Positions 1-64,000 of a stretch of DNA of 64,000 bases are shown piece by piece. The notes beneath the pieces were generated by a model. The model saw only the letters and a list, made by a program, of their open reading frames with translations, did no database searches and was not told the DNA's origin. Position numbers and translations under genes: made by a program. Each line of letters opens with the position of its first letter. The first letter of the stretch is position 1. The stretch is from Candidatus Roseilinea mizusawaensis (GTDB lineage Bacteria; Chloroflexota; Anaerolineae; J036; Brachytrichaceae): positions 1-64,000 of the forward strand of contig JAEANN010000046.1 of NCBI GenBank assembly GCA_016841965.1, given 5' to 3'.

Positions 1-605
<605 letters not shown>

Positions 606-963
606 GATCTACCTCATGAAGCAATCGTGCATGGGCCTGGTTCACGGGAGGCTAAGCGTGTGCATCCGGCGCGGCGCGTTGGTAAGCCGAGCGCCGTCGC
701 ATCCAAAGCTGAGACCTCCTCGCCAGATCAATCTTTTGTGATCTTGGGTGATGAAAAATCTGTGCAGTCTCGGCTCGCGCTCACAAGCTGGCCTGCCTAC
801 CCACCATGCCGACAAAACAAGAACAGATGTGCAAATTATAGGGCTGATGCCCGACAGCGCCCACAAAGCGCGCACAAAGACGTATGCACAAAGAGATATG
901 CACAAGGCGCGTATAAAGTGTGCACGAAGTGCGCGACGCCCTCGATGGCGAGTTGGATGCGTG
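606..963. other. Gene-free interval with spaced CACAAAG repeats
   Basis: No convincing gene is seen between hsdM and the ECF gene; both are on the minus strand. At 862-929 the heptamer CACAAAG or a one-base variant recurs at 862, 873, 887, 901 and 923, with 14-bp spacing for the middle three. This may be an operator or a degenerate repeat of the same kind as the hairpin at 18743-18802. Confidence 0.4.
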
Positions 964-1893
964 CTATGTCCGCTCTGTCTCGAACAGGAAGCGGCGCTTG
1001 AAGCGCAGCAACGCTTTCAGGGTGGGGATGCCGAACAAGGCCAGCAGGATCACATTGCCGGCTGCTCTGAAAGCGTCCCATGTCAGCGAGGTGGCGACAT
1101 AGAACACGAGATAGCGTTGCAGCGTGTCGCCGGCGCTCAGCCCGGCCTGCCAGCTTTGCTCGGGCGAGCCGGCCTGAAACGGCCAGAACCACAGATTCAT
1201 GATCGCGCCATACACAAGCCCCCACAGCGCGCCAAAAATAATCAGCGCCGCCAGTTCACTTTTGCTGTGTGTGTCCTGCGCGCGCGGCGAGCGACCGGCC
1301 ACGCGCCACCACCGCACATTTCCGAGCCAGCCGGCGCTCATGCCCATCCAGCCCGCGGTGAACATTTGATATGGCAACCATGGGCCAATGCCGGCCGTGA
1401 ACAACGCAGACACCAGCATCGACAGCGCCCCCATCAGAAAGCCAAAGCGCGCGCCAAAGACGTAACCGCTCAGGATGATGAGCAGAAATATGGGCGTGAA
1501 GCCGCCGGGGCCGGGAAAAGCCGTTTCGGCCATGCGTAGCACGCTGTTCATGGCGATCAGCACACCCAGCAACGCCACCAGCTTTGCGCTCATGGCCTGA
1601 CCTTGTGTCTCGACGATCAGGGCAGCCAGGCACAGCACAATGATCAGCGCCAGGGCAAACGGTGATGACACACTGCCGGCAGTCTGCATGCCGGCGTTGC
1701 CCTGCTGTTGCGCTACCGCGACGGACAGAAAGGGGTAAAGGAAGATCAGGACGCCAATCAGCGCCGTCAAGGTGTAGATGCCCGCGCTCAACGCGCGCTG
1801 CACTGCCCGGCCGGCAAATGCCAGCCGGCCTGTGTGGGGCCGGTCGAGGCTGTTGGCTTTGCCAAAGCCGGCTGCGATATCGTGCGCGGTCAT
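964..1893 (-). CDS. ECF transporter S-component, probably for cobalamin
   Basis: This 309-residue integral membrane protein resembles ECF substrate-binding (S) subunits, which capture a vitamin in the membrane and dock onto an EcfA/A'/T module. Hydrophobic segments lie near residues 35-60, 80-100, 105-120, 130-185 and in the C-terminal third. The glycine-rich FLLIILSGYVFGARFGF segment and the PWLPYQMF stretch look like S-component loops. It is the last gene of a three-gene minus-strand operon behind a cobalamin riboswitch and starts 6 nt after the stop of the preceding gene, so B12 or a corrinoid is the likely cargo. No EcfA or EcfT genes are in the window, so a shared energizing module elsewhere is inferred. 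Confidence 0.72.
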   Translation of the reverse strand: MTAHDIAAGFGKANSLDRPHTGRLAFAGRAVQRALSAGIYTLTALIGVLIFLYPFLSVAVAQQQGNAGMQTAGSVSSPFALALIIVLCLAALIVETQGQAMSAKLVALLGVLIAMNSVLRMAETAFPGPGGFTPIFLLIILSGYVFGARFGFLMGALSMLVSALFTAGIGPWLPYQMFTAGWMGMSAGWLGNVRWWRVAGRSPRAQDTHSKSELAALIIFGALWGLVYGAIMNLWFWPFQAGSPEQSWQAGLSAGDTLQRYLVFYVATSLTWDAFRAAGNVILLALFGIPTLKALLRFKRRFLFETERT

Positions 1894-1899
1894 GTCAAC

Positions 1900-2607
1900 T
1901 CACCCTGTGTTCTTCCGGCTGCTGTTTTGCCTTCGGCTGGCTGCAAACAGAATGGCGCTCAGCGCGACAACAATCCCGGCGAATGCAATCAGCCCGTTTG
2001 AATTCGTCTCTGCGCCGGCCTGTTGGGTAGCCGCCGGCGTGAGCGTGGGGGGCGCATTGGCGACCGGCGCGCTCGTGGCCGGCGCATTTGGCGTTGCCTC
2101 AGACGCGGCGCATACCTGGTCAATCGTCATGGCCGGCGGCGATACACTGGCGCCATCCACCTTGCCGGCTCCCCACACCCATGCCTGCATGTCGCCATCT
2201 TTCACTGTCGTGTTCGACGCGCCGAGCGTGGCGTATTTCCACGCACCGTCAACCTGCACGAACGAAATCCAGTAAATGCATGTGGCGTTGATATCCTCAC
2301 ACCGGCAAAAGCACGACTGAGCAGGGTAGTTACAGCCTTCGTCCCCGATCTTGCACACCGCCACGCCGAAGCTGCCCGGCGCGATGACCAGCGGCAGCGC
2401 CGATCGCCGCAGCAACTCATATCCGCTAATCTCTGGCTCGTCGAATTCGACGCAGCGCGCGTCTGTGCTTTTATCTGCGTATTGCACAACAACGCCGGCG
2501 CGATGGCGTGGGGCTTGCGCCTGGCCGGGCGCGATCGAAACCGGCGCGCTTGCCCATAGGGTGACCAGACTGACCACTGTGACTACGAGACGACGCAGGG
2601 ATGGCAT
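1900..2607 (-). CDS. Secreted, C-terminally anchored DUF4430/transcobalamin beta-domain-like protein
   Basis: The 235-residue protein has an N-terminal signal peptide (about 1-28), a globular domain (about 35-165), a Pro/Ala/Thr-rich linker and a C-terminal membrane helix (about 207-225) followed by positive charges. The domain carries SGYELLRRSAL, GVAVCKIG, a cysteine cluster (CFCRC) and YATLGASNTTV, which fit the DUF4430 fold related to the C-terminal domain of intrinsic factor and transcobalamin. It lies between a prenyltransferase-repeat barrel protein and an ECF S-component in a B12-regulated operon, so it probably helps bind corrinoids at the cell surface. Family assignment is by motif resemblance only. 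Confidence 0.65.
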   Translation of the reverse strand: MPSLRRLVVTVVSLVTLWASAPVSIAPGQAQAPRHRAGVVVQYADKSTDARCVEFDEPEISGYELLRRSALPLVIAPGSFGVAVCKIGDEGCNYPAQSCFCRCEDINATCIYWISFVQVDGAWKYATLGASNTTVKDGDMQAWVWGAGKVDGASVSPPAMTIDQVCAASEATPNAPATSAPVANAPPTLTPAATQQAGAETNSNGLIAFAGIVVALSAILFAASRRQNSSRKNTG

Positions 2608-2617
2608 GGTTAGTCAG

Positions 2618-2650
2618 GCGTCCGGCCTGCATGACACGCAGGCCGGACGC
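2618..2650 (-). other. Intercistronic 13-bp perfect hairpin
   Basis: GCGTCCGGCCTGC and its exact complement are separated by 7 nt, between the barrel gene stop (2658) and the next start (2607). There is no T-run, so it is more likely an RNA stability or processing element, or a REP-like palindrome, than a strong terminator. Confidence 0.7.
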
Positions 2651-2657
2651 GCACAGC

Positions 2658-3665
2658 TCACTTTGCAATCAGCGAGACACGGAAGAGGGCCGGAATCGCG
2701 CCGAACGTGGCCAGCGCATTGTCACCGGGCATACTGGCCTGATAGGCGATTGATCCGCTCGGTTGTTGCAGCGTGATCAGCACGCTGAGCGGGTTGCCCT
2801 TTGCAGCCGCCCAAGCTTCTGGTGCAATGCCGGCTGCAATCATCGCCTGCACAACCAGTGCTGTCGAGTTGGCATTGCTGTCCGTGCCGTAGTCCGATGG
2901 GTTCTGGTATGGGAATCCGCCATCCTCGTTTTGCAGACCTTTCAAGTAGCCCAGCCCCCGTTCGATCACTGCGTCTTTGGGCGACCGGCCCGAGGCGATG
3001 AGCGCCTGAATGGCCAGCGCGGTAGTGTCCACATCCGGCGCGCCGCTGCCCATGAATGACCAACCGCCGCTTGCGTCTTGCAGCGATTCCAGCGTGGTGA
3101 TGGCTTTGGTGGGCGCTTTGACGCCGGCATTCGCCAGCGCAATCAAAGACAACCCGTGCACAAACACATTTTCGCCGATGACGCCGGTCTTCTCGTTGTA
3201 GCCGGCCAGAATCATGCGCGTCAGGTTGCGGAACCCAAAGCGCTGTGGATTTTGGCCGGCGGCTGTGACGGCCAGCGCAATTTTGGCAGCCTGGCCGGTA
3301 GTCAACTTGCGCCGCGACATCTGAGCGGCCAGAAAATCGAGCGGCGTGCGGCCGGCTGCTGAACGCGTGGCCGTCACGACTTTGCCGGCTGTGGCCAATG
3401 CAAAAGCGGCCTCTGCGGTGGCGCTCAGATCGCTGCCCGCCGCAAAGCCGTTGCCAAAGCCGCCGTCGCGTTCTTGTTTGCTGATCAGCCAGTTGGCTGC
3501 TTTGTTGCCGGCGTCCGTAACGGCGTCACGGACGGCGTCACGGACGGCGTCGGATGGAATGCCGGCATACACAGGGACAGGCCCCAGCGTGGTGGATAGA
3601 ACCAATGCAACCAGCGCCAGCGCGTGGCGTGGCGTGCGAATTCCTTTTACATGCAACGTGCTCAT
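2658..3665 (-). CDS. Secreted alpha/alpha-barrel (prenyltransferase-repeat) protein, intrinsic-factor-like
   Basis: The 335-residue protein has a signal peptide (about 1-33, ending near VPVYA) followed by repeats of the alpha6/alpha6 prenyltransferase/squalene-cyclase type: QERDGGFGNG, LQDASGGWSF, LQNEDGGFPYQ and LQQPSGSIAYQ. No class II cyclase DxDD motif is seen, so it is not expected to be an enzyme. Intrinsic factor and transcobalamin use the same barrel followed by a DUF4430-like domain; here the two parts are separate adjacent genes. The ATG at 3665 is preferred over an upstream TTG because it starts a clean signal peptide, although AGGAG lies a rather long 12-13 nt upstream. It is the first structural gene after the riboswitch and terminator. 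Confidence 0.7.
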   Translation of the reverse strand: MSTLHVKGIRTPRHALALVALVLSTTLGPVPVYAGIPSDAVRDAVRDAVTDAGNKAANWLISKQERDGGFGNGFAAGSDLSATAEAAFALATAGKVVTATRSAAGRTPLDFLAAQMSRRKLTTGQAAKIALAVTAAGQNPQRFGFRNLTRMILAGYNEKTGVIGENVFVHGLSLIALANAGVKAPTKAITTLESLQDASGGWSFMGSGAPDVDTTALAIQALIASGRSPKDAVIERGLGYLKGLQNEDGGFPYQNPSDYGTDSNANSTALVVQAMIAAGIAPEAWAAAKGNPLSVLITLQQPSGSIAYQASMPGDNALATFGAIPALFRVSLIAK

Positions 3666-3728
3666 AAACGCGTCTGATCTCCTCTTGAGGTTACCCGGAT
3701 TAACCGGTGGCAACCTGATCTTGAAAAC

Positions 3729-3758
3729 TAAAAAACCCCAGCCTTCTTCAGACTGGGG
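3729..3758 (-). terminator. Rho-independent terminator in the B12 leader
   Basis: On the minus strand an 8-bp stem (CCCCAGTC with GGCTGGGG, one T-G pair) with a 7-nt loop is followed by six T. It lies between the aptamer and the first structural gene, the expected place for the expression platform. Confidence 0.85.
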
Positions 3759-3809
3759 TGCAGAAACGCCTAACGGTCACACCATAAAATTCCGCGTGTG
3801 GACAAACGC

Positions 3810-3827
3810 TCACGGTGCGCGAATCAT
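3810..3827 (-). CDS. Putative six-codon leader ORF (MIRAP-stop)
   Basis: ATG ATT CGC GCA CCG TGA is preceded by a perfect AAGGAGG with 6-nt spacing, the strongest ribosome-binding site in the operon. It lies between the B12 aptamer and the terminator. Translation here could influence terminator folding, or this could be a remnant of a longer gene. Nothing in the peptide suggests codon-specific attenuation. Confidence 0.4.
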   Translation of the reverse strand: MIRAP

Positions 3828-3865
3828 GTTCTGCCTCCTTGCATCGAGAAGGGTCGAACGATTGG

Positions 3866-4073
3866 GTCGAGGCAGGCGTCCTGGCTCTCGCTCGGTAGAT
3901 GAGTAGTCAGTAGTCAAAGGTCAGAAGTCGTTGATCTGGCTACTGATTGCTTTGTACTGGCTACCCGATGAGCGATTACAGTTGCGGCACAGCGCTGGAC
4001 TCGGTCTGCATGCGCAGCCCCCACCAGCTTCCACCTTTAAGCCCTGGCATCCGGGCGCTCGGGTCACCTCGAC
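3866..4073 (-). ncRNA. Cobalamin (adenosylcobalamin-class) riboswitch
   Basis: On the minus strand the leader contains the closing stem P1 (GTCGAGG near 4073 with CCTCGAC near 3866), the signature GCCGCAACTGTAA, and the 3' B12 box AGCCAGGACGCCTGCC just before P1 closes. The span is about 208 nt, normal for Rfam family RF00174. It lies directly downstream of a strong promoter and upstream of a terminator, and controls the three corrinoid-uptake genes. Its peripheral arm (about 3899-3962) contains heptamer repeats GTAGTCA found elsewhere in the window. Confidence 0.9.
3903..3930. repeat. Heptamer repeats inside the riboswitch arm
   Basis: Four consecutive heptamers, GTAGTCA twice, then AAGGTCA and GAAGTCG, lie in the variable arm of the cobalamin aptamer. 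They match the start of the array at 54497. Confidence 0.7.
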
Positions 4074-4099
4074 GTTCTTCAGTTGTTAAGGTCGGAAGC

Positions 4100-4127
4100 A
4101 TTATAGCGAGCGTTGCGGGTGTGTCAA
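4100..4127 (-). promoter_or_regulatory. Sigma-70-type promoter of the B12 operon
   Basis: TTGACA (4127-4122) and TATAAT (4105-4100), both perfect consensus, are separated by 16 nt. Predicted transcription start is near 4093, about 20 nt before the aptamer P1 strand. Confidence 0.85.
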
Positions 4128-4222
4128 ACGGGCCGCAAGTCAGATCGCGCAGGTCGAGTACACTAGTTGCTGAACATAGTTTCGCGTGCGCGAAAATGAA
4201 GGTGAAGCAGGAGTTGAGGTTG

Positions 4223-5296
4223 ATGATGTGTGCAAAACCAACGCGACGCAATGTGCTGAAGCTGGGCGCGCGGGCGCTGGCGATGGCGCCGGCCGTCCGC
4301 CTGCTATCGGCGCGCACGGTCGCAGCCGATATCGACATCGCCGGCAGCGGCGCGCAGCGCGCCTTCATGGGCGAGATGCAACCGCCGCCTCGGCCACTTG
4401 GCAGAGCCATCCAGGCCGGCATCGTGGTTCGCGAGGCGCCCGGTGTCAAGGCCCGCGAAGTGCGCCGGCTTGCGCTCAATGAAGTGGTCAGCCTGCTCGG
4501 CCAGACCGTGGGCGATGGGCCGACAACCTACAACCCGATCTGGTATCAATTGCCCGATGGCTACGCCCATTCTGGCTTCCTGCAACCCTGCGAGCATGTG
4601 CTCAACGCGCCGGTTGACCTGGCCGAAGGCGAACACTTTTGGGGCGAGATTACTGTGCCGTTTGCCGAAGCGCGCGCGCAGCCAGACCCGGCGGCCCGAC
4701 TGCGTTATCGATATAACTACGCCTGTGTTTTCCAGGTCATCGCGCGCGTGGCCGATGCCGAGGGCAACTCCTGGTATCAGATTCACGACGAGAATCTCGG
4801 CAATGGTTTCTTTGTGCGCGCCGAGTCGATCCGGCGCATTGAAAATGCCGAGTTTGAGCCTCTGTCGCCCAACGTGCCGCCTGCACACAAGCGCATCGAG
4901 GTGGATGTGGCACGCCAGATGATTCGGGCGTTTGAGCGCAGCGAGATGGTCTACGAGGCGCGCACCGCCACGGGCGCAGCCGGCACGCGCACCACGCCCG
5001 GCCAGCATCGCATTCTGAAGAAGACCCCCTCGCGTCACATGACAGGTGGATCGGGCAGTGGCTACTATGATCTGCCCGGCATTGGCTGGTGCACCTACTT
5101 CACCCAGAGCGGCATCGCCATCCATGCCACCTACTGGCACAATGACTATGGCCGGCCGCGCAGCCATGGCTGTGTGAATTTGTTGCCCGAACATGCCAAG
5201 TGGTTCTTCCGCTGGACGACGCCGGTTGCGCCGTATCCGCAACGCTGGACGCGCCCCGGCCAGAACGACGAGCCGTCGCTTGTGGTTGTGTTCTGA
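4223..5296 (+). CDS. Secreted L,D-transpeptidase (YkuD family)
   Basis: The 357-residue protein forms 3-3 peptidoglycan cross-links or attaches proteins to the wall. The C-terminal YkuD domain carries the catalytic SHGCVNL motif (C317) with an upstream conserved His in IAIHATYW. The N-terminus has a twin-arginine-like signal (TRRNVLKLGA), and the middle (about 60-230) looks like SH3-type repeats. The start at 4223 (or the adjacent ATG at 4226) is chosen because AGGAG and GAGG lie just upstream; an ATG at 4196 is also in frame. Its stop overlaps the start of the thioredoxin gene, so the two are probably co-translated. Confidence 0.85.
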   Translation: MMCAKPTRRNVLKLGARALAMAPAVRLLSARTVAADIDIAGSGAQRAFMGEMQPPPRPLGRAIQAGIVVREAPGVKAREVRRLALNEVVSLLGQTVGDGPTTYNPIWYQLPDGYAHSGFLQPCEHVLNAPVDLAEGEHFWGEITVPFAEARAQPDPAARLRYRYNYACVFQVIARVADAEGNSWYQIHDENLGNGFFVRAESIRRIENAEFEPLSPNVPPAHKRIEVDVARQMIRAFERSEMVYEARTATGAAGTRTTPGQHRILKKTPSRHMTGGSGSGYYDLPGIGWCTYFTQSGIAIHATYWHNDYGRPRSHGCVNLLPEHAKWFFRWTTPVAPYPQRWTRPGQNDEPSLVVVF

Positions 5297-5838
5297 TGAT
5301 GCCAGGCCCAAAGGTATCGCGGTGGATGCGCCGGCTGGCGCTGCTGGCAATTCTGATCGGCGGCGCGTGGACGTGGATCAGCCGGCCTGCTGCGCATGAA
5401 GCCGTGGCCGGCTCTCCCGCAGCCCGCGTGGGCGGATTGGCCCCCGACTTCACCCTGCCTGCGCTGGACGATGGCCGGCCGGTGCGATTGGCGGACTATC
5501 GCGGCCGGGTAGTGGTGATCAATTTCTGGGCCACGTGGTGCCCGCCGTGCCGGGTAGAGATGCCGGCTTTGCAGCAAGCCCAGCGCGCCATGCCCGATGC
5601 CGTAGTGCTGGCCGTCAATCAGCAAGAGGCCGCCGACGCTGTCAGCCGATTCGTGCGCGAGCAGCAACTCGATTTGCCGATCGTGCTGGATATGACCGGC
5701 GATGTCAATCGCCTGTACCGTGTGCGCGCCTTGCCGACCACTTACTTTGTCGATAGCGATGGCGTCATTCGAGATATCGTGTATGGCGGCCCGCTCACAC
5801 GGGCGCTGATCGAAAGCAAAGTGTCCAGCATGCGTTGA
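5296..5838 (+). CDS. Membrane-anchored TlpA/ResA-type thioredoxin
   Basis: The 180-residue protein has an N-terminal membrane anchor (about 12-30) and a thioredoxin fold with the redox motif WCPPC (C82 and C85), the AhpC/TSA-like opening APDFTLPAL, and the cis-proline region ALPTTYFVD. It should act outside the membrane as a thiol-disulfide oxidoreductase, for example in cytochrome c maturation or protein reduction. The ATG overlaps the preceding stop (TGATG), and a second ATG follows immediately. An Lgt-like gene begins 19 nt downstream, suggesting one operon. Confidence 0.88.
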   Translation: MMPGPKVSRWMRRLALLAILIGGAWTWISRPAAHEAVAGSPAARVGGLAPDFTLPALDDGRPVRLADYRGRVVVINFWATWCPPCRVEMPALQQAQRAMPDAVVLAVNQQEAADAVSRFVREQQLDLPIVLDMTGDVNRLYRVRALPTTYFVDSDGVIRDIVYGGPLTRALIESKVSSMR

Positions 5839-5857
5839 CGCGCTGCGTATGTAGCGT

Positions 5858-6616
5858 ATGGCTCCCATCATTCAGGTATTTGGCGTATCGGTGCAGGCCG
5901 GGCCGCTGGCCATCCTGATCGGTTTCCTCGCCGGCCTGTGGCTGAGCAGCCGGCTGGCTGCGTCGCGCCGGCTCGATGGCGGCGCAATCAACGACGCGGG
6001 GTTCTATGGCGCAATTGCGGGGCTGATTGCCGCGCGCGCGGGCTATGTGCTTGTCCACTGGCCAGCCTATGCCGTCGAACCCCTCTCGGCGTTGATGCCT
6101 AGCCTGAGCGCCTTGCTGCCCTGGACGGGCTGGCCGGCCGGTCTGGCTGTGGCCGGCTGGATCGTGTGGCGCAAGGGCATCGCGCGCGCCGAGTTGCTCG
6201 ATGTGCTGGCGCCGGGCATTGCGCTTTTGGCAATCGGCCTTGCGGCAGCGGCTTTGCTCAACGGCGATACCCTAGGGCAGCCCACGACATTGCCCTGGGC
6301 TGTGACGCTGTGGGGTGAAAGCCGACATCCTGTGCCGGTGTACGAGTTGGCCGCTTTGGTAGTGATTGTGCTGGGTTGTGTGCGCTTGCTCGGCTGGGAC
6401 TTGCCGCCCGGCGCGGTGGCGCTGGCCGCACTGGCCGCCTACGCTTTTGCGCGTGTCGGGATTGACGGCTTTCGCGCCGATGCGCCGCTGCTGGCCGGAT
6501 TGCGGGTGACGCAATTGGCCGGCACTGTGATAGGCGCAGCCTCTCTGTGGATGTTCGGCGAGCTGCTGGCTTCGCCTGGGCCAGAAATCGAACACGGCCC
6601 GCGCACCGACAGTTGA
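5858..6616 (+). CDS. Divergent Lgt-like (prolipoprotein diacylglyceryl transferase family) membrane protein
   Basis: This 252-residue protein has about seven hydrophobic segments. It resembles Lgt in its layout: ARAGYVLVHWP near residue 55, a GDTLGQPT segment near 137, HPVPVYEL, and RVGIDGFR near the C-terminus. The usual Lgt signature around the essential Arg/Asn (GRxGNFxN) is missing and reads LAAAALLNGDTLG instead. It may therefore be a specialised paralogue rather than the housekeeping Lgt. It is tightly linked to the TlpA gene. Confidence 0.6.
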   Translation: MAPIIQVFGVSVQAGPLAILIGFLAGLWLSSRLAASRRLDGGAINDAGFYGAIAGLIAARAGYVLVHWPAYAVEPLSALMPSLSALLPWTGWPAGLAVAGWIVWRKGIARAELLDVLAPGIALLAIGLAAAALLNGDTLGQPTTLPWAVTLWGESRHPVPVYELAALVVIVLGCVRLLGWDLPPGAVALAALAAYAFARVGIDGFRADAPLLAGLRVTQLAGTVIGAASLWMFGELLASPGPEIEHGPRTDS

Positions 6617-6664
6617 CCGTGGCACGCCTGCTGCGCCCATCTCATCCCTTGCGCGCTAATCCCC

Positions 6665-6670
6665 TACAAT
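6665..6670 (+). promoter_or_regulatory. Probable -10 element of leaderless corA
   Basis: TACAAT lies 10 nt before the corA ATG and no Shine-Dalgarno is seen between them. No good -35 box is visible. Confidence 0.5.
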
Positions 6671-6680
6671 TGCGCCTGCC

Positions 6681-7709
6681 ATGGTACGCATTCTCTATCG
6701 CAACGACAACGGGCTTGTGCAGACCACAGACAACGCAGACGAATTGCCCGCCTTGCTGGCGGCCTGTCGTACTCGCAATGATCTGGTGTGGGTCGATCTT
6801 TTTCAACAGGCCGACGACGATAAACAGCCGGCCCGCGAATCCGAGAACGCGCAGATCGCGTACATCCTGCGCGAGGTATTTGGCTTTCACCCCCTGGCTG
6901 TCGATGATGCGCTTGCCGAAACGCACGTTCCGAAAGTCGACGACTGGGGTGAATATCTCTACATCGTGCTGCACGCCGTGAGTTGGGAGCCGACATTCCA
7001 ACAGGTCGAAACCCGTGAGGTAGATATCTTTCTATCGCGCTGCTCGCTGGTCACCTATCACTTCAAGCCGGTGCCGGCGATCGAGCGTGAATGGCAAAAT
7101 GTGTTGCGCGACGCGCGTCACAGCCGGCGCGGGCCGGACTTCCTGCTCTACGAACTCTGCGACGCTATGGCCAGCGACTACATGCCATGTATGGACGCCA
7201 TCGAAGACGCCATGGACGATGTCCAGGATGAGTTGTTCGAGCGCCCCTCCAGCGATATGCTCAATCGCGCTCTGCGCATCAAGCGCGCAGTGTCGCATCT
7301 CAGGCGCGTGCTCAGTCCGCAGCGCGAGGCGCTCAATAAGCTGGCCCGCGATGATTATCCGATGATTGATCTCAAGGACCGCGTCTACTTCCGTGATGTG
7401 TACGATCATTACGTGCGCATGGCAGACATCAACGAATCGTTGCGCGATCTGACCTCCGGCTCGCTCGAAACCTATTTGTCCGTCACGGCTAACCGCACGA
7501 ACGAGGTGATGAAGGCGCTCACCATCGTCACGACGCTGTTCATGCCGCTGAGTTTTATCACCGGCTTTTTTGGCATGAACTTCTTCGGCGGCGCCACCGA
7601 AGTCGTCCATCAACTCGACCCGCTTGTCTTGTTCGGGATCACGATGGCGACGATGATTTGCATACCGGCGTTCATGATCATCTTCATCCGCAGGCGCGGG
7701 TGGTGGTAG
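6681..7709 (+). CDS. corA: CorA-type divalent cation transporter
   Basis: The 342-residue protein is a CorA/MIT family channel for Mg2+ or Co2+. A soluble alpha/beta N-terminal domain and long stalk helices (about 150-280) precede two membrane helices; the first ends with the invariant GMN motif in FFGMNFFGG, and the C-terminus is a short basic tail (RRRGWW). Length and motif order are normal. A TACAAT element 10 nt upstream and the absence of a Shine-Dalgarno suggest a leaderless transcript. The next gene follows 14 nt downstream. Confidence 0.92.
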   Translation: MVRILYRNDNGLVQTTDNADELPALLAACRTRNDLVWVDLFQQADDDKQPARESENAQIAYILREVFGFHPLAVDDALAETHVPKVDDWGEYLYIVLHAVSWEPTFQQVETREVDIFLSRCSLVTYHFKPVPAIEREWQNVLRDARHSRRGPDFLLYELCDAMASDYMPCMDAIEDAMDDVQDELFERPSSDMLNRALRIKRAVSHLRRVLSPQREALNKLARDDYPMIDLKDRVYFRDVYDHYVRMADINESLRDLTSGSLETYLSVTANRTNEVMKALTIVTTLFMPLSFITGFFGMNFFGGATEVVHQLDPLVLFGITMATMICIPAFMIIFIRRRGWW

Positions 7710-7723
7710 ATTGGACTGGCAGT

Positions 7724-8647
7724 ATGAAAACCCTGCTGGTGCGTCTGCTGAATGCTCTGGCGCAGGGCGTGCATGTCTTGCAGCGCAGCCGCGCCGTCAA
7801 GGCGGCATTGGCTGCGATTGTTGTGCTGGCCATTGTGCTTGCGGCGCTGGCCCGGCCGGCCCACAACGAAGACACCACGGTCTACACCGTGCTGGTGAGA
7901 GATATCACTGCCACAACCATCGGCCGCTATGTGCGCGTGACCGGCAGGTTGATGCCAGAGGCCGCTTATCAAACCCAAATGACCGTGTTGGGGGTTGCCC
8001 TGCGCGGGGGCCGTTTCATTCCGATGCTGGGTGAGGGAGCTTATGACCCGCTCTTTGTGCTGGATCAAAATCTGCCGCCCTTGCCGGAAAGTGGCGCGCC
8101 GGTGACGCTGATTGGCAGAATTGTGCCCGGCGCCGGCCAGCAGCCCACGTACTATCTGGAGGTGGGCGATCCGCCGGACATCGCGCTCATGAATTCGCTG
8201 GCCCGCCTTGGCCTGGTTGTGCTGGTGGGCTTGGTCGCGGCGTCTGGTTTGATCTGGTATGTGCGTCGCGCCGACTATGCGCTTGGCCTGCCGTTTGCAA
8301 CGCCGGCGCCCGTCTCGGGTGCGCCGGCGTTGTTGTGGTTTGGCGGAGTAGGCCGGCTCTATGGCGATGTAGCCTTGCGCCAGGAGCCGGCTAACTTTAC
8401 CCCCAGCCGGGCCGAGGCGCTGTTTAGTTCTGCCCGCCAACCCGGCGCATGGACGGTGATCTGCCGGCGATTGCTATCCGCCGATACCACCGTGGTGGCG
8501 ACGCGCTATGGCGCGCTGCCGGCTGCGCGCATCGAGTTCGAAGACGAGCGCGGGTTGCGTCGGCGCGCCGTGCTGGCAACCCGCGACGTCCCCGCCCGCG
8601 ATGCGTTGATCGAGGCGCTGCGATTTGTGGGCTTGCACGGCTCGTAA
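7724..8647 (+). CDS. Hypothetical two-helix membrane protein
   Basis: The 307-residue protein has a membrane helix at about 27-45, an extracytoplasmic region (about 50-160), a second helix (about 165-190), and a cytoplasmic tail of about 115 residues that looks like a small alpha/beta domain. No catalytic motif was recognised. The start at 7724 places the first helix near the N-terminus; earlier codons overlap corA in another frame. Co-transcription with corA is likely from the 14-nt gap, but a link to metal transport is only positional. Confidence 0.6.
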   Translation: MKTLLVRLLNALAQGVHVLQRSRAVKAALAAIVVLAIVLAALARPAHNEDTTVYTVLVRDITATTIGRYVRVTGRLMPEAAYQTQMTVLGVALRGGRFIPMLGEGAYDPLFVLDQNLPPLPESGAPVTLIGRIVPGAGQQPTYYLEVGDPPDIALMNSLARLGLVVLVGLVAASGLIWYVRRADYALGLPFATPAPVSGAPALLWFGGVGRLYGDVALRQEPANFTPSRAEALFSSARQPGAWTVICRRLLSADTTVVATRYGALPAARIEFEDERGLRRRAVLATRDVPARDALIEALRFVGLHGS

Positions 8648-8671
8648 AACTCATTTTCGCCCCACTGCTTT

Positions 8672-9484
8672 TTAATATTTCCTGACGATGCTGCGATAGC
8701 TCAGGGGCTGGCGTGTCTGGAAGATCTGGGTCTCCTCGCGCACGCGCCGGTTCTCGTCCAGATTCAGTTTGGCGACGATGTAGCCTTCGGTGGCCTCGTC
8801 GAGATCGACGATCACTTGGCCGCGCGGGCCAACGATCATGCTTTCGCCGCAGAATGTCGTGGCCGGCTCCTCGCCAATGCGGTTTGCTGCGCACACAAAG
8901 CAGGCGTTTTCAGCGGCGCGCGCCGACACAAAGGTGCGCCATTCTTCGGCGCGCGTGGTGTCCCAGGCTGCGCTCACCAGCACAATCTCTGCGCCGTCAA
9001 GGCACAAGCTGCGCGCCCCCTCAGGGAAGGCAAGATCCCAGCCAACTTGCAAACCCATCATGCCCAGCGCCGTTTCGGTCGGCTCCAGCCGGAAGCCGGG
9101 CCGGAATAACATCTGCTCTTCGCCCCGCAGGTGCAGTTTCCGATAGTGATGCACCACATCTCCCTCCGGCCCCACCATCACCGCCGAGTTGAACAGGATA
9201 CTCTCCACGCGCTCTTTGCTGGCGATCCCAAACACGATATGGGTGGCTGTTTCGTTCGCGCGCTGGGCCATCACGTTGACCGCCGGGCCGGGGACGCGCT
9301 GAGTCAGTTGAGTGAATTTGACCCCGCATTCATAGCCAGTGGTAGCCAGCTCTGGAAAGACGATGACATCTACTTTCTGCTCGCTGGTGATCTTGCGCAC
9401 AAATTCAGACATCTTGGCTAGGTTGGCTTCTGGCTCGCCGAGCTGGGTGTCCATCTGAACGACAGCGATGGTGACTTCACGCAT
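8672..9484 (-). CDS. Nitrilase-superfamily protein lacking the catalytic cysteine
   Basis: The 270-residue protein has the carbon-nitrogen hydrolase fold. The first triad residue E45 (FPELATTGY) and the lysine K116 (HYRKLHL) are present. The nucleophile position, normally Cys in a GxxxCYDxxFPE-type motif, reads GLQVGWDLAFPE, so G148 (codon GGC) replaces Cys. A single base change from TGC would explain it. The protein is either a non-catalytic homologue or uses other chemistry. It is convergent with the preceding membrane-protein gene and has no obvious partner. Confidence 0.82.
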   Translation of the reverse strand: MREVTIAVVQMDTQLGEPEANLAKMSEFVRKITSEQKVDVIVFPELATTGYECGVKFTQLTQRVPGPAVNVMAQRANETATHIVFGIASKERVESILFNSAVMVGPEGDVVHHYRKLHLRGEEQMLFRPGFRLEPTETALGMMGLQVGWDLAFPEGARSLCLDGAEIVLVSAAWDTTRAEEWRTFVSARAAENACFVCAANRIGEEPATTFCGESMIVGPRGQVIVDLDEATEGYIVAKLNLDENRRVREETQIFQTRQPLSYRSIVRKY

Positions 9485-9618
9485 TTGACTTGGTTGTTCC
9501 TCTGCACAGGTTTTCAGTCGGCAATCGTTTTAAGGATCTTCTGCAATCCGCACGCAGATATATGTTCGGGCTGTTTACGATTGTCGGCTGATCTTCGAAG
9601 TCTACATGAAATGACTGT

Positions 9619-9624
9619 TAAAAT
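9619..9624 (+). promoter_or_regulatory. Probable -10 element before oxidase subunit III
   Basis: TAAAAT lies 8 nt upstream of the ATG with no Shine-Dalgarno, consistent with a leaderless mRNA. No clear -35 box. Confidence 0.45.
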
Positions 9625-9632
9625 ACAGGGCG

Positions 9633-10244
9633 ATGGAACAAGCATCTGTACTGGTTACAACGGGCGACAGGGTGTCGAGTGTAGACAAAGCAGGCAGTGA
9701 AATTCAGGTCAACCGCCGGCTGGGTTTCTGGCTTTTTCTCGCTTCAGAATTGTTGATTTTCTGCGGGTTGATCGGCGGGTTCCTTGTCGTCAAACATTAC
9801 GCTGCAACTTGGCCCGAGCACGAGCTGGGCAGCATTTTGCTTGCCAGCGGCAACACGTTTGCGCTGTTGGCCAGCAGTCTGACCGTTGTGCTCGGCATCG
9901 ATGCAATCCGGGCCGGCAATCAACGCCATCTGGTTGTCTTCCTGATCGTCAGCGCGCTGCTGGGAGCACTATTTCTCGGTGGGCAGGCCATTGAGTACAG
10001 GCACTTCATCGGCGATTTGGGCCACGGATTTGGCGACCCGTTCGGCACGGTATTTTTTATCCTGACCGGCTTGCACGGGCTGCACGTTTTGCTTGGCGTT
10101 GCGTGGGCTGCGGCGGTCGCGCTCCGCGCACGACGGGGCGCTTATTCTGCCGCTAACTACACGACGGTGGAAATGTTCGGCCTGTACTGGCATTTTGTGG
10201 ACCTGGTCTGGATTCTGATCTTCACGATCGTTTATCTGATCTGA
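9633..10244 (+). CDS. Heme-copper oxidase subunit III
   Basis: The 203-residue, five-helix protein matches the short form of cytochrome c/quinol oxidase subunit III, a structural part of the aerobic terminal oxidase. Seen features are FWLFLASELLIFCGLIGGF near residue 30, the FILTGLHGLHVLLG helix near 140, and YWHFVDLVWILIF near the C-terminus. Subunit IV follows after 45 nt, but subunits I and II are not in the window on either side, so the oxidase operon is split or this is an extra III/IV pair. Confidence 0.9.
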   Translation: MEQASVLVTTGDRVSSVDKAGSEIQVNRRLGFWLFLASELLIFCGLIGGFLVVKHYAATWPEHELGSILLASGNTFALLASSLTVVLGIDAIRAGNQRHLVVFLIVSALLGALFLGGQAIEYRHFIGDLGHGFGDPFGTVFFILTGLHGLHVLLGVAWAAAVALRARRGAYSAANYTTVEMFGLYWHFVDLVWILIFTIVYLI

Positions 10245-10289
10245 TGGCGTTGTTGCCAAGTCTTGAATAGGTTTGTGGGTTGGCTTGAT

Positions 10290-10598
10290 ATGCAAAGAAC
10301 AGTGTTTGTTGCCAAGACAGATGCGCCTGCCGGCCACGCGCAGCCGCATCACTACACCAGTCCGCTTGTGGTTTTTCTGGTTCTCACGATTGTGACGCTT
10401 GTTGAGATCGCGCTGGCAGTTGTTCCGGGTATTCCTCATGAAGCTGTGGTGCCCGTGCTCTTGGCATTGTCATTCGTGAAGGCAAGCCTGGTCGCCTTGT
10501 ACTACATGCACTTACGCTACGAGAAGCCGATCTATGGGCTTATCTTTGTGACGCCGGCTGCCTTTGCAGTTTTCCTGATCTTGGTGCTACTGACCTGA
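10290..10598 (+). CDS. Cytochrome oxidase subunit IV, prokaryotic type
   Basis: The 102-residue protein has three hydrophobic helices and the HY...VFLVLTIVTLVEIALA and YYMHLRYEK signatures of bacterial COX4-type subunits, which stabilise the oxidase core. The ATG at 10290 is chosen over an in-frame TTG at 10263, since the family usually starts with a short polar tail before the first helix. It follows subunit III closely and ends about 30 nt before a hairpin. Confidence 0.82.
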   Translation: MQRTVFVAKTDAPAGHAQPHHYTSPLVVFLVLTIVTLVEIALAVVPGIPHEAVVPVLLALSFVKASLVALYYMHLRYEKPIYGLIFVTPAAFAVFLILVLLT

Positions 10599-10631
10599 GC
10601 GCGCGCTGCGCCAATCTATCCAGCTTGTCTC

Positions 10632-10661
10632 ATACGACCGCGATACCTGTTGCGGTCGTAT
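10632..10661 (+). terminator. Hairpin after the oxidase genes, possible terminator
   Basis: ATACGACCGC and GCGGTCGTAT form a perfect 10-bp stem with a 10-nt loop, 33 nt after the subunit IV stop. The following sequence has only a short T-run, so termination strength is uncertain. Confidence 0.6.
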
Positions 10662-10715
10662 CGTTTGTGGATCGACTCATTGTTGGCATTCTTGGGGCAC
10701 TGTTGATGGCTGCGC

Positions 10716-10764
10716 TACGTGCATGCGTGCACGCGCGCACGCACGCGCATGCGCGCGCACGCGC
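10716..10764. other. 49-bp alternating purine-pyrimidine tract (Z-DNA candidate)
   Basis: Every base from 10716 to 10764 alternates pyrimidine and purine, mostly CG and CA/TG steps. Such tracts adopt Z-DNA under negative supercoiling. It lies between the oxidase hairpin and glutamate dehydrogenase, about 120 bp before that gene's start. Confidence 0.8.
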
Positions 10765-10882
10765 CGCATATTGCCGGAAGTTGGCCACAGGCATACAATG
10801 CAGATAGTGGTCGCGCCGGGATGCGCGAACATGAGTAACTACCACCTTTTATCTCTTGTTCTCAGTTTCTGGAGGAAGATCC

Positions 10883-12217
10883 ATGACGATCCAAGACTCC
10901 CCATACGCTTTAGTAGCGTCTTCACAGGGGCCAAAAGCCAAAGTCGACTCCGCGTCAACATCGCCGCAGCAAGTAGAGAATGCGTACACCATGGCCCTGC
11001 GCCAGTTTGATGGCGCTGCCCCTTTCCTGAACCTCAAGGCCGGCATCGTGGATATGCTGAAACGATGCAAGCGCGAATTGACCGTAACTTTCCCGGTCAA
11101 GATGGACGATGGTTCGGTGAAAATTTTCACCGGTTATCGCGTTCACCACAACACCGCGCGCGGTCCCTCAAAAGGGGGCATTCGTTACAGCCCGCAAGTT
11201 GATCTCGACGAGGTGCGCGCGCTCGCCATGTGGATGACGTGGAAATGCGCCGTGGTCAACATTCCCTATGGTGGCGCAAAGGGTGGCGTGATCTGCAACC
11301 CGCGCGAGCTGTCCTTGCACGAGTTAGAAGGTCTGACGCGCCGATATGCCACCGAGATCGCGCCGATCATCGGCCCCGACCGCGACATCCCTGCCCCGGA
11401 TATGGGCACTAACCCACAGATCATGGCCTGGATCATGGACACATACTCCATGCATCACGGTTATTCGGTTCCCGCCGTGGTGACCGGCAAACCTGTCAAT
11501 ATTGGCGGTTCAGCCGGCCGGTTGGAGGCCACCGGGCGCGGCGTGATGTTCACGGTACAAGAGGCTTTCAAGACGTTCGGCTGGCAATTGGCCGGTGCCG
11601 AGATTGTGGTGCAGGGTTTTGGCAATGTCGGCTCCATCACAGCGCAGACTGCGCATCAGATGGGCTGCAAGGTCGTGGCTGTCAGCGACATCGATGGCGC
11701 GATCTACAACCCGACCGGAATCAATATTCCCAAGTTGCAGCAATATGTGAAAGAATTCCGCACCGTTGTCGGTTTCAGCGAGGCCGAGCAAATCACCAAC
11801 GATGAGTTGCTGGCGCTGCCGTGCGATGTGCTGGTGCCGGCTGCGACAGAGAATCAACTCACCCGTGTCACCGCCCCGCGCGTGCGCGCGCGCAAGCTTG
11901 TGGCAGAAGGCGCCAACGGTCCCACAACCCCCGAAGCCGACGCCATCTTGAACGATATGGGGTTGATCGTCATCCCCGATATCCTATGCAATGCCGGCGG
12001 TGTAGTGGTCTCTTACTTCGAGTGGGTGCAGGACATGCAGCAGCTTTTCTGGGAAGAGGATGCGGTGACTGAACAGCTCCGGCGCATCATGGTTCGCAGT
12101 TTCCATGATGTGCACAATCGCGCCAAAGAGCTAAACACCAGCTTGCGTAATGCCGCGCTGGTGCTGGGCATCGGTCGCGTAGCCGAGGCCACTATGACGC
12201 GCGGCCTTTACCCATAA
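10883..12217 (+). CDS. gdhA: Glutamate (Glu/Leu/Phe/Val) dehydrogenase
   Basis: The 444-residue enzyme reversibly deaminates glutamate to 2-oxoglutarate with NAD(P)H, in the cytoplasm. The N-terminal dimerisation domain has the active-site run KGGIRYSP and YGGAKGGV, and the Rossmann domain has GFGNVGS near residue 250. Length fits the hexameric class. The ATG at 10883 follows GGAGG with 7-nt spacing. It is preceded by the alternating purine-pyrimidine tract and followed by a strong hairpin, so it is probably transcribed alone. Confidence 0.92.
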   Translation: MTIQDSPYALVASSQGPKAKVDSASTSPQQVENAYTMALRQFDGAAPFLNLKAGIVDMLKRCKRELTVTFPVKMDDGSVKIFTGYRVHHNTARGPSKGGIRYSPQVDLDEVRALAMWMTWKCAVVNIPYGGAKGGVICNPRELSLHELEGLTRRYATEIAPIIGPDRDIPAPDMGTNPQIMAWIMDTYSMHHGYSVPAVVTGKPVNIGGSAGRLEATGRGVMFTVQEAFKTFGWQLAGAEIVVQGFGNVGSITAQTAHQMGCKVVAVSDIDGAIYNPTGINIPKLQQYVKEFRTVVGFSEAEQITNDELLALPCDVLVPAATENQLTRVTAPRVRARKLVAEGANGPTTPEADAILNDMGLIVIPDILCNAGGVVVSYFEWVQDMQQLFWEEDAVTEQLRRIMVRSFHDVHNRAKELNTSLRNAALVLGIGRVAEATMTRGLYP

Positions 12218-12253
12218 GCCCACGTGCGTTGTGCGCTATCTCTCTTGCCGGTG

Positions 12254-12285
12254 GCTTGCCGTCCCTGCCTTTGGGGACGGCAAGC
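12254..12285 (+). terminator. 12-bp hairpin after gdhA
   Basis: GCTTGCCGTCCC pairs perfectly with GGGACGGCAAGC across an 8-nt loop, 36 nt after the gdhA stop. No U-tract follows, so it may act with Rho or as an mRNA 3' end stabiliser. Confidence 0.6.
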
Positions 12286-12319
12286 GCTTGTCCAGGGCCA
12301 TACCTGTCGTGCCAGCCGC

Positions 12320-12325
12320 TATAAT
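12320..12325 (+). promoter_or_regulatory. Probable -10 element before the cysteine-cluster gene
   Basis: A perfect TATAAT lies 11 nt before the ATG at 12337 and there is no Shine-Dalgarno, suggesting a leaderless transcript. Confidence 0.5.
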
Positions 12326-12336
12326 CCCTGTCGACT

Positions 12337-12957
12337 ATGGATCAGCCCTGCCAGATCACACTTGGCGACACAGTTGTTGATGAATCCCTGTTGCAGTCAA
12401 AATCCATTCGCCGGTGCGACGTGCGCCAGTGCCAGGCTCGCTGTTGCAGTGACGGCGTCTGGCTCGACATTGGGCAAGCGCAGCGCATTCTGGATCATGC
12501 TGCGCTCATCGCGCCCCATCTTCCGCCAGACCGGCGCGACGCAGCGCGCTGGTTCGCCGAATATCATGAGGACCCACATATGCCCTCTGGCGCATATACC
12601 GGCACAACTACTGTTCCAGACTCCACGCATCCCAACGGTGAAACGTGTGTCTTTCTGCGCCCCGAAGATCGCTATTGCGCCATCCAGGTCGCGTGCCTAG
12701 CCAACAACATGCCGGCCTGGGAGTTAAAGCCCTATTACTGCTGTCTCTTCCCCTTGGTGGACGAATGGGACGGCGTACAACGCACACTGCTGCTTGATGA
12801 GGGCAACGATTTATTCGAGCGCGGCGGCAGTTGCGCCGAACCTGCGCCTGAACCACAACCGCTGATCCAGGTCTATGCTGAAGAAGTCAGCCTTGCGCTT
12901 GGGCTGGAGGGATATCGTCAGGTATGCGAACGTGTTGGCCTGACGCCGCGCCTGTAA
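12337..12957 (+). CDS. YkgJ/DUF3109-like cysteine-cluster protein
   Basis: The 206-residue soluble protein carries a conserved cysteine pattern, CDVRQCQARCC near residue 27, CVFL and CAIQVAC near 105-120, and YYCCLFPL near 133, typical of YkgJ-type proteins thought to bind zinc or an iron-sulfur cluster. Biochemical function of the family is poorly known. It follows gdhA by 119 nt but has its own TATAAT element, so it is likely independent. It is convergent with the CBS/MgtE-N gene. Confidence 0.7.
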   Translation: MDQPCQITLGDTVVDESLLQSKSIRRCDVRQCQARCCSDGVWLDIGQAQRILDHAALIAPHLPPDRRDAARWFAEYHEDPHMPSGAYTGTTTVPDSTHPNGETCVFLRPEDRYCAIQVACLANNMPAWELKPYYCCLFPLVDEWDGVQRTLLLDEGNDLFERGGSCAEPAPEPQPLIQVYAEEVSLALGLEGYRQVCERVGLTPRL

Positions 12958-12986
12958 CACAGCGCCGGCTGGCCATCCCCTGTGCC

Positions 12987-14255
12987 TCAGTGGTGAATTC
13001 TTGGCAGGCGCTTCTTCCACGCAGTAGGAATGATCTTGTCCAGCGCATCATCCGCAGTCACGATGCCGCGCAGCCGGCCTTCTGCATCGAGCACCGGCAG
13101 CGCTGTCAAGCTGTACTTGGCAATCAGTTTGGCCGCCATCTCCTGGCTGTCGAGCAAACTGAGATGCACAAAGCGCCGATGCATGATGTCGCGCACGAAT
13201 GCATTCGGCTGAGCCAGCACCAGCTCTTGAAGCGACAGCACGCCGATCAGCTTTTCTTCTGGGTCGACGACGTAGATATACGACACTGCGCCGACCTCAT
13301 TGGCTGACTGGCGCAACCGGTCGATCACCTGCGCTGCTGTCAGATGCGGGCTGACCGTAAAGTAGTCGGTGGTCATCAGGCCGCCGGCCGAGTCGTCGGG
13401 ATATTTCAGCAGTTCGCGAACATCCTCGGCGTCCTCGCGGGCCATCAGGTTAAGGAGTTCTTCACTGCGATCCTCTGGCAGCTCAGCCAGCAGGTCCGCT
13501 GCGGCGTCGGGCGACATCTCTTGTAGAACGTCGGCCACCTTTTCATCTGGCATGGACTCAACCAGGCTGGCTTGGAATTCCGGCTCGACCTCTTCTAACG
13601 TGTCGGCGACTGTTTTCACGTCCAGTTGTTGCAGCACCAGTCCGCTCTCGGCCCGGTTCAACTGGCTGATGATCTCGGCGATGTCAGCGGGGTGCAGTTC
13701 GGCCATTTTGCTGCCGGGCACCTTAAGTTGGATATGATGCGTGCCTGGCAGAAACTCTACATCGCGCCACGCGATGATGCCTTCTGGGATTGGCCGGCCC
13801 AGCCATTTGGCGATCTCTCTGGCAGCGCGGCTCATGCGCACGCGCCGCATCAGCCCGTGCCCTCCTACATCTACATTCACAACGTAGAAATGCCCGTTCA
13901 ACTTGGCGACCTCGATATCGCTGACGCGCACCACGCGCACGCCGTTGATGTCGATGATCTGTTTGTCCAGCACATCGCGCGCCAGGCGTACATCTTGCTC
14001 TGTGGGGTGGTAGGCGGGGATGTCGCGCAAGCGATGATGAAGCATGATTGTCTGTGGCGGGGTGGCGCTGTCCAGGGCGGTGGTGTCGTAAATTGGCACG
14101 CAGATCGATGTTTGCTGCCGCGTGATTGACAGGGCGCGCAAGGCCGGCTGTGGAATGGCCCCCAGCCTTGAGGCGATGATATCTGTCAGTGTGCCAACCG
14201 GTTCGCCTTCAGTGTCGACGACCGGCTTGTGAATCAAGTGTCTGATGAAAGCCAT
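12987..14255 (-). CDS. Soluble PRC-barrel / MgtE-N / CBS-pair protein (Mg2+-sensing type)
   Basis: The 422-residue protein begins with a PRC-barrel-like segment (about 1-60, KPVVDTEGEPVGTLTDII), has an MgtE N-terminal superhelical domain (about 190-290, with LHPADIAEIISQLNR and DDSAGGLM), and ends with two CBS domains (about 290-420). MgtE channels have the N and CBS domains followed by a five-helix pore; no pore is present and the ORF ends normally after CBS. It may therefore be a stand-alone Mg2+ sensor for a separate transporter. GGAGG lies 7 nt before the ATG at 14255, and a long leader with a probable M-box lies upstream. Confidence 0.82.
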   Translation of the reverse strand: MAFIRHLIHKPVVDTEGEPVGTLTDIIASRLGAIPQPALRALSITRQQTSICVPIYDTTALDSATPPQTIMLHHRLRDIPAYHPTEQDVRLARDVLDKQIIDINGVRVVRVSDIEVAKLNGHFYVVNVDVGGHGLMRRVRMSRAAREIAKWLGRPIPEGIIAWRDVEFLPGTHHIQLKVPGSKMAELHPADIAEIISQLNRAESGLVLQQLDVKTVADTLEEVEPEFQASLVESMPDEKVADVLQEMSPDAAADLLAELPEDRSEELLNLMAREDAEDVRELLKYPDDSAGGLMTTDYFTVSPHLTAAQVIDRLRQSANEVGAVSYIYVVDPEEKLIGVLSLQELVLAQPNAFVRDIMHRRFVHLSLLDSQEMAAKLIAKYSLTALPVLDAEGRLRGIVTADDALDKIIPTAWKKRLPRIHH

Positions 14256-14449
14256 CTGCTTGCCTCCGTCAAGGTGCTGCATACCATGCAGTGCAACGTT
14301 GGCATGAGGATGGCAATCATCGCGTTGCCCTACACGGTCTGTCTGTGACGCGGGCAACTGCTCTGCTTGCTCAATCCTGCAGGCCAACAAGCTGAACGTT
14401 CACTTGCCGATTTGTGATCCGCGTCTATGGCGATCACCTCCTCAATGAC
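14256..14449 (-). other. Downstream part of the MgtE-N leader
   Basis: No gene is seen. On the minus strand this is transcribed leader between the M-box core and the start codon. CCTTGACGG (14274-14266), touching the Shine-Dalgarno, can pair with CCGTCAGG at the 5' end of the leader, which could sequester the ribosome-binding site. This pairing is inferred. Confidence 0.35.
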
Positions 14450-14640
14450 TTTAATGACTTTCACGCTGCGCTTGATTTGCCCGCAATTGCACCAGTGTCT
14501 GCGCGCTTGTGGGCGGGGCGCGTGGAAATAGAAAAGCCTCAATCTGCTCTGCGCGATCTACCCCTTGGTGTCTTTCGACGTTTCAGGTCAGGGCGCTGTG
14601 GCTTATTGCCATGCACCCGCCTTGCCTGACGGGGACCTTC
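14450..14640 (-). ncRNA. Probable M-box (ykoK) magnesium riboswitch
   Basis: By recall against the Bacillus mgtE M-box, GTCGAAAGACACCAAGGGGT (from about 14578) differs at 3 of 20 positions from the conserved core, and the 5' segment starting near 14630 matches at about 23 of 36 positions without gaps. GCAGCGTGAAAG near 14464 resembles the conserved 3' segment. The canonical closing P1 stem was not found. The promoter just upstream and the Mg2+-linked gene downstream support the call. Confidence 0.5.
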
Positions 14641-14648
14641 GTGCGACG

Positions 14649-14677
14649 ATTGTAAGCCCGCTATTGAGCACAGTCAA
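14649..14677 (-). promoter_or_regulatory. Promoter of the MgtE-N leader
   Basis: TTGACT (14677-14672) and TACAAT (14654-14649) are separated by 17 nt. Predicted start is near 14642, giving a leader of about 390 nt before the coding start. Confidence 0.7.
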
Positions 14678-14902
14678 CACAGACTTGCGGCAAACAAGTG
14701 ACTGCGCGCGTCTCTTTGGCCTGGCAGATGGCTTCGTCTGGGCCGGCGCCGGCCTGTGTGGCTTCAGCGGCTGCAATGGCCATGAATCCCTAGTGAATGG
14801 CAACTGGCGCCTGTCGAATGCCGTAGCGTGCGGCCATGTCAGCCGGCAAGATGATGGCGACTTGTGGCATGATTCTTTTGTCTTTTGGCATCGTCTGGAT
14901 TG
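14678..14902. other. Gene-free interval
   Basis: Sequence between the MgtE-N promoter and the end of the alcohol dehydrogenase gene. Short open frames exist on the plus strand, but none has a recognisable product or ribosome-binding site. Nothing else was seen. Confidence 0.4.
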
Positions 14903-15937
14903 TCAGTTATCCATCTTGATGACTGTGCGCCCGGCGCTGCCAAAATGCTCCAGTTCGTCGAGCGTCGCGTTGATGGCGTCGGCGTCCAGGGGGATTGTGT
15001 GTGTGACGATTGGGGCCAGGTTCAGCCGGCCCTGCCGCGCATATTCAAGCAGTGGCGCGATCTCCTGCGCCAGATGATCGGACACGCCGATGATCTCGGC
15101 TTCTTTGTTGATCAGTTCGTGGTATGGCATGATCTCGACGCGTTGCTGGGTGATGCCGGCCAACGCTGCTCTGCCGCCGATAGCGAGTGACAACACGGCC
15201 TGTCGCATGGTCAGCGGCAAGCCGATCAATTCCAGGGCCACATCGACACCCCGGCCACTGGTGTGACGCATAATCTGCGCCACCGGGTCTGTGGCGCGCG
15301 CGTCAATGGGGATTGCCCCAAGCTGGCGCGCCAGTTCAAGCTTGCTCTCTTTGATATCGACTGCAAAGACTTGCGATGCGCCCATTGCCTGCGCCAGTTG
15401 GATTGCCGAGAGGCCCAGCCCGCCGGCCCCGATCACGGCTGCCGAGTCGCCGGGTTGCAAGCGTGCCTTGCGCAGTGCGTGAAATGCAGTGGCTGACGAG
15501 CACATCATGATTGCGCCGTGCTCGAAAGCAATCTCATCGGGTAGGGCGAACACGCTGCGGGCCGGCATACGGATGAACTCGGCGTAACCGCCATCGCGGT
15601 GTTTGCCGATCATCTGGCCGCTGGTGCAGAATTGCTCTGTGCCCCGAAAGCAGTAAGCGCACTGCCCACAGGTGGCCATGTAGTGCAGACACACGCGGTC
15701 GCCCACGCGCAGGCTGCGCACCTCGGCGCCGATCTGTGCCACCACGCCGGCCACCTCGTGGCCGAGCGTCATGGGCAGCGGGTGTACGCGCGACACGCCG
15801 GCGCGATAGTGCGCGTCAGAGTGGCAAATGCCGGCCGCCTTCACACGCACCAGCACATCGGCCGGGCCGATCTCTGGCGCGGGCACATCGCGCGCTTGAA
15901 GCGGACGCCCCACTTCGACAAGCTGCACTGCTTTCAT
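14903..15937 (-). CDS. Zinc-dependent MDR alcohol dehydrogenase
   Basis: The 344-residue cytoplasmic enzyme has a GroES-like catalytic domain with zinc ligands in GICHSDAHYR and GHEVAG, a structural zinc loop with four cysteines (CGQC.YC...FC near residues 90-105), and a Rossmann domain with GAGGLGL near residue 170. It should oxidise an alcohol or polyol with NAD(P)+. It starts 1 nt after the ilvD stop and is co-transcribed with it, so the two may act on the same metabolite, but the substrate cannot be read from sequence. Confidence 0.88.
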   Translation of the reverse strand: MKAVQLVEVGRPLQARDVPAPEIGPADVLVRVKAAGICHSDAHYRAGVSRVHPLPMTLGHEVAGVVAQIGAEVRSLRVGDRVCLHYMATCGQCAYCFRGTEQFCTSGQMIGKHRDGGYAEFIRMPARSVFALPDEIAFEHGAIMMCSSATAFHALRKARLQPGDSAAVIGAGGLGLSAIQLAQAMGASQVFAVDIKESKLELARQLGAIPIDARATDPVAQIMRHTSGRGVDVALELIGLPLTMRQAVLSLAIGGRAALAGITQQRVEIMPYHELINKEAEIIGVSDHLAQEIAPLLEYARQGRLNLAPIVTHTIPLDADAINATLDELEHFGSAGRTVIKMDN

Positions 15938-15938
15938 G

Positions 15939-17633
15939 TTAGTGTGTGGTGGCTCCGTCGCAGGCCCGACCGACCAAGCGGGCGTATTTAGCCAGCGCGC
16001 CCGATGTGTAGTGCGGCTTGGGCGGTTTCCATGTCTTCAGGCGTGCTGCGATCTCTGCGCGGCTCAATTTCACGCGCAGTGTGCCGCGCGCCGGGTTGCT
16101 GGCGTCGATTTCGATCATGTCACCATCGCGCAGGGCAGCGATCGGCCCGCCCACATACGCCTCGGGGCCGATGTGCCCGATCACCAGGCCGGTCGTTGCG
16201 CCGGAGAAGCGCCCGTCGGTGAGCAAGGCGACATCGTACCCCAGCCCTTGCCCGCGAATAGCGGCAGTGACGGCCAGCATCTCCGGCATGCCGGGCGCGC
16301 CCTTAGGCCCAACATAGCGAATGACCACCACATCGCCGGGTTTGATCTCGCGCCGCGCCACGGCGGCCGCGCACGAGGCTTCGTCGTCAAATACGCGCGC
16401 CGGCCCCACATGCTTCAGCTTGGACACGCCGGCCACTTTGACCACGCTGCCTTCGGGAGCCAGGTTGCCTTTCAAAATCACCATGCCGCCGCTCTCGCGC
16501 AGTGGCTTGCTCACCGGATACACGACACGCTGTTTCTTCAACTGCTCCGCATTCTTCACCTTCTTAAGGTTCTCGGCTACCGTTTTGCCGGTGACCGTTA
16601 TGCAGTCGCCGTGCAGCAGTCCGGCGTCGAGCAGGGTCTTCATCACTACCGGCACGCCGCCGATGCGATGGAGATCTTCCATGACGTACTTGCCGCCCGG
16701 CGTCATATCGGCGATGTGTGGTGTGCGGCAGGTGATGCGGGTGAAGTCGTCGAATGTCAGCCGGATGCCCAGCTCGTGCGCAATGGCTGGCAGGTGCAAG
16801 GCGACATTCGTGGAGCCGCCCATTGCCAGTACGACGGTGAGCGCGTTCTCGAAGGCTTCGCGGGTCATGATGTCACGGGGCAAAATGCCGCGCGCCATCA
16901 GCTGCATCAGGGCTTTGCCGCTGGCGTAAGCCACCGTTTTGCGCGCCTCGTCCACAGCCGGCGGCGACGCATTGCCCGGCAGCGCCATGCCGATGGCTTC
17001 GCTCACGCTGGCCATGCTGTTGGCGGTGAACAGTCCGCCACACGACCCTATGCCGGGACAGGCCGAGCATTCCAGTTCGTACAGGTCCTGGTCGGTGATC
17101 AGGCCGGCTTCGCGTTGGCCCACCGCCTCGTACACGTTCTGAATCGTCACATCCTTGCCGCGAAAACGGCCCGGCTTGATCGTGCCGCCGTACACAAAGA
17201 TGCTGGGCAGGTTGAGGCGGGCCATTGCCATCAGCGTGCCGGGCAGGCTCTTGTCGCAGCCGGCCATGCCGTACAGCGCGTCGTAGCAGTGCGCACGCAT
17301 CATCAGCTCGATCGAATCGGCGATCACTTCGCGGCTGACCAGCGATGCCTTCATGCCCTCATGCCCCATGGCGATGCCGTCGCTCACGGCGATGCTGACA
17401 AATTCGCGTGGCGTCCCGCCCATCTCGCGGATGCCGCGTTTAGCTTCCTGGGCCAGAAACCCCATCGACAGATTGCACGGCGTCGCTTCGTTCCAGGTGT
17501 GCGCCACGCCCACCAGCGGCTGGCGCAAGTCTGTGTCGCCCAGCCCCATGGCGCGCATGAAAGCCCGGTGCGGTGCTCGCGCCATTCCGTCCAACTCTTT
17601 GCTGCGTGTCTTCAAGTGTTCTGTGGATGCCAT
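15939..17633 (-). CDS. ilvD: Dihydroxy-acid dehydratase
   Basis: The 564-residue IlvD/Edd-family enzyme removes water from 2,3-dihydroxy acids in valine and isoleucine synthesis. Fe-S cluster cysteines are visible in [11 protein letters not shown] (near 124) and [17 protein letters not shown] (near 195), and the C-terminal GRFSG is present. Length is normal for IlvD. A GGAG-type Shine-Dalgarno precedes the ATG. The tight link to an MDR dehydrogenase, and absence of other ilv genes, leaves room for a sugar-acid dehydratase role instead. Confidence 0.9.
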
Positions 17634-17877
17634 TTCTTCACTCCATCTGTCTAATCTGGTCTATCTGACCTGCCCACGAATTGTATGTTTCTCTCAGAAG
17701 GGTAGCGGTGCTGCTGTCGATTGGGGATGCGGCATCTGCAATTTGTTGTTGGCTTGCCGCAAGGCGAAATGGCCATGCTTGAAACGGGTGGCATGACCGG
17801 CAAGGTGACCGATGACCGGCCCGTGATGTGTTGTTGCCCAACGCGTCAGCCGCGTCTGATGGCAGATGGAAAGTAAA

Positions 17878-18720
17878 TCACCGCGCGAAGAACCCCACGC
17901 CCAGAATCCCCGGCCCGCCATGTGTGACGATAGCCGGCGGTACGCTCATCACCGGCGGGGTTTTTGACAGCTTCAATTCAACTTGTAACGCTTCGGCCAG
18001 CGCCTGCCCCTCGTCCGGTGCGCCGGCGTGCATCACGCTGATCAGCGCGTCGTCGCCGGGCGCGGCCTGCTCGATCACCAGTTCCTTCATGCGCGCCAGC
18101 GCACGCTGGTGTGTGCGTGCGCGCTCCAGCGGCTCTACTTTGCCGTCGCGCATTTCCAGAATTGGTTTGATCTGCAAGACTGTGCCAACCAGCGCGGCTG
18201 CGCCGCCGATGCGTCCGCCGCGTTGGAGGTATTCCAGAGTGGCTACCACAAAGAACAGTCGGCAGCGTTTGATGTAGCCGTTTAGCTTTGCCACGATGGC
18301 GTCGGCGCTCTCGCCCTTGGCGGCCCAGGCAGCGGCCAGCTCGACCATCGTGCCCAGCGGGCTGCCAATGGTGCGTGTGTCGATGATGCGGATGTCCGAG
18401 CCGGGAAATTCGCCTTTGGCGATTGTGGCCGAGCGCACCGTGCCGCTGACCTCGGCCGATGGGTGAATGCACAAGATCGACTCGCCGGCCGGCGCCAGAC
18501 GCTGGAATACCTCGATGAAAAGTTCAGGCGGTGGCGCAGAGGTCTTGGGTATCATCTTCGAGCTGGTCAGCCGTTGCATGAAGGTTGGGATGTCGATGTC
18601 AATCCCTTCTTGGAGAGACTCATCGCCCAGATGGATGATCTGCGGAATGATCGGGATGTCGTGCGCGCGAGCGATGTCAGCCCCAAGCACTGCCGTAGTA
18701 TCCGTGATGATCTTTACCAT
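17878..18720 (-). CDS. DegV-family fatty-acid-binding protein
   Basis: The 280-residue protein starts IITDTTA and contains PIIPQIIHLGDESLQEGIDI and EYLQRGGRIGGAAAL, signatures of DegV/FakB proteins, which bind a fatty acid and present it to the kinase FakA for incorporation into lipid. No FakA is nearby. The ATG at 18720 starts the conserved first strand; an upstream in-frame extension lacks family similarity. It is separated from the downstream ilvD by about 240 bp. Confidence 0.88.
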   Translation of the reverse strand: MVKIITDTTAVLGADIARAHDIPIIPQIIHLGDESLQEGIDIDIPTFMQRLTSSKMIPKTSAPPPELFIEVFQRLAPAGESILCIHPSAEVSGTVRSATIAKGEFPGSDIRIIDTRTIGSPLGTMVELAAAWAAKGESADAIVAKLNGYIKRCRLFFVVATLEYLQRGGRIGGAAALVGTVLQIKPILEMRDGKVEPLERARTHQRALARMKELVIEQAAPGDDALISVMHAGAPDEGQALAEALQVELKLSKTPPVMSVPPAIVTHGGPGILGVGFFAR

Positions 18721-18742
18721 CCTGCCACCCGTGTCAATCAAC

Positions 18743-18802
18743 CACGAAGAAACAGAGGGCACAAAGAGATCGAGCCGTCTTTGTGATCTTCGTTTCTTCG
18801 TG
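18743..18802. repeat. 60-bp nested inverted repeat
   Basis: CACGAAGAAAC (18743) is complementary to 18792-18802, and inner CACAAAGA (18760) to TCTTTGTG (18778-18785). It fills the gap between the SDR stop and the degV start. CACAAAG units also occur at 862-929. Confidence 0.75.
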
Positions 18803-18810
18803 CTGACAGA

Positions 18811-19623
18811 TCAATTCATTTCCTGGCCGCCGGTGACGCTGAGGGCAATGCCGGTGATGTAGCGTGCGGCGTCGGATGCCAGGTAGAGCACCGCGCCGGC
18901 CACGTCGTCGTATGTGCAGCCACGCTTCATCGGCACCTGGTTGATATATGCCTGGCGCACATCTTCGATCGTTTTGGCGCCCGGTACTTTGCCGGCCCGC
19001 AAGTATTGCACGAACAGCCCACGCTCTGGGTCGTTCCACAATGGCGAGTCGAGCAAATTGCCCGGGCAGATCGCGTTCACCCGGATGCCGTCTTCGGCCA
19101 GGTCCAGCGCGATGGATTGCGTGAGGCCGATCCCGCCGAACTTCGACGCGGCGTAGGCCGAGTTGCGCAAGCTGCCTTTTTTGCCCGACTTGGAGTTGAT
19201 CTGGATGATGACGCCCTGTTTGCGTGGCCGCATGACGCGCGCAGCATGCTTGGCCGTGAGAAAATAGCCGAACAGGTTGACGTTCATTACTGCTGCCCAC
19301 TTGTCGGCCGGGAAATCGACCACATCGCCAGAGATCAGAATGCCGGCATTGGCAACGACGATATCGAGCTGGCCGAACTCGCTCACCACGTGATCGACCA
19401 TGGCCGCCACCTGATCTTCTTGGGTGACGTCCACTTTGATGGCAATGGCTTTGCGCCCGGTTTCGCGTTGCACCAGGCCGGCAGTGTCGGCGCACGTTTG
19501 CTCGTTCAAGTCGGCCACAGCGACATGGCAGCCCGCTTGCGCCAGGCTCAGGCAGATCGCTGCGCCCAAGCCCTGACCGCCGCCGGTGACGAGTGCAATT
19601 TTGTCTGGGAGTGTGTGAGTCAT
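18811..19623 (-). CDS. SDR oxidoreductase, sorbitol-6-phosphate dehydrogenase-like
   Basis: The 270-residue short-chain dehydrogenase has the NAD motif TGGGQGLG (residues 14-21), NAG at about 92-94, the catalytic INSKSG and YAASK, and ends TGGQEMN. The NSKSG and LLDSPLW features are reminiscent of SrlD-type sorbitol-6-phosphate 2-dehydrogenases. It is the last gene of a minus-strand trio with a 574-residue MDR dehydrogenase and a PHP-domain protein, so a sugar or polyol pathway is inferred. Confidence 0.82.
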   Translation of the reverse strand: MTHTLPDKIALVTGGGQGLGAAICLSLAQAGCHVAVADLNEQTCADTAGLVQRETGRKAIAIKVDVTQEDQVAAMVDHVVSEFGQLDIVVANAGILISGDVVDFPADKWAAVMNVNLFGYFLTAKHAARVMRPRKQGVIIQINSKSGKKGSLRNSAYAASKFGGIGLTQSIALDLAEDGIRVNAICPGNLLDSPLWNDPERGLFVQYLRAGKVPGAKTIEDVRQAYINQVPMKRGCTYDDVAGAVLYLASDAARYITGIALSVTGGQEMN

Positions 19624-19653
19624 GGGTGATTCGATTGCTGTGGGGATGTCGTG

Positions 19654-21378
19654 TCAGAGCGCCATGAGCCGCAGAAATTCCTCTTCGGCCTCCACTGTCC
19701 ACTCGCCGCCATTCTTGAGCTTGGCGTACACGGTGGGAAGTTTGTCCTTCAAGTCTGGCAGCGCTGTAACTGGCAAGTCTTTGATGTTGGGGAAGATGAC
19801 TACCTTGCCAGGGTAGGTCGCATCCTTCAGGGCTTGCAGGCCGGCTTTGGCTGCGTCGAGTGAGCCGATCGCGGCGACGGAGCGATTGGGCGACAGCCGG
19901 CCCTCTTCGGTGTCGCGCAGCATGCTCAGCATATCCTCGATGCTGGATGCCGAGTGGCCAATCACGCGCGTGTCCTTGTCCAGCGTATCGGTCAGGTCGA
20001 GATTGACCATTGTGCCGCGATTGACGCCGGCGAACACATTCATCACACCCTTGCGATTCAGGTAGGTGGCAGCGTCAGCGATCACAGCAGCCACCGGGGC
20101 CAGCACGATGATGTCATCAAAACCGCCGCCTGCCTTGAATTCGGCCAGCTTGGCAGCGTCTTCTTGCCTGCTTGGGTTTAGGCAGATCAAATTGATGAGA
20201 TGGTTTTTGGCGTCGTGTTCGAAACTTTGCTGCAAGTCTGCAAGTCGCGTGTCGCTCACGTCGGTGCAGACGATGACCGACGGGCCATTCGGCATCTCGA
20301 TAGCGCGCTGCAAGTGCATGCGGCCAATTGGCCCGCCGGCGCCGACCATCCAGCACAAACCGCCCGGCCTGAGCGTCGAGCGCACCGGCGTGTCGGCATA
20401 GGCGCGTGCAATGTCAGGGCTTTTAGTGCCGACATACACCCAGCGGTTGTAGTGAATCCGGCCTACGTCGATGTTCGCTTTGCGCGCAAAGGGCTTGTCA
20501 CTCACGATGGCGACGACGCCAAAATCGGCCAGCCGGGGGCTGACCTTTTCAATCAGGTCTGCGTCCGAGCCAAGGATGATGATGTCATCGATTTTGTCGA
20601 TCGCTTCGGGCAGGCGGTCGAGATCGGGCACCTCGTGCGTCTCGACGCCCAGTGCCTTTGCTTTCTGCTTCAGCCAGCCGGCCAATTCTTTTGGCGCGTT
20701 GCTGAGCAGCAGAATGGCCGGGTGCGATTGCTCGTCGAAGCCGGCGGAAATGGTGTAGGGCAGGTGGGGATCCGCGTCGGCGCTGCCGATGATCCATGCC
20801 ACGCCACCCGGCTTGATGCCGGTGCGGTATTTCAGTTGATAGGCAGCAATTACACAGGCCCACGGCTCCACCAACGCGCCCTCGACGTAGCCGGTTTCCT
20901 CTTTGATGGGGATCAGGTAGTTGCCATGATCGCCGTTCAGGATGCGCTGGTCGATCACGTTGTATTGCGACAGCCCACCCTGAATCATGTACCCGTAGGC
21001 GTATCCTACGCCATCTACGTAGATGTCGGCCTGAATGATGAAGCGTTGGCCAACCTTGTACTGGTCTTTAAGGTTATCGCCTACGCCGACGACAGTCATC
21101 ACCACCTCATGGCCCATCACCACGGGATCTTTCTTCATATCTTTGAAGATGCGCGGATGTTTGTCGCCCAGCGAAAGAATCTTGATGTCGGAAAAGCACA
21201 AGCCACATGCATCATGCCGCACCAGCAATTCGTCTGGCCCGCATTGGGGCATGTCGGTCTCAATCGGTTTGTCGTTCACGCCCAGGTTTTCGAATCCTGC
21301 GCCGTACAAAGGCCACAGCCTGTTTTTGGCCGGCAGGGCTTGTCTGGCTTGTCTGTATTCGATGTAGTTGTCTGACAT
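19654..21378 (-). CDS. Large MDR-type dehydrogenase, L-sorbose-1-phosphate reductase-like
   Basis: The 574-residue protein is much longer than ordinary MDR enzymes (about 350). The N-terminal catalytic domain has CGLCFSDIKIL and GHEVVMTVVG; it is followed by two Rossmann-like regions, IIGSADAD near 195 and MVGAGGPIGRMHL near 350. This layout fits SorE-like sugar-phosphate reductases. AAGGA lies 7 nt before the ATG at 21378. It sits 30 nt before the SDR gene and 45 nt after the PHP gene, so the trio is probably one operon. Confidence 0.78.
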   Translation of the reverse strand: MSDNYIEYRQARQALPAKNRLWPLYGAGFENLGVNDKPIETDMPQCGPDELLVRHDACGLCFSDIKILSLGDKHPRIFKDMKKDPVVMGHEVVMTVVGVGDNLKDQYKVGQRFIIQADIYVDGVGYAYGYMIQGGLSQYNVIDQRILNGDHGNYLIPIKEETGYVEGALVEPWACVIAAYQLKYRTGIKPGGVAWIIGSADADPHLPYTISAGFDEQSHPAILLLSNAPKELAGWLKQKAKALGVETHEVPDLDRLPEAIDKIDDIIILGSDADLIEKVSPRLADFGVVAIVSDKPFARKANIDVGRIHYNRWVYVGTKSPDIARAYADTPVRSTLRPGGLCWMVGAGGPIGRMHLQRAIEMPNGPSVIVCTDVSDTRLADLQQSFEHDAKNHLINLICLNPSRQEDAAKLAEFKAGGGFDDIIVLAPVAAVIADAATYLNRKGVMNVFAGVNRGTMVNLDLTDTLDKDTRVIGHSASSIEDMLSMLRDTEEGRLSPNRSVAAIGSLDAAKAGLQALKDATYPGKVVIFPNIKDLPVTALPDLKDKLPTVYAKLKNGGEWTVEAEEEFLRLMAL

Positions 21379-21423
21379 TTTGCTGTCCTTACTCAAAACA
21401 TCGCGCTTTGAACACAAGTTAGG

Positions 21424-22773
21424 TTACCACAGCAACTTCACGATATCGTCTGGGGTCATCTCTGGCCTGGCTGCGCCGAGTTGTGCCAGACCGCGCCGGC
21501 CTGGTGGTGTACGTCGCCCAACCTGTAAATAGAACGCATTGCGCTCGCGCCGTGTGGGCAGGTGCGCTTTGGCCCACGCGCTCTGATAGCCCAGCCCATT
21601 AGCGCGCTGCATCATCACATGTCCGTAAATGAAAAACGCGCCATCCATGAAATCCTGGCGCAACGGCGCCAGCTCTGGCGCATCGAAGTCATCTACCAGT
21701 TTGTTGCCAAAAGCGTTCATTTCGGTGCCGATGTTCAGAGGTAGATCGAGCTGCTGGGCCAGTTCGACGACTTTGTGCAGCTCGCGCGCTTTGGTCTGAC
21801 GCGTGGCCGGATCGCTGATGTTCCAGTTGCGATCGGGGATGATGTTGAGCGCGACGACGCCTTTGCCGATCAGCAGGTTGAGCAGCTCTTCCTCGGCTTG
21901 CTCGCCGGCCGATAATCCGTCCAGCCATGTCGCGCACGGCAACGCATGGCAGGCCAGGATCAATTGGTGGTATTCCTCGACGGTGGGGAAGTTGGCCGGG
22001 TTGGGCTGGGCGTAGCCGACGCCGCCTTTCTTCATCAGTTTGGCGCGGATGAGGTTGGAGAGCGCCGGCGCATCGTTGACGATGGCCGCGATTTTGTCCG
22101 GGGCGGTGTCGAGCTTGCTCGACCAGAACTGGATCAGGGCCTGTCCCTGATGCTGTCGTCGAGCGGCTTGCATGTAAGCGACCAGCATGTGGCGTTCGGT
22201 GGCGTTGCCGGCCGGCGTCAACGGCAACACCTCAGCTTCGTAATCGATCATCACCGGATCGAGATAAGCGTTGATTTTGGCCAGCATGGCCCGGTTGCGT
22301 TGTGTGGCGCGTTCGCGCATGGCCCGTGCGATGGGCGCTGCGGTGTCGGGGATGCGCCCGCTGGCAAAGCCGATGCCCATGTGGTAAAAGATGCCCGGCT
22401 CCCCCGGTGAGTTGATCTCGCGGGTGGCAAACTCTGGCACATACACGCGCGTTTCGATGGCTGTGCTGCCACGCACATCGGCGATTTCGCAGGCCTCAAG
22501 AAACTCGTCCACTCCGTCCAGCACATCAAAGTCCACCATGCCGATCAACTTCAGGCCGAGCTTTCTGGCCAGCCACGCGAGCGAGGTGGGCGAATGGCCA
22601 TAGGCATTGAACGAGAAAAACGTGTGGCAGTGCATGTTGGCGAGGTCGCTTTCTGGTGGAAGTGTCACCGCGCCGGCCTTTGCCAGCGCAAGCAACTCAT
22701 TGAGTGCACTCGCGCGCTCATGCGGATCGAACGAATTGAGTCTGGCTTCCAGAGCCTCGGTATTTGCGTTTAT
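21424..22773 (-). CDS. PHP-domain protein, apparently with an ATA start
   Basis: The protein of about 449 residues has metal-binding PHP motifs, DLANMHCHTFFS and MVDFDVLDGV near the N-terminus, and later NIIPDRNW and GTEMNAFGN; PHP proteins are phosphoesterases or related metal enzymes. No ATG or GTG opens the conserved N-terminus. AGGAG at 22786-22782 is followed after 8 nt by ATA AAC GCA, where an ATG would be expected. The start is set at that ATA (22773); otherwise TTG at 22695 would remove 26 residues. It heads the SDR/MDR operon. Confidence 0.72.
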   Translation of the reverse strand: MNANTEALEARLNSFDPHERASALNELLALAKAGAVTLPPESDLANMHCHTFFSFNAYGHSPTSLAWLARKLGLKLIGMVDFDVLDGVDEFLEACEIADVRGSTAIETRVYVPEFATREINSPGEPGIFYHMGIGFASGRIPDTAAPIARAMRERATQRNRAMLAKINAYLDPVMIDYEAEVLPLTPAGNATERHMLVAYMQAARRQHQGQALIQFWSSKLDTAPDKIAAIVNDAPALSNLIRAKLMKKGGVGYAQPNPANFPTVEEYHQLILACHALPCATWLDGLSAGEQAEEELLNLLIGKGVVALNIIPDRNWNISDPATRQTKARELHKVVELAQQLDLPLNIGTEMNAFGNKLVDDFDAPELAPLRQDFMDGAFFIYGHVMMQRANGLGYQSAWAKAHLPTRRERNAFYLQVGRRTPPGRRGLAQLGAARPEMTPDDIVKLLW

Positions 22774-23093
22774 GAGTCACACTCCTGCAACGGGCGATCG
22801 ATAGGCCGGCTATCTAGCCGACACAGGCAGGCTGTGTAGTTGCACAGCCGCCCTATGAGCGCAGTGATTCTAGCCCGAAGGGTACAGCCGGTCAATTAAA
22901 TTATGCGTAGGGCAGTCTATTTTGTTGTTTCTGCAGCAGTGCTGACCGGCAAGGCACAAGAAGGGGCAGAAAGAGTAGAAAAAGGGGTAGAAAAGGCGGA
23001 GAATCTGAGGGGTGGTAATGCTGAGGGGGCAGCGTTCGAGACGAGGGCAGCTAAACTTCCCGTAAGAGTCGGGGCGCCTGGCTGCCGTCCGGT
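22774..23093. other. Gene-free interval with purine-rich tract
   Basis: No gene is supported. 22960-23035 is strongly purine-biased on the plus strand with irregular GAAGGGG-like and GTAGAAAA-like units, a possible triplex-forming tract. GGCTGTG and CACAGCC near 22828-22848 form a 7-bp hairpin. Confidence 0.4.
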
Positions 23094-23297
23094 CTAGCCA
23101 GAGATAGCCTGAGCCGGCACAGCAACAGGCTGAGTGCGGATCATGTTTTCGAGTCGCTCTAACTCAGCAATCAGCCGGTTCTGGCGCACGCGCAATGTCT
23201 GGGCCTGCACGCCCTCATGCAGTCTAATCTCCTGGTTCATCCGGGTCAGCTCGCGGCGAACGAAAGCGATTTGTTGCTCTACTTGTTGTCTGTTCAT
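23094..23297 (-). CDS. Small coiled-coil-like hypothetical protein
   Basis: The 67-residue protein begins MNRQQVEQQIAFVRREL and is rich in Gln, Arg, Glu and Leu with heptad-like spacing up to about residue 52, suggesting a helical coiled coil. A clear GGGAGGG ribosome-binding site lies 5 nt before the ATG at 23297, which supports real translation. No family was recognised. It is divergent from the PfkB kinase gene. Confidence 0.55.
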   Translation of the reverse strand: MNRQQVEQQIAFVRRELTRMNQEIRLHEGVQAQTLRVRQNRLIAELERLENMIRTQPVAVPAQAISG

Positions 23298-23429
23298 GGG
23301 ACCCTCCCTTGTATGCAAATTTTCGAACAGATGATATTGGCGGAATGTTAAGTTTTCGTAAATGGCCTGCGGTGTGCGCGTTAAGGACAAACATTCCTTT
23401 TCCCGTTAAAATGCTGTGACGGAGGGCTT

Positions 23430-24344
23430 ATGTTGCCGGACCGAACGATTCGTTTTGATGTGTTGTGCTATGGCACGATCTCACTCGACAATACCGTGCG
23501 CGTGCCGTTTCTTCCCAATCCACGCCGGGATGTTCAGGTCATCCGTGAGCAATACCATCCCGCCGGCGAGGCCGTGAGCGTGGGGGTTGCATTGGCAGCT
23601 TGGGGCCTGGAAGTAGCGCTGATCGGTAATGTCATCGGTGAAGATGACTACGGCAATCAGATCATCACCACGTTGCACCATCACCCCGGCGTCGATTTGC
23701 GGTATGTGTCGCGCGAAGCCGGCGTGCGCACTCCCTTTCGGCGTGTGCTGGTCACACCCGATGGTGAACGTAGTGTGCTGGGCTATTGGTTTGACGATAC
23801 GCCCAAAGTCCCGCTCACTGTTGATGTGATTCGACGTGCCCGGCTTCTCAGCGTCGATGTGTACGGGCGTGAGGAGCGCAATCGCGCTGCCCTATTGGCG
23901 CGCGACGCGGGCCGGCCGGTAGTGGCGGCAGACGTGGTCTGGCCAGATCACCCCATGCTCCAATGTGCCGGCGTGATCGTTAATTCGTACGACTTCACGA
24001 TGGCGCAATTCCCCGGCGTGGATTTGCGCGAGCACATGTGGCGACTGCATCAGGCCGGCCAGGCGGTGATTATCACTACACTTGGCGAGAAGGGCTGTCT
24101 GGCCCTCGACCGCGACGGCAACTTCATGGAAAGTGCGGCCTTCGAGGTGCCCGTAATCGACACGACCAGCGCAGGCGAGGTGTTTAAAGCGGGTGTGATC
24201 TATGCCTATCTGCAAGGTTGGCCGATGACGCGCATGCTGCGCTTTGCGAATGCTGCCGCTGCGCTCAAGTGCAGCCACGAATCGTTGTTTCCGCCGTTGA
24301 CGCTGAATGAAGTTCTGCGTCTGGCCGGCGAATCGAACGAATAA
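23430..24344 (+). CDS. PfkB-family sugar/nucleoside kinase with altered catalytic motif
   Basis: The 304-residue protein has the ribokinase fold: GTISLDN near the start, GGE-like PAGEAVSVGVALAAWG at about 44-59, TLGEKGCLAL near 217, and the C-terminal phosphate/anion-hole motif. That motif normally reads DTTGAGDxF with Asp as catalytic base; here it is DTTSAGEVF, so S247 replaces Gly and E250 replaces Asp. Activity may be altered. GGAGG precedes the ATG. It is divergent from the PHP/MDR/SDR operon and might supply a phosphorylated sugar to it. Confidence 0.82.
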   Translation: MLPDRTIRFDVLCYGTISLDNTVRVPFLPNPRRDVQVIREQYHPAGEAVSVGVALAAWGLEVALIGNVIGEDDYGNQIITTLHHHPGVDLRYVSREAGVRTPFRRVLVTPDGERSVLGYWFDDTPKVPLTVDVIRRARLLSVDVYGREERNRAALLARDAGRPVVAADVVWPDHPMLQCAGVIVNSYDFTMAQFPGVDLREHMWRLHQAGQAVIITTLGEKGCLALDRDGNFMESAAFEVPVIDTTSAGEVFKAGVIYAYLQGWPMTRMLRFANAAAALKCSHESLFPPLTLNEVLRLAGESNE

Positions 24345-24357
24345 CTCCATCCCTTGA

Positions 24358-26107
<1,750 letters not shown>

Positions 26108-26121
26108 AGGAAGGTTTACGA

Positions 26122-26523
26122 ATGAGAACGATTGAGCGCGAGCTATTGCTCAAGGATGAGGTGTACGCGATTGTTGGCGCGGCAATGGAAGTATCGAACG
26201 TGCTTGGCTCAGGATTTCTGGAAGCTGTGTATCAGGAGGCTTTGCACATTGAGCTGACCGCCAGAAATATCCCCTTTGTCGCCCAGCATGCTGTCAATAT
26301 CTCCTACAAGGGCAGAATACTGAGGGCAACGTACATCCCCGACTTTATTTGCTACGACCAGGTTATCGTCGAGATCAAAGCACTGAAAGCGCTCACATCT
26401 GTCGAGGAGGCGCAACTGCTGAACTACCTCAAAGCGACCGGCAAGCCTGTGGGAGTGCTGATCAATTTCGGCGCGCCAAAGCTTGAGTGGAAACGAATGG
26501 TCATGACAAAAGCCCCCGAGTGA
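26122..26523 (+). CDS. GxxExxY-family PD-(D/E)XK nuclease-fold protein
   Basis: The 133-residue protein has the naming motif GFLEAVY (G31, E34, Y37) and a PD-(D/E)XK-like core: D74 in YIPDFICYD and the ExK pair E84/K86 in VEIKAL. This points to a small metal-dependent nuclease fold; biological function is unknown. AAGGAAGG lies 7 nt before the ATG. It is bracketed by inverted arrays of the same decamer, and it lies between two convergent metabolic genes that both terminate in those arrays, as expected for an inserted cassette. Confidence 0.8.
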   Translation: MRTIERELLLKDEVYAIVGAAMEVSNVLGSGFLEAVYQEALHIELTARNIPFVAQHAVNISYKGRILRATYIPDFICYDQVIVEIKALKALTSVEEAQLLNYLKATGKPVGVLINFGAPKLEWKRMVMTKAPE

Positions 26524-26541
26524 CTGTCAACAAGCACACCT

Positions 26542-26605
26542 GAACGCGAATCAACTCTCCATTCGCGTTCATTCGCGTTTATTCGCGTTTATTCGCGTTT
26601 ATTGG
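26542..26605. repeat. Decamer array, right arm in inverted orientation, with hairpin
   Basis: GAACGCGAAT (26542-26551) and ATTCGCGTTC (26561-26570) form a perfect 10-bp hairpin with a 9-nt loop, then three ATTCGCGTTT units follow to 26600. They are the reverse complement of the left-arm unit. The stop of the epimerase gene (26589-26591) lies inside. Confidence 0.95.
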
Positions 26606-27554
26606 CGGTCCGTTCGCGCAGATACTCGCTGTACCACGCCACCATATTGGGTATACCCTCTTCGTAGGGTGTGTAGCGAAAGGCGGGGAATGCGGCAGCA
26701 AAGCGCGAGCCATCCATAAGTGTAGGCGTCTCGAATTCATACAGCAGCTCGAGCAATTCTTTTGCCCCTGGCACTGCGATGCCCAGCGCAGATAACATCA
26801 GCCGGCTGCGCACACCCATTTTCGGTTTGTGGCCGGCTGCTTGAAAAGCCATCTCAATAAAGCGCCGGCCGGTGATAGGTGCAGCGCCGGGCACATGCCA
26901 GGCCGGGTTGTCCTCTGCTTCCTGTGGCATGCTGCTTAACAACACACAAGCTGTTGCTGCGTCTTTCACATAGAGCAAGTCAAAGGGCACATCCAGTTTG
27001 CCGTACCAGAAAGCTTGTTTGTCTTGCAGGGCAGCTTCGGCGATGTCGGCAATGAAACTGTCGGTCACCATCGGGCCGTAGATACCTCCCAGCCGTGGGA
27101 TGACGTAGCTCAGGCCATCACGCTCGCGCGCGTCGGCCAGCATTTTCTCCAGCGTGTTGCGCAAGATGCCCCGCTTGCTGGTTGCCAGATGTGGGTGATC
27201 TTCCGTGGCCGGCGACTGTTGTAGCGGGCCGTAGCCGTGAATGTTGGAGGGAAACACCAGCCGCGCGCCAGACACTTTAGCGCCGGCAATCAGATTTTCA
27301 GTCAGCGTGAACCAGTTTTCCCCACGCACGTGCACGCAGTTGTAGATCGCCGTTGCGCCGTCGCATAGATAGGTGACATGGTCGGCATCCAGGGCATCTG
27401 CGATTGCATACTCGGTATCTTCGGGCAAGATGCGCTGCGCTTTGTCTTCGTCGCGCACTACCGCCAGCGTGGGCTTATTGCGTTGTGTCAGCTCGTGTAC
27501 GATAGCCGACCCGAGCGCACCGGTGGCGCCGAAGACGATATGCAACTCTTTCAT
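26589..27554 (-). CDS. NAD-dependent epimerase/dehydratase family protein
   Basis: The 321-residue extended SDR has the Rossmann start FGATGALGSAIV, SNIHGYG in the active-site region and LGGIYGPM near 160. The usual catalytic YxxxK is not clear: ATSKRGILRNTLEKML occupies that region, so Tyr may be missing. Substrate unknown. The last codons, Asn-Lys-Arg-Glu-stop, are read from the decamer repeat. TAAAAT lies 7 nt before the ATG with no Shine-Dalgarno, so the mRNA may be leaderless. Confidence 0.78.
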   Translation of the reverse strand: MKELHIVFGATGALGSAIVHELTQRNKPTLAVVRDEDKAQRILPEDTEYAIADALDADHVTYLCDGATAIYNCVHVRGENWFTLTENLIAGAKVSGARLVFPSNIHGYGPLQQSPATEDHPHLATSKRGILRNTLEKMLADARERDGLSYVIPRLGGIYGPMVTDSFIADIAEAALQDKQAFWYGKLDVPFDLLYVKDAATACVLLSSMPQEAEDNPAWHVPGAAPITGRRFIEMAFQAAGHKPKMGVRSRLMLSALGIAVPGAKELLELLYEFETPTLMDGSRFAAAFPAFRYTPYEEGIPNMVAWYSEYLRERTANKRE

Positions 27555-27561
27555 GCACGGT

Positions 27562-27567
27562 ATTTTA
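27562..27567 (-). promoter_or_regulatory. Probable -10 element before the epimerase gene
   Basis: TAAAAT on the minus strand ends 7 nt before the ATG at 27554; no Shine-Dalgarno is present. Confidence 0.45.
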
Positions 27568-27581
27568 TCGGCGCGCAGGGA

Positions 27582-29438
27582 TCAGCGCGAACGCAGCAGC
27601 GCGCTAAACTGGCGCGACGTGGGCGCCGGCGACATGTCAGCAGCGTTGTCCAAGCGGCTATCGGGCAGAGGTGGAGCAGTATCTTCGTCGGCTACGGCAA
27701 ACTGCAACAGGTATAGCCGGCGATACAACCCATCGCGCGCCAACAATTCATCGTGCGTGCCCAGCTCTACCAGCCGGCCTTTATCCAGCACGGCGATGCG
27801 ATGCGCAATCTGCACTGTGCTCAACCGGTGCGCAATGATGATGGTAGTGCGGCCTTGCATCAGCCGGCCCAGTGCCTCCTGCACCAGCCCTTCGCTTTCG
27901 CTGTCCAGCGACGAAGTGGCTTCATCGAGCAACAACACGCGCGGGTTTTTCAGCACGGCCCGTGCGATGGCAATGCGCTGGCGCTGCCCACCGCTCAATT
28001 TGATCCCGCGCTCGCCTACCGGCGTGTCATAGCCTTGTGGCAGCGCCAGGACAAACTCGTGCGCGTTGGCGGCTTTAGCTGCCGCCATCATTTCCTGTTC
28101 GCTGGCATCCAACCGGCCATACAAAATGTTCTCGCGCACTGTCCCGCTGAACAGTACCGTCTCCTGCGGCACAATCCCGATATTGGCGCGTAGACTGGCG
28201 AGCGTGATGTTACGCAGGTCGATGCCATCCAGCTTCACTGCCCCGCTGGTCGGATCATAAAAGCGCGGGATCAGGTTAAAAAGGGTGGACTTGCCGGCCC
28301 CGCTTGGGCCGACCAGCGCAATGATCTCGCCGGGCGCAATGTCCAGATTGATATCTTGCACCACTTCCACGCCGGACTCATAGGCGAACGACACATGCTC
28401 GAAAGTGATTCGTCCCTCTGCAACCCCGATGGGTTTTGCGTTGGGTGTGTCGCACACGTCGCACGGCGTGTCGAGAATCTCGAACAAGCGTTGAGTGGCG
28501 CCCACCGCCTCTTGCAATTGTGAAAAGATTTGAGCCAAAACGCCGACGCTGCTGGCGATGATGCTGCCGTACAGCAAGAAAGCTACCAGCTCCCCAGCGC
28601 TTAGCCGGCCGGCCGAAACTTCCTGCGAGCCGAACCACAGGATCGCCAGCAAAGCAAAGAAGAACATCAACCCGATTAGCGGGCCGAATGTAGCGCGGAT
28701 GGTAGCCAAGCGTAGCGCCGATTGAAAGGTGGCCCGCGCAGCAGCTTCGAAGCGCGACACCTCGTATGTCTCTCGCTCGAACGACTTGACTACCCGCACC
28801 CCGCTGATGGCTTCCTCGGCCACACTGCTCGACTCGGCCAGTTTGTCTTGCACCTGGCGCGATAGCGGGCGAATAGCGCGCCCATACAGCACAGCTATGA
28901 GTGTTGCAACCGGCAGCACGATCAGCACCACCAGTGTCAGCCGCCAGTTTACGATCAAAATCAACACCGCTGCCCCTACAATCGACAGGACATTCGAGAG
29001 GAGCGTGGCGACGTTGTTCACCAGCGTGGTGCGCACCACTGTCACGTCCGAGGACAACCGCGACACCAATTCTCCGGTGCGCCGGCTGGCGTAGAACGAC
29101 AGCCCCAGGCTTTGCAGCCGCCGGTACACGTCGGCGCGCAGATCGAGCGTAACGCTTTCGCCGGCCCGGCTCAGCAGATACTGACTGACGATGTCTACGA
29201 TGGCGCGCAGGACAAAGACTGCCACCAGCGCCAGCATGATCTCCGTCGGTGATAGGGGCAGCGCCGCGCCGGTTACCGCATTCACCAACTGACCACTGAT
29301 CGATGGAAAAGCCAGAAAGAGGCCGCTGCTGATGACAAACAGCGCACTGGCGATGATCAGTAACCAGCGATATGGCGCAACATACCTGAACAGCCGGCGC
29401 ATATCGTGGATGGCCGGCTGCGACATTCGTTTGCTCAT
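27582..29438 (-). CDS. ABC exporter (fused permease and ATPase, MsbA/MDR type)
   Basis: The 618-residue half-transporter has a six-helix membrane domain (about 25-320) followed by the ATPase: Walker A GPSGAGKST near 400, signature LSGGQRQR, Walker B VLLLDEATSSLD and H-loop IIAHRLST. It probably works as a homodimer exporting lipids, drugs or peptides. The ATG at 29438 is used; two heptamers of the kind found in the large arrays (AATACTC, ACTGCTC) lie just upstream and no strong Shine-Dalgarno is seen. topA ends 35 nt upstream of its start. Confidence 0.9.
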   Translation of the reverse strand: MSKRMSQPAIHDMRRLFRYVAPYRWLLIIASALFVISSGLFLAFPSISGQLVNAVTGAALPLSPTEIMLALVAVFVLRAIVDIVSQYLLSRAGESVTLDLRADVYRRLQSLGLSFYASRRTGELVSRLSSDVTVVRTTLVNNVATLLSNVLSIVGAAVLILIVNWRLTLVVLIVLPVATLIAVLYGRAIRPLSRQVQDKLAESSSVAEEAISGVRVVKSFERETYEVSRFEAAARATFQSALRLATIRATFGPLIGLMFFFALLAILWFGSQEVSAGRLSAGELVAFLLYGSIIASSVGVLAQIFSQLQEAVGATQRLFEILDTPCDVCDTPNAKPIGVAEGRITFEHVSFAYESGVEVVQDINLDIAPGEIIALVGPSGAGKSTLFNLIPRFYDPTSGAVKLDGIDLRNITLASLRANIGIVPQETVLFSGTVRENILYGRLDASEQEMMAAAKAANAHEFVLALPQGYDTPVGERGIKLSGGQRQRIAIARAVLKNPRVLLLDEATSSLDSESEGLVQEALGRLMQGRTTIIIAHRLSTVQIAHRIAVLDKGRLVELGTHDELLARDGLYRRLYLLQFAVADEDTAPPLPDSRLDNAADMSPAPTSRQFSALLRSR

Positions 29439-29473
29439 GATCCAATACTCACTGCTCAACACGCCAGCCGGCG

Positions 29474-31972
29474 CTATGGGTTTGCACTATTCTCTTCTGG
29501 CATGTCAAATACCTGCTCGCATGTCAGGCATTTGGCTTTGCCCTTGCCGGCTTCCACCAGCAGCCCACCGTCGCCGGTGGGGCAGGTCATGGCAACGGGG
29601 CGATTCCAGGTGGTGAAGTCGCAGGTCGGGTAGTTTGCGCAGCCGTAGAACACACGTCGGCTTTTCCTCATGCGCTTCTCGACCAGCTTGCCCCCGCATT
29701 TGGGACAAGCCACCCCCGGCAGGCCGATTGGCTCCACGTAGCGGCACTGCGGAAAGTTCGAACAGCCGATAAAGCGGCCAAACCGGCCCTGTTTGTAAAC
29801 CAGCCGGCTGCCGCAGCGCGGGCAATTCTCGCCGGTGTATTCCACCATCCGCTCGATCTGTGGGATCGTTTGCGCAGCCCGCGCCACCGTCTCCTTGAAT
29901 GGGTCGTAGAAGGCGTGCAGCACCGGTCGCCAGTGACGCTCGCCGGTTTCGATGCTGTCCAGCTCGTCTTCGACCTGCGCCGTGAAGCCGATATCGATGT
30001 ACTGTGGAAAGTTGTTCACCAACAGATCGTTCACTTGCAACCCCAGTTCGGTGGGGCGCAGTTGTTTGCCCTCGCGGGTGACGTAGTAGCGCGACTGAAT
30101 GATGCCGAGGATCGTGGCATAGGTGCTGGGCCGGCCAATTCCGTACTCTTCCAGCGCCTTGATCAGGCTGGCCTCGGTGAAGCGTGGCGGCGGCTGAGTG
30201 AAATGTTGCGCAGGCAGCAATTGCAACAGATCCAGGCTTTCGTGCTCTGTCAGATCAGGTAATCGCCTGTCCGTTGTGCTATAGGCGTCACTGGTGCCGT
30301 TGCCGTTCGAGAAGCCGTTGGCGCTTGTGTCGCCCTCGTCCCGTCCCTCTTCATACACTTTTAGGAACCCGGGGAACTTGATGATAGATCCGCTGGCGCG
30401 GAAGAGATAGGTCGGCCTGCTTACCGCGTTGTCTTGTGTGGCCGGCGCGGCGCACACTGGCCGCGCTTCGATGTCTACAGAAGTGGCGTCATATATCGCG
30501 CCGGCCATCTGGCTGGCGACGAACCGTTTCCATACCAGGTCGTACAACCGGTACTGATCGCGCTCCAAATAATCTTTGATCTCTTCCGGCGCGCGGAAGA
30601 CCGAGGTGGGGCGGATGGCTTCGTGCGCCTCTTGAGCGTTCTTGCTCCGCGACGTGTATTTGGGAGGCTGATCGGGCACAAACTCTGGCCCGTAGCGTTG
30701 CGCAATCAACTCGCGCGCTTCGGCCTGCGCCGAGGCGGCGACATTGGTCGAGTCGGTGCGCATGTAGGTGATCAATCCCACCGGCCCCTCACCCACATCA
30801 ATCCCCTCGTACAACTGTTGTGCTGTGGCCATGGTGCGCCGGGCGTTAAAGCCCAGCTTGCGGCTGGCTTCCTGCTGCAAGGTGCTGGTGGTGAAAGGCG
30901 CTGCCGGCCGGCGCGCGCGATCCTTGCGATCCACCCGCGTCACGCTCCAGGTTGCCTCACGCAGTGCTTCGACAACGCGCTCTGTATCGGCCTGCGTTTT
31001 CAGGTCGGGGTCTGCGCCGTTCAGCTTGTACAGGCGGGCTACAAATTTCGTATTTTCGATCTTAGCGTTTGAATTTGACTGTGTGCCGGTGTCGTCCAGG
31101 TCCGACATTCTTCCGGCGCCATCCAGAGTTTGTTTGGCCAGTTCGGCTTCCAGCGTCCAGTATTCGACCGGCTGGAAGCTCTGGATCTGGCGTTCGCGCT
31201 CGCAGACCAGGCGCAATGCCACCGATTGCACCCGCCCAGCGCTCAGTCCCTTGCGCTGCATCTTGTCGCGCAGCAACGGGCTGAGGGTGTACCCAACTAG
31301 CCGATCCATGATGCGGCGAGCTTGCTGGGCATCCACCAGATTGCGATCCAGCTCGCGCGGATTGGCAAATGCTTCTTCGATCGCGTGCTGAGTAATCTCG
31401 TGAAATTCAACCCGCCGCACCGGTTTGCCGTCGATCTCTTTATCCAGTACATGTGTCAAGTGCCACGAGATGGCCTCGCCTTCGCGGTCGGGGTCGGTGG
31501 CCAGCCAGACTTCGCTGGCATTCCTGGCAACCGCCTTCAATTCCTTGACGACTGCTTTCTTATCCACCGGCACGACGTAGCGTGGCTCAAAATCCGCCAT
31601 CACGTCTACCCCCAGGCGGTTCTTCGGCAAGTCGCGGATGTGCCCGATGGAGGCGTGTACATGGAACTTGCGCCCCAGAAACTTGCCGATGGTGCGCGCT
31701 TTGGTCGGCGATTCGACGATGACCAGCGGAAACTGGCGCGCCTGGGATTTTGTGTTGCCATTGGGTGATTTGCTGGCGGGGGCTTTTGTGCGCACCACGC
31801 GATCGGGCGGCGTCACGCCCTCGTGGGCTGGCGTACGCCCCATCTTATAGACTTTTGGGTTGCCGCAGTTGGAGCATGTACCTACCGAAGCCGGTGCGCC
31901 ATTAGCAAAGAAAATGGGTTGCGGGTCCAGCAGCACATGCTTCCCCCGGCATTTGAAACAAAAGGCTTCCAT
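29474..31972 (-). CDS. topA: DNA topoisomerase I with N-terminal DUF5679-like zinc ribbon
   Basis: The 832-residue type IA topoisomerase relaxes negatively supercoiled DNA. The Toprim domain starts at VIVESPTKARTIGKFLG (near 92) with DPDREGEAISWH, and the active-site Tyr lies in GLITYMRTDST. Three C-terminal zinc-ribbon modules are present; the first two have four Cys each and the last is reduced. Unusually, residues 1-50 form an extra ribbon, CFKC (5-8) and CSNC (33-36), resembling stand-alone DUF5679 proteins. TATTAT lies 10 nt before the ATG without a Shine-Dalgarno. Confidence 0.93.
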   Translation of the reverse strand: MEAFCFKCRGKHVLLDPQPIFFANGAPASVGTCSNCGNPKVYKMGRTPAHEGVTPPDRVVRTKAPASKSPNGNTKSQARQFPLVIVESPTKARTIGKFLGRKFHVHASIGHIRDLPKNRLGVDVMADFEPRYVVPVDKKAVVKELKAVARNASEVWLATDPDREGEAISWHLTHVLDKEIDGKPVRRVEFHEITQHAIEEAFANPRELDRNLVDAQQARRIMDRLVGYTLSPLLRDKMQRKGLSAGRVQSVALRLVCERERQIQSFQPVEYWTLEAELAKQTLDGAGRMSDLDDTGTQSNSNAKIENTKFVARLYKLNGADPDLKTQADTERVVEALREATWSVTRVDRKDRARRPAAPFTTSTLQQEASRKLGFNARRTMATAQQLYEGIDVGEGPVGLITYMRTDSTNVAASAQAEARELIAQRYGPEFVPDQPPKYTSRSKNAQEAHEAIRPTSVFRAPEEIKDYLERDQYRLYDLVWKRFVASQMAGAIYDATSVDIEARPVCAAPATQDNAVSRPTYLFRASGSIIKFPGFLKVYEEGRDEGDTSANGFSNGNGTSDAYSTTDRRLPDLTEHESLDLLQLLPAQHFTQPPPRFTEASLIKALEEYGIGRPSTYATILGIIQSRYYVTREGKQLRPTELGLQVNDLLVNNFPQYIDIGFTAQVEDELDSIETGERHWRPVLHAFYDPFKETVARAAQTIPQIERMVEYTGENCPRCGSRLVYKQGRFGRFIGCSNFPQCRYVEPIGLPGVACPKCGGKLVEKRMRKSRRVFYGCANYPTCDFTTWNRPVAMTCPTGDGGLLVEAGKGKAKCLTCEQVFDMPEENSANP

Positions 31973-31982
31973 TCGGGCGCTG

Positions 31983-31988
31983 ATAATA
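31983..31988 (-). promoter_or_regulatory. Probable -10 element before topA
   Basis: TATTAT on the minus strand ends 10 nt before the topA ATG; no Shine-Dalgarno and no clear -35. Confidence 0.4.
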
Positions 31989-31997
31989 CACCACAAG

Positions 31998-33107
31998 CTA
32001 TGCCGGCCGGCCTGCGCCGTGTTGACGTAGCACTTGCATGATTTCTTTCTGAAATCTCTCGGCGCTGAACTTTTCGGCGTGTAACCGAATCCCGGCTGGG
32101 TCAAACGGTATGTGCTGGAACGTGGACAGCGCTATGGCAAGAGAGTCGGGGGTGGGTTCGCGAAAAAGCAGGCCGGTGACGCCCTCTATGACGGTATCGA
32201 GTGCGCCTCCGCCGGCGTAGGCGATGACCGGTTTGCCGCACGCCATGGCCTGAATGGGCGCGATGCCGAAGTCTTCCAGGCCGGGGAAAATGAAGGCCCG
32301 GCAGCCGGCCAGCAATCCGGAGAGCGTGCTGTCATCGACGCGTCCGAGCAGACGCACAGTTGGGCCGGCCATGCGCTCCAGGCGTGGCCGATCGCGCCCA
32401 TCGCCGGCGATCCAGAGTGGCAGTCCCAGCCGATTGCAGGCTTCAATTGCCAGATCAATGCGCTTATAGGGCAACAAGCGTGAGACGATCAGAAAGTAGT
32501 CGTTGCTGACGTAGGAGACGGCGTAGCGATTGACCCGTACCGGCGGGTAAATAATGATGGAGTCGCGCCCATAGCAGGTCTGAATGCGCTGCTGCACCTC
32601 GCGCGAGATGGCGATGAAGCGCGTCACGCGTCGGGCAGCCCGGCGTTCCCAGGCCCGCAAGACAGCATTGAGCGCCGGCAGGATAGCTTTGGCCGGCGCA
32701 GGAATATGCTCTCTCTTCGCATAGGCATAGAAGTCAAAGGTAAACCGGGTCGGTGTTAAGCAATAACACACATGGCGAGTTCGCGCACCGATCCGAACGC
32801 CAATGCAAAACGCGCTCTTATTGCTCAACACCAGATCATATTGATCGGGGATGCGCATAGCAGCAAACGTGGCTGCAAACAGCGGCATATAAGGCTGATG
32901 CATCCGGTGCACACGCGGCAGTCGATCCATCCACGAGCTGCGAATATCCCAGGCGCGCCACTCAGCCGGCATTCGCGCCCGATCATAGATGCTGGTATAC
33001 ACCGGCGCATCGGGGAACATAGTGTGCAGCTCGACCAGCACGTCCTCTGCGCCGCCAAGTTGGTTAAGCCAGTCGTGTATCAGTGCAATCGCCATCCGAT
33101 TCGCCAT
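31998..33107 (-). CDS. GT4-family glycosyltransferase
   Basis: The 369-residue GT-B enzyme opens with ALIHDWLNQLGGAEDVL and has a C-terminal nucleotide-sugar region: YFLIVSRLLPYKRIDLAIEA, AGCRAFIFPGLEDFGIAPIQAMACGKPVIAY and the E-rich EDFGI loop. It resembles mannosyl/galactosyl transferases of exopolysaccharide synthesis. Two in-frame ATGs (33107 and 33095) are possible; neither has a Shine-Dalgarno. It lies 25 nt upstream of topA on the same strand, without an obvious functional link. Confidence 0.87.
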   Translation of the reverse strand: MANRMAIALIHDWLNQLGGAEDVLVELHTMFPDAPVYTSIYDRARMPAEWRAWDIRSSWMDRLPRVHRMHQPYMPLFAATFAAMRIPDQYDLVLSNKSAFCIGVRIGARTRHVCYCLTPTRFTFDFYAYAKREHIPAPAKAILPALNAVLRAWERRAARRVTRFIAISREVQQRIQTCYGRDSIIIYPPVRVNRYAVSYVSNDYFLIVSRLLPYKRIDLAIEACNRLGLPLWIAGDGRDRPRLERMAGPTVRLLGRVDDSTLSGLLAGCRAFIFPGLEDFGIAPIQAMACGKPVIAYAGGGALDTVIEGVTGLLFREPTPDSLAIALSTFQHIPFDPAGIRLHAEKFSAERFQKEIMQVLRQHGAGRPA

Positions 33108-33110
33108 GCA

Positions 33111-33288
33111 GTGTAGCAGACAGGCACCCTGCCCGCCGCGAGGACGCGGCGCGAGAGCGGAGCGGGGGGCGCAGTGCGCGGGATGTGGCGGAGAGCAGAG
33201 TGTAGCAGACAGGCACCCTGCCCGCCGCGAGGACGCGGCGCGAGAGCAAAGCGGGGGGCGCGGTGCGCGGGATGTGGCGGAGAGCAGA
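33111..33288. repeat. 89-bp tandem duplication containing a hairpin
   Basis: 33111-33199 and 33200-33288 are direct repeats of 89 bp that differ at three positions. Each unit holds CGCCGCG and CGCGGCG around AGGA, a 7-bp stem with a tetraloop. It fills the divergent region between the glycosyltransferase and larB; the rest of the interval to 33435 shows only the larB -10 element. Confidence 0.93.
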
Positions 33289-33423
33289 GCTGGGGGCGCG
33301 CCGCCAGAGCGCACTGCCAACGCTCGCCGGCTTGGTCCGCGAGGCCGGCGACTGGGTGTAGTGGCAATCTGTCAGGTAGCTAGCCCCCAAATCTGGGGAT
33401 CCAATTCCACTGGCTCAATCAGT

Positions 33424-33429
33424 TAAGAT
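33424..33429 (+). promoter_or_regulatory. Probable -10 element before larB
   Basis: TAAGAT lies 6 nt before the ATG at 33436; no Shine-Dalgarno, consistent with a leaderless mRNA. Confidence 0.4.
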
Positions 33430-33435
33430 GGCCCT

Positions 33436-34212
33436 ATGTCTATGGATGAACAACGATTGCGGGCGCTTCTTGAATCCGTGCGAGCCAATACGACAACTGT
33501 GGATGCGGCCATTCACGAACTGCGGCATTTGCCGTTCGAGACGATCGGGGACTTTGCTCGCCTCGACCACCACCGCGCGCTGCGTCGGGGTTTCCCAGAA
33601 GTTATTCTTGCCCAGGGTAAGACGCCTGAGCAGGTCGCGCAGATTTTTGGCCGGCTGGCCGAACGCAGCAACCGCGTGCTGGCGACGCGCGTCAGCGTTG
33701 AGATGTACGCCGCCATACGCGACCGGCTGCCAGAGGCAATCTATCACCCGCTGGCGCGCCTGCTCTACCTTGATCGCTCTGCCACCCAAAACCGACTGGA
33801 TGGCATTGTAGTTGCCAGCGCCGGCACAGCCGATATGCCTGTTGCCGAGGAAGCAGCCATCACCGCCGAGCTGACCGGCAGCCGCGTCGAGCGCATCTAT
33901 GATGTCGGAGTTGCCGGTCTGCATCGTTTGCTCGATCAGGCCGAGGCGTTGCAACGGGCCAGGGTGATTGTGGTCGTGGCCGGCATGGAAGGCGCGTTGG
34001 CCAGCGTTGTGGCCGGCCTGGTGGCGGCGCCGGTCATTGCTGTGCCAACCAGCGTGGGCTACGGCGCTAATTTTGGCGGTCTTTCAGCGCTTCTGACTAT
34101 GCTCAACAGTTGCGCGAATGGCGTTGCAGTCGTCAACATCGACAATGGTTTTGGGGCCGGCTACTTGGCCGGTGTCATCAACCATCTCGGCCGGACAACA
34201 GACGGTGCATGA
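33436..34212 (+). CDS. larB: LarB, nickel-pincer cofactor biosynthesis carboxylase
   Basis: The 258-residue enzyme carboxylates and hydrolyses nicotinic acid adenine dinucleotide, the first step toward the nickel-pincer nucleotide of lactate racemase-type enzymes. Seen are LDHHRALRRGFPEVILAQGK (about 42-61), IVVASAGTADMPVAEEA, VVVAGMEGALASVVAGLV and the AIR-carboxylase-like AVPTSVGYG. Length is normal. larC follows after 55 nt; neither LarE nor LarA is in the window. Confidence 0.93.
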   Translation: MSMDEQRLRALLESVRANTTTVDAAIHELRHLPFETIGDFARLDHHRALRRGFPEVILAQGKTPEQVAQIFGRLAERSNRVLATRVSVEMYAAIRDRLPEAIYHPLARLLYLDRSATQNRLDGIVVASAGTADMPVAEEAAITAELTGSRVERIYDVGVAGLHRLLDQAEALQRARVIVVVAGMEGALASVVAGLVAAPVIAVPTSVGYGANFGGLSALLTMLNSCANGVAVVNIDNGFGAGYLAGVINHLGRTTDGA

Positions 34213-34267
34213 CAGAAGCTGTTCTGACTGACTTCAGATTACTTCTGCCGTGTCATACTCTGTCACC

Positions 34268-35557
34268 ATGAAAATCGCTTACTGTGACTGTTTCTCTGGC
34301 ATTAGCGGCGATATGTTCTTGGGCGCGTTGATAGATGCCGGCCTGCCGGTCGACGCGCTCAATGCGCAGATTGCACGGCTAAATATGCCAGAGCAGCCCT
34401 ACGTGCGTGCGTCCACGGTAATGAAAGGCCCTTTGCGCGCCACCTTTGCCCAAGTGCTTGAAGCCCACGATGCCCACCACGTTTACGACCATCAGCATGC
34501 TCATCCTCATGAACATGACCATGACCATGACCATGATCACCATCACGGTCATGACCAACATCATGACCACAGCGCGGTGCATGCTCACATGCACAGGCAT
34601 TCGCGCAACTTGACCAGCATCGCGCAGCTTATCGAAGCGAGCGATCTGTCTGCGCGGGTAAAGCAAACGGCACTGGCCATCTTTGGCAGGCTCGCGCAAG
34701 CCGAGGCCGGCGTGCATGGAACCTCGATCGAGGCAGTGCATTTCCACGAAGTCGGCGCAGTCGATTCGATTGTGGATATTGTGGGCGCAGCCATCGGGCT
34801 GGAACATCTGGGGATTGATCGCCTATTTGCGTCGGCATTGCCGATGGTCAACGGGCAGGTGAACACGCAGCACGGCTTGCTGCCCTTGCCGGCCCCGGCC
34901 ACGCTGGCGCTGCTGGCTTCGGCTAATGCGCCGGTTGTGCCGTCCGAGGCGCGCGTCGAGCTGGTCACACCCACCGGCGCAGCCATTCTCGCCACGCTGG
35001 CGACGTTTGAGCAGCCGGCCATGTCCATCACCCAAGTAGGCATCGGGGCGGGGCGGCGCGAGATGCCCTGGCCCAACGTCATGCGTCTGATCGTCGGCCA
35101 GGCCGGGCCGGAGACGGGCGGTGGGCTGGTGCAGATCGAGACCAACATCGACGACATGAATCCGCAGGTGTTTGGCTTTGTGATGCAGCGTCTGTTTGCT
35201 GCCGGCGCGCTCGATGTGTTCTTTGCGCCCATTCACATGAAGAAAGATCGCCCCGGTACCCTGGTGGGTGTGATTGCCCGCCGCGCCGATGAGCCGGCTC
35301 TTGCCCGCATCCTGCTCGAAGAAACCAGCACATTGGGTGTGCGCGTGCTGTCCATCGAGCATCGCCACGAGGCGCAGCGCGAAATGCGCTTGGCCCGCAC
35401 AGAATATGGCGATGTGCCGGTGAAGATCAAGTTGCTGGACGGCGCGATTGCTGGCGCCAGTCCGGAATACGATGTGTGCGCGCGCCTGGCTGCCGAGCAG
35501 GGTGTGCCGGTACGGCGTGTTATCGAGGCTGCCCTTGCGGCATGTCGGCTGACATGA
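34268..35557 (+). CDS. larC: LarC, nickel insertion protein for the nickel-pincer cofactor
   Basis: The 429-residue cyclometallase inserts nickel into the pincer nucleotide. CFSGISGDMFLGAL at 8-21, EAVHFHEVGAVDSIVDIVG and the C-terminal ETNIDDMNPQVFG are family signatures. The gene is one uninterrupted frame, unlike the frameshifted lactobacillar larC1/C2. A His-rich region (67-111) has 22 His in 45 residues and probably stores or delivers nickel. An upstream in-frame start at 34250 would add six residues. It follows larB in an operon. Confidence 0.93.
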   Translation: MKIAYCDCFSGISGDMFLGALIDAGLPVDALNAQIARLNMPEQPYVRASTVMKGPLRATFAQVLEAHDAHHVYDHQHAHPHEHDHDHDHDHHHGHDQHHDHSAVHAHMHRHSRNLTSIAQLIEASDLSARVKQTALAIFGRLAQAEAGVHGTSIEAVHFHEVGAVDSIVDIVGAAIGLEHLGIDRLFASALPMVNGQVNTQHGLLPLPAPATLALLASANAPVVPSEARVELVTPTGAAILATLATFEQPAMSITQVGIGAGRREMPWPNVMRLIVGQAGPETGGGLVQIETNIDDMNPQVFGFVMQRLFAAGALDVFFAPIHMKKDRPGTLVGVIARRADEPALARILLEETSTLGVRVLSIEHRHEAQREMRLARTEYGDVPVKIKLLDGAIAGASPEYDVCARLAAEQGVPVRRVIEAALAACRLT

Positions 35558-35598
35558 AAGCCAACCGCGCGATACAAATAAAAAAGGAGTAACACAGC

Positions 35599-37707
35599 AT
35601 GGAGACCCAACCCGCTTATCTCAATCCAGACCTGCCCGCCGAGGCGCGCGCTGAAGATTTGATCTCGCGCATGACGCTGGAGGAGAAGGCCGGCCAGATG
35701 ATGCACGCCGCCCCAGGCATCCCTCGCCTGGGCATCCCGGAGTACGACTGGTGGAACGAGTGTCTGCACGGGGTAGGGCGGGCCGGCATTGCCACCGTCT
35801 TCCCTCAGGCGATTGGCCTGGCTGCTACCTGGAACAAACAACTGTTGTTTCGGGTGGCGACGGCCATTTCAGATGAAGCGCGCGCCAAGCATCATGATGC
35901 GCTGCGACAAGGCAATCGCGGCACCTACTACGGCCTCACGTTTTGGTCGCCTAACATCAACATCTTCCGCGACCCGCGCTGGGGGCGCGGCCAGGAAACC
36001 TATGGCGAGGATCCCTATTTGACCGCCCGTATGGGGGTGATGTTTGTAAAAGGCTTGCAGGGCGATGACCGACACTACCTGAAACTGGCGGCCACGCCCA
36101 AGCACTATGCCGTGCACAGCGGGCCTGAGGCGTTACGCCACGAGTTCGACGCGCGCGTAAGCGCGCGAGACCTGCGCGAAACCTATCTGCCGCATTTCAA
36201 AGCAGCCATCGTCGAGGCCGGCGCTGTGTCGATCATGGGTGCGTATAACCGCACCAATGGCGAGGCATGCAACGCCAGCCCGACCTTGCTGCAAAAAATC
36301 CTGCGCGACGAGTGGGGATTCCAGGGCTATGTGGTGTCGGACTGTGGCGCGATCGGTGACATTTACCGGCACCACAAGATAGCCGGCACTGCCGAAGAGG
36401 CTTCGGCGCTGGCAGTGAAAGCCGGCTGTGATCTGGAGTGTGGGGCTACCTATAGCGCCCTGCCTGATGCTGTGAGGCAGGGCTTACTCACAGAGGCCGA
36501 CCTCGACCGCTCGTTGCGCCGGCTGTTCACAGCGCGTATGCGGCTGGGCATGTTCGATCCACCTGAGCGCGTGCCGTATGCGCGTATCTCCATCGAGGTC
36601 AACGATTGTCCCGAACATCGCCAACTGGCGCTAGAGGTCGCGCGCCAGTCGATGGTGCTGCTCAAGAACGCCGATGGATTTCTACCGCTGGATAAAGCCG
36701 GCCTGAAGCGCGTCGCCGTCATCGGCCCAAACGCGAATGACCCGCTGGTTCTGCTGGGTAACTACAACGGCACACCGTCCAGTTCTGTGACGCCCTTTGA
36801 GGGGATTCGCGCCGCGCTGCCCGGTGCACACGTGGCTTACACCAAAGGCTGTACGATCGCCGGCAAATCCACAGCCGGCTTTGCCGAAGCAGTCGAACTG
36901 GCGCGCAACGCTGACCTGGCGGTGGTATGCCTGGGCTTGTCACAACAAATGGAGGGTGAAGAGGGGCAAGAGGAAGGCGTAGAGGCCGGCGCGCGCAGCT
37001 TCGGTGACCGCGACACACTTGACCTGCCCGGCGTTCAGGAAGATTTGCTCAAGGCTGTGCACGCTACCGGCACGCCGGTTGTGCTGGTGTTGTTGAACGG
37101 CAGCGCCATCGCCGTGAACTGGGCCGATCAGCACCTACCGGCTATCCTCGAAGCCTGGTATCCCGGACAAGCCGGCGGAACAGCGATTGCCGACGTGCTG
37201 TTTGGTGACTACAACCCGGCCGGGCGTCTGCCGGTGACGTTCTACAGGTCTGTGGCCGACCTGCCCCCCTTCGAGGACTATCGCATGGAGGGGCGCACGT
37301 ATCGCTACTTCACCGGCCAGCCGTTGTATGCCTTTGGGCATGGTCTGAGCTACACCACGTTCACCTACAGCAATCTGCGCCTAAGCGCCGAAACAATTCG
37401 GGCCGGCGAATCTCTGACAATTTCTGTCGATGTCACCAACACCGGCTCGCGCGCCGGAGACGAAGTGGCCCAGCTCTACGTGAGCGATGTGGCCGGTTCC
37501 ACCCCGCGTCCGATTCGGTTCCTGGCCGGTTTCGAGCGCGTCACGCTTCAGCCGGGCCAAACCAAAACGGTGACGTTTACGGTGTTGTCCGATCAGCTCG
37601 GCATGGTGAACGACCGCGATGAATGGGTGATCGAGCCGGGTGAATTTAAGATTGGCGTGGGCGGCAGCCAGGTTGCGGCATTGCAGGCCGGCTTCAAGGT
37701 TGTCTAG
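35599..37707 (+). CDS. GH3 glycosidase, beta-xylosidase/beta-glucosidase type
   Basis: The 702-residue enzyme has the GH3 order: TIM barrel (about 20-300) with nucleophile D248 in VVSDCGAI, alpha/beta sandwich (about 340-560), and a C-terminal fibronectin III-like domain (about 610-700). SDCGAI and KAGCDLECG are common in bacterial xylosidases. No signal peptide is seen, so it probably acts in the cytoplasm on imported oligosaccharides. AAGGAG lies 9 nt before the ATG. A hairpin follows its stop. Confidence 0.9.
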   Translation: METQPAYLNPDLPAEARAEDLISRMTLEEKAGQMMHAAPGIPRLGIPEYDWWNECLHGVGRAGIATVFPQAIGLAATWNKQLLFRVATAISDEARAKHHDALRQGNRGTYYGLTFWSPNINIFRDPRWGRGQETYGEDPYLTARMGVMFVKGLQGDDRHYLKLAATPKHYAVHSGPEALRHEFDARVSARDLRETYLPHFKAAIVEAGAVSIMGAYNRTNGEACNASPTLLQKILRDEWGFQGYVVSDCGAIGDIYRHHKIAGTAEEASALAVKAGCDLECGATYSALPDAVRQGLLTEADLDRSLRRLFTARMRLGMFDPPERVPYARISIEVNDCPEHRQLALEVARQSMVLLKNADGFLPLDKAGLKRVAVIGPNANDPLVLLGNYNGTPSSSVTPFEGIRAALPGAHVAYTKGCTIAGKSTAGFAEAVELARNADLAVVCLGLSQQMEGEEGQEEGVEAGARSFGDRDTLDLPGVQEDLLKAVHATGTPVVLVLLNGSAIAVNWADQHLPAILEAWYPGQAGGTAIADVLFGDYNPAGRLPVTFYRSVADLPPFEDYRMEGRTYRYFTGQPLYAFGHGLSYTTFTYSNLRLSAETIRAGESLTISVDVTNTGSRAGDEVAQLYVSDVAGSTPRPIRFLAGFERVTLQPGQTKTVTFTVLSDQLGMVNDRDEWVIEPGEFKIGVGGSQVAALQAGFKVV

Positions 37708-37729
37708 CGCGGGTTCAGCAAGCTAAGAC

Positions 37730-37755
37730 AACGCGCTCCATCTTCAGGGCGCGTT
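37730..37755 (+). terminator. Hairpin after the GH3 gene
   Basis: AACGCGC and GCGCGTT form a 7-bp stem starting 22 nt after the GH3 stop; no long T-run follows. Confidence 0.5.
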
Positions 37756-37781
37756 ACATCGGGCCAGATTGGTGGTAGCGC

Positions 37782-37816
37782 AAGACCTCGCGGATGTCAA
37801 AAGCCCGCGAGGTCTT
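37782..37816 (-). terminator. 12-bp hairpin spanning the end of the isomerase gene
   Basis: AAGACCTCGCGG pairs perfectly with CCGCGAGGTCTT. On the minus strand the first arm encodes the last residues, the TGA lies in the loop, and the second arm is untranslated. Confidence 0.65.
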
Positions 37817-38615
37817 CAAATACCCGTTTCACCTTGTCCAGCGCAGCCTGCTCGCTGGTGGAGGGATAGAACTCCAGCCCGATCAGCCCCTGGCCGTCCG
37901 CATCATAGTTCAGCGCATGTAGGGCGCGGGCGATGTTGATAAAGTTGATCTCGCCCGTGCCCGGCTCCTGGCGGGTGGGCACATCGCCGATATGCACACT
38001 GTCGTACAGGCCGGCATAATCATGCAGCCCCTGGATCAGGTTGCCGGCTGTGCGCTGTTGGTGGAAGCAGTCAAACGTCATACGTAGTTGCGGGTGATTG
38101 ATCCGCCGGATTACATCGGCGGCCAGCTCGTGTGTGTGCACGGTGATCGGCCCGTGCAAGTGATACGTGTTGAGCGCCTCGAACCAGACGATGATCGGCG
38201 TCTTCTCAACCAGCGCCATCACGCGCGCAACGCCATCGAGCAGGTTGGCGTACTTTTGCTCGGGTGTGTAATCGCGTGTGGGCCGGCGCACCCAGCTGTC
38301 GGCGTCGATCTGTTCGCTGAACATGAACAGATGCTTCACGCCCCAGCGTTGCGCATGTTCCAGCGATTCGGCCCAGGCGTCTAGGCAACGCGCATGGTCG
38401 CCGGCGTCGGTGAGCGAGCCGGCCATTTCGTCGAAGGTGGAATTGATGACGCAGCCGGCCTGCCGACACGCGTCGGCCAGCTCGTCCATCTGCGTCCCTT
38501 TGCTGCGCCACATCCACACATCAATCGCATGAATGCCCAGTTCGGCAAACCGCGCTGCTCGTTCGGGCAGCGACACGTCTTGAAACCAAAAATCTGCGTA
38601 ACCGGTGTAGATCAT
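37797..38615 (-). CDS. Sugar phosphate isomerase/epimerase-like TIM-barrel protein
   Basis: The 272-residue protein resembles the xylose isomerase-like (AP-endonuclease 2) superfamily, including hydroxypyruvate isomerases. Candidate metal ligands lie in VWFEALNTYH (Glu near 145), MTFDCFHQQ (Asp, His near 180), DSVHIGDVPTRQEPGTGEINF and GLIGLEFYP (Glu near 245). Those repeating strand motifs and the length fit the family. Substrate unknown; carbohydrate neighbours suggest a keto-sugar. Its 3' end is folded into a hairpin with the stop in the loop. Confidence 0.82.
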   Translation of the reverse strand: MIYTGYADFWFQDVSLPERAARFAELGIHAIDVWMWRSKGTQMDELADACRQAGCVINSTFDEMAGSLTDAGDHARCLDAWAESLEHAQRWGVKHLFMFSEQIDADSWVRRPTRDYTPEQKYANLLDGVARVMALVEKTPIIVWFEALNTYHLHGPITVHTHELAADVIRRINHPQLRMTFDCFHQQRTAGNLIQGLHDYAGLYDSVHIGDVPTRQEPGTGEINFINIARALHALNYDADGQGLIGLEFYPSTSEQAALDKVKRVFEDLAGF

Positions 38616-38699
38616 GTTGATTCTCGATTTTGGATGTAAGGTTTGGGATTCCTCATCTGACGCCTCATCGCACGCTACTCAGCACTCCCCACCCATCAT

Positions 38700-39509
38700 T
38701 CAAATCAACAACTCGCCCCCGTCCACCTCAATCGCCTGACCGGTGACGAAAGCGGCATCGGCCGAGGCAAGGAAAGCTACGACGCCGGCCACGTCTTCCA
38801 CGCTTCCCAGCCGTTTCATCGGGATCGATTCAGCCTTATTTTTGATGTGCGTCCCCGGCGGCCAGCCCTCATGGGCGCAAACGTCGTGATCGACTTTCAA
38901 CACCATGTCTGTCATGATCGTGCCAGGACAGACAGCGTTAACCGTGACGTTATAAGGGGCCAGGTCCATGGCGCTGGCGCGGGTCAGGCCGATGACGGCG
39001 GCTTTGGTGCTGCAATAAGCCAGGCTGTTCTTGAAGCCGGTGCGCCCGGCGATGCTGCTCATGTTGATGATTCGCCCGCGCCGCTGGCGCTTCATCACCG
39101 GCGCCACTGCCTGTGTGCATACGAACACGCCGGTGTAGTTCACCTCCAGCATGAACTGCCATTCTTGCATGGTCAGGTCTTCCATCGCCGTGCCACGATA
39201 CACGCCGGCGTTGTTGACCCAAATATCGATGTGGCCGAACTCGTCCAGGATCTGACTCACGGTCTGCTGGATTGCGTCTCGATCGGACACGCTGGCGTCA
39301 ACCGCCAGGGTCTGCACGCAGTATTCCTGGTGCAGGCGGGTGGCAATCTGCTCGCACTTGTCGCATTGCAGGTCGATGATGACGACGCATGCGCCCTCTT
39401 GGGCAAAACGGCGGGCGAAGCCTTCGCCAAGGCCCTGCGCGCCGCCGGTGATGACGGCAACATGGCCCTCGAAACGATAACAATGTGGATGGTTGTCTGG
39501 TCGCTGCAT
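38700..39509 (-). CDS. SDR-family oxidoreductase
   Basis: The 269-residue classical SDR has TGGAQGLG (about 22-29), NNAGVYRG, the catalytic MSSIAG and YCSTK, and ends GQAIEVDGGELLI, all typical of glucose/sugar dehydrogenase-like SDRs using NAD(P). Substrate unknown. It begins 9 nt after the SEDS/PBP fusion stop, so read-through transcription is likely. TAGAAT overlaps that stop and lies 6 nt from the ATG, so a separate leaderless start is possible. Confidence 0.85.
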   Translation of the reverse strand: MQRPDNHPHCYRFEGHVAVITGGAQGLGEGFARRFAQEGACVVIIDLQCDKCEQIATRLHQEYCVQTLAVDASVSDRDAIQQTVSQILDEFGHIDIWVNNAGVYRGTAMEDLTMQEWQFMLEVNYTGVFVCTQAVAPVMKRQRRGRIINMSSIAGRTGFKNSLAYCSTKAAVIGLTRASAMDLAPYNVTVNAVCPGTIMTDMVLKVDHDVCAHEGWPPGTHIKNKAESIPMKRLGSVEDVAGVVAFLASADAAFVTGQAIEVDGGELLI

Positions 39510-39518
39510 GGCGCGATT

Positions 39519-42038
39519 CTACTCAAACAGAGCGGCGATCTTCTCGAGCCGGCCTGGATGGGTGTCGCGCTGTTCCAGCGCAATTACAAGCGCCGCGCCG
39601 GAATCTGGAAGCGGCGTTTGCATGATCAGCCAGCCGACGTATTGATTGTTGCCGGACTGCGCGAAGTGAATGACTGGCCGTTTGAGATGGATGGTAGATT
39701 TTGCATGTGCATGCTGCGTGGAACTGTTGCTTGCCTTTGGCAGAGGCGCGGTGTGTGCGCGCAAGGTAGGGGTGACAGGCCGGCCAGCAATCAGCCCGGC
39801 TACAGTCACTGCCACGCGCAGGGGCGTGACACGCAATGTTCCTTGGCCGATCGTCTCGCTGTACGTGCCGCTTGCAGGGTATGGCGTGTGGGTGTTGTCC
39901 AGTTCGAACGGCACGGGGCGCCCCAGCTCGAATCGGTCGAGTGGGTCCCAAAGCGGTGTGTTTGTAAGCGGCGAGCCGGCAGCAATTTGATACAGCCACT
40001 GCAAGAGCGGCCCAGGTTGATACAACCCCTGTGTCGCACGATTCAACAATGGCGCTCGCACATCGGCCCGCACAGTGTCCCAGTCCTCATCGAGTCGGTT
40101 GGGATCAAATGATGGCGCACTTGCCAGCGCCAGCACTTGGCCGGTCTGCCAGTCGATCAAGATGCCGGCGCCGGCCAGTGTGTGGGTCGGGTGTGTTGCT
40201 GTGGTGGCGTTTACCAGTCCGCGTTGCAGCTTCACTTGCAGCTCAGGCGCGATTGTGGTTGTGAAAGCAGCGCCGATTTGCGGGCGATGCAATAACCGGT
40301 CGAGTGGTGTTAGTGTTCCGCGCAGGATTGCATCGGCGTATGTCTCCAGTCCGCCGGTTCCGTGCCGCCAGCTCGCGTAGCCAATCACCGGCGCAGTTTC
40401 GGAATAAGGATAGTGGCGCGTGTGAGGGGTGTCGAAGCGCGGGGGGATGCTGTGATCTGCCGGCGCAGAATAGGCCAGGGTCGAACCGTCGCGCGCCAGG
40501 ATCGGCCCGCGCCGAATGGCGCGCTCGGCGTCGACGAGCCTTGGGTTGTCTTTGCGCGCAGTCAGCTCGGCTGAGCGGGCAGCGCCCCAGTAGCCGGCCG
40601 TAGCGCTGAGCAAAAGAATCAGCGTGGCGCTGAATTGGATGGCACGATGGGTTGCCATGCGTTGGGCCGGGGATGGGCCAAAGGCGCCGGCGATGTGAAA
40701 ACTCGCCGCCCGGCTTGCCGAGCGGTCACTCATGTTGACCGGCGTGCTCTGACCTTGGTCGTCGCTAAGCCGGATCAACAACCCGACTGAGATGAAGCTG
40801 ACCAACAGCGAACTGCCTCCATAGCTGATGAAGGGCAATGTCACGCCGGTGAGTGGCAGCACACCGAGGTTGCCGCCAATGATAACGAACACTTGAGCCA
40901 TGAGCGAAGCGGATAATCCGCCGGCCAGCAACATGGCATAGCTTGAGTTGGCGTGTTGTGCCACGCGCCAGCCGCGCAGAATCAACACCCCAAACATGAT
41001 GAACAACCCGATCGCGCCCAGCAGTCCCATCTCTTCACTGATGGCGGCAAATGGAAAGTCGGTGTGCACGGCCGGCACGTAGTCTGGCCGGCCCTGCCCG
41101 ATGCCCTGGCCGAACACCGACCCGCTAGCTACGGCGATCAACGACTGCACGATTTGGAACGAGCGGTTCTGCGGGTCGCTCCAGGGGTTTAGCCAGATAT
41201 CCACCCGTTGCGCTACGCGCGACGACAGCGCGTAGCCGGCCAGTCCGGCAACTATCAACGCCACCATGCCCACCAAGGGGAGCGCAGCCTGTCCCGTTGC
41301 CAGGTACAGCATCGACGCAAATGTGATCAGCAGCAGCGCGGCAGCGCCCAGGTCTTGCTGTGTGGCCAGTAATACGATTGCGATCAGCCACATTACAACA
41401 GATGGCGCAGCCGACACGATCTGCGCGCGCGTAATGCGCCGGCCGCCGGCTGAATCAACGGGCGATGTGTCTTGTGCTGCGCTGAACGAAGCGGTGACTG
41501 TGCGCTCGCTGAAGAAGGCTGCCACGAACGCAATCATGAGCAGGCGCAAGATTTCGGAGGGCTGCACAAACAAGCCGGCCAGACTCAGCCAGAGGCGCGC
41601 GCCCTCACCGGCCGGGTTGACGCCGAGGAACACCGTGGCGCCCAACAGGCCGAGCGCCAGAATGAGCCAGGTATATTTGAAGCGTCGCAGCCAGCGCAGC
41701 TTGTCGCGCCGAGAGGCAACTGCCAGCATAGCCATCACGGCCACGGCCAGCCACGCGCTTTGCCGGCCCACAAAATTGGGCGCCACCCGGCCAATCACCA
41801 GCAGCCCCCAGCCGGCCAGCATCATAGCTGCCGGCAACAACAGCGCATCGCGCGCCGGCGCAACGCGATCGAGCCACAATCGCCCGCCCACGGCGCACAC
41901 AATCCATGTGGCCGTCGCAGGCAACAGGACTGCAACCGAGTAGCCCTGTGCAAGCAGCGACAGCGTCCCGCTTGCGTGAAAGATCAGCGCCGCTGCGAGC
42001 AACACAGTTTCAGCACGGCGCGGGTTCGACACGATCAC
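39519..42038 (-). CDS. FtsW/RodA (SEDS) polymerase fused to a degenerate penicillin-binding domain
   Basis: The 839-residue protein joins two cell-wall modules. Residues about 1-420 are a SEDS glycosyltransferase with many membrane helices; the family-essential Asp is present as D327 in HTDFPFA, followed by EEMG. After a linker and membrane helix (about 460-480), residues 500-839 resemble a class B PBP (RGPILARDG, NRATQGLY). The catalytic SxxK reads P677-L-L-Q680, and no KTG motif is visible, so transpeptidation looks lost. GTG start overlaps the tmk stop by 4 nt, so they are translationally coupled. Confidence 0.88.
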   Translation of the reverse strand: MIVSNPRRAETVLLAAALIFHASGTLSLLAQGYSVAVLLPATATWIVCAVGGRLWLDRVAPARDALLLPAAMMLAGWGLLVIGRVAPNFVGRQSAWLAVAVMAMLAVASRRDKLRWLRRFKYTWLILALGLLGATVFLGVNPAGEGARLWLSLAGLFVQPSEILRLLMIAFVAAFFSERTVTASFSAAQDTSPVDSAGGRRITRAQIVSAAPSVVMWLIAIVLLATQQDLGAAALLLITFASMLYLATGQAALPLVGMVALIVAGLAGYALSSRVAQRVDIWLNPWSDPQNRSFQIVQSLIAVASGSVFGQGIGQGRPDYVPAVHTDFPFAAISEEMGLLGAIGLFIMFGVLILRGWRVAQHANSSYAMLLAGGLSASLMAQVFVIIGGNLGVLPLTGVTLPFISYGGSSLLVSFISVGLLIRLSDDQGQSTPVNMSDRSASRAASFHIAGAFGPSPAQRMATHRAIQFSATLILLLSATAGYWGAARSAELTARKDNPRLVDAERAIRRGPILARDGSTLAYSAPADHSIPPRFDTPHTRHYPYSETAPVIGYASWRHGTGGLETYADAILRGTLTPLDRLLHRPQIGAAFTTTIAPELQVKLQRGLVNATTATHPTHTLAGAGILIDWQTGQVLALASAPSFDPNRLDEDWDTVRADVRAPLLNRATQGLYQPGPLLQWLYQIAAGSPLTNTPLWDPLDRFELGRPVPFELDNTHTPYPASGTYSETIGQGTLRVTPLRVAVTVAGLIAGRPVTPTLRAHTAPLPKASNSSTQHAHAKSTIHLKRPVIHFAQSGNNQYVGWLIMQTPLPDSGAALVIALEQRDTHPGRLEKIAALFE

Positions 42039-42667
42039 GCACCCTTGGCCGGCGCAGCCAGACGCTTGAGAATCGCCTCTCTCACGCGCTGCTCGACCAC
42101 ATCGGGCGGAGCGCTGGCATCAATCACCTGCCAGCGTTGTGGCTCTTCGGCGGCCAGCGCCAGATAGCCGGCTCGCACCCGCTCATGGAACGCCAGAGGC
42201 TCTGCGTCCAGTCGGTTCATTCCTGCTAGATCACTGGCCCGCCGTTGTAGGCCAGCGCGTGGATGGATATCCAGGCATAGGGTGAGATCGGGCTTGATGC
42301 TGAAGGTTGCAAAATCGAGCAAGATGCGCAACGTGCCGAGATCTAGCCCGCGCCCATAGCCCTGATAGGCCAGTGTACTGTCGGCGAAGCGGTCGCAAAT
42401 CACGATGCCGCCGCGCGCCAGATGTGGCCTCACTTTCTCGGCCATCATCTGTGCCCGCGATGCGCAAAACAACAGCATCTCGGCGCGCGCGTCGAGGTGT
42501 GTGTGCGCGCGATCCATCAAAATGGCGCGCACGCGGTCGCCGATCTCCGTTCCGCCCGGCTCGCGCATAGCCAGCACGTCATGACCGAGAGAGGCCAGCC
42601 ATTCTGTGACGCGGCGGGCCTGGGTCGTCTTGCCACTGCCATCTGGGCCTTCGAAGGTGATGAACAT
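42035..42667 (-). CDS. tmk: Thymidylate kinase
   Basis: The 210-residue enzyme phosphorylates dTMP to dTDP. The P-loop EGPDGSGKTT (about 6-15), the DRF motif in ICDRFADSTLAYQG and the LDIHP segment are classic. Length is normal. Its stop overlaps the GTG start of the SEDS/PBP gene, and it follows the R3H ATPase by 36 nt, all on the minus strand, forming one operon linking DNA precursor and wall synthesis genes. Confidence 0.95.
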   Translation of the reverse strand: MFITFEGPDGSGKTTQARRVTEWLASLGHDVLAMREPGGTEIGDRVRAILMDRAHTHLDARAEMLLFCASRAQMMAEKVRPHLARGGIVICDRFADSTLAYQGYGRGLDLGTLRILLDFATFSIKPDLTLCLDIHPRAGLQRRASDLAGMNRLDAEPLAFHERVRAGYLALAAEEPQRWQVIDASAPPDVVEQRVREAILKRLAAPAKGA

Positions 42668-42703
42668 CCCTTGATTTGCGATGTTGGACTTGGCGGATGA
42701 TGG

Positions 42704-44374
42704 TCAATCGCGGAATATGCGTACGCGCCGGTAAGGCTCTTTGCCATAGGAGTGCGAGACCAGGTTGGCCGCGCGCGCCATCTCGTGTTGCTGCCGGCGG
42801 ATAAAAGCGTTCTGCGGCGATAAATCAACCATGCGCTCGCCGGCCAGCACACGCCTGACAGCGCTCTCTGATTCCTCAATTGCGGCTTCGTAGGGCGTCG
42901 ATTCCGCAGAGCTGAGGCTGAACAGGTCGGCCAGACAATTTTCCATCTGTGTGAGCGAATTCGAGCGCAATACATAGATCGGGATATTCAGATGCTCTGC
43001 TTCGGAGATGATCTTGGGTCGTTGACGGTAGTACGCCTTAGCTGTGATTAGCACATCGGCGTCTTCCAGGCTGTCCACGATCTCGGCCGGCACCCCCAGT
43101 TGCCGCACAGATTGGGCCAGCCGGTTGCGCGGGATACCGAAAGCGTACAACTGCATGGTTTTGCCATGCAGCCGGGCCGGCAGTTCGCTCTGTGCGCTTT
43201 GCTCGGGCTGGGGCATTGTGTCTGCGCTGGTGTGCATGCGCACGGCCGGCTGTGCTATGGAGGCAGCCGGCGCAGCCGGCACACCATACTCTGTGCGGGC
43301 AGCCTGTGCAAACTGGCGCTGTGGCGAGCGCGGCGTCTGTGAATCGGACAGCGTATCCGCTCGCGTCACTCGCACCTTTTCGATCTTAATCTCTCCGCCG
43401 TCATAGTAGCGCAGTTCGGCCATTGGCGGCTTGCCACGCAGCAGCGAGTCCACTGCCTGCCCGACGTCGGGATGCACTAGTAGCTTGTGTCGATCCTGAA
43501 TCTCGATCAGAACGTCGAAAGTCGGCGGCGCGCGGCGTTCAAGCACGGTCTTCTGCGTACCGCGCCGGCGCGCTTCCTCGTCAGACAAGGTCACGCTTTC
43601 GATGCCGCCGATCAGATCGCTGAGCGTGGGGTTGGCCATGAGATTTTCGAGCGTCTGCCCATGCGCGGTGCCAATCAGTTGCACGCCGCGCTCGGCGATG
43701 GTACGGGCGGCCTCGGCTTCGGCAGCGCGACCGATCTCATCGATGACGATGACCTGCGGATTGTGATTTTCGACTGCTTCGATCATCACTTCGTGTTGTA
43801 GGTTGGGGGTGGCGACTTGCATCCGGCGCGCCCGGCCTACCGCCGGGTGCGGGATGTCGCCATCGCCGCCAATCTCGTTCGAAGTGTCTACAATCACCAC
43901 GCGCCGGCTTTCTGCCAGTACGCGGGCTGCTTCGCGCAGCATGGTGGTTTTGCCGACGCCCGGCCGGCCAAGCAGCAGAATGCTCTTGCCCGATGTGATG
44001 ATGTCCTCGATAATCCCCAGCGTGCCGTACACCGCGCGCCCTACGCGACATGTCAGCCCGACCACCACACTGCGCCGATTCTTGATCGCCGAGATGCGGT
44101 GCAATGTGCGGGCAATGCCGGCCCGATTATCTGCGTCGAACTCGCTGATGCGGCTCAGCACATATTCAATGTCTGCCGCGGCAATTTCCTCATTGCGCAG
44201 AATCTGCTCGCCGGCATGTTCTCCGGCATAGCGCGACTCGGGCGGGCGCCCCAAATCCATCACTACTTCAATCAGTTCATTGAACCGCTCGATCCGTTTC
44301 AGTGAATCCACAATTGAAGGCGGCAGCACGTCGAAAAGGGCGTCCAGGTTATCGGTTATTCGGATTTCTTGCAT
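42704..44374 (-). CDS. SpoIIIAA-like AAA ATPase with C-terminal R3H domain
   Basis: The 556-residue protein has an ATPase core with Walker A LLGRPGVGKTT (about 131-141), IVDTSNEIGGDGDIPH and Walker B VIVIDEIGR, as in SpoIIIAA and the plant/cyanobacterial Ycf45 family. A variable linker (about 325-400) precedes a nucleoside-binding-like segment and an R3H single-stranded nucleic-acid-binding domain at the C-terminus (SYGKEPYRRVRI). Cellular role is not established. The ATG at 44374 lies within the end of the upstream acetyltransferase-like gene, overlapping by 26 bp, so translation is coupled. Confidence 0.87.
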   Translation of the reverse strand: MQEIRITDNLDALFDVLPPSIVDSLKRIERFNELIEVVMDLGRPPESRYAGEHAGEQILRNEEIAAADIEYVLSRISEFDADNRAGIARTLHRISAIKNRRSVVVGLTCRVGRAVYGTLGIIEDIITSGKSILLLGRPGVGKTTMLREAARVLAESRRVVIVDTSNEIGGDGDIPHPAVGRARRMQVATPNLQHEVMIEAVENHNPQVIVIDEIGRAAEAEAARTIAERGVQLIGTAHGQTLENLMANPTLSDLIGGIESVTLSDEEARRRGTQKTVLERRAPPTFDVLIEIQDRHKLLVHPDVGQAVDSLLRGKPPMAELRYYDGGEIKIEKVRVTRADTLSDSQTPRSPQRQFAQAARTEYGVPAAPAASIAQPAVRMHTSADTMPQPEQSAQSELPARLHGKTMQLYAFGIPRNRLAQSVRQLGVPAEIVDSLEDADVLITAKAYYRQRPKIISEAEHLNIPIYVLRSNSLTQMENCLADLFSLSSAESTPYEAAIEESESAVRRVLAGERMVDLSPQNAFIRRQQHEMARAANLVSHSYGKEPYRRVRIFRD

Positions 44375-45464
44375 ACGTGTATGCGCATGATTTGGGTCGC
44401 ATCGTGTACGCGCAGACGGCATCTGCCTGATGCGCGTTTGGCTTGCTGTGCGCTACCCCGCCCGAAGCGGCTTTTGCGTCTAGGCTCCACACTGGCTGCT
44501 TCACAGTCGCAGTCGTGTGCTTGATCATCAGAATGTTCGACGCGACGTGAACGAATCCCAGCCTGTCGAGTGCCGGCAACAACCAGCTCTGGTAGCTGGG
44601 CACGGTGCAGTAGATGGGGCGGCGGCTGACTCGTCCGCCCAGGTAAGCCAGCGAGTGCCGCAACGCTGCTTCTGCCTGATCTTCTGCGGATGGATGAAAC
44701 AGCATTTGCAACCCGTAGCCGCGGCGGCCGCGCCGGATTGTCACGTTGCCGATCAACTCTCCTTTGCTGAACAGGCTGAATCCATAATCGATGCGATGCG
44801 TCAGTCGGGTCAGGTCGGAGGTGGCCTCTGCGCGTTGCATCAGTTTTGGCACTGTGCGCAGCGCCAGCAACCGGATCAGCGGCTCGTCGCTGTCTTGTTG
44901 GGGCCGCAAGCCGGGCACGTTTGTCGGGGCTGTGTTGAGCTTTTCAGATACGCGCGGCAGTTTCAACACATCTTGATGAATGAGGGGGGTGAAGCCGGCG
45001 CTGCGTAACGCGTCGGCCTCGCAGATTCGATCCGAGCTGTCGTTGTCCGGCGCCTCAGCGATGACGTGTACGGCGCCGCGTTCGGCTGCGTAATTGACCA
45101 GGGCCTCTGCCAGATTGACCCATGCGGCGGCCATATCTTCAGTGCGCGGGATCGGCGCCATGTATACCAACGCAGCATAGCGTGATCTGGTCCCGTGGTG
45201 CGCTTCGCCGGGGGTAGCTTCGTTGTGAAGCGCATCTGCAGGGTCACTCAATAGTTGCACCAGCCCAAATGCTTCTGCGGCGTGATCGTGACTGCGCTGC
45301 ACCAGAACGGCGCGATTGTCAATGCCGCCGGCAGCGTACGAGCGAATCGCCTCGCGTAGTGGCGAGAGTCCATCGACAGCGGCCAGTTGGTAGGCCAGCG
45401 CGCGCCCCAGCGGGCTGAGCCGCTGCACCACACTGACATCGCGAATGTCGAACGCACGAACCAT
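44349..45464 (-). CDS. GNAT-like acetyltransferase-fold hypothetical protein
   Basis: The 371-residue soluble protein begins VRAFDIRDVSVVQRLSPLG, like the first helix of tandem GNAT proteins, and has a weakly GNAT-like beta-strand pattern (AALVYMAPI, WVNLAEALVNYAAERGAVHVIAEAP). No clear acetyl-CoA P-loop (Q/RxxGxG/A) is visible, so activity is doubtful. It is placed between pdxT and the R3H ATPase gene and overlaps the latter. A heptamer array lies directly upstream; no Shine-Dalgarno is evident. Confidence 0.6.
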   Translation of the reverse strand: MVRAFDIRDVSVVQRLSPLGRALAYQLAAVDGLSPLREAIRSYAAGGIDNRAVLVQRSHDHAAEAFGLVQLLSDPADALHNEATPGEAHHGTRSRYAALVYMAPIPRTEDMAAAWVNLAEALVNYAAERGAVHVIAEAPDNDSSDRICEADALRSAGFTPLIHQDVLKLPRVSEKLNTAPTNVPGLRPQQDSDEPLIRLLALRTVPKLMQRAEATSDLTRLTHRIDYGFSLFSKGELIGNVTIRRGRRGYGLQMLFHPSAEDQAEAALRHSLAYLGGRVSRRPIYCTVPSYQSWLLPALDRLGFVHVASNILMIKHTTATVKQPVWSLDAKAASGGVAHSKPNAHQADAVCAYTMRPKSCAYTYARNPNNR

Positions 45465-45470
45465 CGTCAC

Positions 45471-45505
45471 AACTCACAACTCACAACTCACAACTCACAA
45501 CTCAG
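45471..45505. repeat. Heptamer array B (AACTCAC x4, AACTCAG)
   Basis: Five units of 7 bp without indels between the acetyltransferase-like gene start and pdxT end. The pdxT stop codon (45490-45488) and its last two or three codons are inside the array. Confidence 0.95.
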
Positions 45506-46078
45506 TGATCCCCGTTTGCAGGCACGCAGAAACAGCGCATGCATCCGCGAATCGTGGGTCAGTTCAGGATGGAATGAGGTTGCCAGCAGGTTGTCCTGCC
45601 GCGCGGCCACAATCGTTCCATCATCAAGTGTGCACAACACCTGTACGGTCTGGCCCACGCTTTCGATGATCGGCGCACGGATGAACACCCCGGGAAATGG
45701 GCCATCGGCTAGGTCAGGGATGTTCAGATCGCAGGTGAAGGAATCGATCTGGCGACCGAACGCATTACGCTTGACCTTCACATCCATCAGCCCCAGAGTG
45801 ACTTGATTGCGGCCTACATCTTTTGCGAGGAAGATCAGGCCGGCGCATGTGCCCCACATGGGCCGGCCGCTCTGCGCGAATGCGCGCAGCGGCTCGACCA
45901 GTCCGAACTGTTTGGCGAGCTTGCCGAAGGTTGTGCTTTCGCCGCCCGGCATGATGAGTCCGTCCAGGCCCTCCAGATCGCGCGGCAACCGCACCTCAAT
46001 CGGTTCTGCGCCCAGTCGCGCCAGCATGTGCTCATGTTCGATAAAGTCGCCTTGCAGCGCCAGTACGCCGATTTTCAT
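45488..46078 (-). CDS. pdxT: Pyridoxal 5'-phosphate synthase glutaminase subunit PdxT
   Basis: The 196-residue class I glutaminase supplies ammonia to PdxS. GVLALQGDF at the start, nucleophile C78 in GTCAGL, and the His/Glu pair in SFHPELT near 170 are all present, as is the MPGGEST oxyanion motif. The last residues (SLSCEL) read through a heptamer repeat. The ATG at 46078 directly abuts heptamer array C and has no Shine-Dalgarno. pdxS lies upstream on the same strand. Confidence 0.95.
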   Translation of the reverse strand: MKIGVLALQGDFIEHEHMLARLGAEPIEVRLPRDLEGLDGLIMPGGESTTFGKLAKQFGLVEPLRAFAQSGRPMWGTCAGLIFLAKDVGRNQVTLGLMDVKVKRNAFGRQIDSFTCDLNIPDLADGPFPGVFIRAPIIESVGQTVQVLCTLDDGTIVAARQDNLLATSFHPELTHDSRMHALFLRACKRGSLSCEL

Positions 46079-46080
46079 GT

Positions 46081-46199
46081 GAGTGGTGAGTGGTGAGTAT
46101 TGAGTATTGAGTATTGAGTATTGAGTATTGAGCAGTGAGTATTGAGCAGTGAGTACTGAGCAATGAGTACTGAGCAGTGAGTACTGAGCAGTGAGTAGT
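46081..46199. repeat. Heptamer array C (GAGTATT/GAGCAGT/GAGTACT), 17 units
   Basis: 119 bp, exactly 17 units of 7 bp without indels. GAG is fixed in each unit and the last four bases vary. It lies between pdxS and pdxT and touches the pdxT start codon. Confidence 0.95.
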
Positions 46200-46228
46200 G
46201 CGTTGTCGGTGGCCAGGGTCGATCTGGC

Positions 46229-46274
46229 CACTGACTACTGACTATCTACTGACTATTGAATACTGACTACTCTG
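46229..46274. repeat. Heptamer array C2 (TACTGAC type)
   Basis: About six units such as CACTGAC, TACTGAC and TATTGAA, with one 4-bp insertion, running to within 3 nt of the pdxS stop. A GGCCAG/CTGGCC hairpin precedes it (46211-46229). Confidence 0.8.
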
Positions 46275-46276
46275 TG

Positions 46277-47254
46277 CTACCAGCCTCGCCCGGCGATGCG
46301 CTCGACTTCGGGCATGGCGCTGACGTTGATGCCGACCATTGGCTCGCCCAGGTTCTTGCTCACCTCTGCAACGATCTTCCAGTCGTTATAGTGAGTGGTG
46401 GCTTCGACGATAGCTTTGGCGCGCGCAGCGGGATCGCCGCTCTTGAAGATGCCGCTGCCGACAAAGACGCCATCCACGCCAATGTGCATCATCAAGGCGG
46501 CGTCGGCCGGCGTGGCAATGCCGCCGGCGGCGAACAGCACAACCGGCAGCCGGCCCAGGTCGGCGGTCTCTTCGACCAACGCATAGGGCGCTTGGATCTC
46601 TTTGGCATAAGCGAACAACTCGTCGCGCCGCATAGTCTTCAGCCGGCGAATCTCGCCGAGGATGGCGCGGGCGTGGCGCACGGCCTCAACCACATCGCCT
46701 GTGCCGGCTTCGCCCTTCGAGCGAATCATGGCCGCGCCTTCAGAGATGCGCCGCAGTGCCTCGCCCAGGTTGCGCGCCCCGCACACGAACGGCACGCCAA
46801 AATCGCGCTTGTCCACATGGTGTTCTTCGTCAGCCGGCGTCAGCACTTCGCTTTCGTCAATGTAGTCGATGCCAATTGCCTCAAGGATGCGCGCCTCGGC
46901 GAAATGACCAATGCGGCACTTGGCCATCACCGGGATGGTAACGCGCTCCATGATGCTCAGGATCAATGCCGGGTCGCTCATGCGAGCCACGCCGCCCTGC
47001 TTGCGGATGTCGGCCGGCACGCGCTCCAGCGCCATCACCGAGCAAGCTCCGGCTTCTTCAGCGATCACCGCGTGCTCAGGCGTCACCACATCCATGATGA
47101 CGCCCCCTTTCAGCATTTGTGCCAGTCCGCGCTTCAGTTCATCGGTGCCAACCCGCCGGCCATGCGCGCTCGTGGGCTGGCCGTTGACGCCGGCGCCGTG
47201 GTGGGGCGCATTTGCTGTGCCATTCCCGCTACCGTTTTGCTTGATGCTGCTCAT
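46277..47254 (-). CDS. pdxS: Pyridoxal 5'-phosphate synthase lyase subunit PdxS
   Basis: The 325-residue TIM-barrel enzyme builds PLP from ribose 5-phosphate, glyceraldehyde 3-phosphate and ammonia from Pdx[21 protein letters not shown] near 52, [35 protein letters not shown] and [14 protein letters not shown] are essentially family consensus. The N-terminus carries about 30 extra Gly/Asn-rich residues before the usual start. AAGGAG lies 10 nt before the ATG. pdxT follows after about 200 bp of heptamer repeats instead of the usual short gap. Confidence 0.96.
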
Positions 47255-47410
47255 CTTCGCTGACTCCTTACTTATGCAATCGTGTTCGCCAACCTTGGCT
47301 AGGTCGGACGATTCAAACAATCTATTCGCCTAAAAATGATTCTACCATCCGCATGTCCCAAACCGACGCTTAATCCAAAACAGGGTCACACGCGTCTTGT
47401 GTGTATGCGG

Positions 47411-47416
47411 TACACT
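47411..47416 (+). promoter_or_regulatory. Probable -10 element before the UroD-family gene
   Basis: TACACT lies 10 nt before the ATG at 47427, with no Shine-Dalgarno. Confidence 0.4.
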
Positions 47417-47426
47417 TTTCTACGCT

Positions 47427-48497
47427 ATGCCCAAAGAAACCATGACCCCCAGAGAGCGTTGGCTGGCCGTTTTGAGGCGCGAAAAGCCCGACCGCGTGCC
47501 GATGGACTACTGGGCCACCGCCGAGGCGACCGACAAACTTAAGAAGCATTTGGGGTGCCGCACCCGCGAGCAGATGCTCGACAAATTGCGCGTTGACTAT
47601 CCCGTGACGGTCGGGCCAAAATACGTTGGCCCGAAGCTGCCGCGCATGACCGACGTGTTCGGCTGCAAGTATCGCAATGTGCCTTACGGCGAGGGGGAAG
47701 GAGCCGGCGTGTACCGCGAGGTGATCGAACACCCGCTGGCCCGTTTCACTTCGGTTGAGGAGATCGAGCGTGAATACACCTGGCCCAGCCCTGACTGGTA
47801 CGACTACCGCGCCATACCCAATCAGATCAAAGGCAAAGAAGATCATCCCGTTCGCGGTGGCGGCTCCGAGCCATTCCTCATCTATAAGAACCTGCGCGGG
47901 CAGGAGCAGGCTTTCATTGATCTGGTCGAGAACCCGGAGATTGTGCACTATTGCCTGGATAAGCTGTTCGATCTGGCATATGAAAACACGCGCCGCATCT
48001 ACGAAACGATCCCCGGCAAGGTCACGATCACCTATGTGGCCGAGGACATGGGCGGTCAGACCGACCTGATGTTCTCGCCCCGCCAGATTCATACTTTTTT
48101 GCTGCCGCGCATGAAGCGCATCATCGACCTGGCGCATGAGAACGGCGCGTATGTGTTCCACCACAACGACGGCAACTGCCGGCGCATCCTGCCCGACATG
48201 ATCGCCGCCGGCATCGATGTGCTGAACCCTATTCAGTGGCGCTGTCCCGGCATGGAGCGCGAGGGCCTCAAGCGCGACTTTGGCGACCGCCTTGTCTTCC
48301 ACGGCGGCGTGGACAACCAGTACACGCTGGCGTTCGGTTCGGTGGAGGAGGTGCGGCAGGAGGTGCTTGATAACCTGCGCATCCTGGGCGAAGGCGGCGG
48401 CTATATTCTCGCCCCCTGCCATAACATCCAGCCGGTCAGCCCGCCGGAGAACATCGTGGCGATGTACGAGACGTGCTACGAGCATGGGTGGACGTGA
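47427..48497 (+). CDS. Uroporphyrinogen decarboxylase-family protein (methyltransferase-like branch)
   Basis: The 356-residue TIM-barrel protein starts MTPRERWLAVLRREKPDRVPMDYW, typical of the UroD family branch that includes corrinoid:CoM methyltransferase-like proteins rather than heme-pathway HemE. GGVDNQYTLAFGS and GGYILAPCHNIQP match the C-terminal consensus; His/Cys in APCHNI could bind zinc. It may act on corrinoid-linked methyl transfer, which would fit the B12 uptake operon elsewhere in the window, but this is inference. Confidence 0.8.
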   Translation: MPKETMTPRERWLAVLRREKPDRVPMDYWATAEATDKLKKHLGCRTREQMLDKLRVDYPVTVGPKYVGPKLPRMTDVFGCKYRNVPYGEGEGAGVYREVIEHPLARFTSVEEIEREYTWPSPDWYDYRAIPNQIKGKEDHPVRGGGSEPFLIYKNLRGQEQAFIDLVENPEIVHYCLDKLFDLAYENTRRIYETIPGKVTITYVAEDMGGQTDLMFSPRQIHTFLLPRMKRIIDLAHENGAYVFHHNDGNCRRILPDMIAAGIDVLNPIQWRCPGMEREGLKRDFGDRLVFHGGVDNQYTLAFGSVEEVRQEVLDNLRILGEGGGYILAPCHNIQPVSPPENIVAMYETCYEHGWT

Positions 48498-48587
48498 ACC
48501 GAAGCAGGATAAATGGGCTGCCGGCCGATGTGCGCACCGAAAGCGCCGGTGTAACCTTTGCGGGCCGGCGGCATCGAAAACACTGCT

Positions 48588-48791
48588 ATGCCTATCTTTG
48601 AATACGATTGCCCCGACTGTGGCGACAGCTTCGAGAAGCTGATTCGCAGCACATCGTCAGACGTGAAAGTCGTTTGCCCCCGATGCGGCAGCGTCAAGGT
48701 CAGGCGCAAACTATCTGCGTTTGCCGCCTCAGTCAAAGGGGGAGGTGGTTCGGCTACATCCTCGGACTGCGGATCGAGCGGCGGAACCTGA
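48588..48791 (+). CDS. FmdB-family zinc-ribbon protein
   Basis: The 67-residue protein begins MPIFEYDCPDCG and has a second CPRCGS, forming a four-cysteine zinc ribbon (residues 8, 11, 31 and 34), then a Gly/Ser-rich tail. Family members are regulatory or unassigned. No strong Shine-Dalgarno is seen. A terminator-like hairpin follows about 50 nt downstream. Confidence 0.85.
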   Translation: MPIFEYDCPDCGDSFEKLIRSTSSDVKVVCPRCGSVKVRRKLSAFAASVKGGGGSATSSDCGSSGGT

Positions 48792-48806
48792 GGAATTCCC
48801 CGTCGC

Positions 48807-48825
48807 ATTCGGCCGTGAGCCGAAT
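48807..48825 (+). other. Short hairpin after fmdB
   Basis: ATTCGGC and GCCGAAT form a 7-bp perfect stem with a 5-nt loop, 16 nt after the fmdB stop. Confidence 0.45.
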
Positions 48826-48839
48826 CCCCTTGTTGTCAG

Positions 48840-48869
48840 ACCGCGCAGGTTTTTTGTGACCCGCGCGGT
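48840..48869 (+). terminator. Terminator-like hairpin downstream of fmdB
   Basis: ACCGCGCAGG and CCCGCGCGGT pair with one mismatch around a T-rich loop and are followed by TTCTGTTTG. 48870-49156 shows no further gene, only the DUF58 -10 element. Confidence 0.6.
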
Positions 48870-49143
48870 TTCTGTTTGTGAAGTAGCAGGTATCCGACAC
48901 CTCGAAGGCATCGGATATCTTACCTGTGCGTCTGCCGTGTCGTATATTGGCCATGACGAAGCGGCAGGTTCTTCATCTGCTGGTAGAGTTCGACCGGCCG
49001 ATGGGGTGTATTTTGGCCTGTTTGCCTTGCAGGATTATCTTGAGAACCTGCTGGGCTGCTCAGTTGGTCTTGTTCTCCGAGCCTGAAGAGTTGTTATGAG
49101 AACTGCGGCAGGTGTCGAAGGCGTAGGATGCCTGCCATTTTGC

Positions 49144-49149
49144 TATACT
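49144..49149 (+). promoter_or_regulatory. Probable -10 element before the DUF58 gene
   Basis: TATACT lies 7 nt before the GTG at 49157; no Shine-Dalgarno, so transcription would start at or next to the first codon. Confidence 0.5.
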
Positions 49150-49156
49150 CCCTCGC

Positions 49157-50536
49157 GTGACGCCGACCGCAAGCGGACGGATCAGGCTCAATTCCCGGCT
49201 GCTTCCCGTCTTCATCGGGGTGCTCATCCTGTTGCAACTCATCAGTCCCTGGCAGGGATGGATGATCCTGGCGGTGGGGCTGGGTGGCGCGTGGCTGATT
49301 GCCTGGCTGTGGGCGCGCGCCCTGGTGCGTGGTCTGGTTTTTCGGCGCGAGATGCGCTATGGCTGGGCGCAGGTGGGCGACCGGCTTGAAGAACGCTTCA
49401 CGTTGCGCAACAACAGCCTCGCGCCGGCCCTGTGGGTCGAGGTGGTCGATCATACAGCCATGCCGGACTATCAGACTGGCCGCGTCACCGGTGTGGATAG
49501 CCGCTCACAAACGCAATGGCGCACGCAGAGTGTGTGCACCCGGCGCGGTGTGTTCACCCTTGGCCCGACCACCCTGCGCACCGGCGATGTGTTCGGCATC
49601 TATAGCGTAACCGTCGAAGCGCCCAGCGCGACTACCTTGATGGTGTTGCCGCCGGTCATCCCGTTGCCGCGCATCGAAGTTGCGCCCGGTGGACGTTCTG
49701 GCGAGGCCCGTCCGCGTGCTAATGCTCCCGAACAGACTGTCAGCGCCTCGACCGTGCGCGAGTATTACCCCGGCGACAGCCTGCATCGCATTCACTGGTT
49801 GACCACCGCCCGGCGCGGATCGCTCTTCGTCCGGCTCTTCGACAACACGCCGGTCAGCCACTGGTGGATCATGCTCGACATGGATCGCGGCGCGCACATC
49901 GGTCAAGGGCAGGATTCAACCGAAGAGCACGCGATCACGCTGGCTGCGTCGCTGGCCGACGCCGGCTTGCGCGCCGGCCAGTCGGTCGGCCTGACAGCCT
50001 TTGGCGATGATCTTGTTTGGTTGCCGCCGCAAAACGGCGATCTACAGCGTTGGCGCCTGTTGCGTGCGCTGGCGCTGCTGCGTCCTGGCTCTGTCTCGCT
50101 TGGCGAATTGCTCGAGCGCGCCCGGCCTACCCTAAGCCAGTTTTCCAGCGTGATCGTCATCACGCCGGCGGTCGCGTTCGCAGACGCAGCCCGCGCGCCG
50201 GCATGGTTCGATCGCCTGCTGATGATGCAACGCAGGGGCGTTGTGCCCACTGTCTTGTTGCTCGATGCCGGCGCATATGGCGACGATGCCCAACCGCCGA
50301 CCGGTGGGTTCGAAGCGGATGCAGTCGGCAGACTCGCCCAGCGCGATCAGGCTGCGCGCGCGTCACAATTGCTGGCTGGGCTAGGCGTTGCCAGTCAGGT
50401 GATCGGGCGCAATGTGTTCGACCGGCCGGAGAGCAAGCCGGGCCGCGAAGGCGAATGGGAGTGGCACATTTTGCCCACCGGCATGGTCGCGCCGGTGCGC
50501 CAGCCCAGAAACGTCGACTGGAGAACTGTGCCATGA
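49157..50536 (+). CDS. DUF58-domain membrane protein
   Basis: The 459-residue protein has two membrane helices (about 14-55) and a cytoplasmic/extracytoplasmic DUF58 domain with the signature REYYPGDSLHRIHWLTTARRGSLFVRLF (near 197-225, quoted in parts: REYYPGD, IHWLTTARRG). DUF58 proteins usually form an operon with a MoxR ATPase and a transglutaminase-like membrane protein, as seen next. GTG start. The stop overlaps the next ATG by 4 nt (ATGA). Confidence 0.88.
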   Translation: MTPTASGRIRLNSRLLPVFIGVLILLQLISPWQGWMILAVGLGGAWLIAWLWARALVRGLVFRREMRYGWAQVGDRLEERFTLRNNSLAPALWVEVVDHTAMPDYQTGRVTGVDSRSQTQWRTQSVCTRRGVFTLGPTTLRTGDVFGIYSVTVEAPSATTLMVLPPVIPLPRIEVAPGGRSGEARPRANAPEQTVSASTVREYYPGDSLHRIHWLTTARRGSLFVRLFDNTPVSHWWIMLDMDRGAHIGQGQDSTEEHAITLAASLADAGLRAGQSVGLTAFGDDLVWLPPQNGDLQRWRLLRALALLRPGSVSLGELLERARPTLSQFSSVIVITPAVAFADAARAPAWFDRLLMMQRRGVVPTVLLLDAGAYGDDAQPPTGGFEADAVGRLAQRDQAARASQLLAGLGVASQVIGRNVFDRPESKPGREGEWEWHILPTGMVAPVRQPRNVDWRTVP

Positions 50537-52971
50537 GTGTCGTTCAAGGCGCAGTCGGCTGGCTGATGCGCCGGCTGGGATTCGCCACGCTGTTGATGCT
50601 GGCGATTCTGTTTGTGCCGCAATTCGTGCTGGCCTTCGTGCTCACGCAAAACATTCGCGGACTGGACAGTAACCTGTTGGTGGGCATGGCTGCGCTTGGG
50701 CTGGTCAGCGCGTGGTGGCTGGCGCGCACGTTTCGGCCGAGCCGACCTGGCTCACTCTGGGCGCTGCTGTTGGCATTGGGGATCGGGCTGCCGGCGGTCG
50801 CAGTGCGGGTGGGAGGATTGGCCGGCAAACTGCTGGCGCTGGGCGCGCAATTGGCCGATACCTATCGGGCGCTAAGCGTGCCGTTTGCCGATCCCGCGCC
50901 TTACCTCGAACAGGTTGCGTCCTCGCTGAGTGCATTGTCCGGCGACCTGGCAACATTGTGGGGCCGGTCACAGACCTGGTTGATCGAAGTCGCGCAGGGG
51001 CGCCCGGCCTTCGATCCGGTTGCGGCGGCGCTGGTATGGGCCTACGTGGTGTGGGGTGTGGCTGCCTGGAGCGCCTGGGCTGTGCGCCGGCACGCCAACG
51101 TGGTGTTGGGACTGGTGCCGACGGTGGCTGTGCTGGCCCTGACGGTGTTGTACGTCGGCGATGAGCCGCGCATGTTACTGGCGCCGTTGGGCGCAGGGTT
51201 GGCCCTGATGATCGTGATCGGCCAGGCCGGCCGAGAGGCGCGCTGGCGGGCCGCCGGCATGGACTTCTGGGAGGGCATGCGACTGGACATCACCATCTCG
51301 GCTGTCCCGTTGCTGATTCTGCTGCTCATCACGGCCAGCATTGTGCCCACGTTCTCGCTTGAGCGCGTGGTGCGCTGGACGCAGGAAATCTTCGTGCGTC
51401 CCGTTGCCGAGGAGCGCCCGGCCGTGCCTGAGTCGCTTGGCCTTCAGCCCCGTCCGCGCCCAGCCCGCCCGCTCGACAACTTGCAGGCGCCCGGCCTGCC
51501 GCGTCGCCATTTGATCGGGGCGGGGCCAGAGCTTTCGCGCGAGCTTGTCATGTACGTCAATACCAGCGACATGCCGATGCCGATGGAGGGCATCCCGCCG
51601 GAGTTGTATGAGGCCGGCGACATCCCGCGCCTGTACTGGCTGGGCAGCACCTACGACTTCTACAGCGGCCTGGGCTGGTCGACCAGCAGCACGCGCGAGG
51701 AACAATTCCTTGCCGGCCAGCCGCTCATCACCGAGACCATCACGGCAACCTTGAGCCAGACCCACCGGCGCGTGCGCCAGTCGTTCCTGTTGATGGACAA
51801 TCCGGCCGGCGTGATCTATGCCGCCGGCGTCTACGTGTCTGCTGACAGCGACTACACTGCAGCCTGGCGTTCCTTCGATGATCTGTTCAGCATCCGCGCG
51901 CCGGGTGTGACCGAATACCGCGTTGACTCGTATGTGCCCAACATATCCGAGTCGAAGCTGCGCGAAGCCGGCGCAAATTACCCCGACTGGATTCTGGAGC
52001 GCTACCTGAAATTGCCCGACTCATTGCCCGACCGGGTTCGTGCGCTGGCCCGCGATCTGACTGCAACGGCTCGCACGCCTTACGATCGCGCGCGAGAGAT
52101 CGAGGCGTATCTGCGCGGATATTCCTACACGCTGGACTTGCCGGCCCCGCCGATCGGCCGTGATGTGGTGGATTATTTTCTGTTCGACCTGAAGCGCGGT
52201 TATTGCGACTACTTTGCCACCTCGATGGTGGTGCTGGCGCGCGCCGCCGGCTTGCCGGCTCGTGTTGCGGTCGGCTATGCCACAGGCACATATGACCCGC
52301 GAGCCGCCCGTTACGCAGTGGTGGGCGCCGACGCACATTCATGGCCGCAGGTGTATTTTCCCGGCTATGGCTGGATCGACTTCGAGCCAACGAGCGCCCG
52401 GCCATTGATCGACCGGCCGGCCGATCCGCTCGAGTTCGATGTGTCCACACTCCCGCCTAGCGCGCCCACAGAGCCGATCACGGCGCAACGCATCCGCGCT
52501 GAGGGACAACGCATTGGCGGTCTGCTACTGATCGCGATGGCGCTCGTTTCGGTGGCGGCGGTGTGGTTGCTAGGCGATACCTGGCGCTTGAGCCGGTTGC
52601 CGCCGGAGCAGGCGATTGCGCGCCTGTACGGGCGCGTGTATCGACGCGGGCGAAAGCTGGGCGCGGGGTTCGCGCCGGGCGACACGCCCTACGAGTTCGG
52701 AGCAAGCCTTGACGAACGCTTGAGCGCGTTGATGGATGGGCGTGGCAACGCAGATGGTCAGGCCGACGCCCGCCTGGAGATCGATCGCGCTGAGTTGCGC
52801 AAACTGGTGGATCTGTATGTGCGCGCCAGCTATAGCCCGCATCCGCAGGATGCCGGCGCGCGCACCATGGCGATCAACGCCTGGCTGGCGGTGCGGCGCA
52901 ATCTGTGGCTGGCCTGGTTGCGCTACCGCCTCGTGCGCCGCAAGGCGCAGAGGCGGAGTGCTGAGGGATGA
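50533..52971 (+). CDS. TgpA-like membrane transglutaminase/protease homologue
   Basis: The 812-residue protein has six to seven N-terminal helices (to about 275), an extracytoplasmic transglutaminase-core domain, another helix (about 660-680) and a cytoplasmic DUF4129-like tail. The Cys-His-Asp triad is visible: RGYCDYFATSMVVLARAAG, GADAHSWPQVYFPG and WIDFEPT. It is translationally coupled to the DUF58 gene. The last codons and the TGA fall in short heptamers (GAGTGCT, GAGGGAT, GAGTGTT). No MoxR ATPase is adjacent. Confidence 0.88.
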   Translation: MSVVQGAVGWLMRRLGFATLLMLAILFVPQFVLAFVLTQNIRGLDSNLLVGMAALGLVSAWWLARTFRPSRPGSLWALLLALGIGLPAVAVRVGGLAGKLLALGAQLADTYRALSVPFADPAPYLEQVASSLSALSGDLATLWGRSQTWLIEVAQGRPAFDPVAAALVWAYVVWGVAAWSAWAVRRHANVVLGLVPTVAVLALTVLYVGDEPRMLLAPLGAGLALMIVIGQAGREARWRAAGMDFWEGMRLDITISAVPLLILLLITASIVPTFSLERVVRWTQEIFVRPVAEERPAVPESLGLQPRPRPARPLDNLQAPGLPRRHLIGAGPELSRELVMYVNTSDMPMPMEGIPPELYEAGDIPRLYWLGSTYDFYSGLGWSTSSTREEQFLAGQPLITETITATLSQTHRRVRQSFLLMDNPAGVIYAAGVYVSADSDYTAAWRSFDDLFSIRAPGVTEYRVDSYVPNISESKLREAGANYPDWILERYLKLPDSLPDRVRALARDLTATARTPYDRAREIEAYLRGYSYTLDLPAPPIGRDVVDYFLFDLKRGYCDYFATSMVVLARAAGLPARVAVGYATGTYDPRAARYAVVGADAHSWPQVYFPGYGWIDFEPTSARPLIDRPADPLEFDVSTLPPSAPTEPITAQRIRAEGQRIGGLLLIAMALVSVAAVWLLGDTWRLSRLPPEQAIARLYGRVYRRGRKLGAGFAPGDTPYEFGASLDERLSALMDGRGNADGQADARLEIDRAELRKLVDLYVRASYSPHPQDAGARTMAINAWLAVRRNLWLAWLRYRLVRRKAQRRSAEG

Positions 52972-52983
52972 GTGTTGTGTGGC
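52956..52983. repeat. Short heptamer run at the TgpA-like gene end
   Basis: GAGTGCT, GAGGGAT, GAGTGTT and GTGTGGC in 7-bp register; the stop codon (52969-52971) lies across units 2 and 3. Confidence 0.65.
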
Positions 52984-53046
52984 GGAGGAATCCACCCTGC
53001 GCCGACTTTGCGCCTCTGACAGCAAAGCCGGCACAAGGTGAGGGCC

Positions 53047-54492
53047 TCACTGCCGCTTGAGCACCCTCAGTCGCTCATTTTCCTCGCGCGCTTTGAAGAA
53101 CGGGTCGAGCGGGTAGCAGCCCGACACCATACCGTTGCGCGGAGCGGTGGTGCAGTCGCTGAAGGTGCGGCACAGTTGCTTCGTATTCAGGCCACGCCCG
53201 CGCAACACGTCGGCCGGCAGGGTGGGGTAGGCCAGCACCATGCGTCCCAGGCCGATGAAGTCCACATTGCCGAGCCGCGCCTGCGCTTGCCCCACATGCG
53301 GCAGATAGTCTTGCAAATAAGTGTAGCCCGATCCTACGATAACCAGATCTGGAAACTGCTTTTTTAAGGTTGCAGTTGCGTGAATCTGGCGCGCCACGCC
53401 GATGAGTGGATCCTCGGGTGGCAGGTAGCCGTCGCTGGGGGGGAAGGCAGCCGGGCGCTGGATATGTGGGTTGTAGTAGGGGCTGCCGGCAGTCAGGCAG
53501 ACCAGGCGGATATCGAGGTCGCGCAACAGGCGCAGGAATTGCGCGGCCTCGCTCAGGTCGAGCCGGGTAGGGTCGCGCGGATCGCAGCCAAAGGCATAGC
53601 GATAATCATTACCCGCTAACGTCTCTGGCTGGCCGACGCCATCCGGTCCTTTTTTGAACGGCACGAAGTCGAAGGCGCTGAGGCGCACGCCGATCTGCAA
53701 GCCGGGGGCTTCGCGGCGCACCGCCTGCACCAGATTGCGCAGAAAGCGTGTGCGATTCTCGAAGCTGCCGCCGTAAGGACCGGGGCGCGTGTAGGCGCTG
53801 AGGAATTCGTGGCCCAAGTAGCCGTGACAGTGTTTGAGGTCAACAAAGTCGAAGCCGATCTGCTGTGCCTGGCGCGCGGCGCGCGCAAAGTCGTCGATCA
53901 GGTCATCGATCTCGCCGTCGCTCATCAGCGGGTAGTCGGGCGCGATGCCAAATTTGCGATCGAGCAGGGGATGATGGTAGAGAATCTTCGGCTCCAGGGC
54001 TGTTTTGCTGTTGGGCCGGGCAAAGCGGCCGGAGTGAGTCAGTTGCAAACCGATGACCAAATCGTTGGTCGCGCCAAAGTCGCGCGCGTGAGTTTTTAAC
54101 AATTCATCGCGCAGCCAGGCCAGATCTTTCAGATTGGCGTCATTGATCATCAACTGGTTGGGGTTGGCCCGGCCGTCATGCCGCACAGCAACTGCCTCGC
54201 CACCCCAGATCAATTTGGCGCCGCTCTCGCCAAAGCGCCGCCAGCGCCGCGCAGTCAATGAGGAGGGTCTGCCATCGGGTGTGCCGTCCCAGCCCTCCAT
54301 CGGCAGAATGCAGAAGCGGTTGCCGATCTGGAAGACCCCGCCATCGGCGCGCGGGACGCGCACGGGTTGCGCCAGTGGCGATTCGGGGGCGGCCAGTACC
54401 GCGTTGTCCAACTCCAGATCGAGATTCAGTTCGCGCAGCCGGGCGCGCAAGGCGTCGGGGGTCTTGAAAGAAGCGATTTTTGGGAATTGCAT
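53047..54492 (-). CDS. Old Yellow Enzyme-family NADH:flavin oxidoreductase
   Basis: The 481-residue FMN TIM-barrel enzyme has [13 protein letters not shown] (about 58-70), [11 protein letters not shown] near 150, the [24 protein letters not shown] region and [11 protein letters not shown] near the C-terminus. A cysteine group ([11 protein letters not shown]...GC) near 445-460 could be a cluster or structural site. It is longer than simple OYE (about 350-370) and lacks the second flavin domain of dienoyl-CoA reductases. Substrate unknown. A heptamer array lies 4 nt upstream of its start. Confidence 0.85.
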
Positions 54493-54496
54493 GGCA

Positions 54497-54615
54497 GTAG
54501 TCAGTTGTCAGTCGTCAGTAGCCAGAACACACCACTCAGCACTCAGCACTCACCACTCACCACTCAGCACTCACCACTCACCACTCAGCACTCACCACTC
54601 ACCACTCACCACTCA
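54497..54615. repeat. Heptamer array D (GTAGTCA-, CCACTCA- and GCACTCA-type), 17 units
   Basis: 119 bp, exactly 17 units of 7 bp: GTAGTCA-like units first, then CCACTCA or GCACTCA. It fills the gap between the OYE start and the SDR end; the SDR stop codon (54615-54613) is in the last unit. Confidence 0.95.
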
Positions 54616-55386
54616 CAGTCTCCGCAGATGAAAGCCGCCATCGACGTTGATGACTTCGCCGGTGGACATGGGAAACGCGCCTTCGGCAATGGCGGCCACG
54701 GCGCGGCCCACATCGTCGGGTGTGCCCCAGCGCCGAATGGGTGTCAGTCCTTCGACGATCAGTTTGTCGTATTTGGCTTTGGCCACGCTGGTCATGTCGG
54801 TGTCGATGATGCCGGGGCGAATCTCGTACACGTTGATGTTGTGATCGGCCAGCCGGTCGGCGTATAACTGGGTCATCATCGCCAGGCCGGCTTTGGACAC
54901 GCAATACTCCGCGCGATTAACGCTGCTGGTATACGCGCTGATCGATCCCATGTTGATGATGATGCCGCGTGGAATGGTTTGCGCCTCGATCAATTTGAGC
55001 ATTGTTTTCGCGGCGCGTTGTGTGAGGAAGAACGGGCCTTTCAGGTTGACGGCCATTACTTCGTCGTAGCTGGCCTCGCTCAATTCGAGGATGTCCACGC
55101 GCTGGCGGGGAGCCATGCCGGCGTTGTTGACCAGCGCGTCCAGTCGCCCGAAATGGCGCAGGGTTTCGTCGATCAGTCGTTCGCGGTCTGCCGGGTTCGA
55201 AACATCTGCTTGAATGAGCAGACCGCGCCCGCCGGCCTGTTCGACGGCGTGCAGCGTGTCGGCGGCGGCTTCAGCGTTGCCGCGAAAGTTGATAGCAATT
55301 GACCAGCCGCGTTTGGCCAGCGCGATCGCCGCCCCGCGTCCGATACCCCGGCCGGCGCCGGTGATCAGTGCGACTGGTGTGTTCAT
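54613..55386 (-). CDS. SDR-family 3-ketoacyl/sugar-acid reductase
   Basis: The 257-residue classical SDR has TGAGRGIG (residues 9-16), NNAG at about 90, MGSIS and YCVSK, and ends [15 protein letters not shown]. The ATG (55386) overlaps the stop of the GH88 gene (ATGA). Given that partner, it may reduce an unsaturated uronate product, in the way KduD-type enzymes do; this is inference. Its stop codon comes from heptamer array D. Confidence 0.82.
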
Positions 55387-56501
55387 GAGGTCTCTCCCAG
55401 CGCCTTGATCGCTTTGGCGACAGCCTCCAGAAAGAAATGGTCGCCCCACATGGTGCTCTCGTCCACGCCCAGTCCTTTACGCTGGTGGTAGATGCCATGC
55501 TTCAGGATGCCTTCCCAGCCCGGCGTGTCGATGGCGAGGAACTCCGGCCCGGTAAGCGTGTCGAGGATGCGCAACGCATAGTCGCGGTACAGCCAGGCGC
55601 GCGTCGGATCGGTGGTCAGCCGGGCCAAGTTGAACAGGCCGCTGGCGGCGATGGCGGCTGCCGAGCTTTCATACGGGTAGGGCGGGTTTGGCTCCGCCCA
55701 GTCGTTAGGCGGCACGCCATGATCGGGCGTCTGCTCGATGTAGTACTCGGCGCATGCCTGTGCGGTGGCAAGGAAACGCGCGTCGCGGCTGAAATAGTAG
55801 GCTGTGCCGAAGCCGTACAGCGCCCAGGCCAGCCCGCGCGCCCACGAGGAATCGTCGCGCCAGCCCTGGTGCGTGCTCTGACGGATGAACGCGCCGGTCT
55901 CGGTGTTGAACAAGCCTTCGTGCGACGTGCTGCCGTCGCCGCGCACCAGATAGCGTCGCGTGGTCAGGCAGTGCTGGTTGGCGATGCGCCAGAGTGCGTC
56001 ATCGCCGGTTTGCTGCGCCGCGTAGAAGATGATGCCCACGTTCATCATGATGTCGATGAACAGGCTGTCGTCGGCGACGAATGAGCGCAGGTACTGCCCT
56101 TTCTCCTTGAACCGCAGCGCGAGCGTCTGGCCGGCCTCGATCAGCACCTGGTTGACCGCCGTGTCGCCGGTCACGTCGTACCAGCGTTTCCATGTTGACC
56201 AGAACAGAAAGCCAAGGTCGTGCACAGCGCGGTCGCTCTTGCGATGCTCGATCAACCGCGAGTAATGCTCGGCGCGCTGACGCCAGATCTCCTGGCCGGT
56301 GTGTTGATACATCAGCCACAGTTGGCCGCCCAGGAATCCCTCGCACCAGTTCGTCCATGCCTCGCCGCCGTGCTTCCACTTGCCCTGCCGGGTGTACATG
56401 GGGAAGAAATCGGGGTGGGTGGTGACGAGATGTTCGAGTTGCCGGCCGGCGAACTCGAAAGCCGTCTCGCACTTGCTCAGCAACGTATTTCGATTGATCA
56501 A
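55383..56501 (-). CDS. GH88-type unsaturated glucuronyl hydrolase
   Basis: The 372-residue alpha/alpha-barrel protein resembles GH88 enzymes, which remove unsaturated uronic acids from lyase-cut polysaccharides. D95 in VHDLGF and D150 in FIDIMMN correspond to the two catalytic aspartates; [13 protein letters not shown] is another family motif. TTG start at 56501, with GGAGG 6 nt upstream. No signal peptide, so it acts in the cytoplasm. It is coupled to the SDR gene by a 4-nt overlap. Confidence 0.85.
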
Positions 56502-56579
56502 TGCTGCCTCCGGGCGTTAATGATATACGGATTCGAGGGCGCTTGTCTCAGAACAGGTTATCATGGAGCCCGATCCCAT

Positions 56580-58235
56580 ATGGCAGCCTATCTCAGCACC
56601 GAACGCGCCGGCGCCGGCGCTGTCCAACGCGCGCTCCTTGATGTCGTTCTTGCCATTGTTCTGATCTCACTTGCCATCCTCTATCTTCAACCCGGCCTCG
56701 GCCGCTGGCTAAACATTTACGACGAAGGGCTGATGGTCTATGGCGCCGTCCGGGTGATGGACGGGCAGCTTCCCTACCGTGATTTCTGGGGCATGTACAG
56801 CCCCGGCCAGTTCTACGTGCTGGCCGGCTTGTTCCGCCTGTTCGGCCCGTCAATCATGGTCGAGCGCTGGTGGGATGTGATCGTGCGCGCGACGCTGGCG
56901 TGTGGGGTCTTCTTTCTGGCCTGGCGTTTGTCGTCGTGGCTGGCGGCAGTGCTGGTCTGGCTGCTGACGCTGGTGTGGCTGGAGTACTTTGGCTTCTTTG
57001 GCTATCCCATCTTCACCGGCCTGTTGTTCATCTTTCTGAGTTGCCTGGCACTGACCGAGGGGCTGCGCGCGGCAGCCGAGGGTCGCCCTGATCGGCGCGC
57101 GCTCGCGCTGGCCGGCGGACTTGTCGGTGTTGCGGCATGGTTTCGCCACGATTTGGCGGTTTACGCGGTCGCCGGCGCTGCGCTTGTCTTGTTCACGCAG
57201 GGACTGAGCCGGCCCGCGCAGCAGTGGGCGGGGAGCGCGTCCATTGCCCGGCGCGTGGTTGCTGCGGTTCGCCGGCTGATACCCTATGCGTTCGGCCTGG
57301 CAATCTCTGTGGGGCCGGTGGCGGTGTTACTGTTGCTCTCTGTGCCCGTCAACGAATTGCTGCATCAATTGCTGATCTTCCCCTTGACCGTGTTCCCGCG
57401 CATGCGGCAGTTGCCCTATCCGCCGTTGGAGCCAGCGAATCTCCCGTTCTACTTTCCGTTCATGGCCTATTTCGCCGTCGCGCTGGTGATCGCTCTCGCT
57501 GTGTGGCAGCTGCGTCGCGCCGGCCCCGATGCGGCCCGCGCCTTGCGCGACGTTCGATGGCGGGTCTGGGCTGCCGGGGCGATCATGTTGTTCGGTCTGT
57601 TCGGGTTCAATCAGGCCAACATCCGCTCCGACCTGATTCACATCCCGCAGTTCTTCCTGCCGGCGGTCGCGCTGCTTGCGCCGTTGATGGCCGGCTTCAG
57701 GCCCCTGCTCAAAGAGTACAACTACGCCTTCGCCGCGCCGGCAGTCACGATTATGCTGCTGCTGGCTTTCCCGGCGCTGAGCAACTACCTCAGCGCCAGC
57801 ACGCAGCCGCCCCCGACCCATGACGTGGCGCGAGCACAGGGCGCGCCGGTTGACCCGAACCAATTGCGCGCCATTCAATTCATTCGCCAGGCCACAACGC
57901 CGGCGGACACCATCTACTCTGGTGTGGGCCGGCATGATCGCATCTTTGTGAACGATGTGATGTTCTACTTCCTGGTCGAGCGTCACAGCGCCACGCGCTA
58001 CCACGAGCTGCATCCCGGCCAGGCCACTACGTTGCCGGTGCAGGAAGAGATTGTGGCCGATCTGGAGCGCAACCAGACGCGCTATATCGTTCTCAGTGAT
58101 ATGTTCAACGAGGTATGCGAGCCGAACGACAGTTGCGAGAGCACCGGCGTGACGCTGCTGGACGACTACATCCGCTATCACTACAGCACTGTGGCCCAGT
58201 ACGGTGCTTATCGGGTTCTGTCGCGCTGGCGATGA
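56580..58235 (+). CDS. Multi-span membrane glycosyltransferase (GT39/ArnT-like)
   Basis: The 551-residue protein has about ten hydrophobic helices up to residue 400 and an extracytoplasmic C-terminal part. The acidic pair in IYDEGLMVYG (D47, E48) in the first loop is the GT-C catalytic feature, and FWGMYSPGQFYVLAGLFRLFG matches GT39/83-type proteins that use polyprenyl-phosphate sugars. Acceptor unknown. It is divergent from the GH88 gene by 78 bp. The upstream ATG at 56563 is out of frame. Confidence 0.8.
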   Translation: MAAYLSTERAGAGAVQRALLDVVLAIVLISLAILYLQPGLGRWLNIYDEGLMVYGAVRVMDGQLPYRDFWGMYSPGQFYVLAGLFRLFGPSIMVERWWDVIVRATLACGVFFLAWRLSSWLAAVLVWLLTLVWLEYFGFFGYPIFTGLLFIFLSCLALTEGLRAAAEGRPDRRALALAGGLVGVAAWFRHDLAVYAVAGAALVLFTQGLSRPAQQWAGSASIARRVVAAVRRLIPYAFGLAISVGPVAVLLLLSVPVNELLHQLLIFPLTVFPRMRQLPYPPLEPANLPFYFPFMAYFAVALVIALAVWQLRRAGPDAARALRDVRWRVWAAGAIMLFGLFGFNQANIRSDLIHIPQFFLPAVALLAPLMAGFRPLLKEYNYAFAAPAVTIMLLLAFPALSNYLSASTQPPPTHDVARAQGAPVDPNQLRAIQFIRQATTPADTIYSGVGRHDRIFVNDVMFYFLVERHSATRYHELHPGQATTLPVQEEIVADLERNQTRYIVLSDMFNEVCEPNDSCESTGVTLLDDYIRYHYSTVAQYGAYRVLSRWR

Positions 58236-58368
58236 TGCTGCTGTGTCTGTGATGCGCGCCGTGCTATAGTGACGGCCCGGCGCTGACTGATTGGCGAGTT
58301 ATTGTGTGTCGCGGCGCCGCGCATTCAGATCCGCTCAACCAGTAACAATAGTGTGGAGGAGTGAGTTC

Positions 58369-59817
58369 ATGTCGCAACGAGGCGCGGTTCGCCGGGCGCG
58401 TCCCGCCAAAATCGGCGTGTTCGGCATCGGCCTGGCCGCCTATTGGCCGCAGTTCGAGGGGTTGAAGGAGCGCCTGGAGGGATATCAACGCGAGGTCGAA
58501 GCGCAGTTGAGGCAGTTGGGCGGCGAGGTGGTTTCCGCCGGCCTGGTCGACACTGCCCCCGCTGCTCTGGCTGCCGGCGACCTCTTCATCCGCGAAGATG
58601 TTGACCTGATCGTGTGCTATGTGGCGACCTATGCCACCTCGTCGCAGGTGCTGCCGGCGGTGCAGCGCGTGCGCCGGCCCGTGCTGGTGCTCAATCTGCA
58701 ACCGACCCCGCAACTGGACTACGAGAACATCACCACCGGCGAGTGGCTGGCCAACTGTTGCGCCTGTTGCGTGCCGGAAATTTCCAACGCCTTCGCCCGC
58801 AGCCGCATCCAGTTCAATGTGGTGTCCGGCATGTTGCGCGACGACCCCCGCGCCTGGGGCGTGATTGGCGAATGGGTGCAGGCGGCGTCGGTGCTGCGCT
58901 CGCTCAACCGCAGCCGCATCGGCTTTCTCGGCCACACCTATCCGGGCATGTTGGACATGTACTCCGACTTCACCATGCACCATGCCCAGCTGGGCGCGCA
59001 CATCGAAGTGCTGGAGATGGACGATCTGGAGCAGCGCGTCAACGCGGTGACGGAGGCGGAAGCGGCGGCGAAGAAAGAAGAAATTCTGTCCGTCTTCGAG
59101 ATCGCCGAGCCGGGCAGCGACAAAATCTCCATGCCGGTGACGCCCGAAGCGATGGATTGGTCGGCGCGCGTCGCCTGTGGCCTCGACCGGCTGGTAAACG
59201 ATTTCGATCTGGAAGGGTTGACCTATTACTATCGCGGTCTGGATGGCAACGTGTACGAGCAACTGGGCGCCGGCTTGATCGTGGGCAACTCGCTGCTCAC
59301 GGCGCGTGGGGTGCCGTGCAGCGGCGAGGGCGATCTCAAAACGTGCGTCTCGATGTTCATCATGGACCGGCTGGGGGCCGGCGGCTCGTACACCGAGTTC
59401 TATGCGATGGATTTCGTTGACAACTTCATCCTGATGGGGCACGATGGCCCTGGCCACATCGCCATTAGCGACCGCAAGCCCAAACTGCGCGGCCTGGGTC
59501 TGTATCACGGCAAGCGCGGCTATGGCATCTCGGTCGAGTTCAGCGTCAAGGCCGGCCCGATCACCATTCTCGGCACGACACAAACCGCAGAGGGCAAATT
59601 GAAGTTCCTGGTAGCAGAAGGTGAATCGATTCCCGGCCCGACGTTCAAGATCGGCAATACCAACTCGCGGCTGAAGTTCGCCCTGGGGCCGGCCCAGTTC
59701 ATGGATAAGTGGTGCGCCGAAGGGCCGACGCATCATGTGGCGCTGGGTGTCGGCCATCAGCGCAGCCGCATCGAGAAAGTGGCCCGCCTGTTAGGACTCG
59801 AATGCGTGGTGATATAG
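58369..59817 (+). CDS. L-arabinose isomerase-like (fucose/arabinose isomerase superfamily) protein
   Basis: The 482-residue cytoplasmic protein begins KIGVFGIGLAAYWPQF and has YVATYATSSQVLPAVQRV, GFLGHTYPGMLDMYSDF, GEGDLKTCVSMFIMD and MGHDGPGHIAISD, matching the arabinose isomerase fold with Glu and His metal ligands. It seems to be a distant family member acting on another sugar. GGAGGAG lies 6 nt before the ATG. A polysaccharide deacetylase follows 2 nt downstream, in the same operon. Confidence 0.82.
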   Translation: MSQRGAVRRARPAKIGVFGIGLAAYWPQFEGLKERLEGYQREVEAQLRQLGGEVVSAGLVDTAPAALAAGDLFIREDVDLIVCYVATYATSSQVLPAVQRVRRPVLVLNLQPTPQLDYENITTGEWLANCCACCVPEISNAFARSRIQFNVVSGMLRDDPRAWGVIGEWVQAASVLRSLNRSRIGFLGHTYPGMLDMYSDFTMHHAQLGAHIEVLEMDDLEQRVNAVTEAEAAAKKEEILSVFEIAEPGSDKISMPVTPEAMDWSARVACGLDRLVNDFDLEGLTYYYRGLDGNVYEQLGAGLIVGNSLLTARGVPCSGEGDLKTCVSMFIMDRLGAGGSYTEFYAMDFVDNFILMGHDGPGHIAISDRKPKLRGLGLYHGKRGYGISVEFSVKAGPITILGTTQTAEGKLKFLVAEGESIPGPTFKIGNTNSRLKFALGPAQFMDKWCAEGPTHHVALGVGHQRSRIEKVARLLGLECVVI

Positions 59818-59819
59818 GG

Positions 59820-60548
59820 ATGTTCGCATGGCCCAACGGTAAGCGCGCCGCAGTCAGCCTGACGTTCGACGATGCGCGCCCCTCGCAGATCGATCGGGGC
59901 GTGCCGATCCTGAATGCGTATGGCGCGCGGGCGACGTTTTATCTGTCGCCTCCAAACATCGCGCAGCGCATCACGCAGTGGGAAGCGGCGGTTGCCGCCG
60001 GCCACGAGATGGGCAATCACACGCTATCGCATCCCTGCACCGGCAACTTCCCGTGGTCGCGCGCAAATGCGCTGGAGGACTACACGCTCGCGCGCATGGA
60101 GCAAGAGTTGCTTGAAGCCAGCGCGTTCATCTGTCAGGCGCTGGGTGTAAGCCCACAGACATTCGCATATCCTTGCGGCCAGAAATTCATCGGGCGCGGC
60201 CAAAACACGCAATCCTACGTGCCGCTGGTGGCCAAACACTTTCTGGCGGGCCGCGGGTTCAAGGATGAGGCGCTGCATGATCCCCTGGCCGGCGATCTGG
60301 CCCAGGTGATGGGTATCGACGCGGACGATCAACCGTTCGAGCGCCTGAAGGTCTGGATCGATCGGGCGACACAAGCCGGCGGCTGGCTGGTCTTCGTCGC
60401 GCACGACGTGGGCGACTTTGCGCGGCAGGCGATGGCGGCGGATGTGCTGGACGCAGTGTGCCGCTATTGCGCCGAGCCGGCCAACGGCATCTGGCTGGAC
60501 GCAGTGGCTGCGGTTGCAGCTCATATTCGCGCAGCCGGGCAGACATAG
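59820..60548 (+). CDS. Polysaccharide deacetylase (NodB fold)
   Basis: The 242-residue CE4-like protein has motif 1 SLTFDDA, with the catalytic Asp, and motif 2 GNHTLSHP with the two His metal ligands; FAYPCGQ is the third motif. No signal peptide is seen, so it may deacetylate imported oligosaccharides. The ATG at 59820 starts the conserved domain; an in-frame ATG at 59802 has a better AGGA site and would overlap the isomerase by 16 nt. Confidence 0.85.
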   Translation: MFAWPNGKRAAVSLTFDDARPSQIDRGVPILNAYGARATFYLSPPNIAQRITQWEAAVAAGHEMGNHTLSHPCTGNFPWSRANALEDYTLARMEQELLEASAFICQALGVSPQTFAYPCGQKFIGRGQNTQSYVPLVAKHFLAGRGFKDEALHDPLAGDLAQVMGIDADDQPFERLKVWIDRATQAGGWLVFVAHDVGDFARQAMAADVLDAVCRYCAEPANGIWLDAVAAVAAHIRAAGQT

Positions 60549-60658
60549 CGCATGGCTTGCGCTTCTGGCTATTCTCGTCGGCATCAAGCAGGGTAAACCA
60601 GTCAGCCTGTTTGCTTTGAGCGCAGCACCAAGCGATTCACGTTGGAGCACAGATAAGC

Positions 60659-61753
60659 ATGTCAGAAATCGTGCAGGGTCTATTGCAGCGGTCGCGCAAG
60701 GGCGGATACTACATTCGCCCGGCAGACAGGCCGTCGCAGGAAGTGAGCGTGCCGCCGCAGATGGTCTCTCGATACGGCCTGGTGCGCGGCGCACAGGTCG
60801 AAGGGCAATCCCGCGCCGGCCAGCGCGGGCTGGAGCTTGCCACACTGGAATCGGTGAGCGGCCTGTCGCCAGACGCCTTCAAGGCGCGTACGCCTTTTGC
60901 AGACCTGGTGCCAATCGACCCCGACGAGCGGTTTCAGATCGGCGAAGCCGGCGACGTCAGCGCCCGTATCGTTGACCTGGTTGCGCCGATTGGCAAAGGC
61001 ACGCGCGGGCTGATTGTTGCGCCGCCCAAAGCCGGCAAGACAATGCTGTTGCAGAAACTGGCCGGCGCCATTCATCAGGCCGATCCACACACCCGCATCG
61101 TCGTCATGCTGATCGACGAGCGGCCGGAGGAAGTCACCTACTTCCGGCGCATGGTGCAGGCCGAGGTGTTTGCCAGTTCGAACGATCAGACCGTGCAGCA
61201 GCATATCGACCTGGCCGAACTGATGCTGGACCACATCCGCGTCGAGTTGGAGTGCGGGCGCGATGTAGTGGTGCTGGTGGACAGCTTCACCCGGCTGGTG
61301 CGCGCCTTCAACCTCAGGGGCACAGACTCCCATCGCACGCTGTCGGGCGGGTTGGACGCCGGCGCCGCCGAACTGCCGCGCCGGCTCTTTGGCCTGGCGC
61401 GCAACGTCGAAGGCGGCGGCTCCGTCACCATCCTGGCTTCCATTCTGGTGGATACCGGTTCGCGCATGGATCAAGTCATCTTCGAGGAATTCAAAGGCAC
61501 CGGCAACAGCGAGATCGTGCTCGACCGCTCGCTGGCCGAGGCGCGTATCTTCCCCGCCGTCAATATCGAGCGCAGTGGCACGCGCAAAGACGAGCGCCTG
61601 TATACGCCGGATGAGTATCGCCGCATGGTCGCGTTGCGCCGCATCCTGCTCGACTACAAGCCAAAAGAGGCTATGACCTTCATGCTCCGGCTGATGGACA
61701 AGTATCCCACCAACCGCGATCTACTCGCCCGCCTTCCCTTGAACGCTGTGTGA
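60659..61753 (+). CDS. rho: Transcription termination factor Rho, short form
   Basis: The 364-residue RNA helicase terminates transcription. It has the cold-shock-like RNA-binding domain (about 1-75), Walker A APPKAGKT (about 120-127), LIDERPEEVTYF, VDSFTRLVRAFN and EEFKGTGNSEIVLDR. The N-terminal Rho_N helical domain (about 40-50 residues in most Rho) is missing, so the protein is shorter than the E. coli form (419). No second rho is in the window to compare. Confidence 0.93.
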   Translation: MSEIVQGLLQRSRKGGYYIRPADRPSQEVSVPPQMVSRYGLVRGAQVEGQSRAGQRGLELATLESVSGLSPDAFKARTPFADLVPIDPDERFQIGEAGDVSARIVDLVAPIGKGTRGLIVAPPKAGKTMLLQKLAGAIHQADPHTRIVVMLIDERPEEVTYFRRMVQAEVFASSNDQTVQQHIDLAELMLDHIRVELECGRDVVVLVDSFTRLVRAFNLRGTDSHRTLSGGLDAGAAELPRRLFGLARNVEGGGSVTILASILVDTGSRMDQVIFEEFKGTGNSEIVLDRSLAEARIFPAVNIERSGTRKDERLYTPDEYRRMVALRRILLDYKPKEAMTFMLRLMDKYPTNRDLLARLPLNAV

Positions 61754-61938
61754 AAGTTGGTGCGTCGCTTGCCGATGATCTGCTGCACCGTGCTTTTAAC
61801 GTTTTCGCACTGCGCCAATTCTGTTTTCAGCTTGCTCTTATCTCACTCTGCAACAGTCATTGCTGGTTGATGAAAAGAAGACCTGTCGAGTCGCAGGTGT
61901 GTTGTCACGATTGATAGTTGAATCAAGGAGATGAAGAA
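61754..61938. other. Gap between rho and the small membrane protein gene
   Basis: Short interval; ACCTG and CAGGT near 61890-61907 can form a small hairpin. Nothing else is seen. Confidence 0.35.
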
Positions 61939-62304
61939 ATGTCAAAGGTGTCGATTGGGTTTGGTGTGGCATTGATTGTGTTGGGCGTGGTGGGATACGT
62001 GGGTGGTGGGGCTTCAAGTGTCACCGGCCTGATCCCGGCCCTGTTTGGCGCGGCGCTGGTGGGGCTGGGCGCCTGGGGCAGCCGGGGCAATGAGAAGACC
62101 CCCATGCACATTGCCGCTGTGGTGGGCTTGATCGGCTTCCTCGCTCCGCTCAGCCGCATTGTGCCGGGACTGGCCGGCGGGGCCGAGTTGAGCCTTGCGC
62201 TGATCACCAACATTCTGATGTTTGTGATCTGTGGCGTGTTCGTCGCCTTGTGCGTCAAGTCGTTTGTGGATGCGCGCCGGGCGCGCGCGGCTTCAGCGGG
62301 TTGA
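61939..62304 (+). CDS. Small four-helix membrane protein of unknown function
   Basis: The 121-residue protein has about four hydrophobic helices (5-25, 28-48, 55-75, 85-110), Gly-rich in the first two, with a basic C-terminus (DARRARAASAG). AAGGAG lies 9 nt before the ATG at 61939. No family was recognised. It is convergent with the ABC permease gene. Confidence 0.65.
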   Translation: MSKVSIGFGVALIVLGVVGYVGGGASSVTGLIPALFGAALVGLGAWGSRGNEKTPMHIAAVVGLIGFLAPLSRIVPGLAGGAELSLALITNILMFVICGVFVALCVKSFVDARRARAASAG

Positions 62305-62318
62305 ACAAGCCAGGGGCA

Positions 62319-62385
62319 GGTGAGCGGTAACGAAGGGTAGGCGAAGGCATTGCCTGTGCTTACCCATCTCACGCTTGCCCGACTC
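62319..62385. terminator. Imperfect inverted repeats between convergent genes
   Basis: GGCAGGTGAG near 62319 and the CTCACGCTTGCC stretch near 62369, and GGGTA-GGC with GCC-TACCC inside, form an imperfect nested hairpin. A bidirectional terminator is plausible. Confidence 0.35.
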
Positions 62386-63271
62386 GTTGGCCCTGCTTCC
62401 TGCGCGCATACACAAACAGCGCAATCAGCGTGGCGATGTAAGGCGCCATGCCGGTGAATTGCGCCGGCACCCCCACGCCCTGCGCAAATAACCCCATCCC
62501 GTCGGCCAACCCAAACAACAAGGTGATCAGCGCAATGCCCCACGGGTTGCCGTTCACCAGGATCACCGCTGCCAGCGCGATCCAGCCGCGCCCGGCCGAC
62601 ATGCCCTCTGCAAACAGGCGCACGTAGCCCAGCGATAAGAACGCTCCGCCCAGCCCGCACAGCACGCCGCACAACAGCAGCGCCGCCACGCGCACGTGCG
62701 CCGGCCTGACCCCGCTCGACTCCAGGCTCGGCGCGTTGTAGCCGGCTGCTCGCAGTCGCAGTCCAAACGGCGTGCGAAAGATCAGCCACGCGCACCCCAG
62801 CACGGCCAGCGCCGCCACGTATACGATCAGGTTTTGCCCGCTGAATACTTCGCCGACCAGTGGCGCCTGCGCCACAATCGGAATGTCCACGCGCGGAATG
62901 GCCTGAATGCCGGCGTCGGTGAACGCCCCGCGCACACCGAACAGTTGCCGCAGCAGATACGTCGTTGCGCCGGCGGCAAACAGGTTCAGCGCGATGCCGG
63001 TCACGAACTCGTCCGTCTTCAGCACGATGGCGAACAGGATGAACAGCAACGACAACCCCAGCGCGCCGGCGATTGCGCACACCACGCCCACCACCCAACT
63101 CCCGGAGAAGAACGACCCCAGCGCCGCGCAGAATGCGCCCACCAACAACATGCCTTCCATGGCGATGTTGAATACGCCGGCGTAGAACGTGAACGCTCCG
63201 CCCAGCGCAGCCAGCAACACCGGCGTCGCGCCGGCCAGCATTCCATTCAGCAAACCAATTGCGATGCGCAT
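62369..63271 (-). CDS. ABC importer permease, BmpA-NupPQ type (NupQ-like)
   Basis: The 300-residue permease has eight to ten helices and the family features [20 protein letters not shown] near 24 and the [12 protein letters not shown] loop near 177, as in permeases for nucleosides or simple sugars. It is encoded 26 nt after its partner permease. The ATPase and the binding lipoprotein should lie beyond the window edge. Confidence 0.88.
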
Positions 63272-63297
63272 GATGATTGACGATTAGCGATGGACGA

Positions 63298-64000
63298 TTA
63301 GCGGCGCGCGGTGTCGGCGCGCGTATCCAGCGATGGGCGAGTGAGCCGGCGCAGCGCCAGCCGATCCAGCAGCGCCGACAGATACCCTCGCCCGGCGACA
63401 CTGACCAGAACAATCACAGCTTGCAGCACCTGGATGAATTCGCTGGGCACGGCCGTCAGCAACTCCATGCCCAACGCGCCGGTTTGCAGCGCCGCAAAGA
63501 ACAGCCCATATCCCACCGTTGCGCCCAGCGCCGAGTTGGCGACGACGGCAATCATCACGCCGTCCCAAGCGTAGTTGGCGCCGATCCCGCGAATGAAGCG
63601 ATATGGCCCGGCCATGACCAGCAACCCACCGGCCAGTCCCGCCAACGCGCCCGACAACAACATGACGATGAAGAAGTTGCGATTGACCGGGCAGCCGCCC
63701 AGCCGCGCGAACAACGTGTTCTGGCCGGCCATGCGCCACTCATAACCCGGCCGCGTGCGATGAAACACATACCCGATCGCCCCCGCCGCCAGCGCCATGA
63801 CCACGATGCTGATATTGAATGCGCCGATGTCGCCCAGGCGTCCCCCGCTTGCAATGGCCGGCGAGCGCGGCGACAGCGCCCCTGCCTCGGCCAACGGGCC
63901 GCCAATTGTGATCAGCCAGGCTGTAAACAGGTCGGCGATGCTGTTCAACATTAACGTGACGATGAATTCGCTCATGTTGAAGGCGTGTCGCAACAGCGCC
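63298..64000 (-). CDS. ABC importer permease, NupP-like (N-terminus beyond window)
   Basis: The reading frame stays open to the window edge, so at least 234 residues are visible and the N-terminal part is missing. [24 protein letters not shown] and [25 protein letters not shown] are typical of the larger permease of BmpA-NupABC-like nucleoside or sugar importers (the motifs are LMLNSIA and [10 protein letters not shown]). It pairs with the downstream NupQ-like permease in one operon. Confidence 0.85.

Follow-up and report, generated by a model that had tools for sequence, protein, structure and literature searches.

At one end of the 64-kb window analyzed here (by which we mean the whole stretch of 64,000 nucleotides) we found three genes that very probably form a riboswitch-controlled operon for the uptake of a corrinoid, either vitamin B12 or cobinamide. 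Two of the encoded proteins, a secreted toroid (T) and a secreted beta protein (B), would clasp the ligand between them, while the third, an ECF S-component (S), would work with an ECF module. The original prediction had described this locus as a split version of animal intrinsic factor beside a membrane vitamin carrier, an interpretation that our analysis supports and that survived both of the refutation checks set for it, one on fold and one on gene neighborhood. All three genes and the elements of their leader lie on the minus strand, between positions 964 and 4127 (see table).

Table. Features of the corrinoid uptake locus and its downstream neighbor (positions in the 64-kb window)
Feature	Position	Strand	Evidence
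Sigma-70-type promoter, TTGACA-16-TATAAT	4100..4127	-	12/12 consensus bases
Cobalamin riboswitch aptamer, RF00174	3854..4086	-	42.5 bits, E 2.3e-7, full model 1-189
Intrinsic terminator, riboswitch expression platform	3735..3759	-	10-pair stem, 5-nt loop, U tract
T, secreted alpha/alpha toroid, 335 aa	2658..3665	-	SQHop_cyclase/Prenyltrans Pfam matches, signal peptide
B, secreted transcobalamin-type beta-grasp (SLBB) protein with C-terminal membrane anchor, 235 aa	1900..2607	-	AlphaFold2 fold match
S, CbrT-family ECF S-component, 309 aa	964..1893	-	ECF_trnsprt E 3.2e-14
Start of type I restriction gene hsdM	3..605	-	HsdM_N 6.5e-30; directly downstream of S

The predicted order of promoter, cobalamin riboswitch and terminator ahead of the three genes was borne out. 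The promoter matches the consensus at every position, against just 9/12 for any other promoter-like site of the first 6.5 kb, and the aptamer, which is the sole Rfam match within the window, exceeds the RF00174 gathering score of 31.5 bits. The riboswitch lies upstream of the coding region, with the terminator ahead of the start codon, and folding the leader in silico also produced the terminator hairpin. The open reading frame of T spans 3713..2658, reaching upstream to a TTG at 3713, and its start is most likely the ATG at 3665, behind AGAGGAG. Only 6 nt separate B from S and about 50 nt separate T from B, a spacing consistent with one operon. The hsdM gene that follows is outside the uptake system, and probably separates S from its EcfT.

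To place the beta protein we relied on its predicted structure. B carries a signal peptide and a transmembrane helix at residues 205-223, as expected of the secreted, C-terminally anchored protein proposed earlier, and its AlphaFold2 model (mean pLDDT 82) had as its top 19 PDB matches the DUF4430-like structure 3u7z, transcobalamin (including the human beta domain), intrinsic factor and haptocorrin, with a match probability of 1.00 and TM-scores that reached 0.84 for 3u7z and 0.65 for 5no0. The model is nearest to the transcobalamin-type beta-domain family rather than to an unrelated fold. Moreover, strands 73-78 and 81-87 directly follow helix 62-68 and form a two-strand post-helix beta-hairpin; a two-strand hairpin inserted after the helix is the defining mark of the transcobalamin clade (PMC1796856). 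The label "DUF4430-like" therefore held for the fold but not for the sequence: Pfam DUF4430 matched neither B nor any of 19 homologues, and no protein in 60 relatives' genomes. A profile comparison of B with two confirmed DUF4430 domains was insignificant (probability 3%), and phmmer and profile searches of the PDB yielded nothing significant, the profile matches being low-complexity tails. A sub-threshold match of B was obtained to the NCBIfam family SCO2322_fam (8.9e-6).

T belongs to toroid Pfam families and has a signal peptide, in keeping with the secreted barrel with prenyltransferase repeats that had been proposed. Its structure search returned alpha/alpha toroids, terpene cyclases closest and transcobalamin present but lower. 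By sequence, T matched the Pfam family "Eukaryotic cobalamin-binding protein" (Cobalamin_bind) weakly, with an E-value of 0.0011 and 18.4 bits against a cut-off of 25 bits, and 7 of 19 T homologues matched the same family at E<0.01 (best 1.3e-6); T also matched NCBIfam SCO2321_fam at 2e-27, under the curated cut-off. With squalene-hopene cyclases as the best matches of T in both sequence and structure, we considered whether T still acts, or once acted, as a terpene cyclase, or is some other enzyme, with B an unrelated surface protein and the operon a source of a B12-dependent product with no role in uptake. This reading is barely credible, and we rejected T as a terpene cyclase: the DXDD acid motif of the cyclases is replaced by DTNT, DSNS, DVDT or similar in each of the 19 T sequences aligned, and T proteins are secreted and often anchored through LPxTG-like or S-layer motifs. 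In addition, T is repeatedly fused to B, and an archaeal example joins it to a BtuF-type binding protein. S, together with the EcfT and EcfA of relatives' operons, points to a transporter operon.

The third gene does encode an ECF S-component, as predicted. The best PDB match of the S family profile is ECF-CbrT of L. delbrueckii (6FNP; E 7.7e-24), aligned over the whole domain, with the next S-component at only about 7.3e-4; the window sequence alone, used without the family profile, matched 6FNP at 4.2e-4. This profile evidence groups S with CbrT, a proven S-component for cobalamin. Unlike CbrT, S is extended at its N terminus by about 95 residues that include additional hydrophobic segments, and no extracellular T or B partner was described for ECF-CbrT (PMC5997447). 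Many relatives' operons add an adjacent CbiQ-type EcfT and a double EcfA ATPase. The host operon is without a dedicated ATPase. The host's EcfT orthologue directly follows hsdR on contig C16, and the insertion of restriction-modification genes has probably parted it from the operon; the only strong ATPase candidate in the host is a double EcfA at C48:69135-70907.

We surveyed gene neighborhoods and RF00174 matches in related genomes, and in 26 of 27 loci the trio was found with a cobalamin riboswitch just upstream of T and B. These genomes carry only about 1-4 cobalamin riboswitches each, and a chance association was considered and rejected. S was present in 25 of 28 genomes with B and in none of 32 genomes lacking it (Fisher 6e-14), so that S without B was never found among the 60 genomes. 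Natural fusions further tie the components together, occurring as B-T, B-T-T, T-T-B, B-S and S-EcfT-EcfA-EcfA, with the B-S fusion in two lineages and the toroid-first order of the animal proteins in loci L171 and L173. Residues 1-450 of L051, a natural B-T fusion, were modelled with AlphaFold2 from an alignment that contained only three beta sequences; the toroid came out well and the beta domain poorly. Altogether, the capture system was present in 77 of the 301 Chloroflexota genomes surveyed.

In the genomes lacking B, the riboswitch was followed by BtuF/BtuC in all 20 loci inspected. The BtuFCD ABC transporter, whose binding protein, permease and energy-coupling design are unrelated to those of the trio, thus fills the same riboswitch-controlled slot in trio-less relatives that the CbrT-type ECF system occupies in others. 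Some relatives carry both types of system, and the host itself encodes a single Peripla_BP_2 protein with a FecCD permease after it, which raises the alternative that T and B are surface traps or stores of B12 feeding this BtuFCD-like transporter, with S serving another vitamin. We regard that arrangement as improbable, because S is a relative of CbrT that is tied to B by co-occurrence and by fusion, and because the host BtuF-like gene is behind no riboswitch and near neither of the two that the host has.

Gene content shows the host to be a corrin auxotroph. Its genome holds no corrin-ring methylases and only two TP_methylase matches, MazG and a 312-aa protein taken to be RsmI. It also encodes seven B12-binding proteins, including a MetH-sized protein of 1203 aa and, next to a MeaB-like gene, a mutase-type subunit. 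The same proteins might scavenge mainly an incomplete corrinoid (cobinamide or cobyric acid) or the lower ligand rather than complete cobamides, and it speaks for this that CobS, for nucleotide-loop assembly, is retained in the host and in both of its congeners, that cobinamide is, alongside cobalamin, a published substrate of CbrT, and that dimethylbenzimidazole S-components (CblT/CblS) are also known in the cobalamin-riboswitch regulon. Even so, we consider this version unlikely, though less so than the other alternatives, given that G014 and G035, two relatives with the trio, gave no CobS match, that S matches CbrT, and that a toroid with a beta domain suits a large ligand, the known use of the pair being to stack B12 between them (PMC1796856).

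Uptake of a corrinoid by the T-B pair and S can be charted as follows. When B12 is scarce, the riboswitch would let transcription run past the terminator. T and B would both be secreted, B staying tethered through its C-terminal membrane helix, and S would be inserted in the membrane. T and B would then clasp one corrinoid on the outer surface of the cytoplasmic membrane, like the two domains of transcobalamin or intrinsic factor, and B would present it to S, for delivery through an ECF module composed of the C16 EcfT orthologue and ATPases encoded elsewhere. Within this scheme we infer ligand binding, the sandwich of T and B, the hand-off to S and the identity of the ATPase. More tentatively, anchored B may serve as both lid and docking piece that hands the corrinoid from toroid to S, and the animal intrinsic factor family may derive from such a pair. 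ECF transporters are generally held to need no extracellular binding proteins of their own; if the hand-off is true, this one would possess such proteins dedicated to it.

The window proteins share with animal transcobalamin, intrinsic factor and haptocorrin an alpha/alpha toroid, a beta-grasp with the transcobalamin-clade hairpin, and secretion. The animal binders, however, join both domains in one polypeptide, whereas here they are encoded by two genes (fused in some relatives); they work with an endocytic receptor rather than in association with an ECF S-component; and B is membrane-anchored, extremely divergent in sequence and equipped with a cysteine-rich loop.

Bacterial toroid and SLBB proteins as B12 scavengers were already predicted by Burroughs et al. 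2007 (PMC1796856), who described predicted extracellular SLBB (DUF4430) proteins, often fused to toroids, beside CbiO/CbiQ in B12 auxotrophs and proposed them as the origin of the animal binders. Their account covers Low-GC Gram-positives, planctomycetes and euryarchaea, with no mention of riboswitches or Chloroflexota, and the present beta family differs in being missed by Pfam DUF4430 and mostly encoded apart from the toroid. Our literature search found no described Chloroflexota system of this sort. What is new is the divergent split beta family, the riboswitch control, the CbrT-type partner, the beta-S fusion and the replacement by BtuFCD. In Chloroflexota this B12 capture system is widespread, marked by its riboswitch and coherent in its genetics, and its beta half escapes current Pfam annotation. 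Its small soluble proteins allow a direct test of the 2007 prediction that intrinsic factor has ancestors or cousins among bacteria.

Distant matches of T and B, respectively, are the Streptomyces SCO2321 and SCO2322 families (NF053823 and NF040672), which have no assigned function. A search of the literature on SCO2321-2324 found nothing relevant; from their adjacent numbering, the two look like actinobacterial counterparts of T and B.

On the minus strand at positions 964-4127 of the window, a promoter, a cobalamin riboswitch (the only Rfam match across the 64 kb) and a terminator precede, in this order, the tightly spaced genes T, B and S, exactly the arrangement of the original prediction (Table). 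As it also held, T is a secreted alpha/alpha barrel with prenyltransferase repeats, B is secreted with a C-terminal anchor, and S is, by family match, an ECF S-component.

Table. Elements of the T-B-S operon in the window, and natural fusions of its products elsewhere
Feature	Position or locus	Strand	Remarks
Promoter, sigma-70-type	4127..4100	-	12/12 consensus bases
Cobalamin riboswitch	4086..3854	-	Rfam match, 42.5 bits
Intrinsic terminator	3759..3735	-	ten-pair stem
T	ATG 3665 to 2658	-	signal peptide, toroid-family matches (SQHop_cyclase, Prenyltrans)
B	2607..1900	-	signal peptide, C-terminal transmembrane helix
S	1893..964	-	ECF S-component
B-T fusion	L091, L155
B-T-T fusion	L051, L053, L064
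T-T-B fusion	L171, L173
B-S fusion	L051, L053
S-EcfT-EcfA-EcfA fusion	L170:5434-9417	+	single 1327-aa frame, near-complete ECF transporter in one chain

The proposed likeness of B to DUF4430 failed by sequence and held by fold. Pfam gave no matches for B and 19 homologues apart from those to fused partner domains, the match to the NCBIfam family SCO2322 (without assigned function) was sub-threshold, comparison of a B profile with two genuine DUF4430 domains gave nothing significant, and a search of 60 related genomes found DUF4430 in none. When an AlphaFold2 model of B (mean pLDDT 82, core >90) was searched against the PDB, the first 19 matches, all with probability 1.00 (next group, E 0.03), were a putative metal-binding protein of Ruminococcus (3u7z, TM-score 0.84 by target), the human transcobalamin beta domain alone, without and with cyanocobalamin, and full transcobalamins, intrinsic factor and haptocorrin. 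For the predicted structure, this settles the fold as that of the transcobalamin, intrinsic factor and haptocorrin beta domains. Following the helix, the model also shows the beta-hairpin by which the transcobalamin clade is defined (Burroughs et al. 2007, PMC1796856). A cysteine-rich loop (C85, C92, C99, C101), nearly invariant among homologues, is peculiar to the B family.

Both sequence and structure make T a toroid. It weakly matches the animal Cobalamin_bind family, which 7 of 19 T homologues reached (best 1.3e-6). When a natural B-T fusion was used to search structures, terpene cyclases came first (E 1e-7), followed by transcobalamins (E 3e-5 to 2e-4). The catalytic motif of terpene cyclases is DXDD; judged by sequence, T is unlikely to be a cyclase, because all 19 aligned T proteins have DTNT, DSNS, DVDT or similar at this position. 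T homologues end C-terminally in LPxTG-like anchors, plain membrane anchors or S-layer domains. In an archaeal protein from Methanocalculus (L063:2041-3996, plus strand), a BtuF-like periplasmic binding domain is joined to a T-type toroid, which suggests that toroids also serve BtuFCD systems. One 917-aa protein with three tandem toroids (L103:7303-10056, minus strand) stands behind a riboswitch. Two different B proteins occur in tandem at L088, L089, L093, L098, L103 and L109; paired SLBB proteins have been noted in other phyla (Burroughs et al. 2007, PMC1796856).

Cobalamin transport by ECF-CbrT has been proven biochemically (PMC5997447). A profile of 15 S homologues matched the S-component of this transporter (6FNP) over the whole domain at E 7.7e-24, with the second-best S-component at 7e-4; the window sequence alone gave 4e-4. 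The strongest genomic argument for B as a bridge between T and S is that it occurs fused to each of them, and the T-T-B proteins have the toroid-then-beta order of animal B12 binders. Firmicutes with a homologous S (L071, L081) encode, behind a riboswitch, giant surface proteins combining toroids, a genuine DUF4430 domain and S-layer anchors.

B is present in 28 of the 60 nearest genomes and, across Chloroflexota, in 77/301 genomes and 42/178 genera. The neighbourhood survey called for by the original prediction placed a same-strand cobalamin-class riboswitch immediately ahead of the first toroid gene in 26 of 27 relatives' loci read; as no more than one to four such riboswitches are present per genome, chance association is excluded. 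S occurs in 25/28 B-positive and 0/32 B-negative genomes among the 60 (Fisher 6e-14), and in all three B-positive genomes without S the B locus lies close to a contig end. Many relatives have a longer operon, extended by genes for a CbiQ-type EcfT and a double EcfA ATPase. B-less genomes carry a BtuF-type binding protein and/or FecCD permease behind the riboswitch (20/20 loci inspected), and thus the two systems fill one regulated slot in related genomes; some relatives carry both together.

That the trio forms a regulated operon, with the folds, kinship and functional slot described, is supported by computation. In the best-supported model, scarce B12 would turn the operon on through the riboswitch, T and the tethered B would clasp corrinoid between them outside the membrane, transcobalamin fashion, and the ligand would then be handed to the CbrT-like S and pass on through an ECF module. 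The main cargo may be complete cobamides rather than cobinamide, as suggested by two relatives (G014, G035) that have the trio and lack CobS. Bacterial transcobalamin-like SLBB proteins, often toroid-fused and near CbiO/CbiQ, were proposed in 2007 as B12 scavengers and as the source of animal B12 binders (Burroughs et al. 2007, PMC1796856), and the Chloroflexota trio is a variant of these systems. It differs in its phylum, absent from their list, in a B family too divergent for Pfam, in a beta protein usually split from the toroid, and in its B12 riboswitch, CbrT-type S-component and B-S fusion. We found no description of the trio system in a literature search whose coverage was thin for subscription journals.

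The only two host proteins that match TP_methylase are a MazG protein and one of 312 aa, in our reading RsmI; the host therefore cannot make the corrin ring. It encodes seven proteins with a B12-binding domain, among them one of MetH size (1203 residues) and, next to a MeaB-like gene, a mutase-type subunit, and it keeps CobS. It must therefore obtain corrinoids from outside. A double EcfA, its only strong ECF-type ATPase candidate, lies 65 kb from the trio on the same contig, adjoining another EcfT. A BtuF/FecCD-type transporter (G000:C49:92852-95067, locus L123) has no riboswitch nearby. EcfT directly follows S in two congeners (L105, L106); in the window hsdM (3-605) takes its place, and the orthologous EcfT sits at the left end of host contig C16, directly behind hsdR (hsdR and a RAYT-like transposase lie at G000:C16:517-4770, locus L115). 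The B12 ECF operon has probably been split between S and EcfT by insertion of a type I restriction system, an inference because both ends lie at contig breaks. The stretch from S to hsdM holds short tandem repeats (AGCGCCCACAA, GCACAAAGACATAT; 856-905), possibly an insertion scar. The host's second cobalamin riboswitch (G000:C11) precedes a 381-aa protein (L104:4724-5869, minus strand) without a match in Pfam, NCBIfam or the PDB; a 66% identical congener protein (L169:5583-6761, minus strand) likewise stands behind a riboswitch, and the host protein, judged by eye only, may be a B12-independent enzyme of MetE/UROD type.
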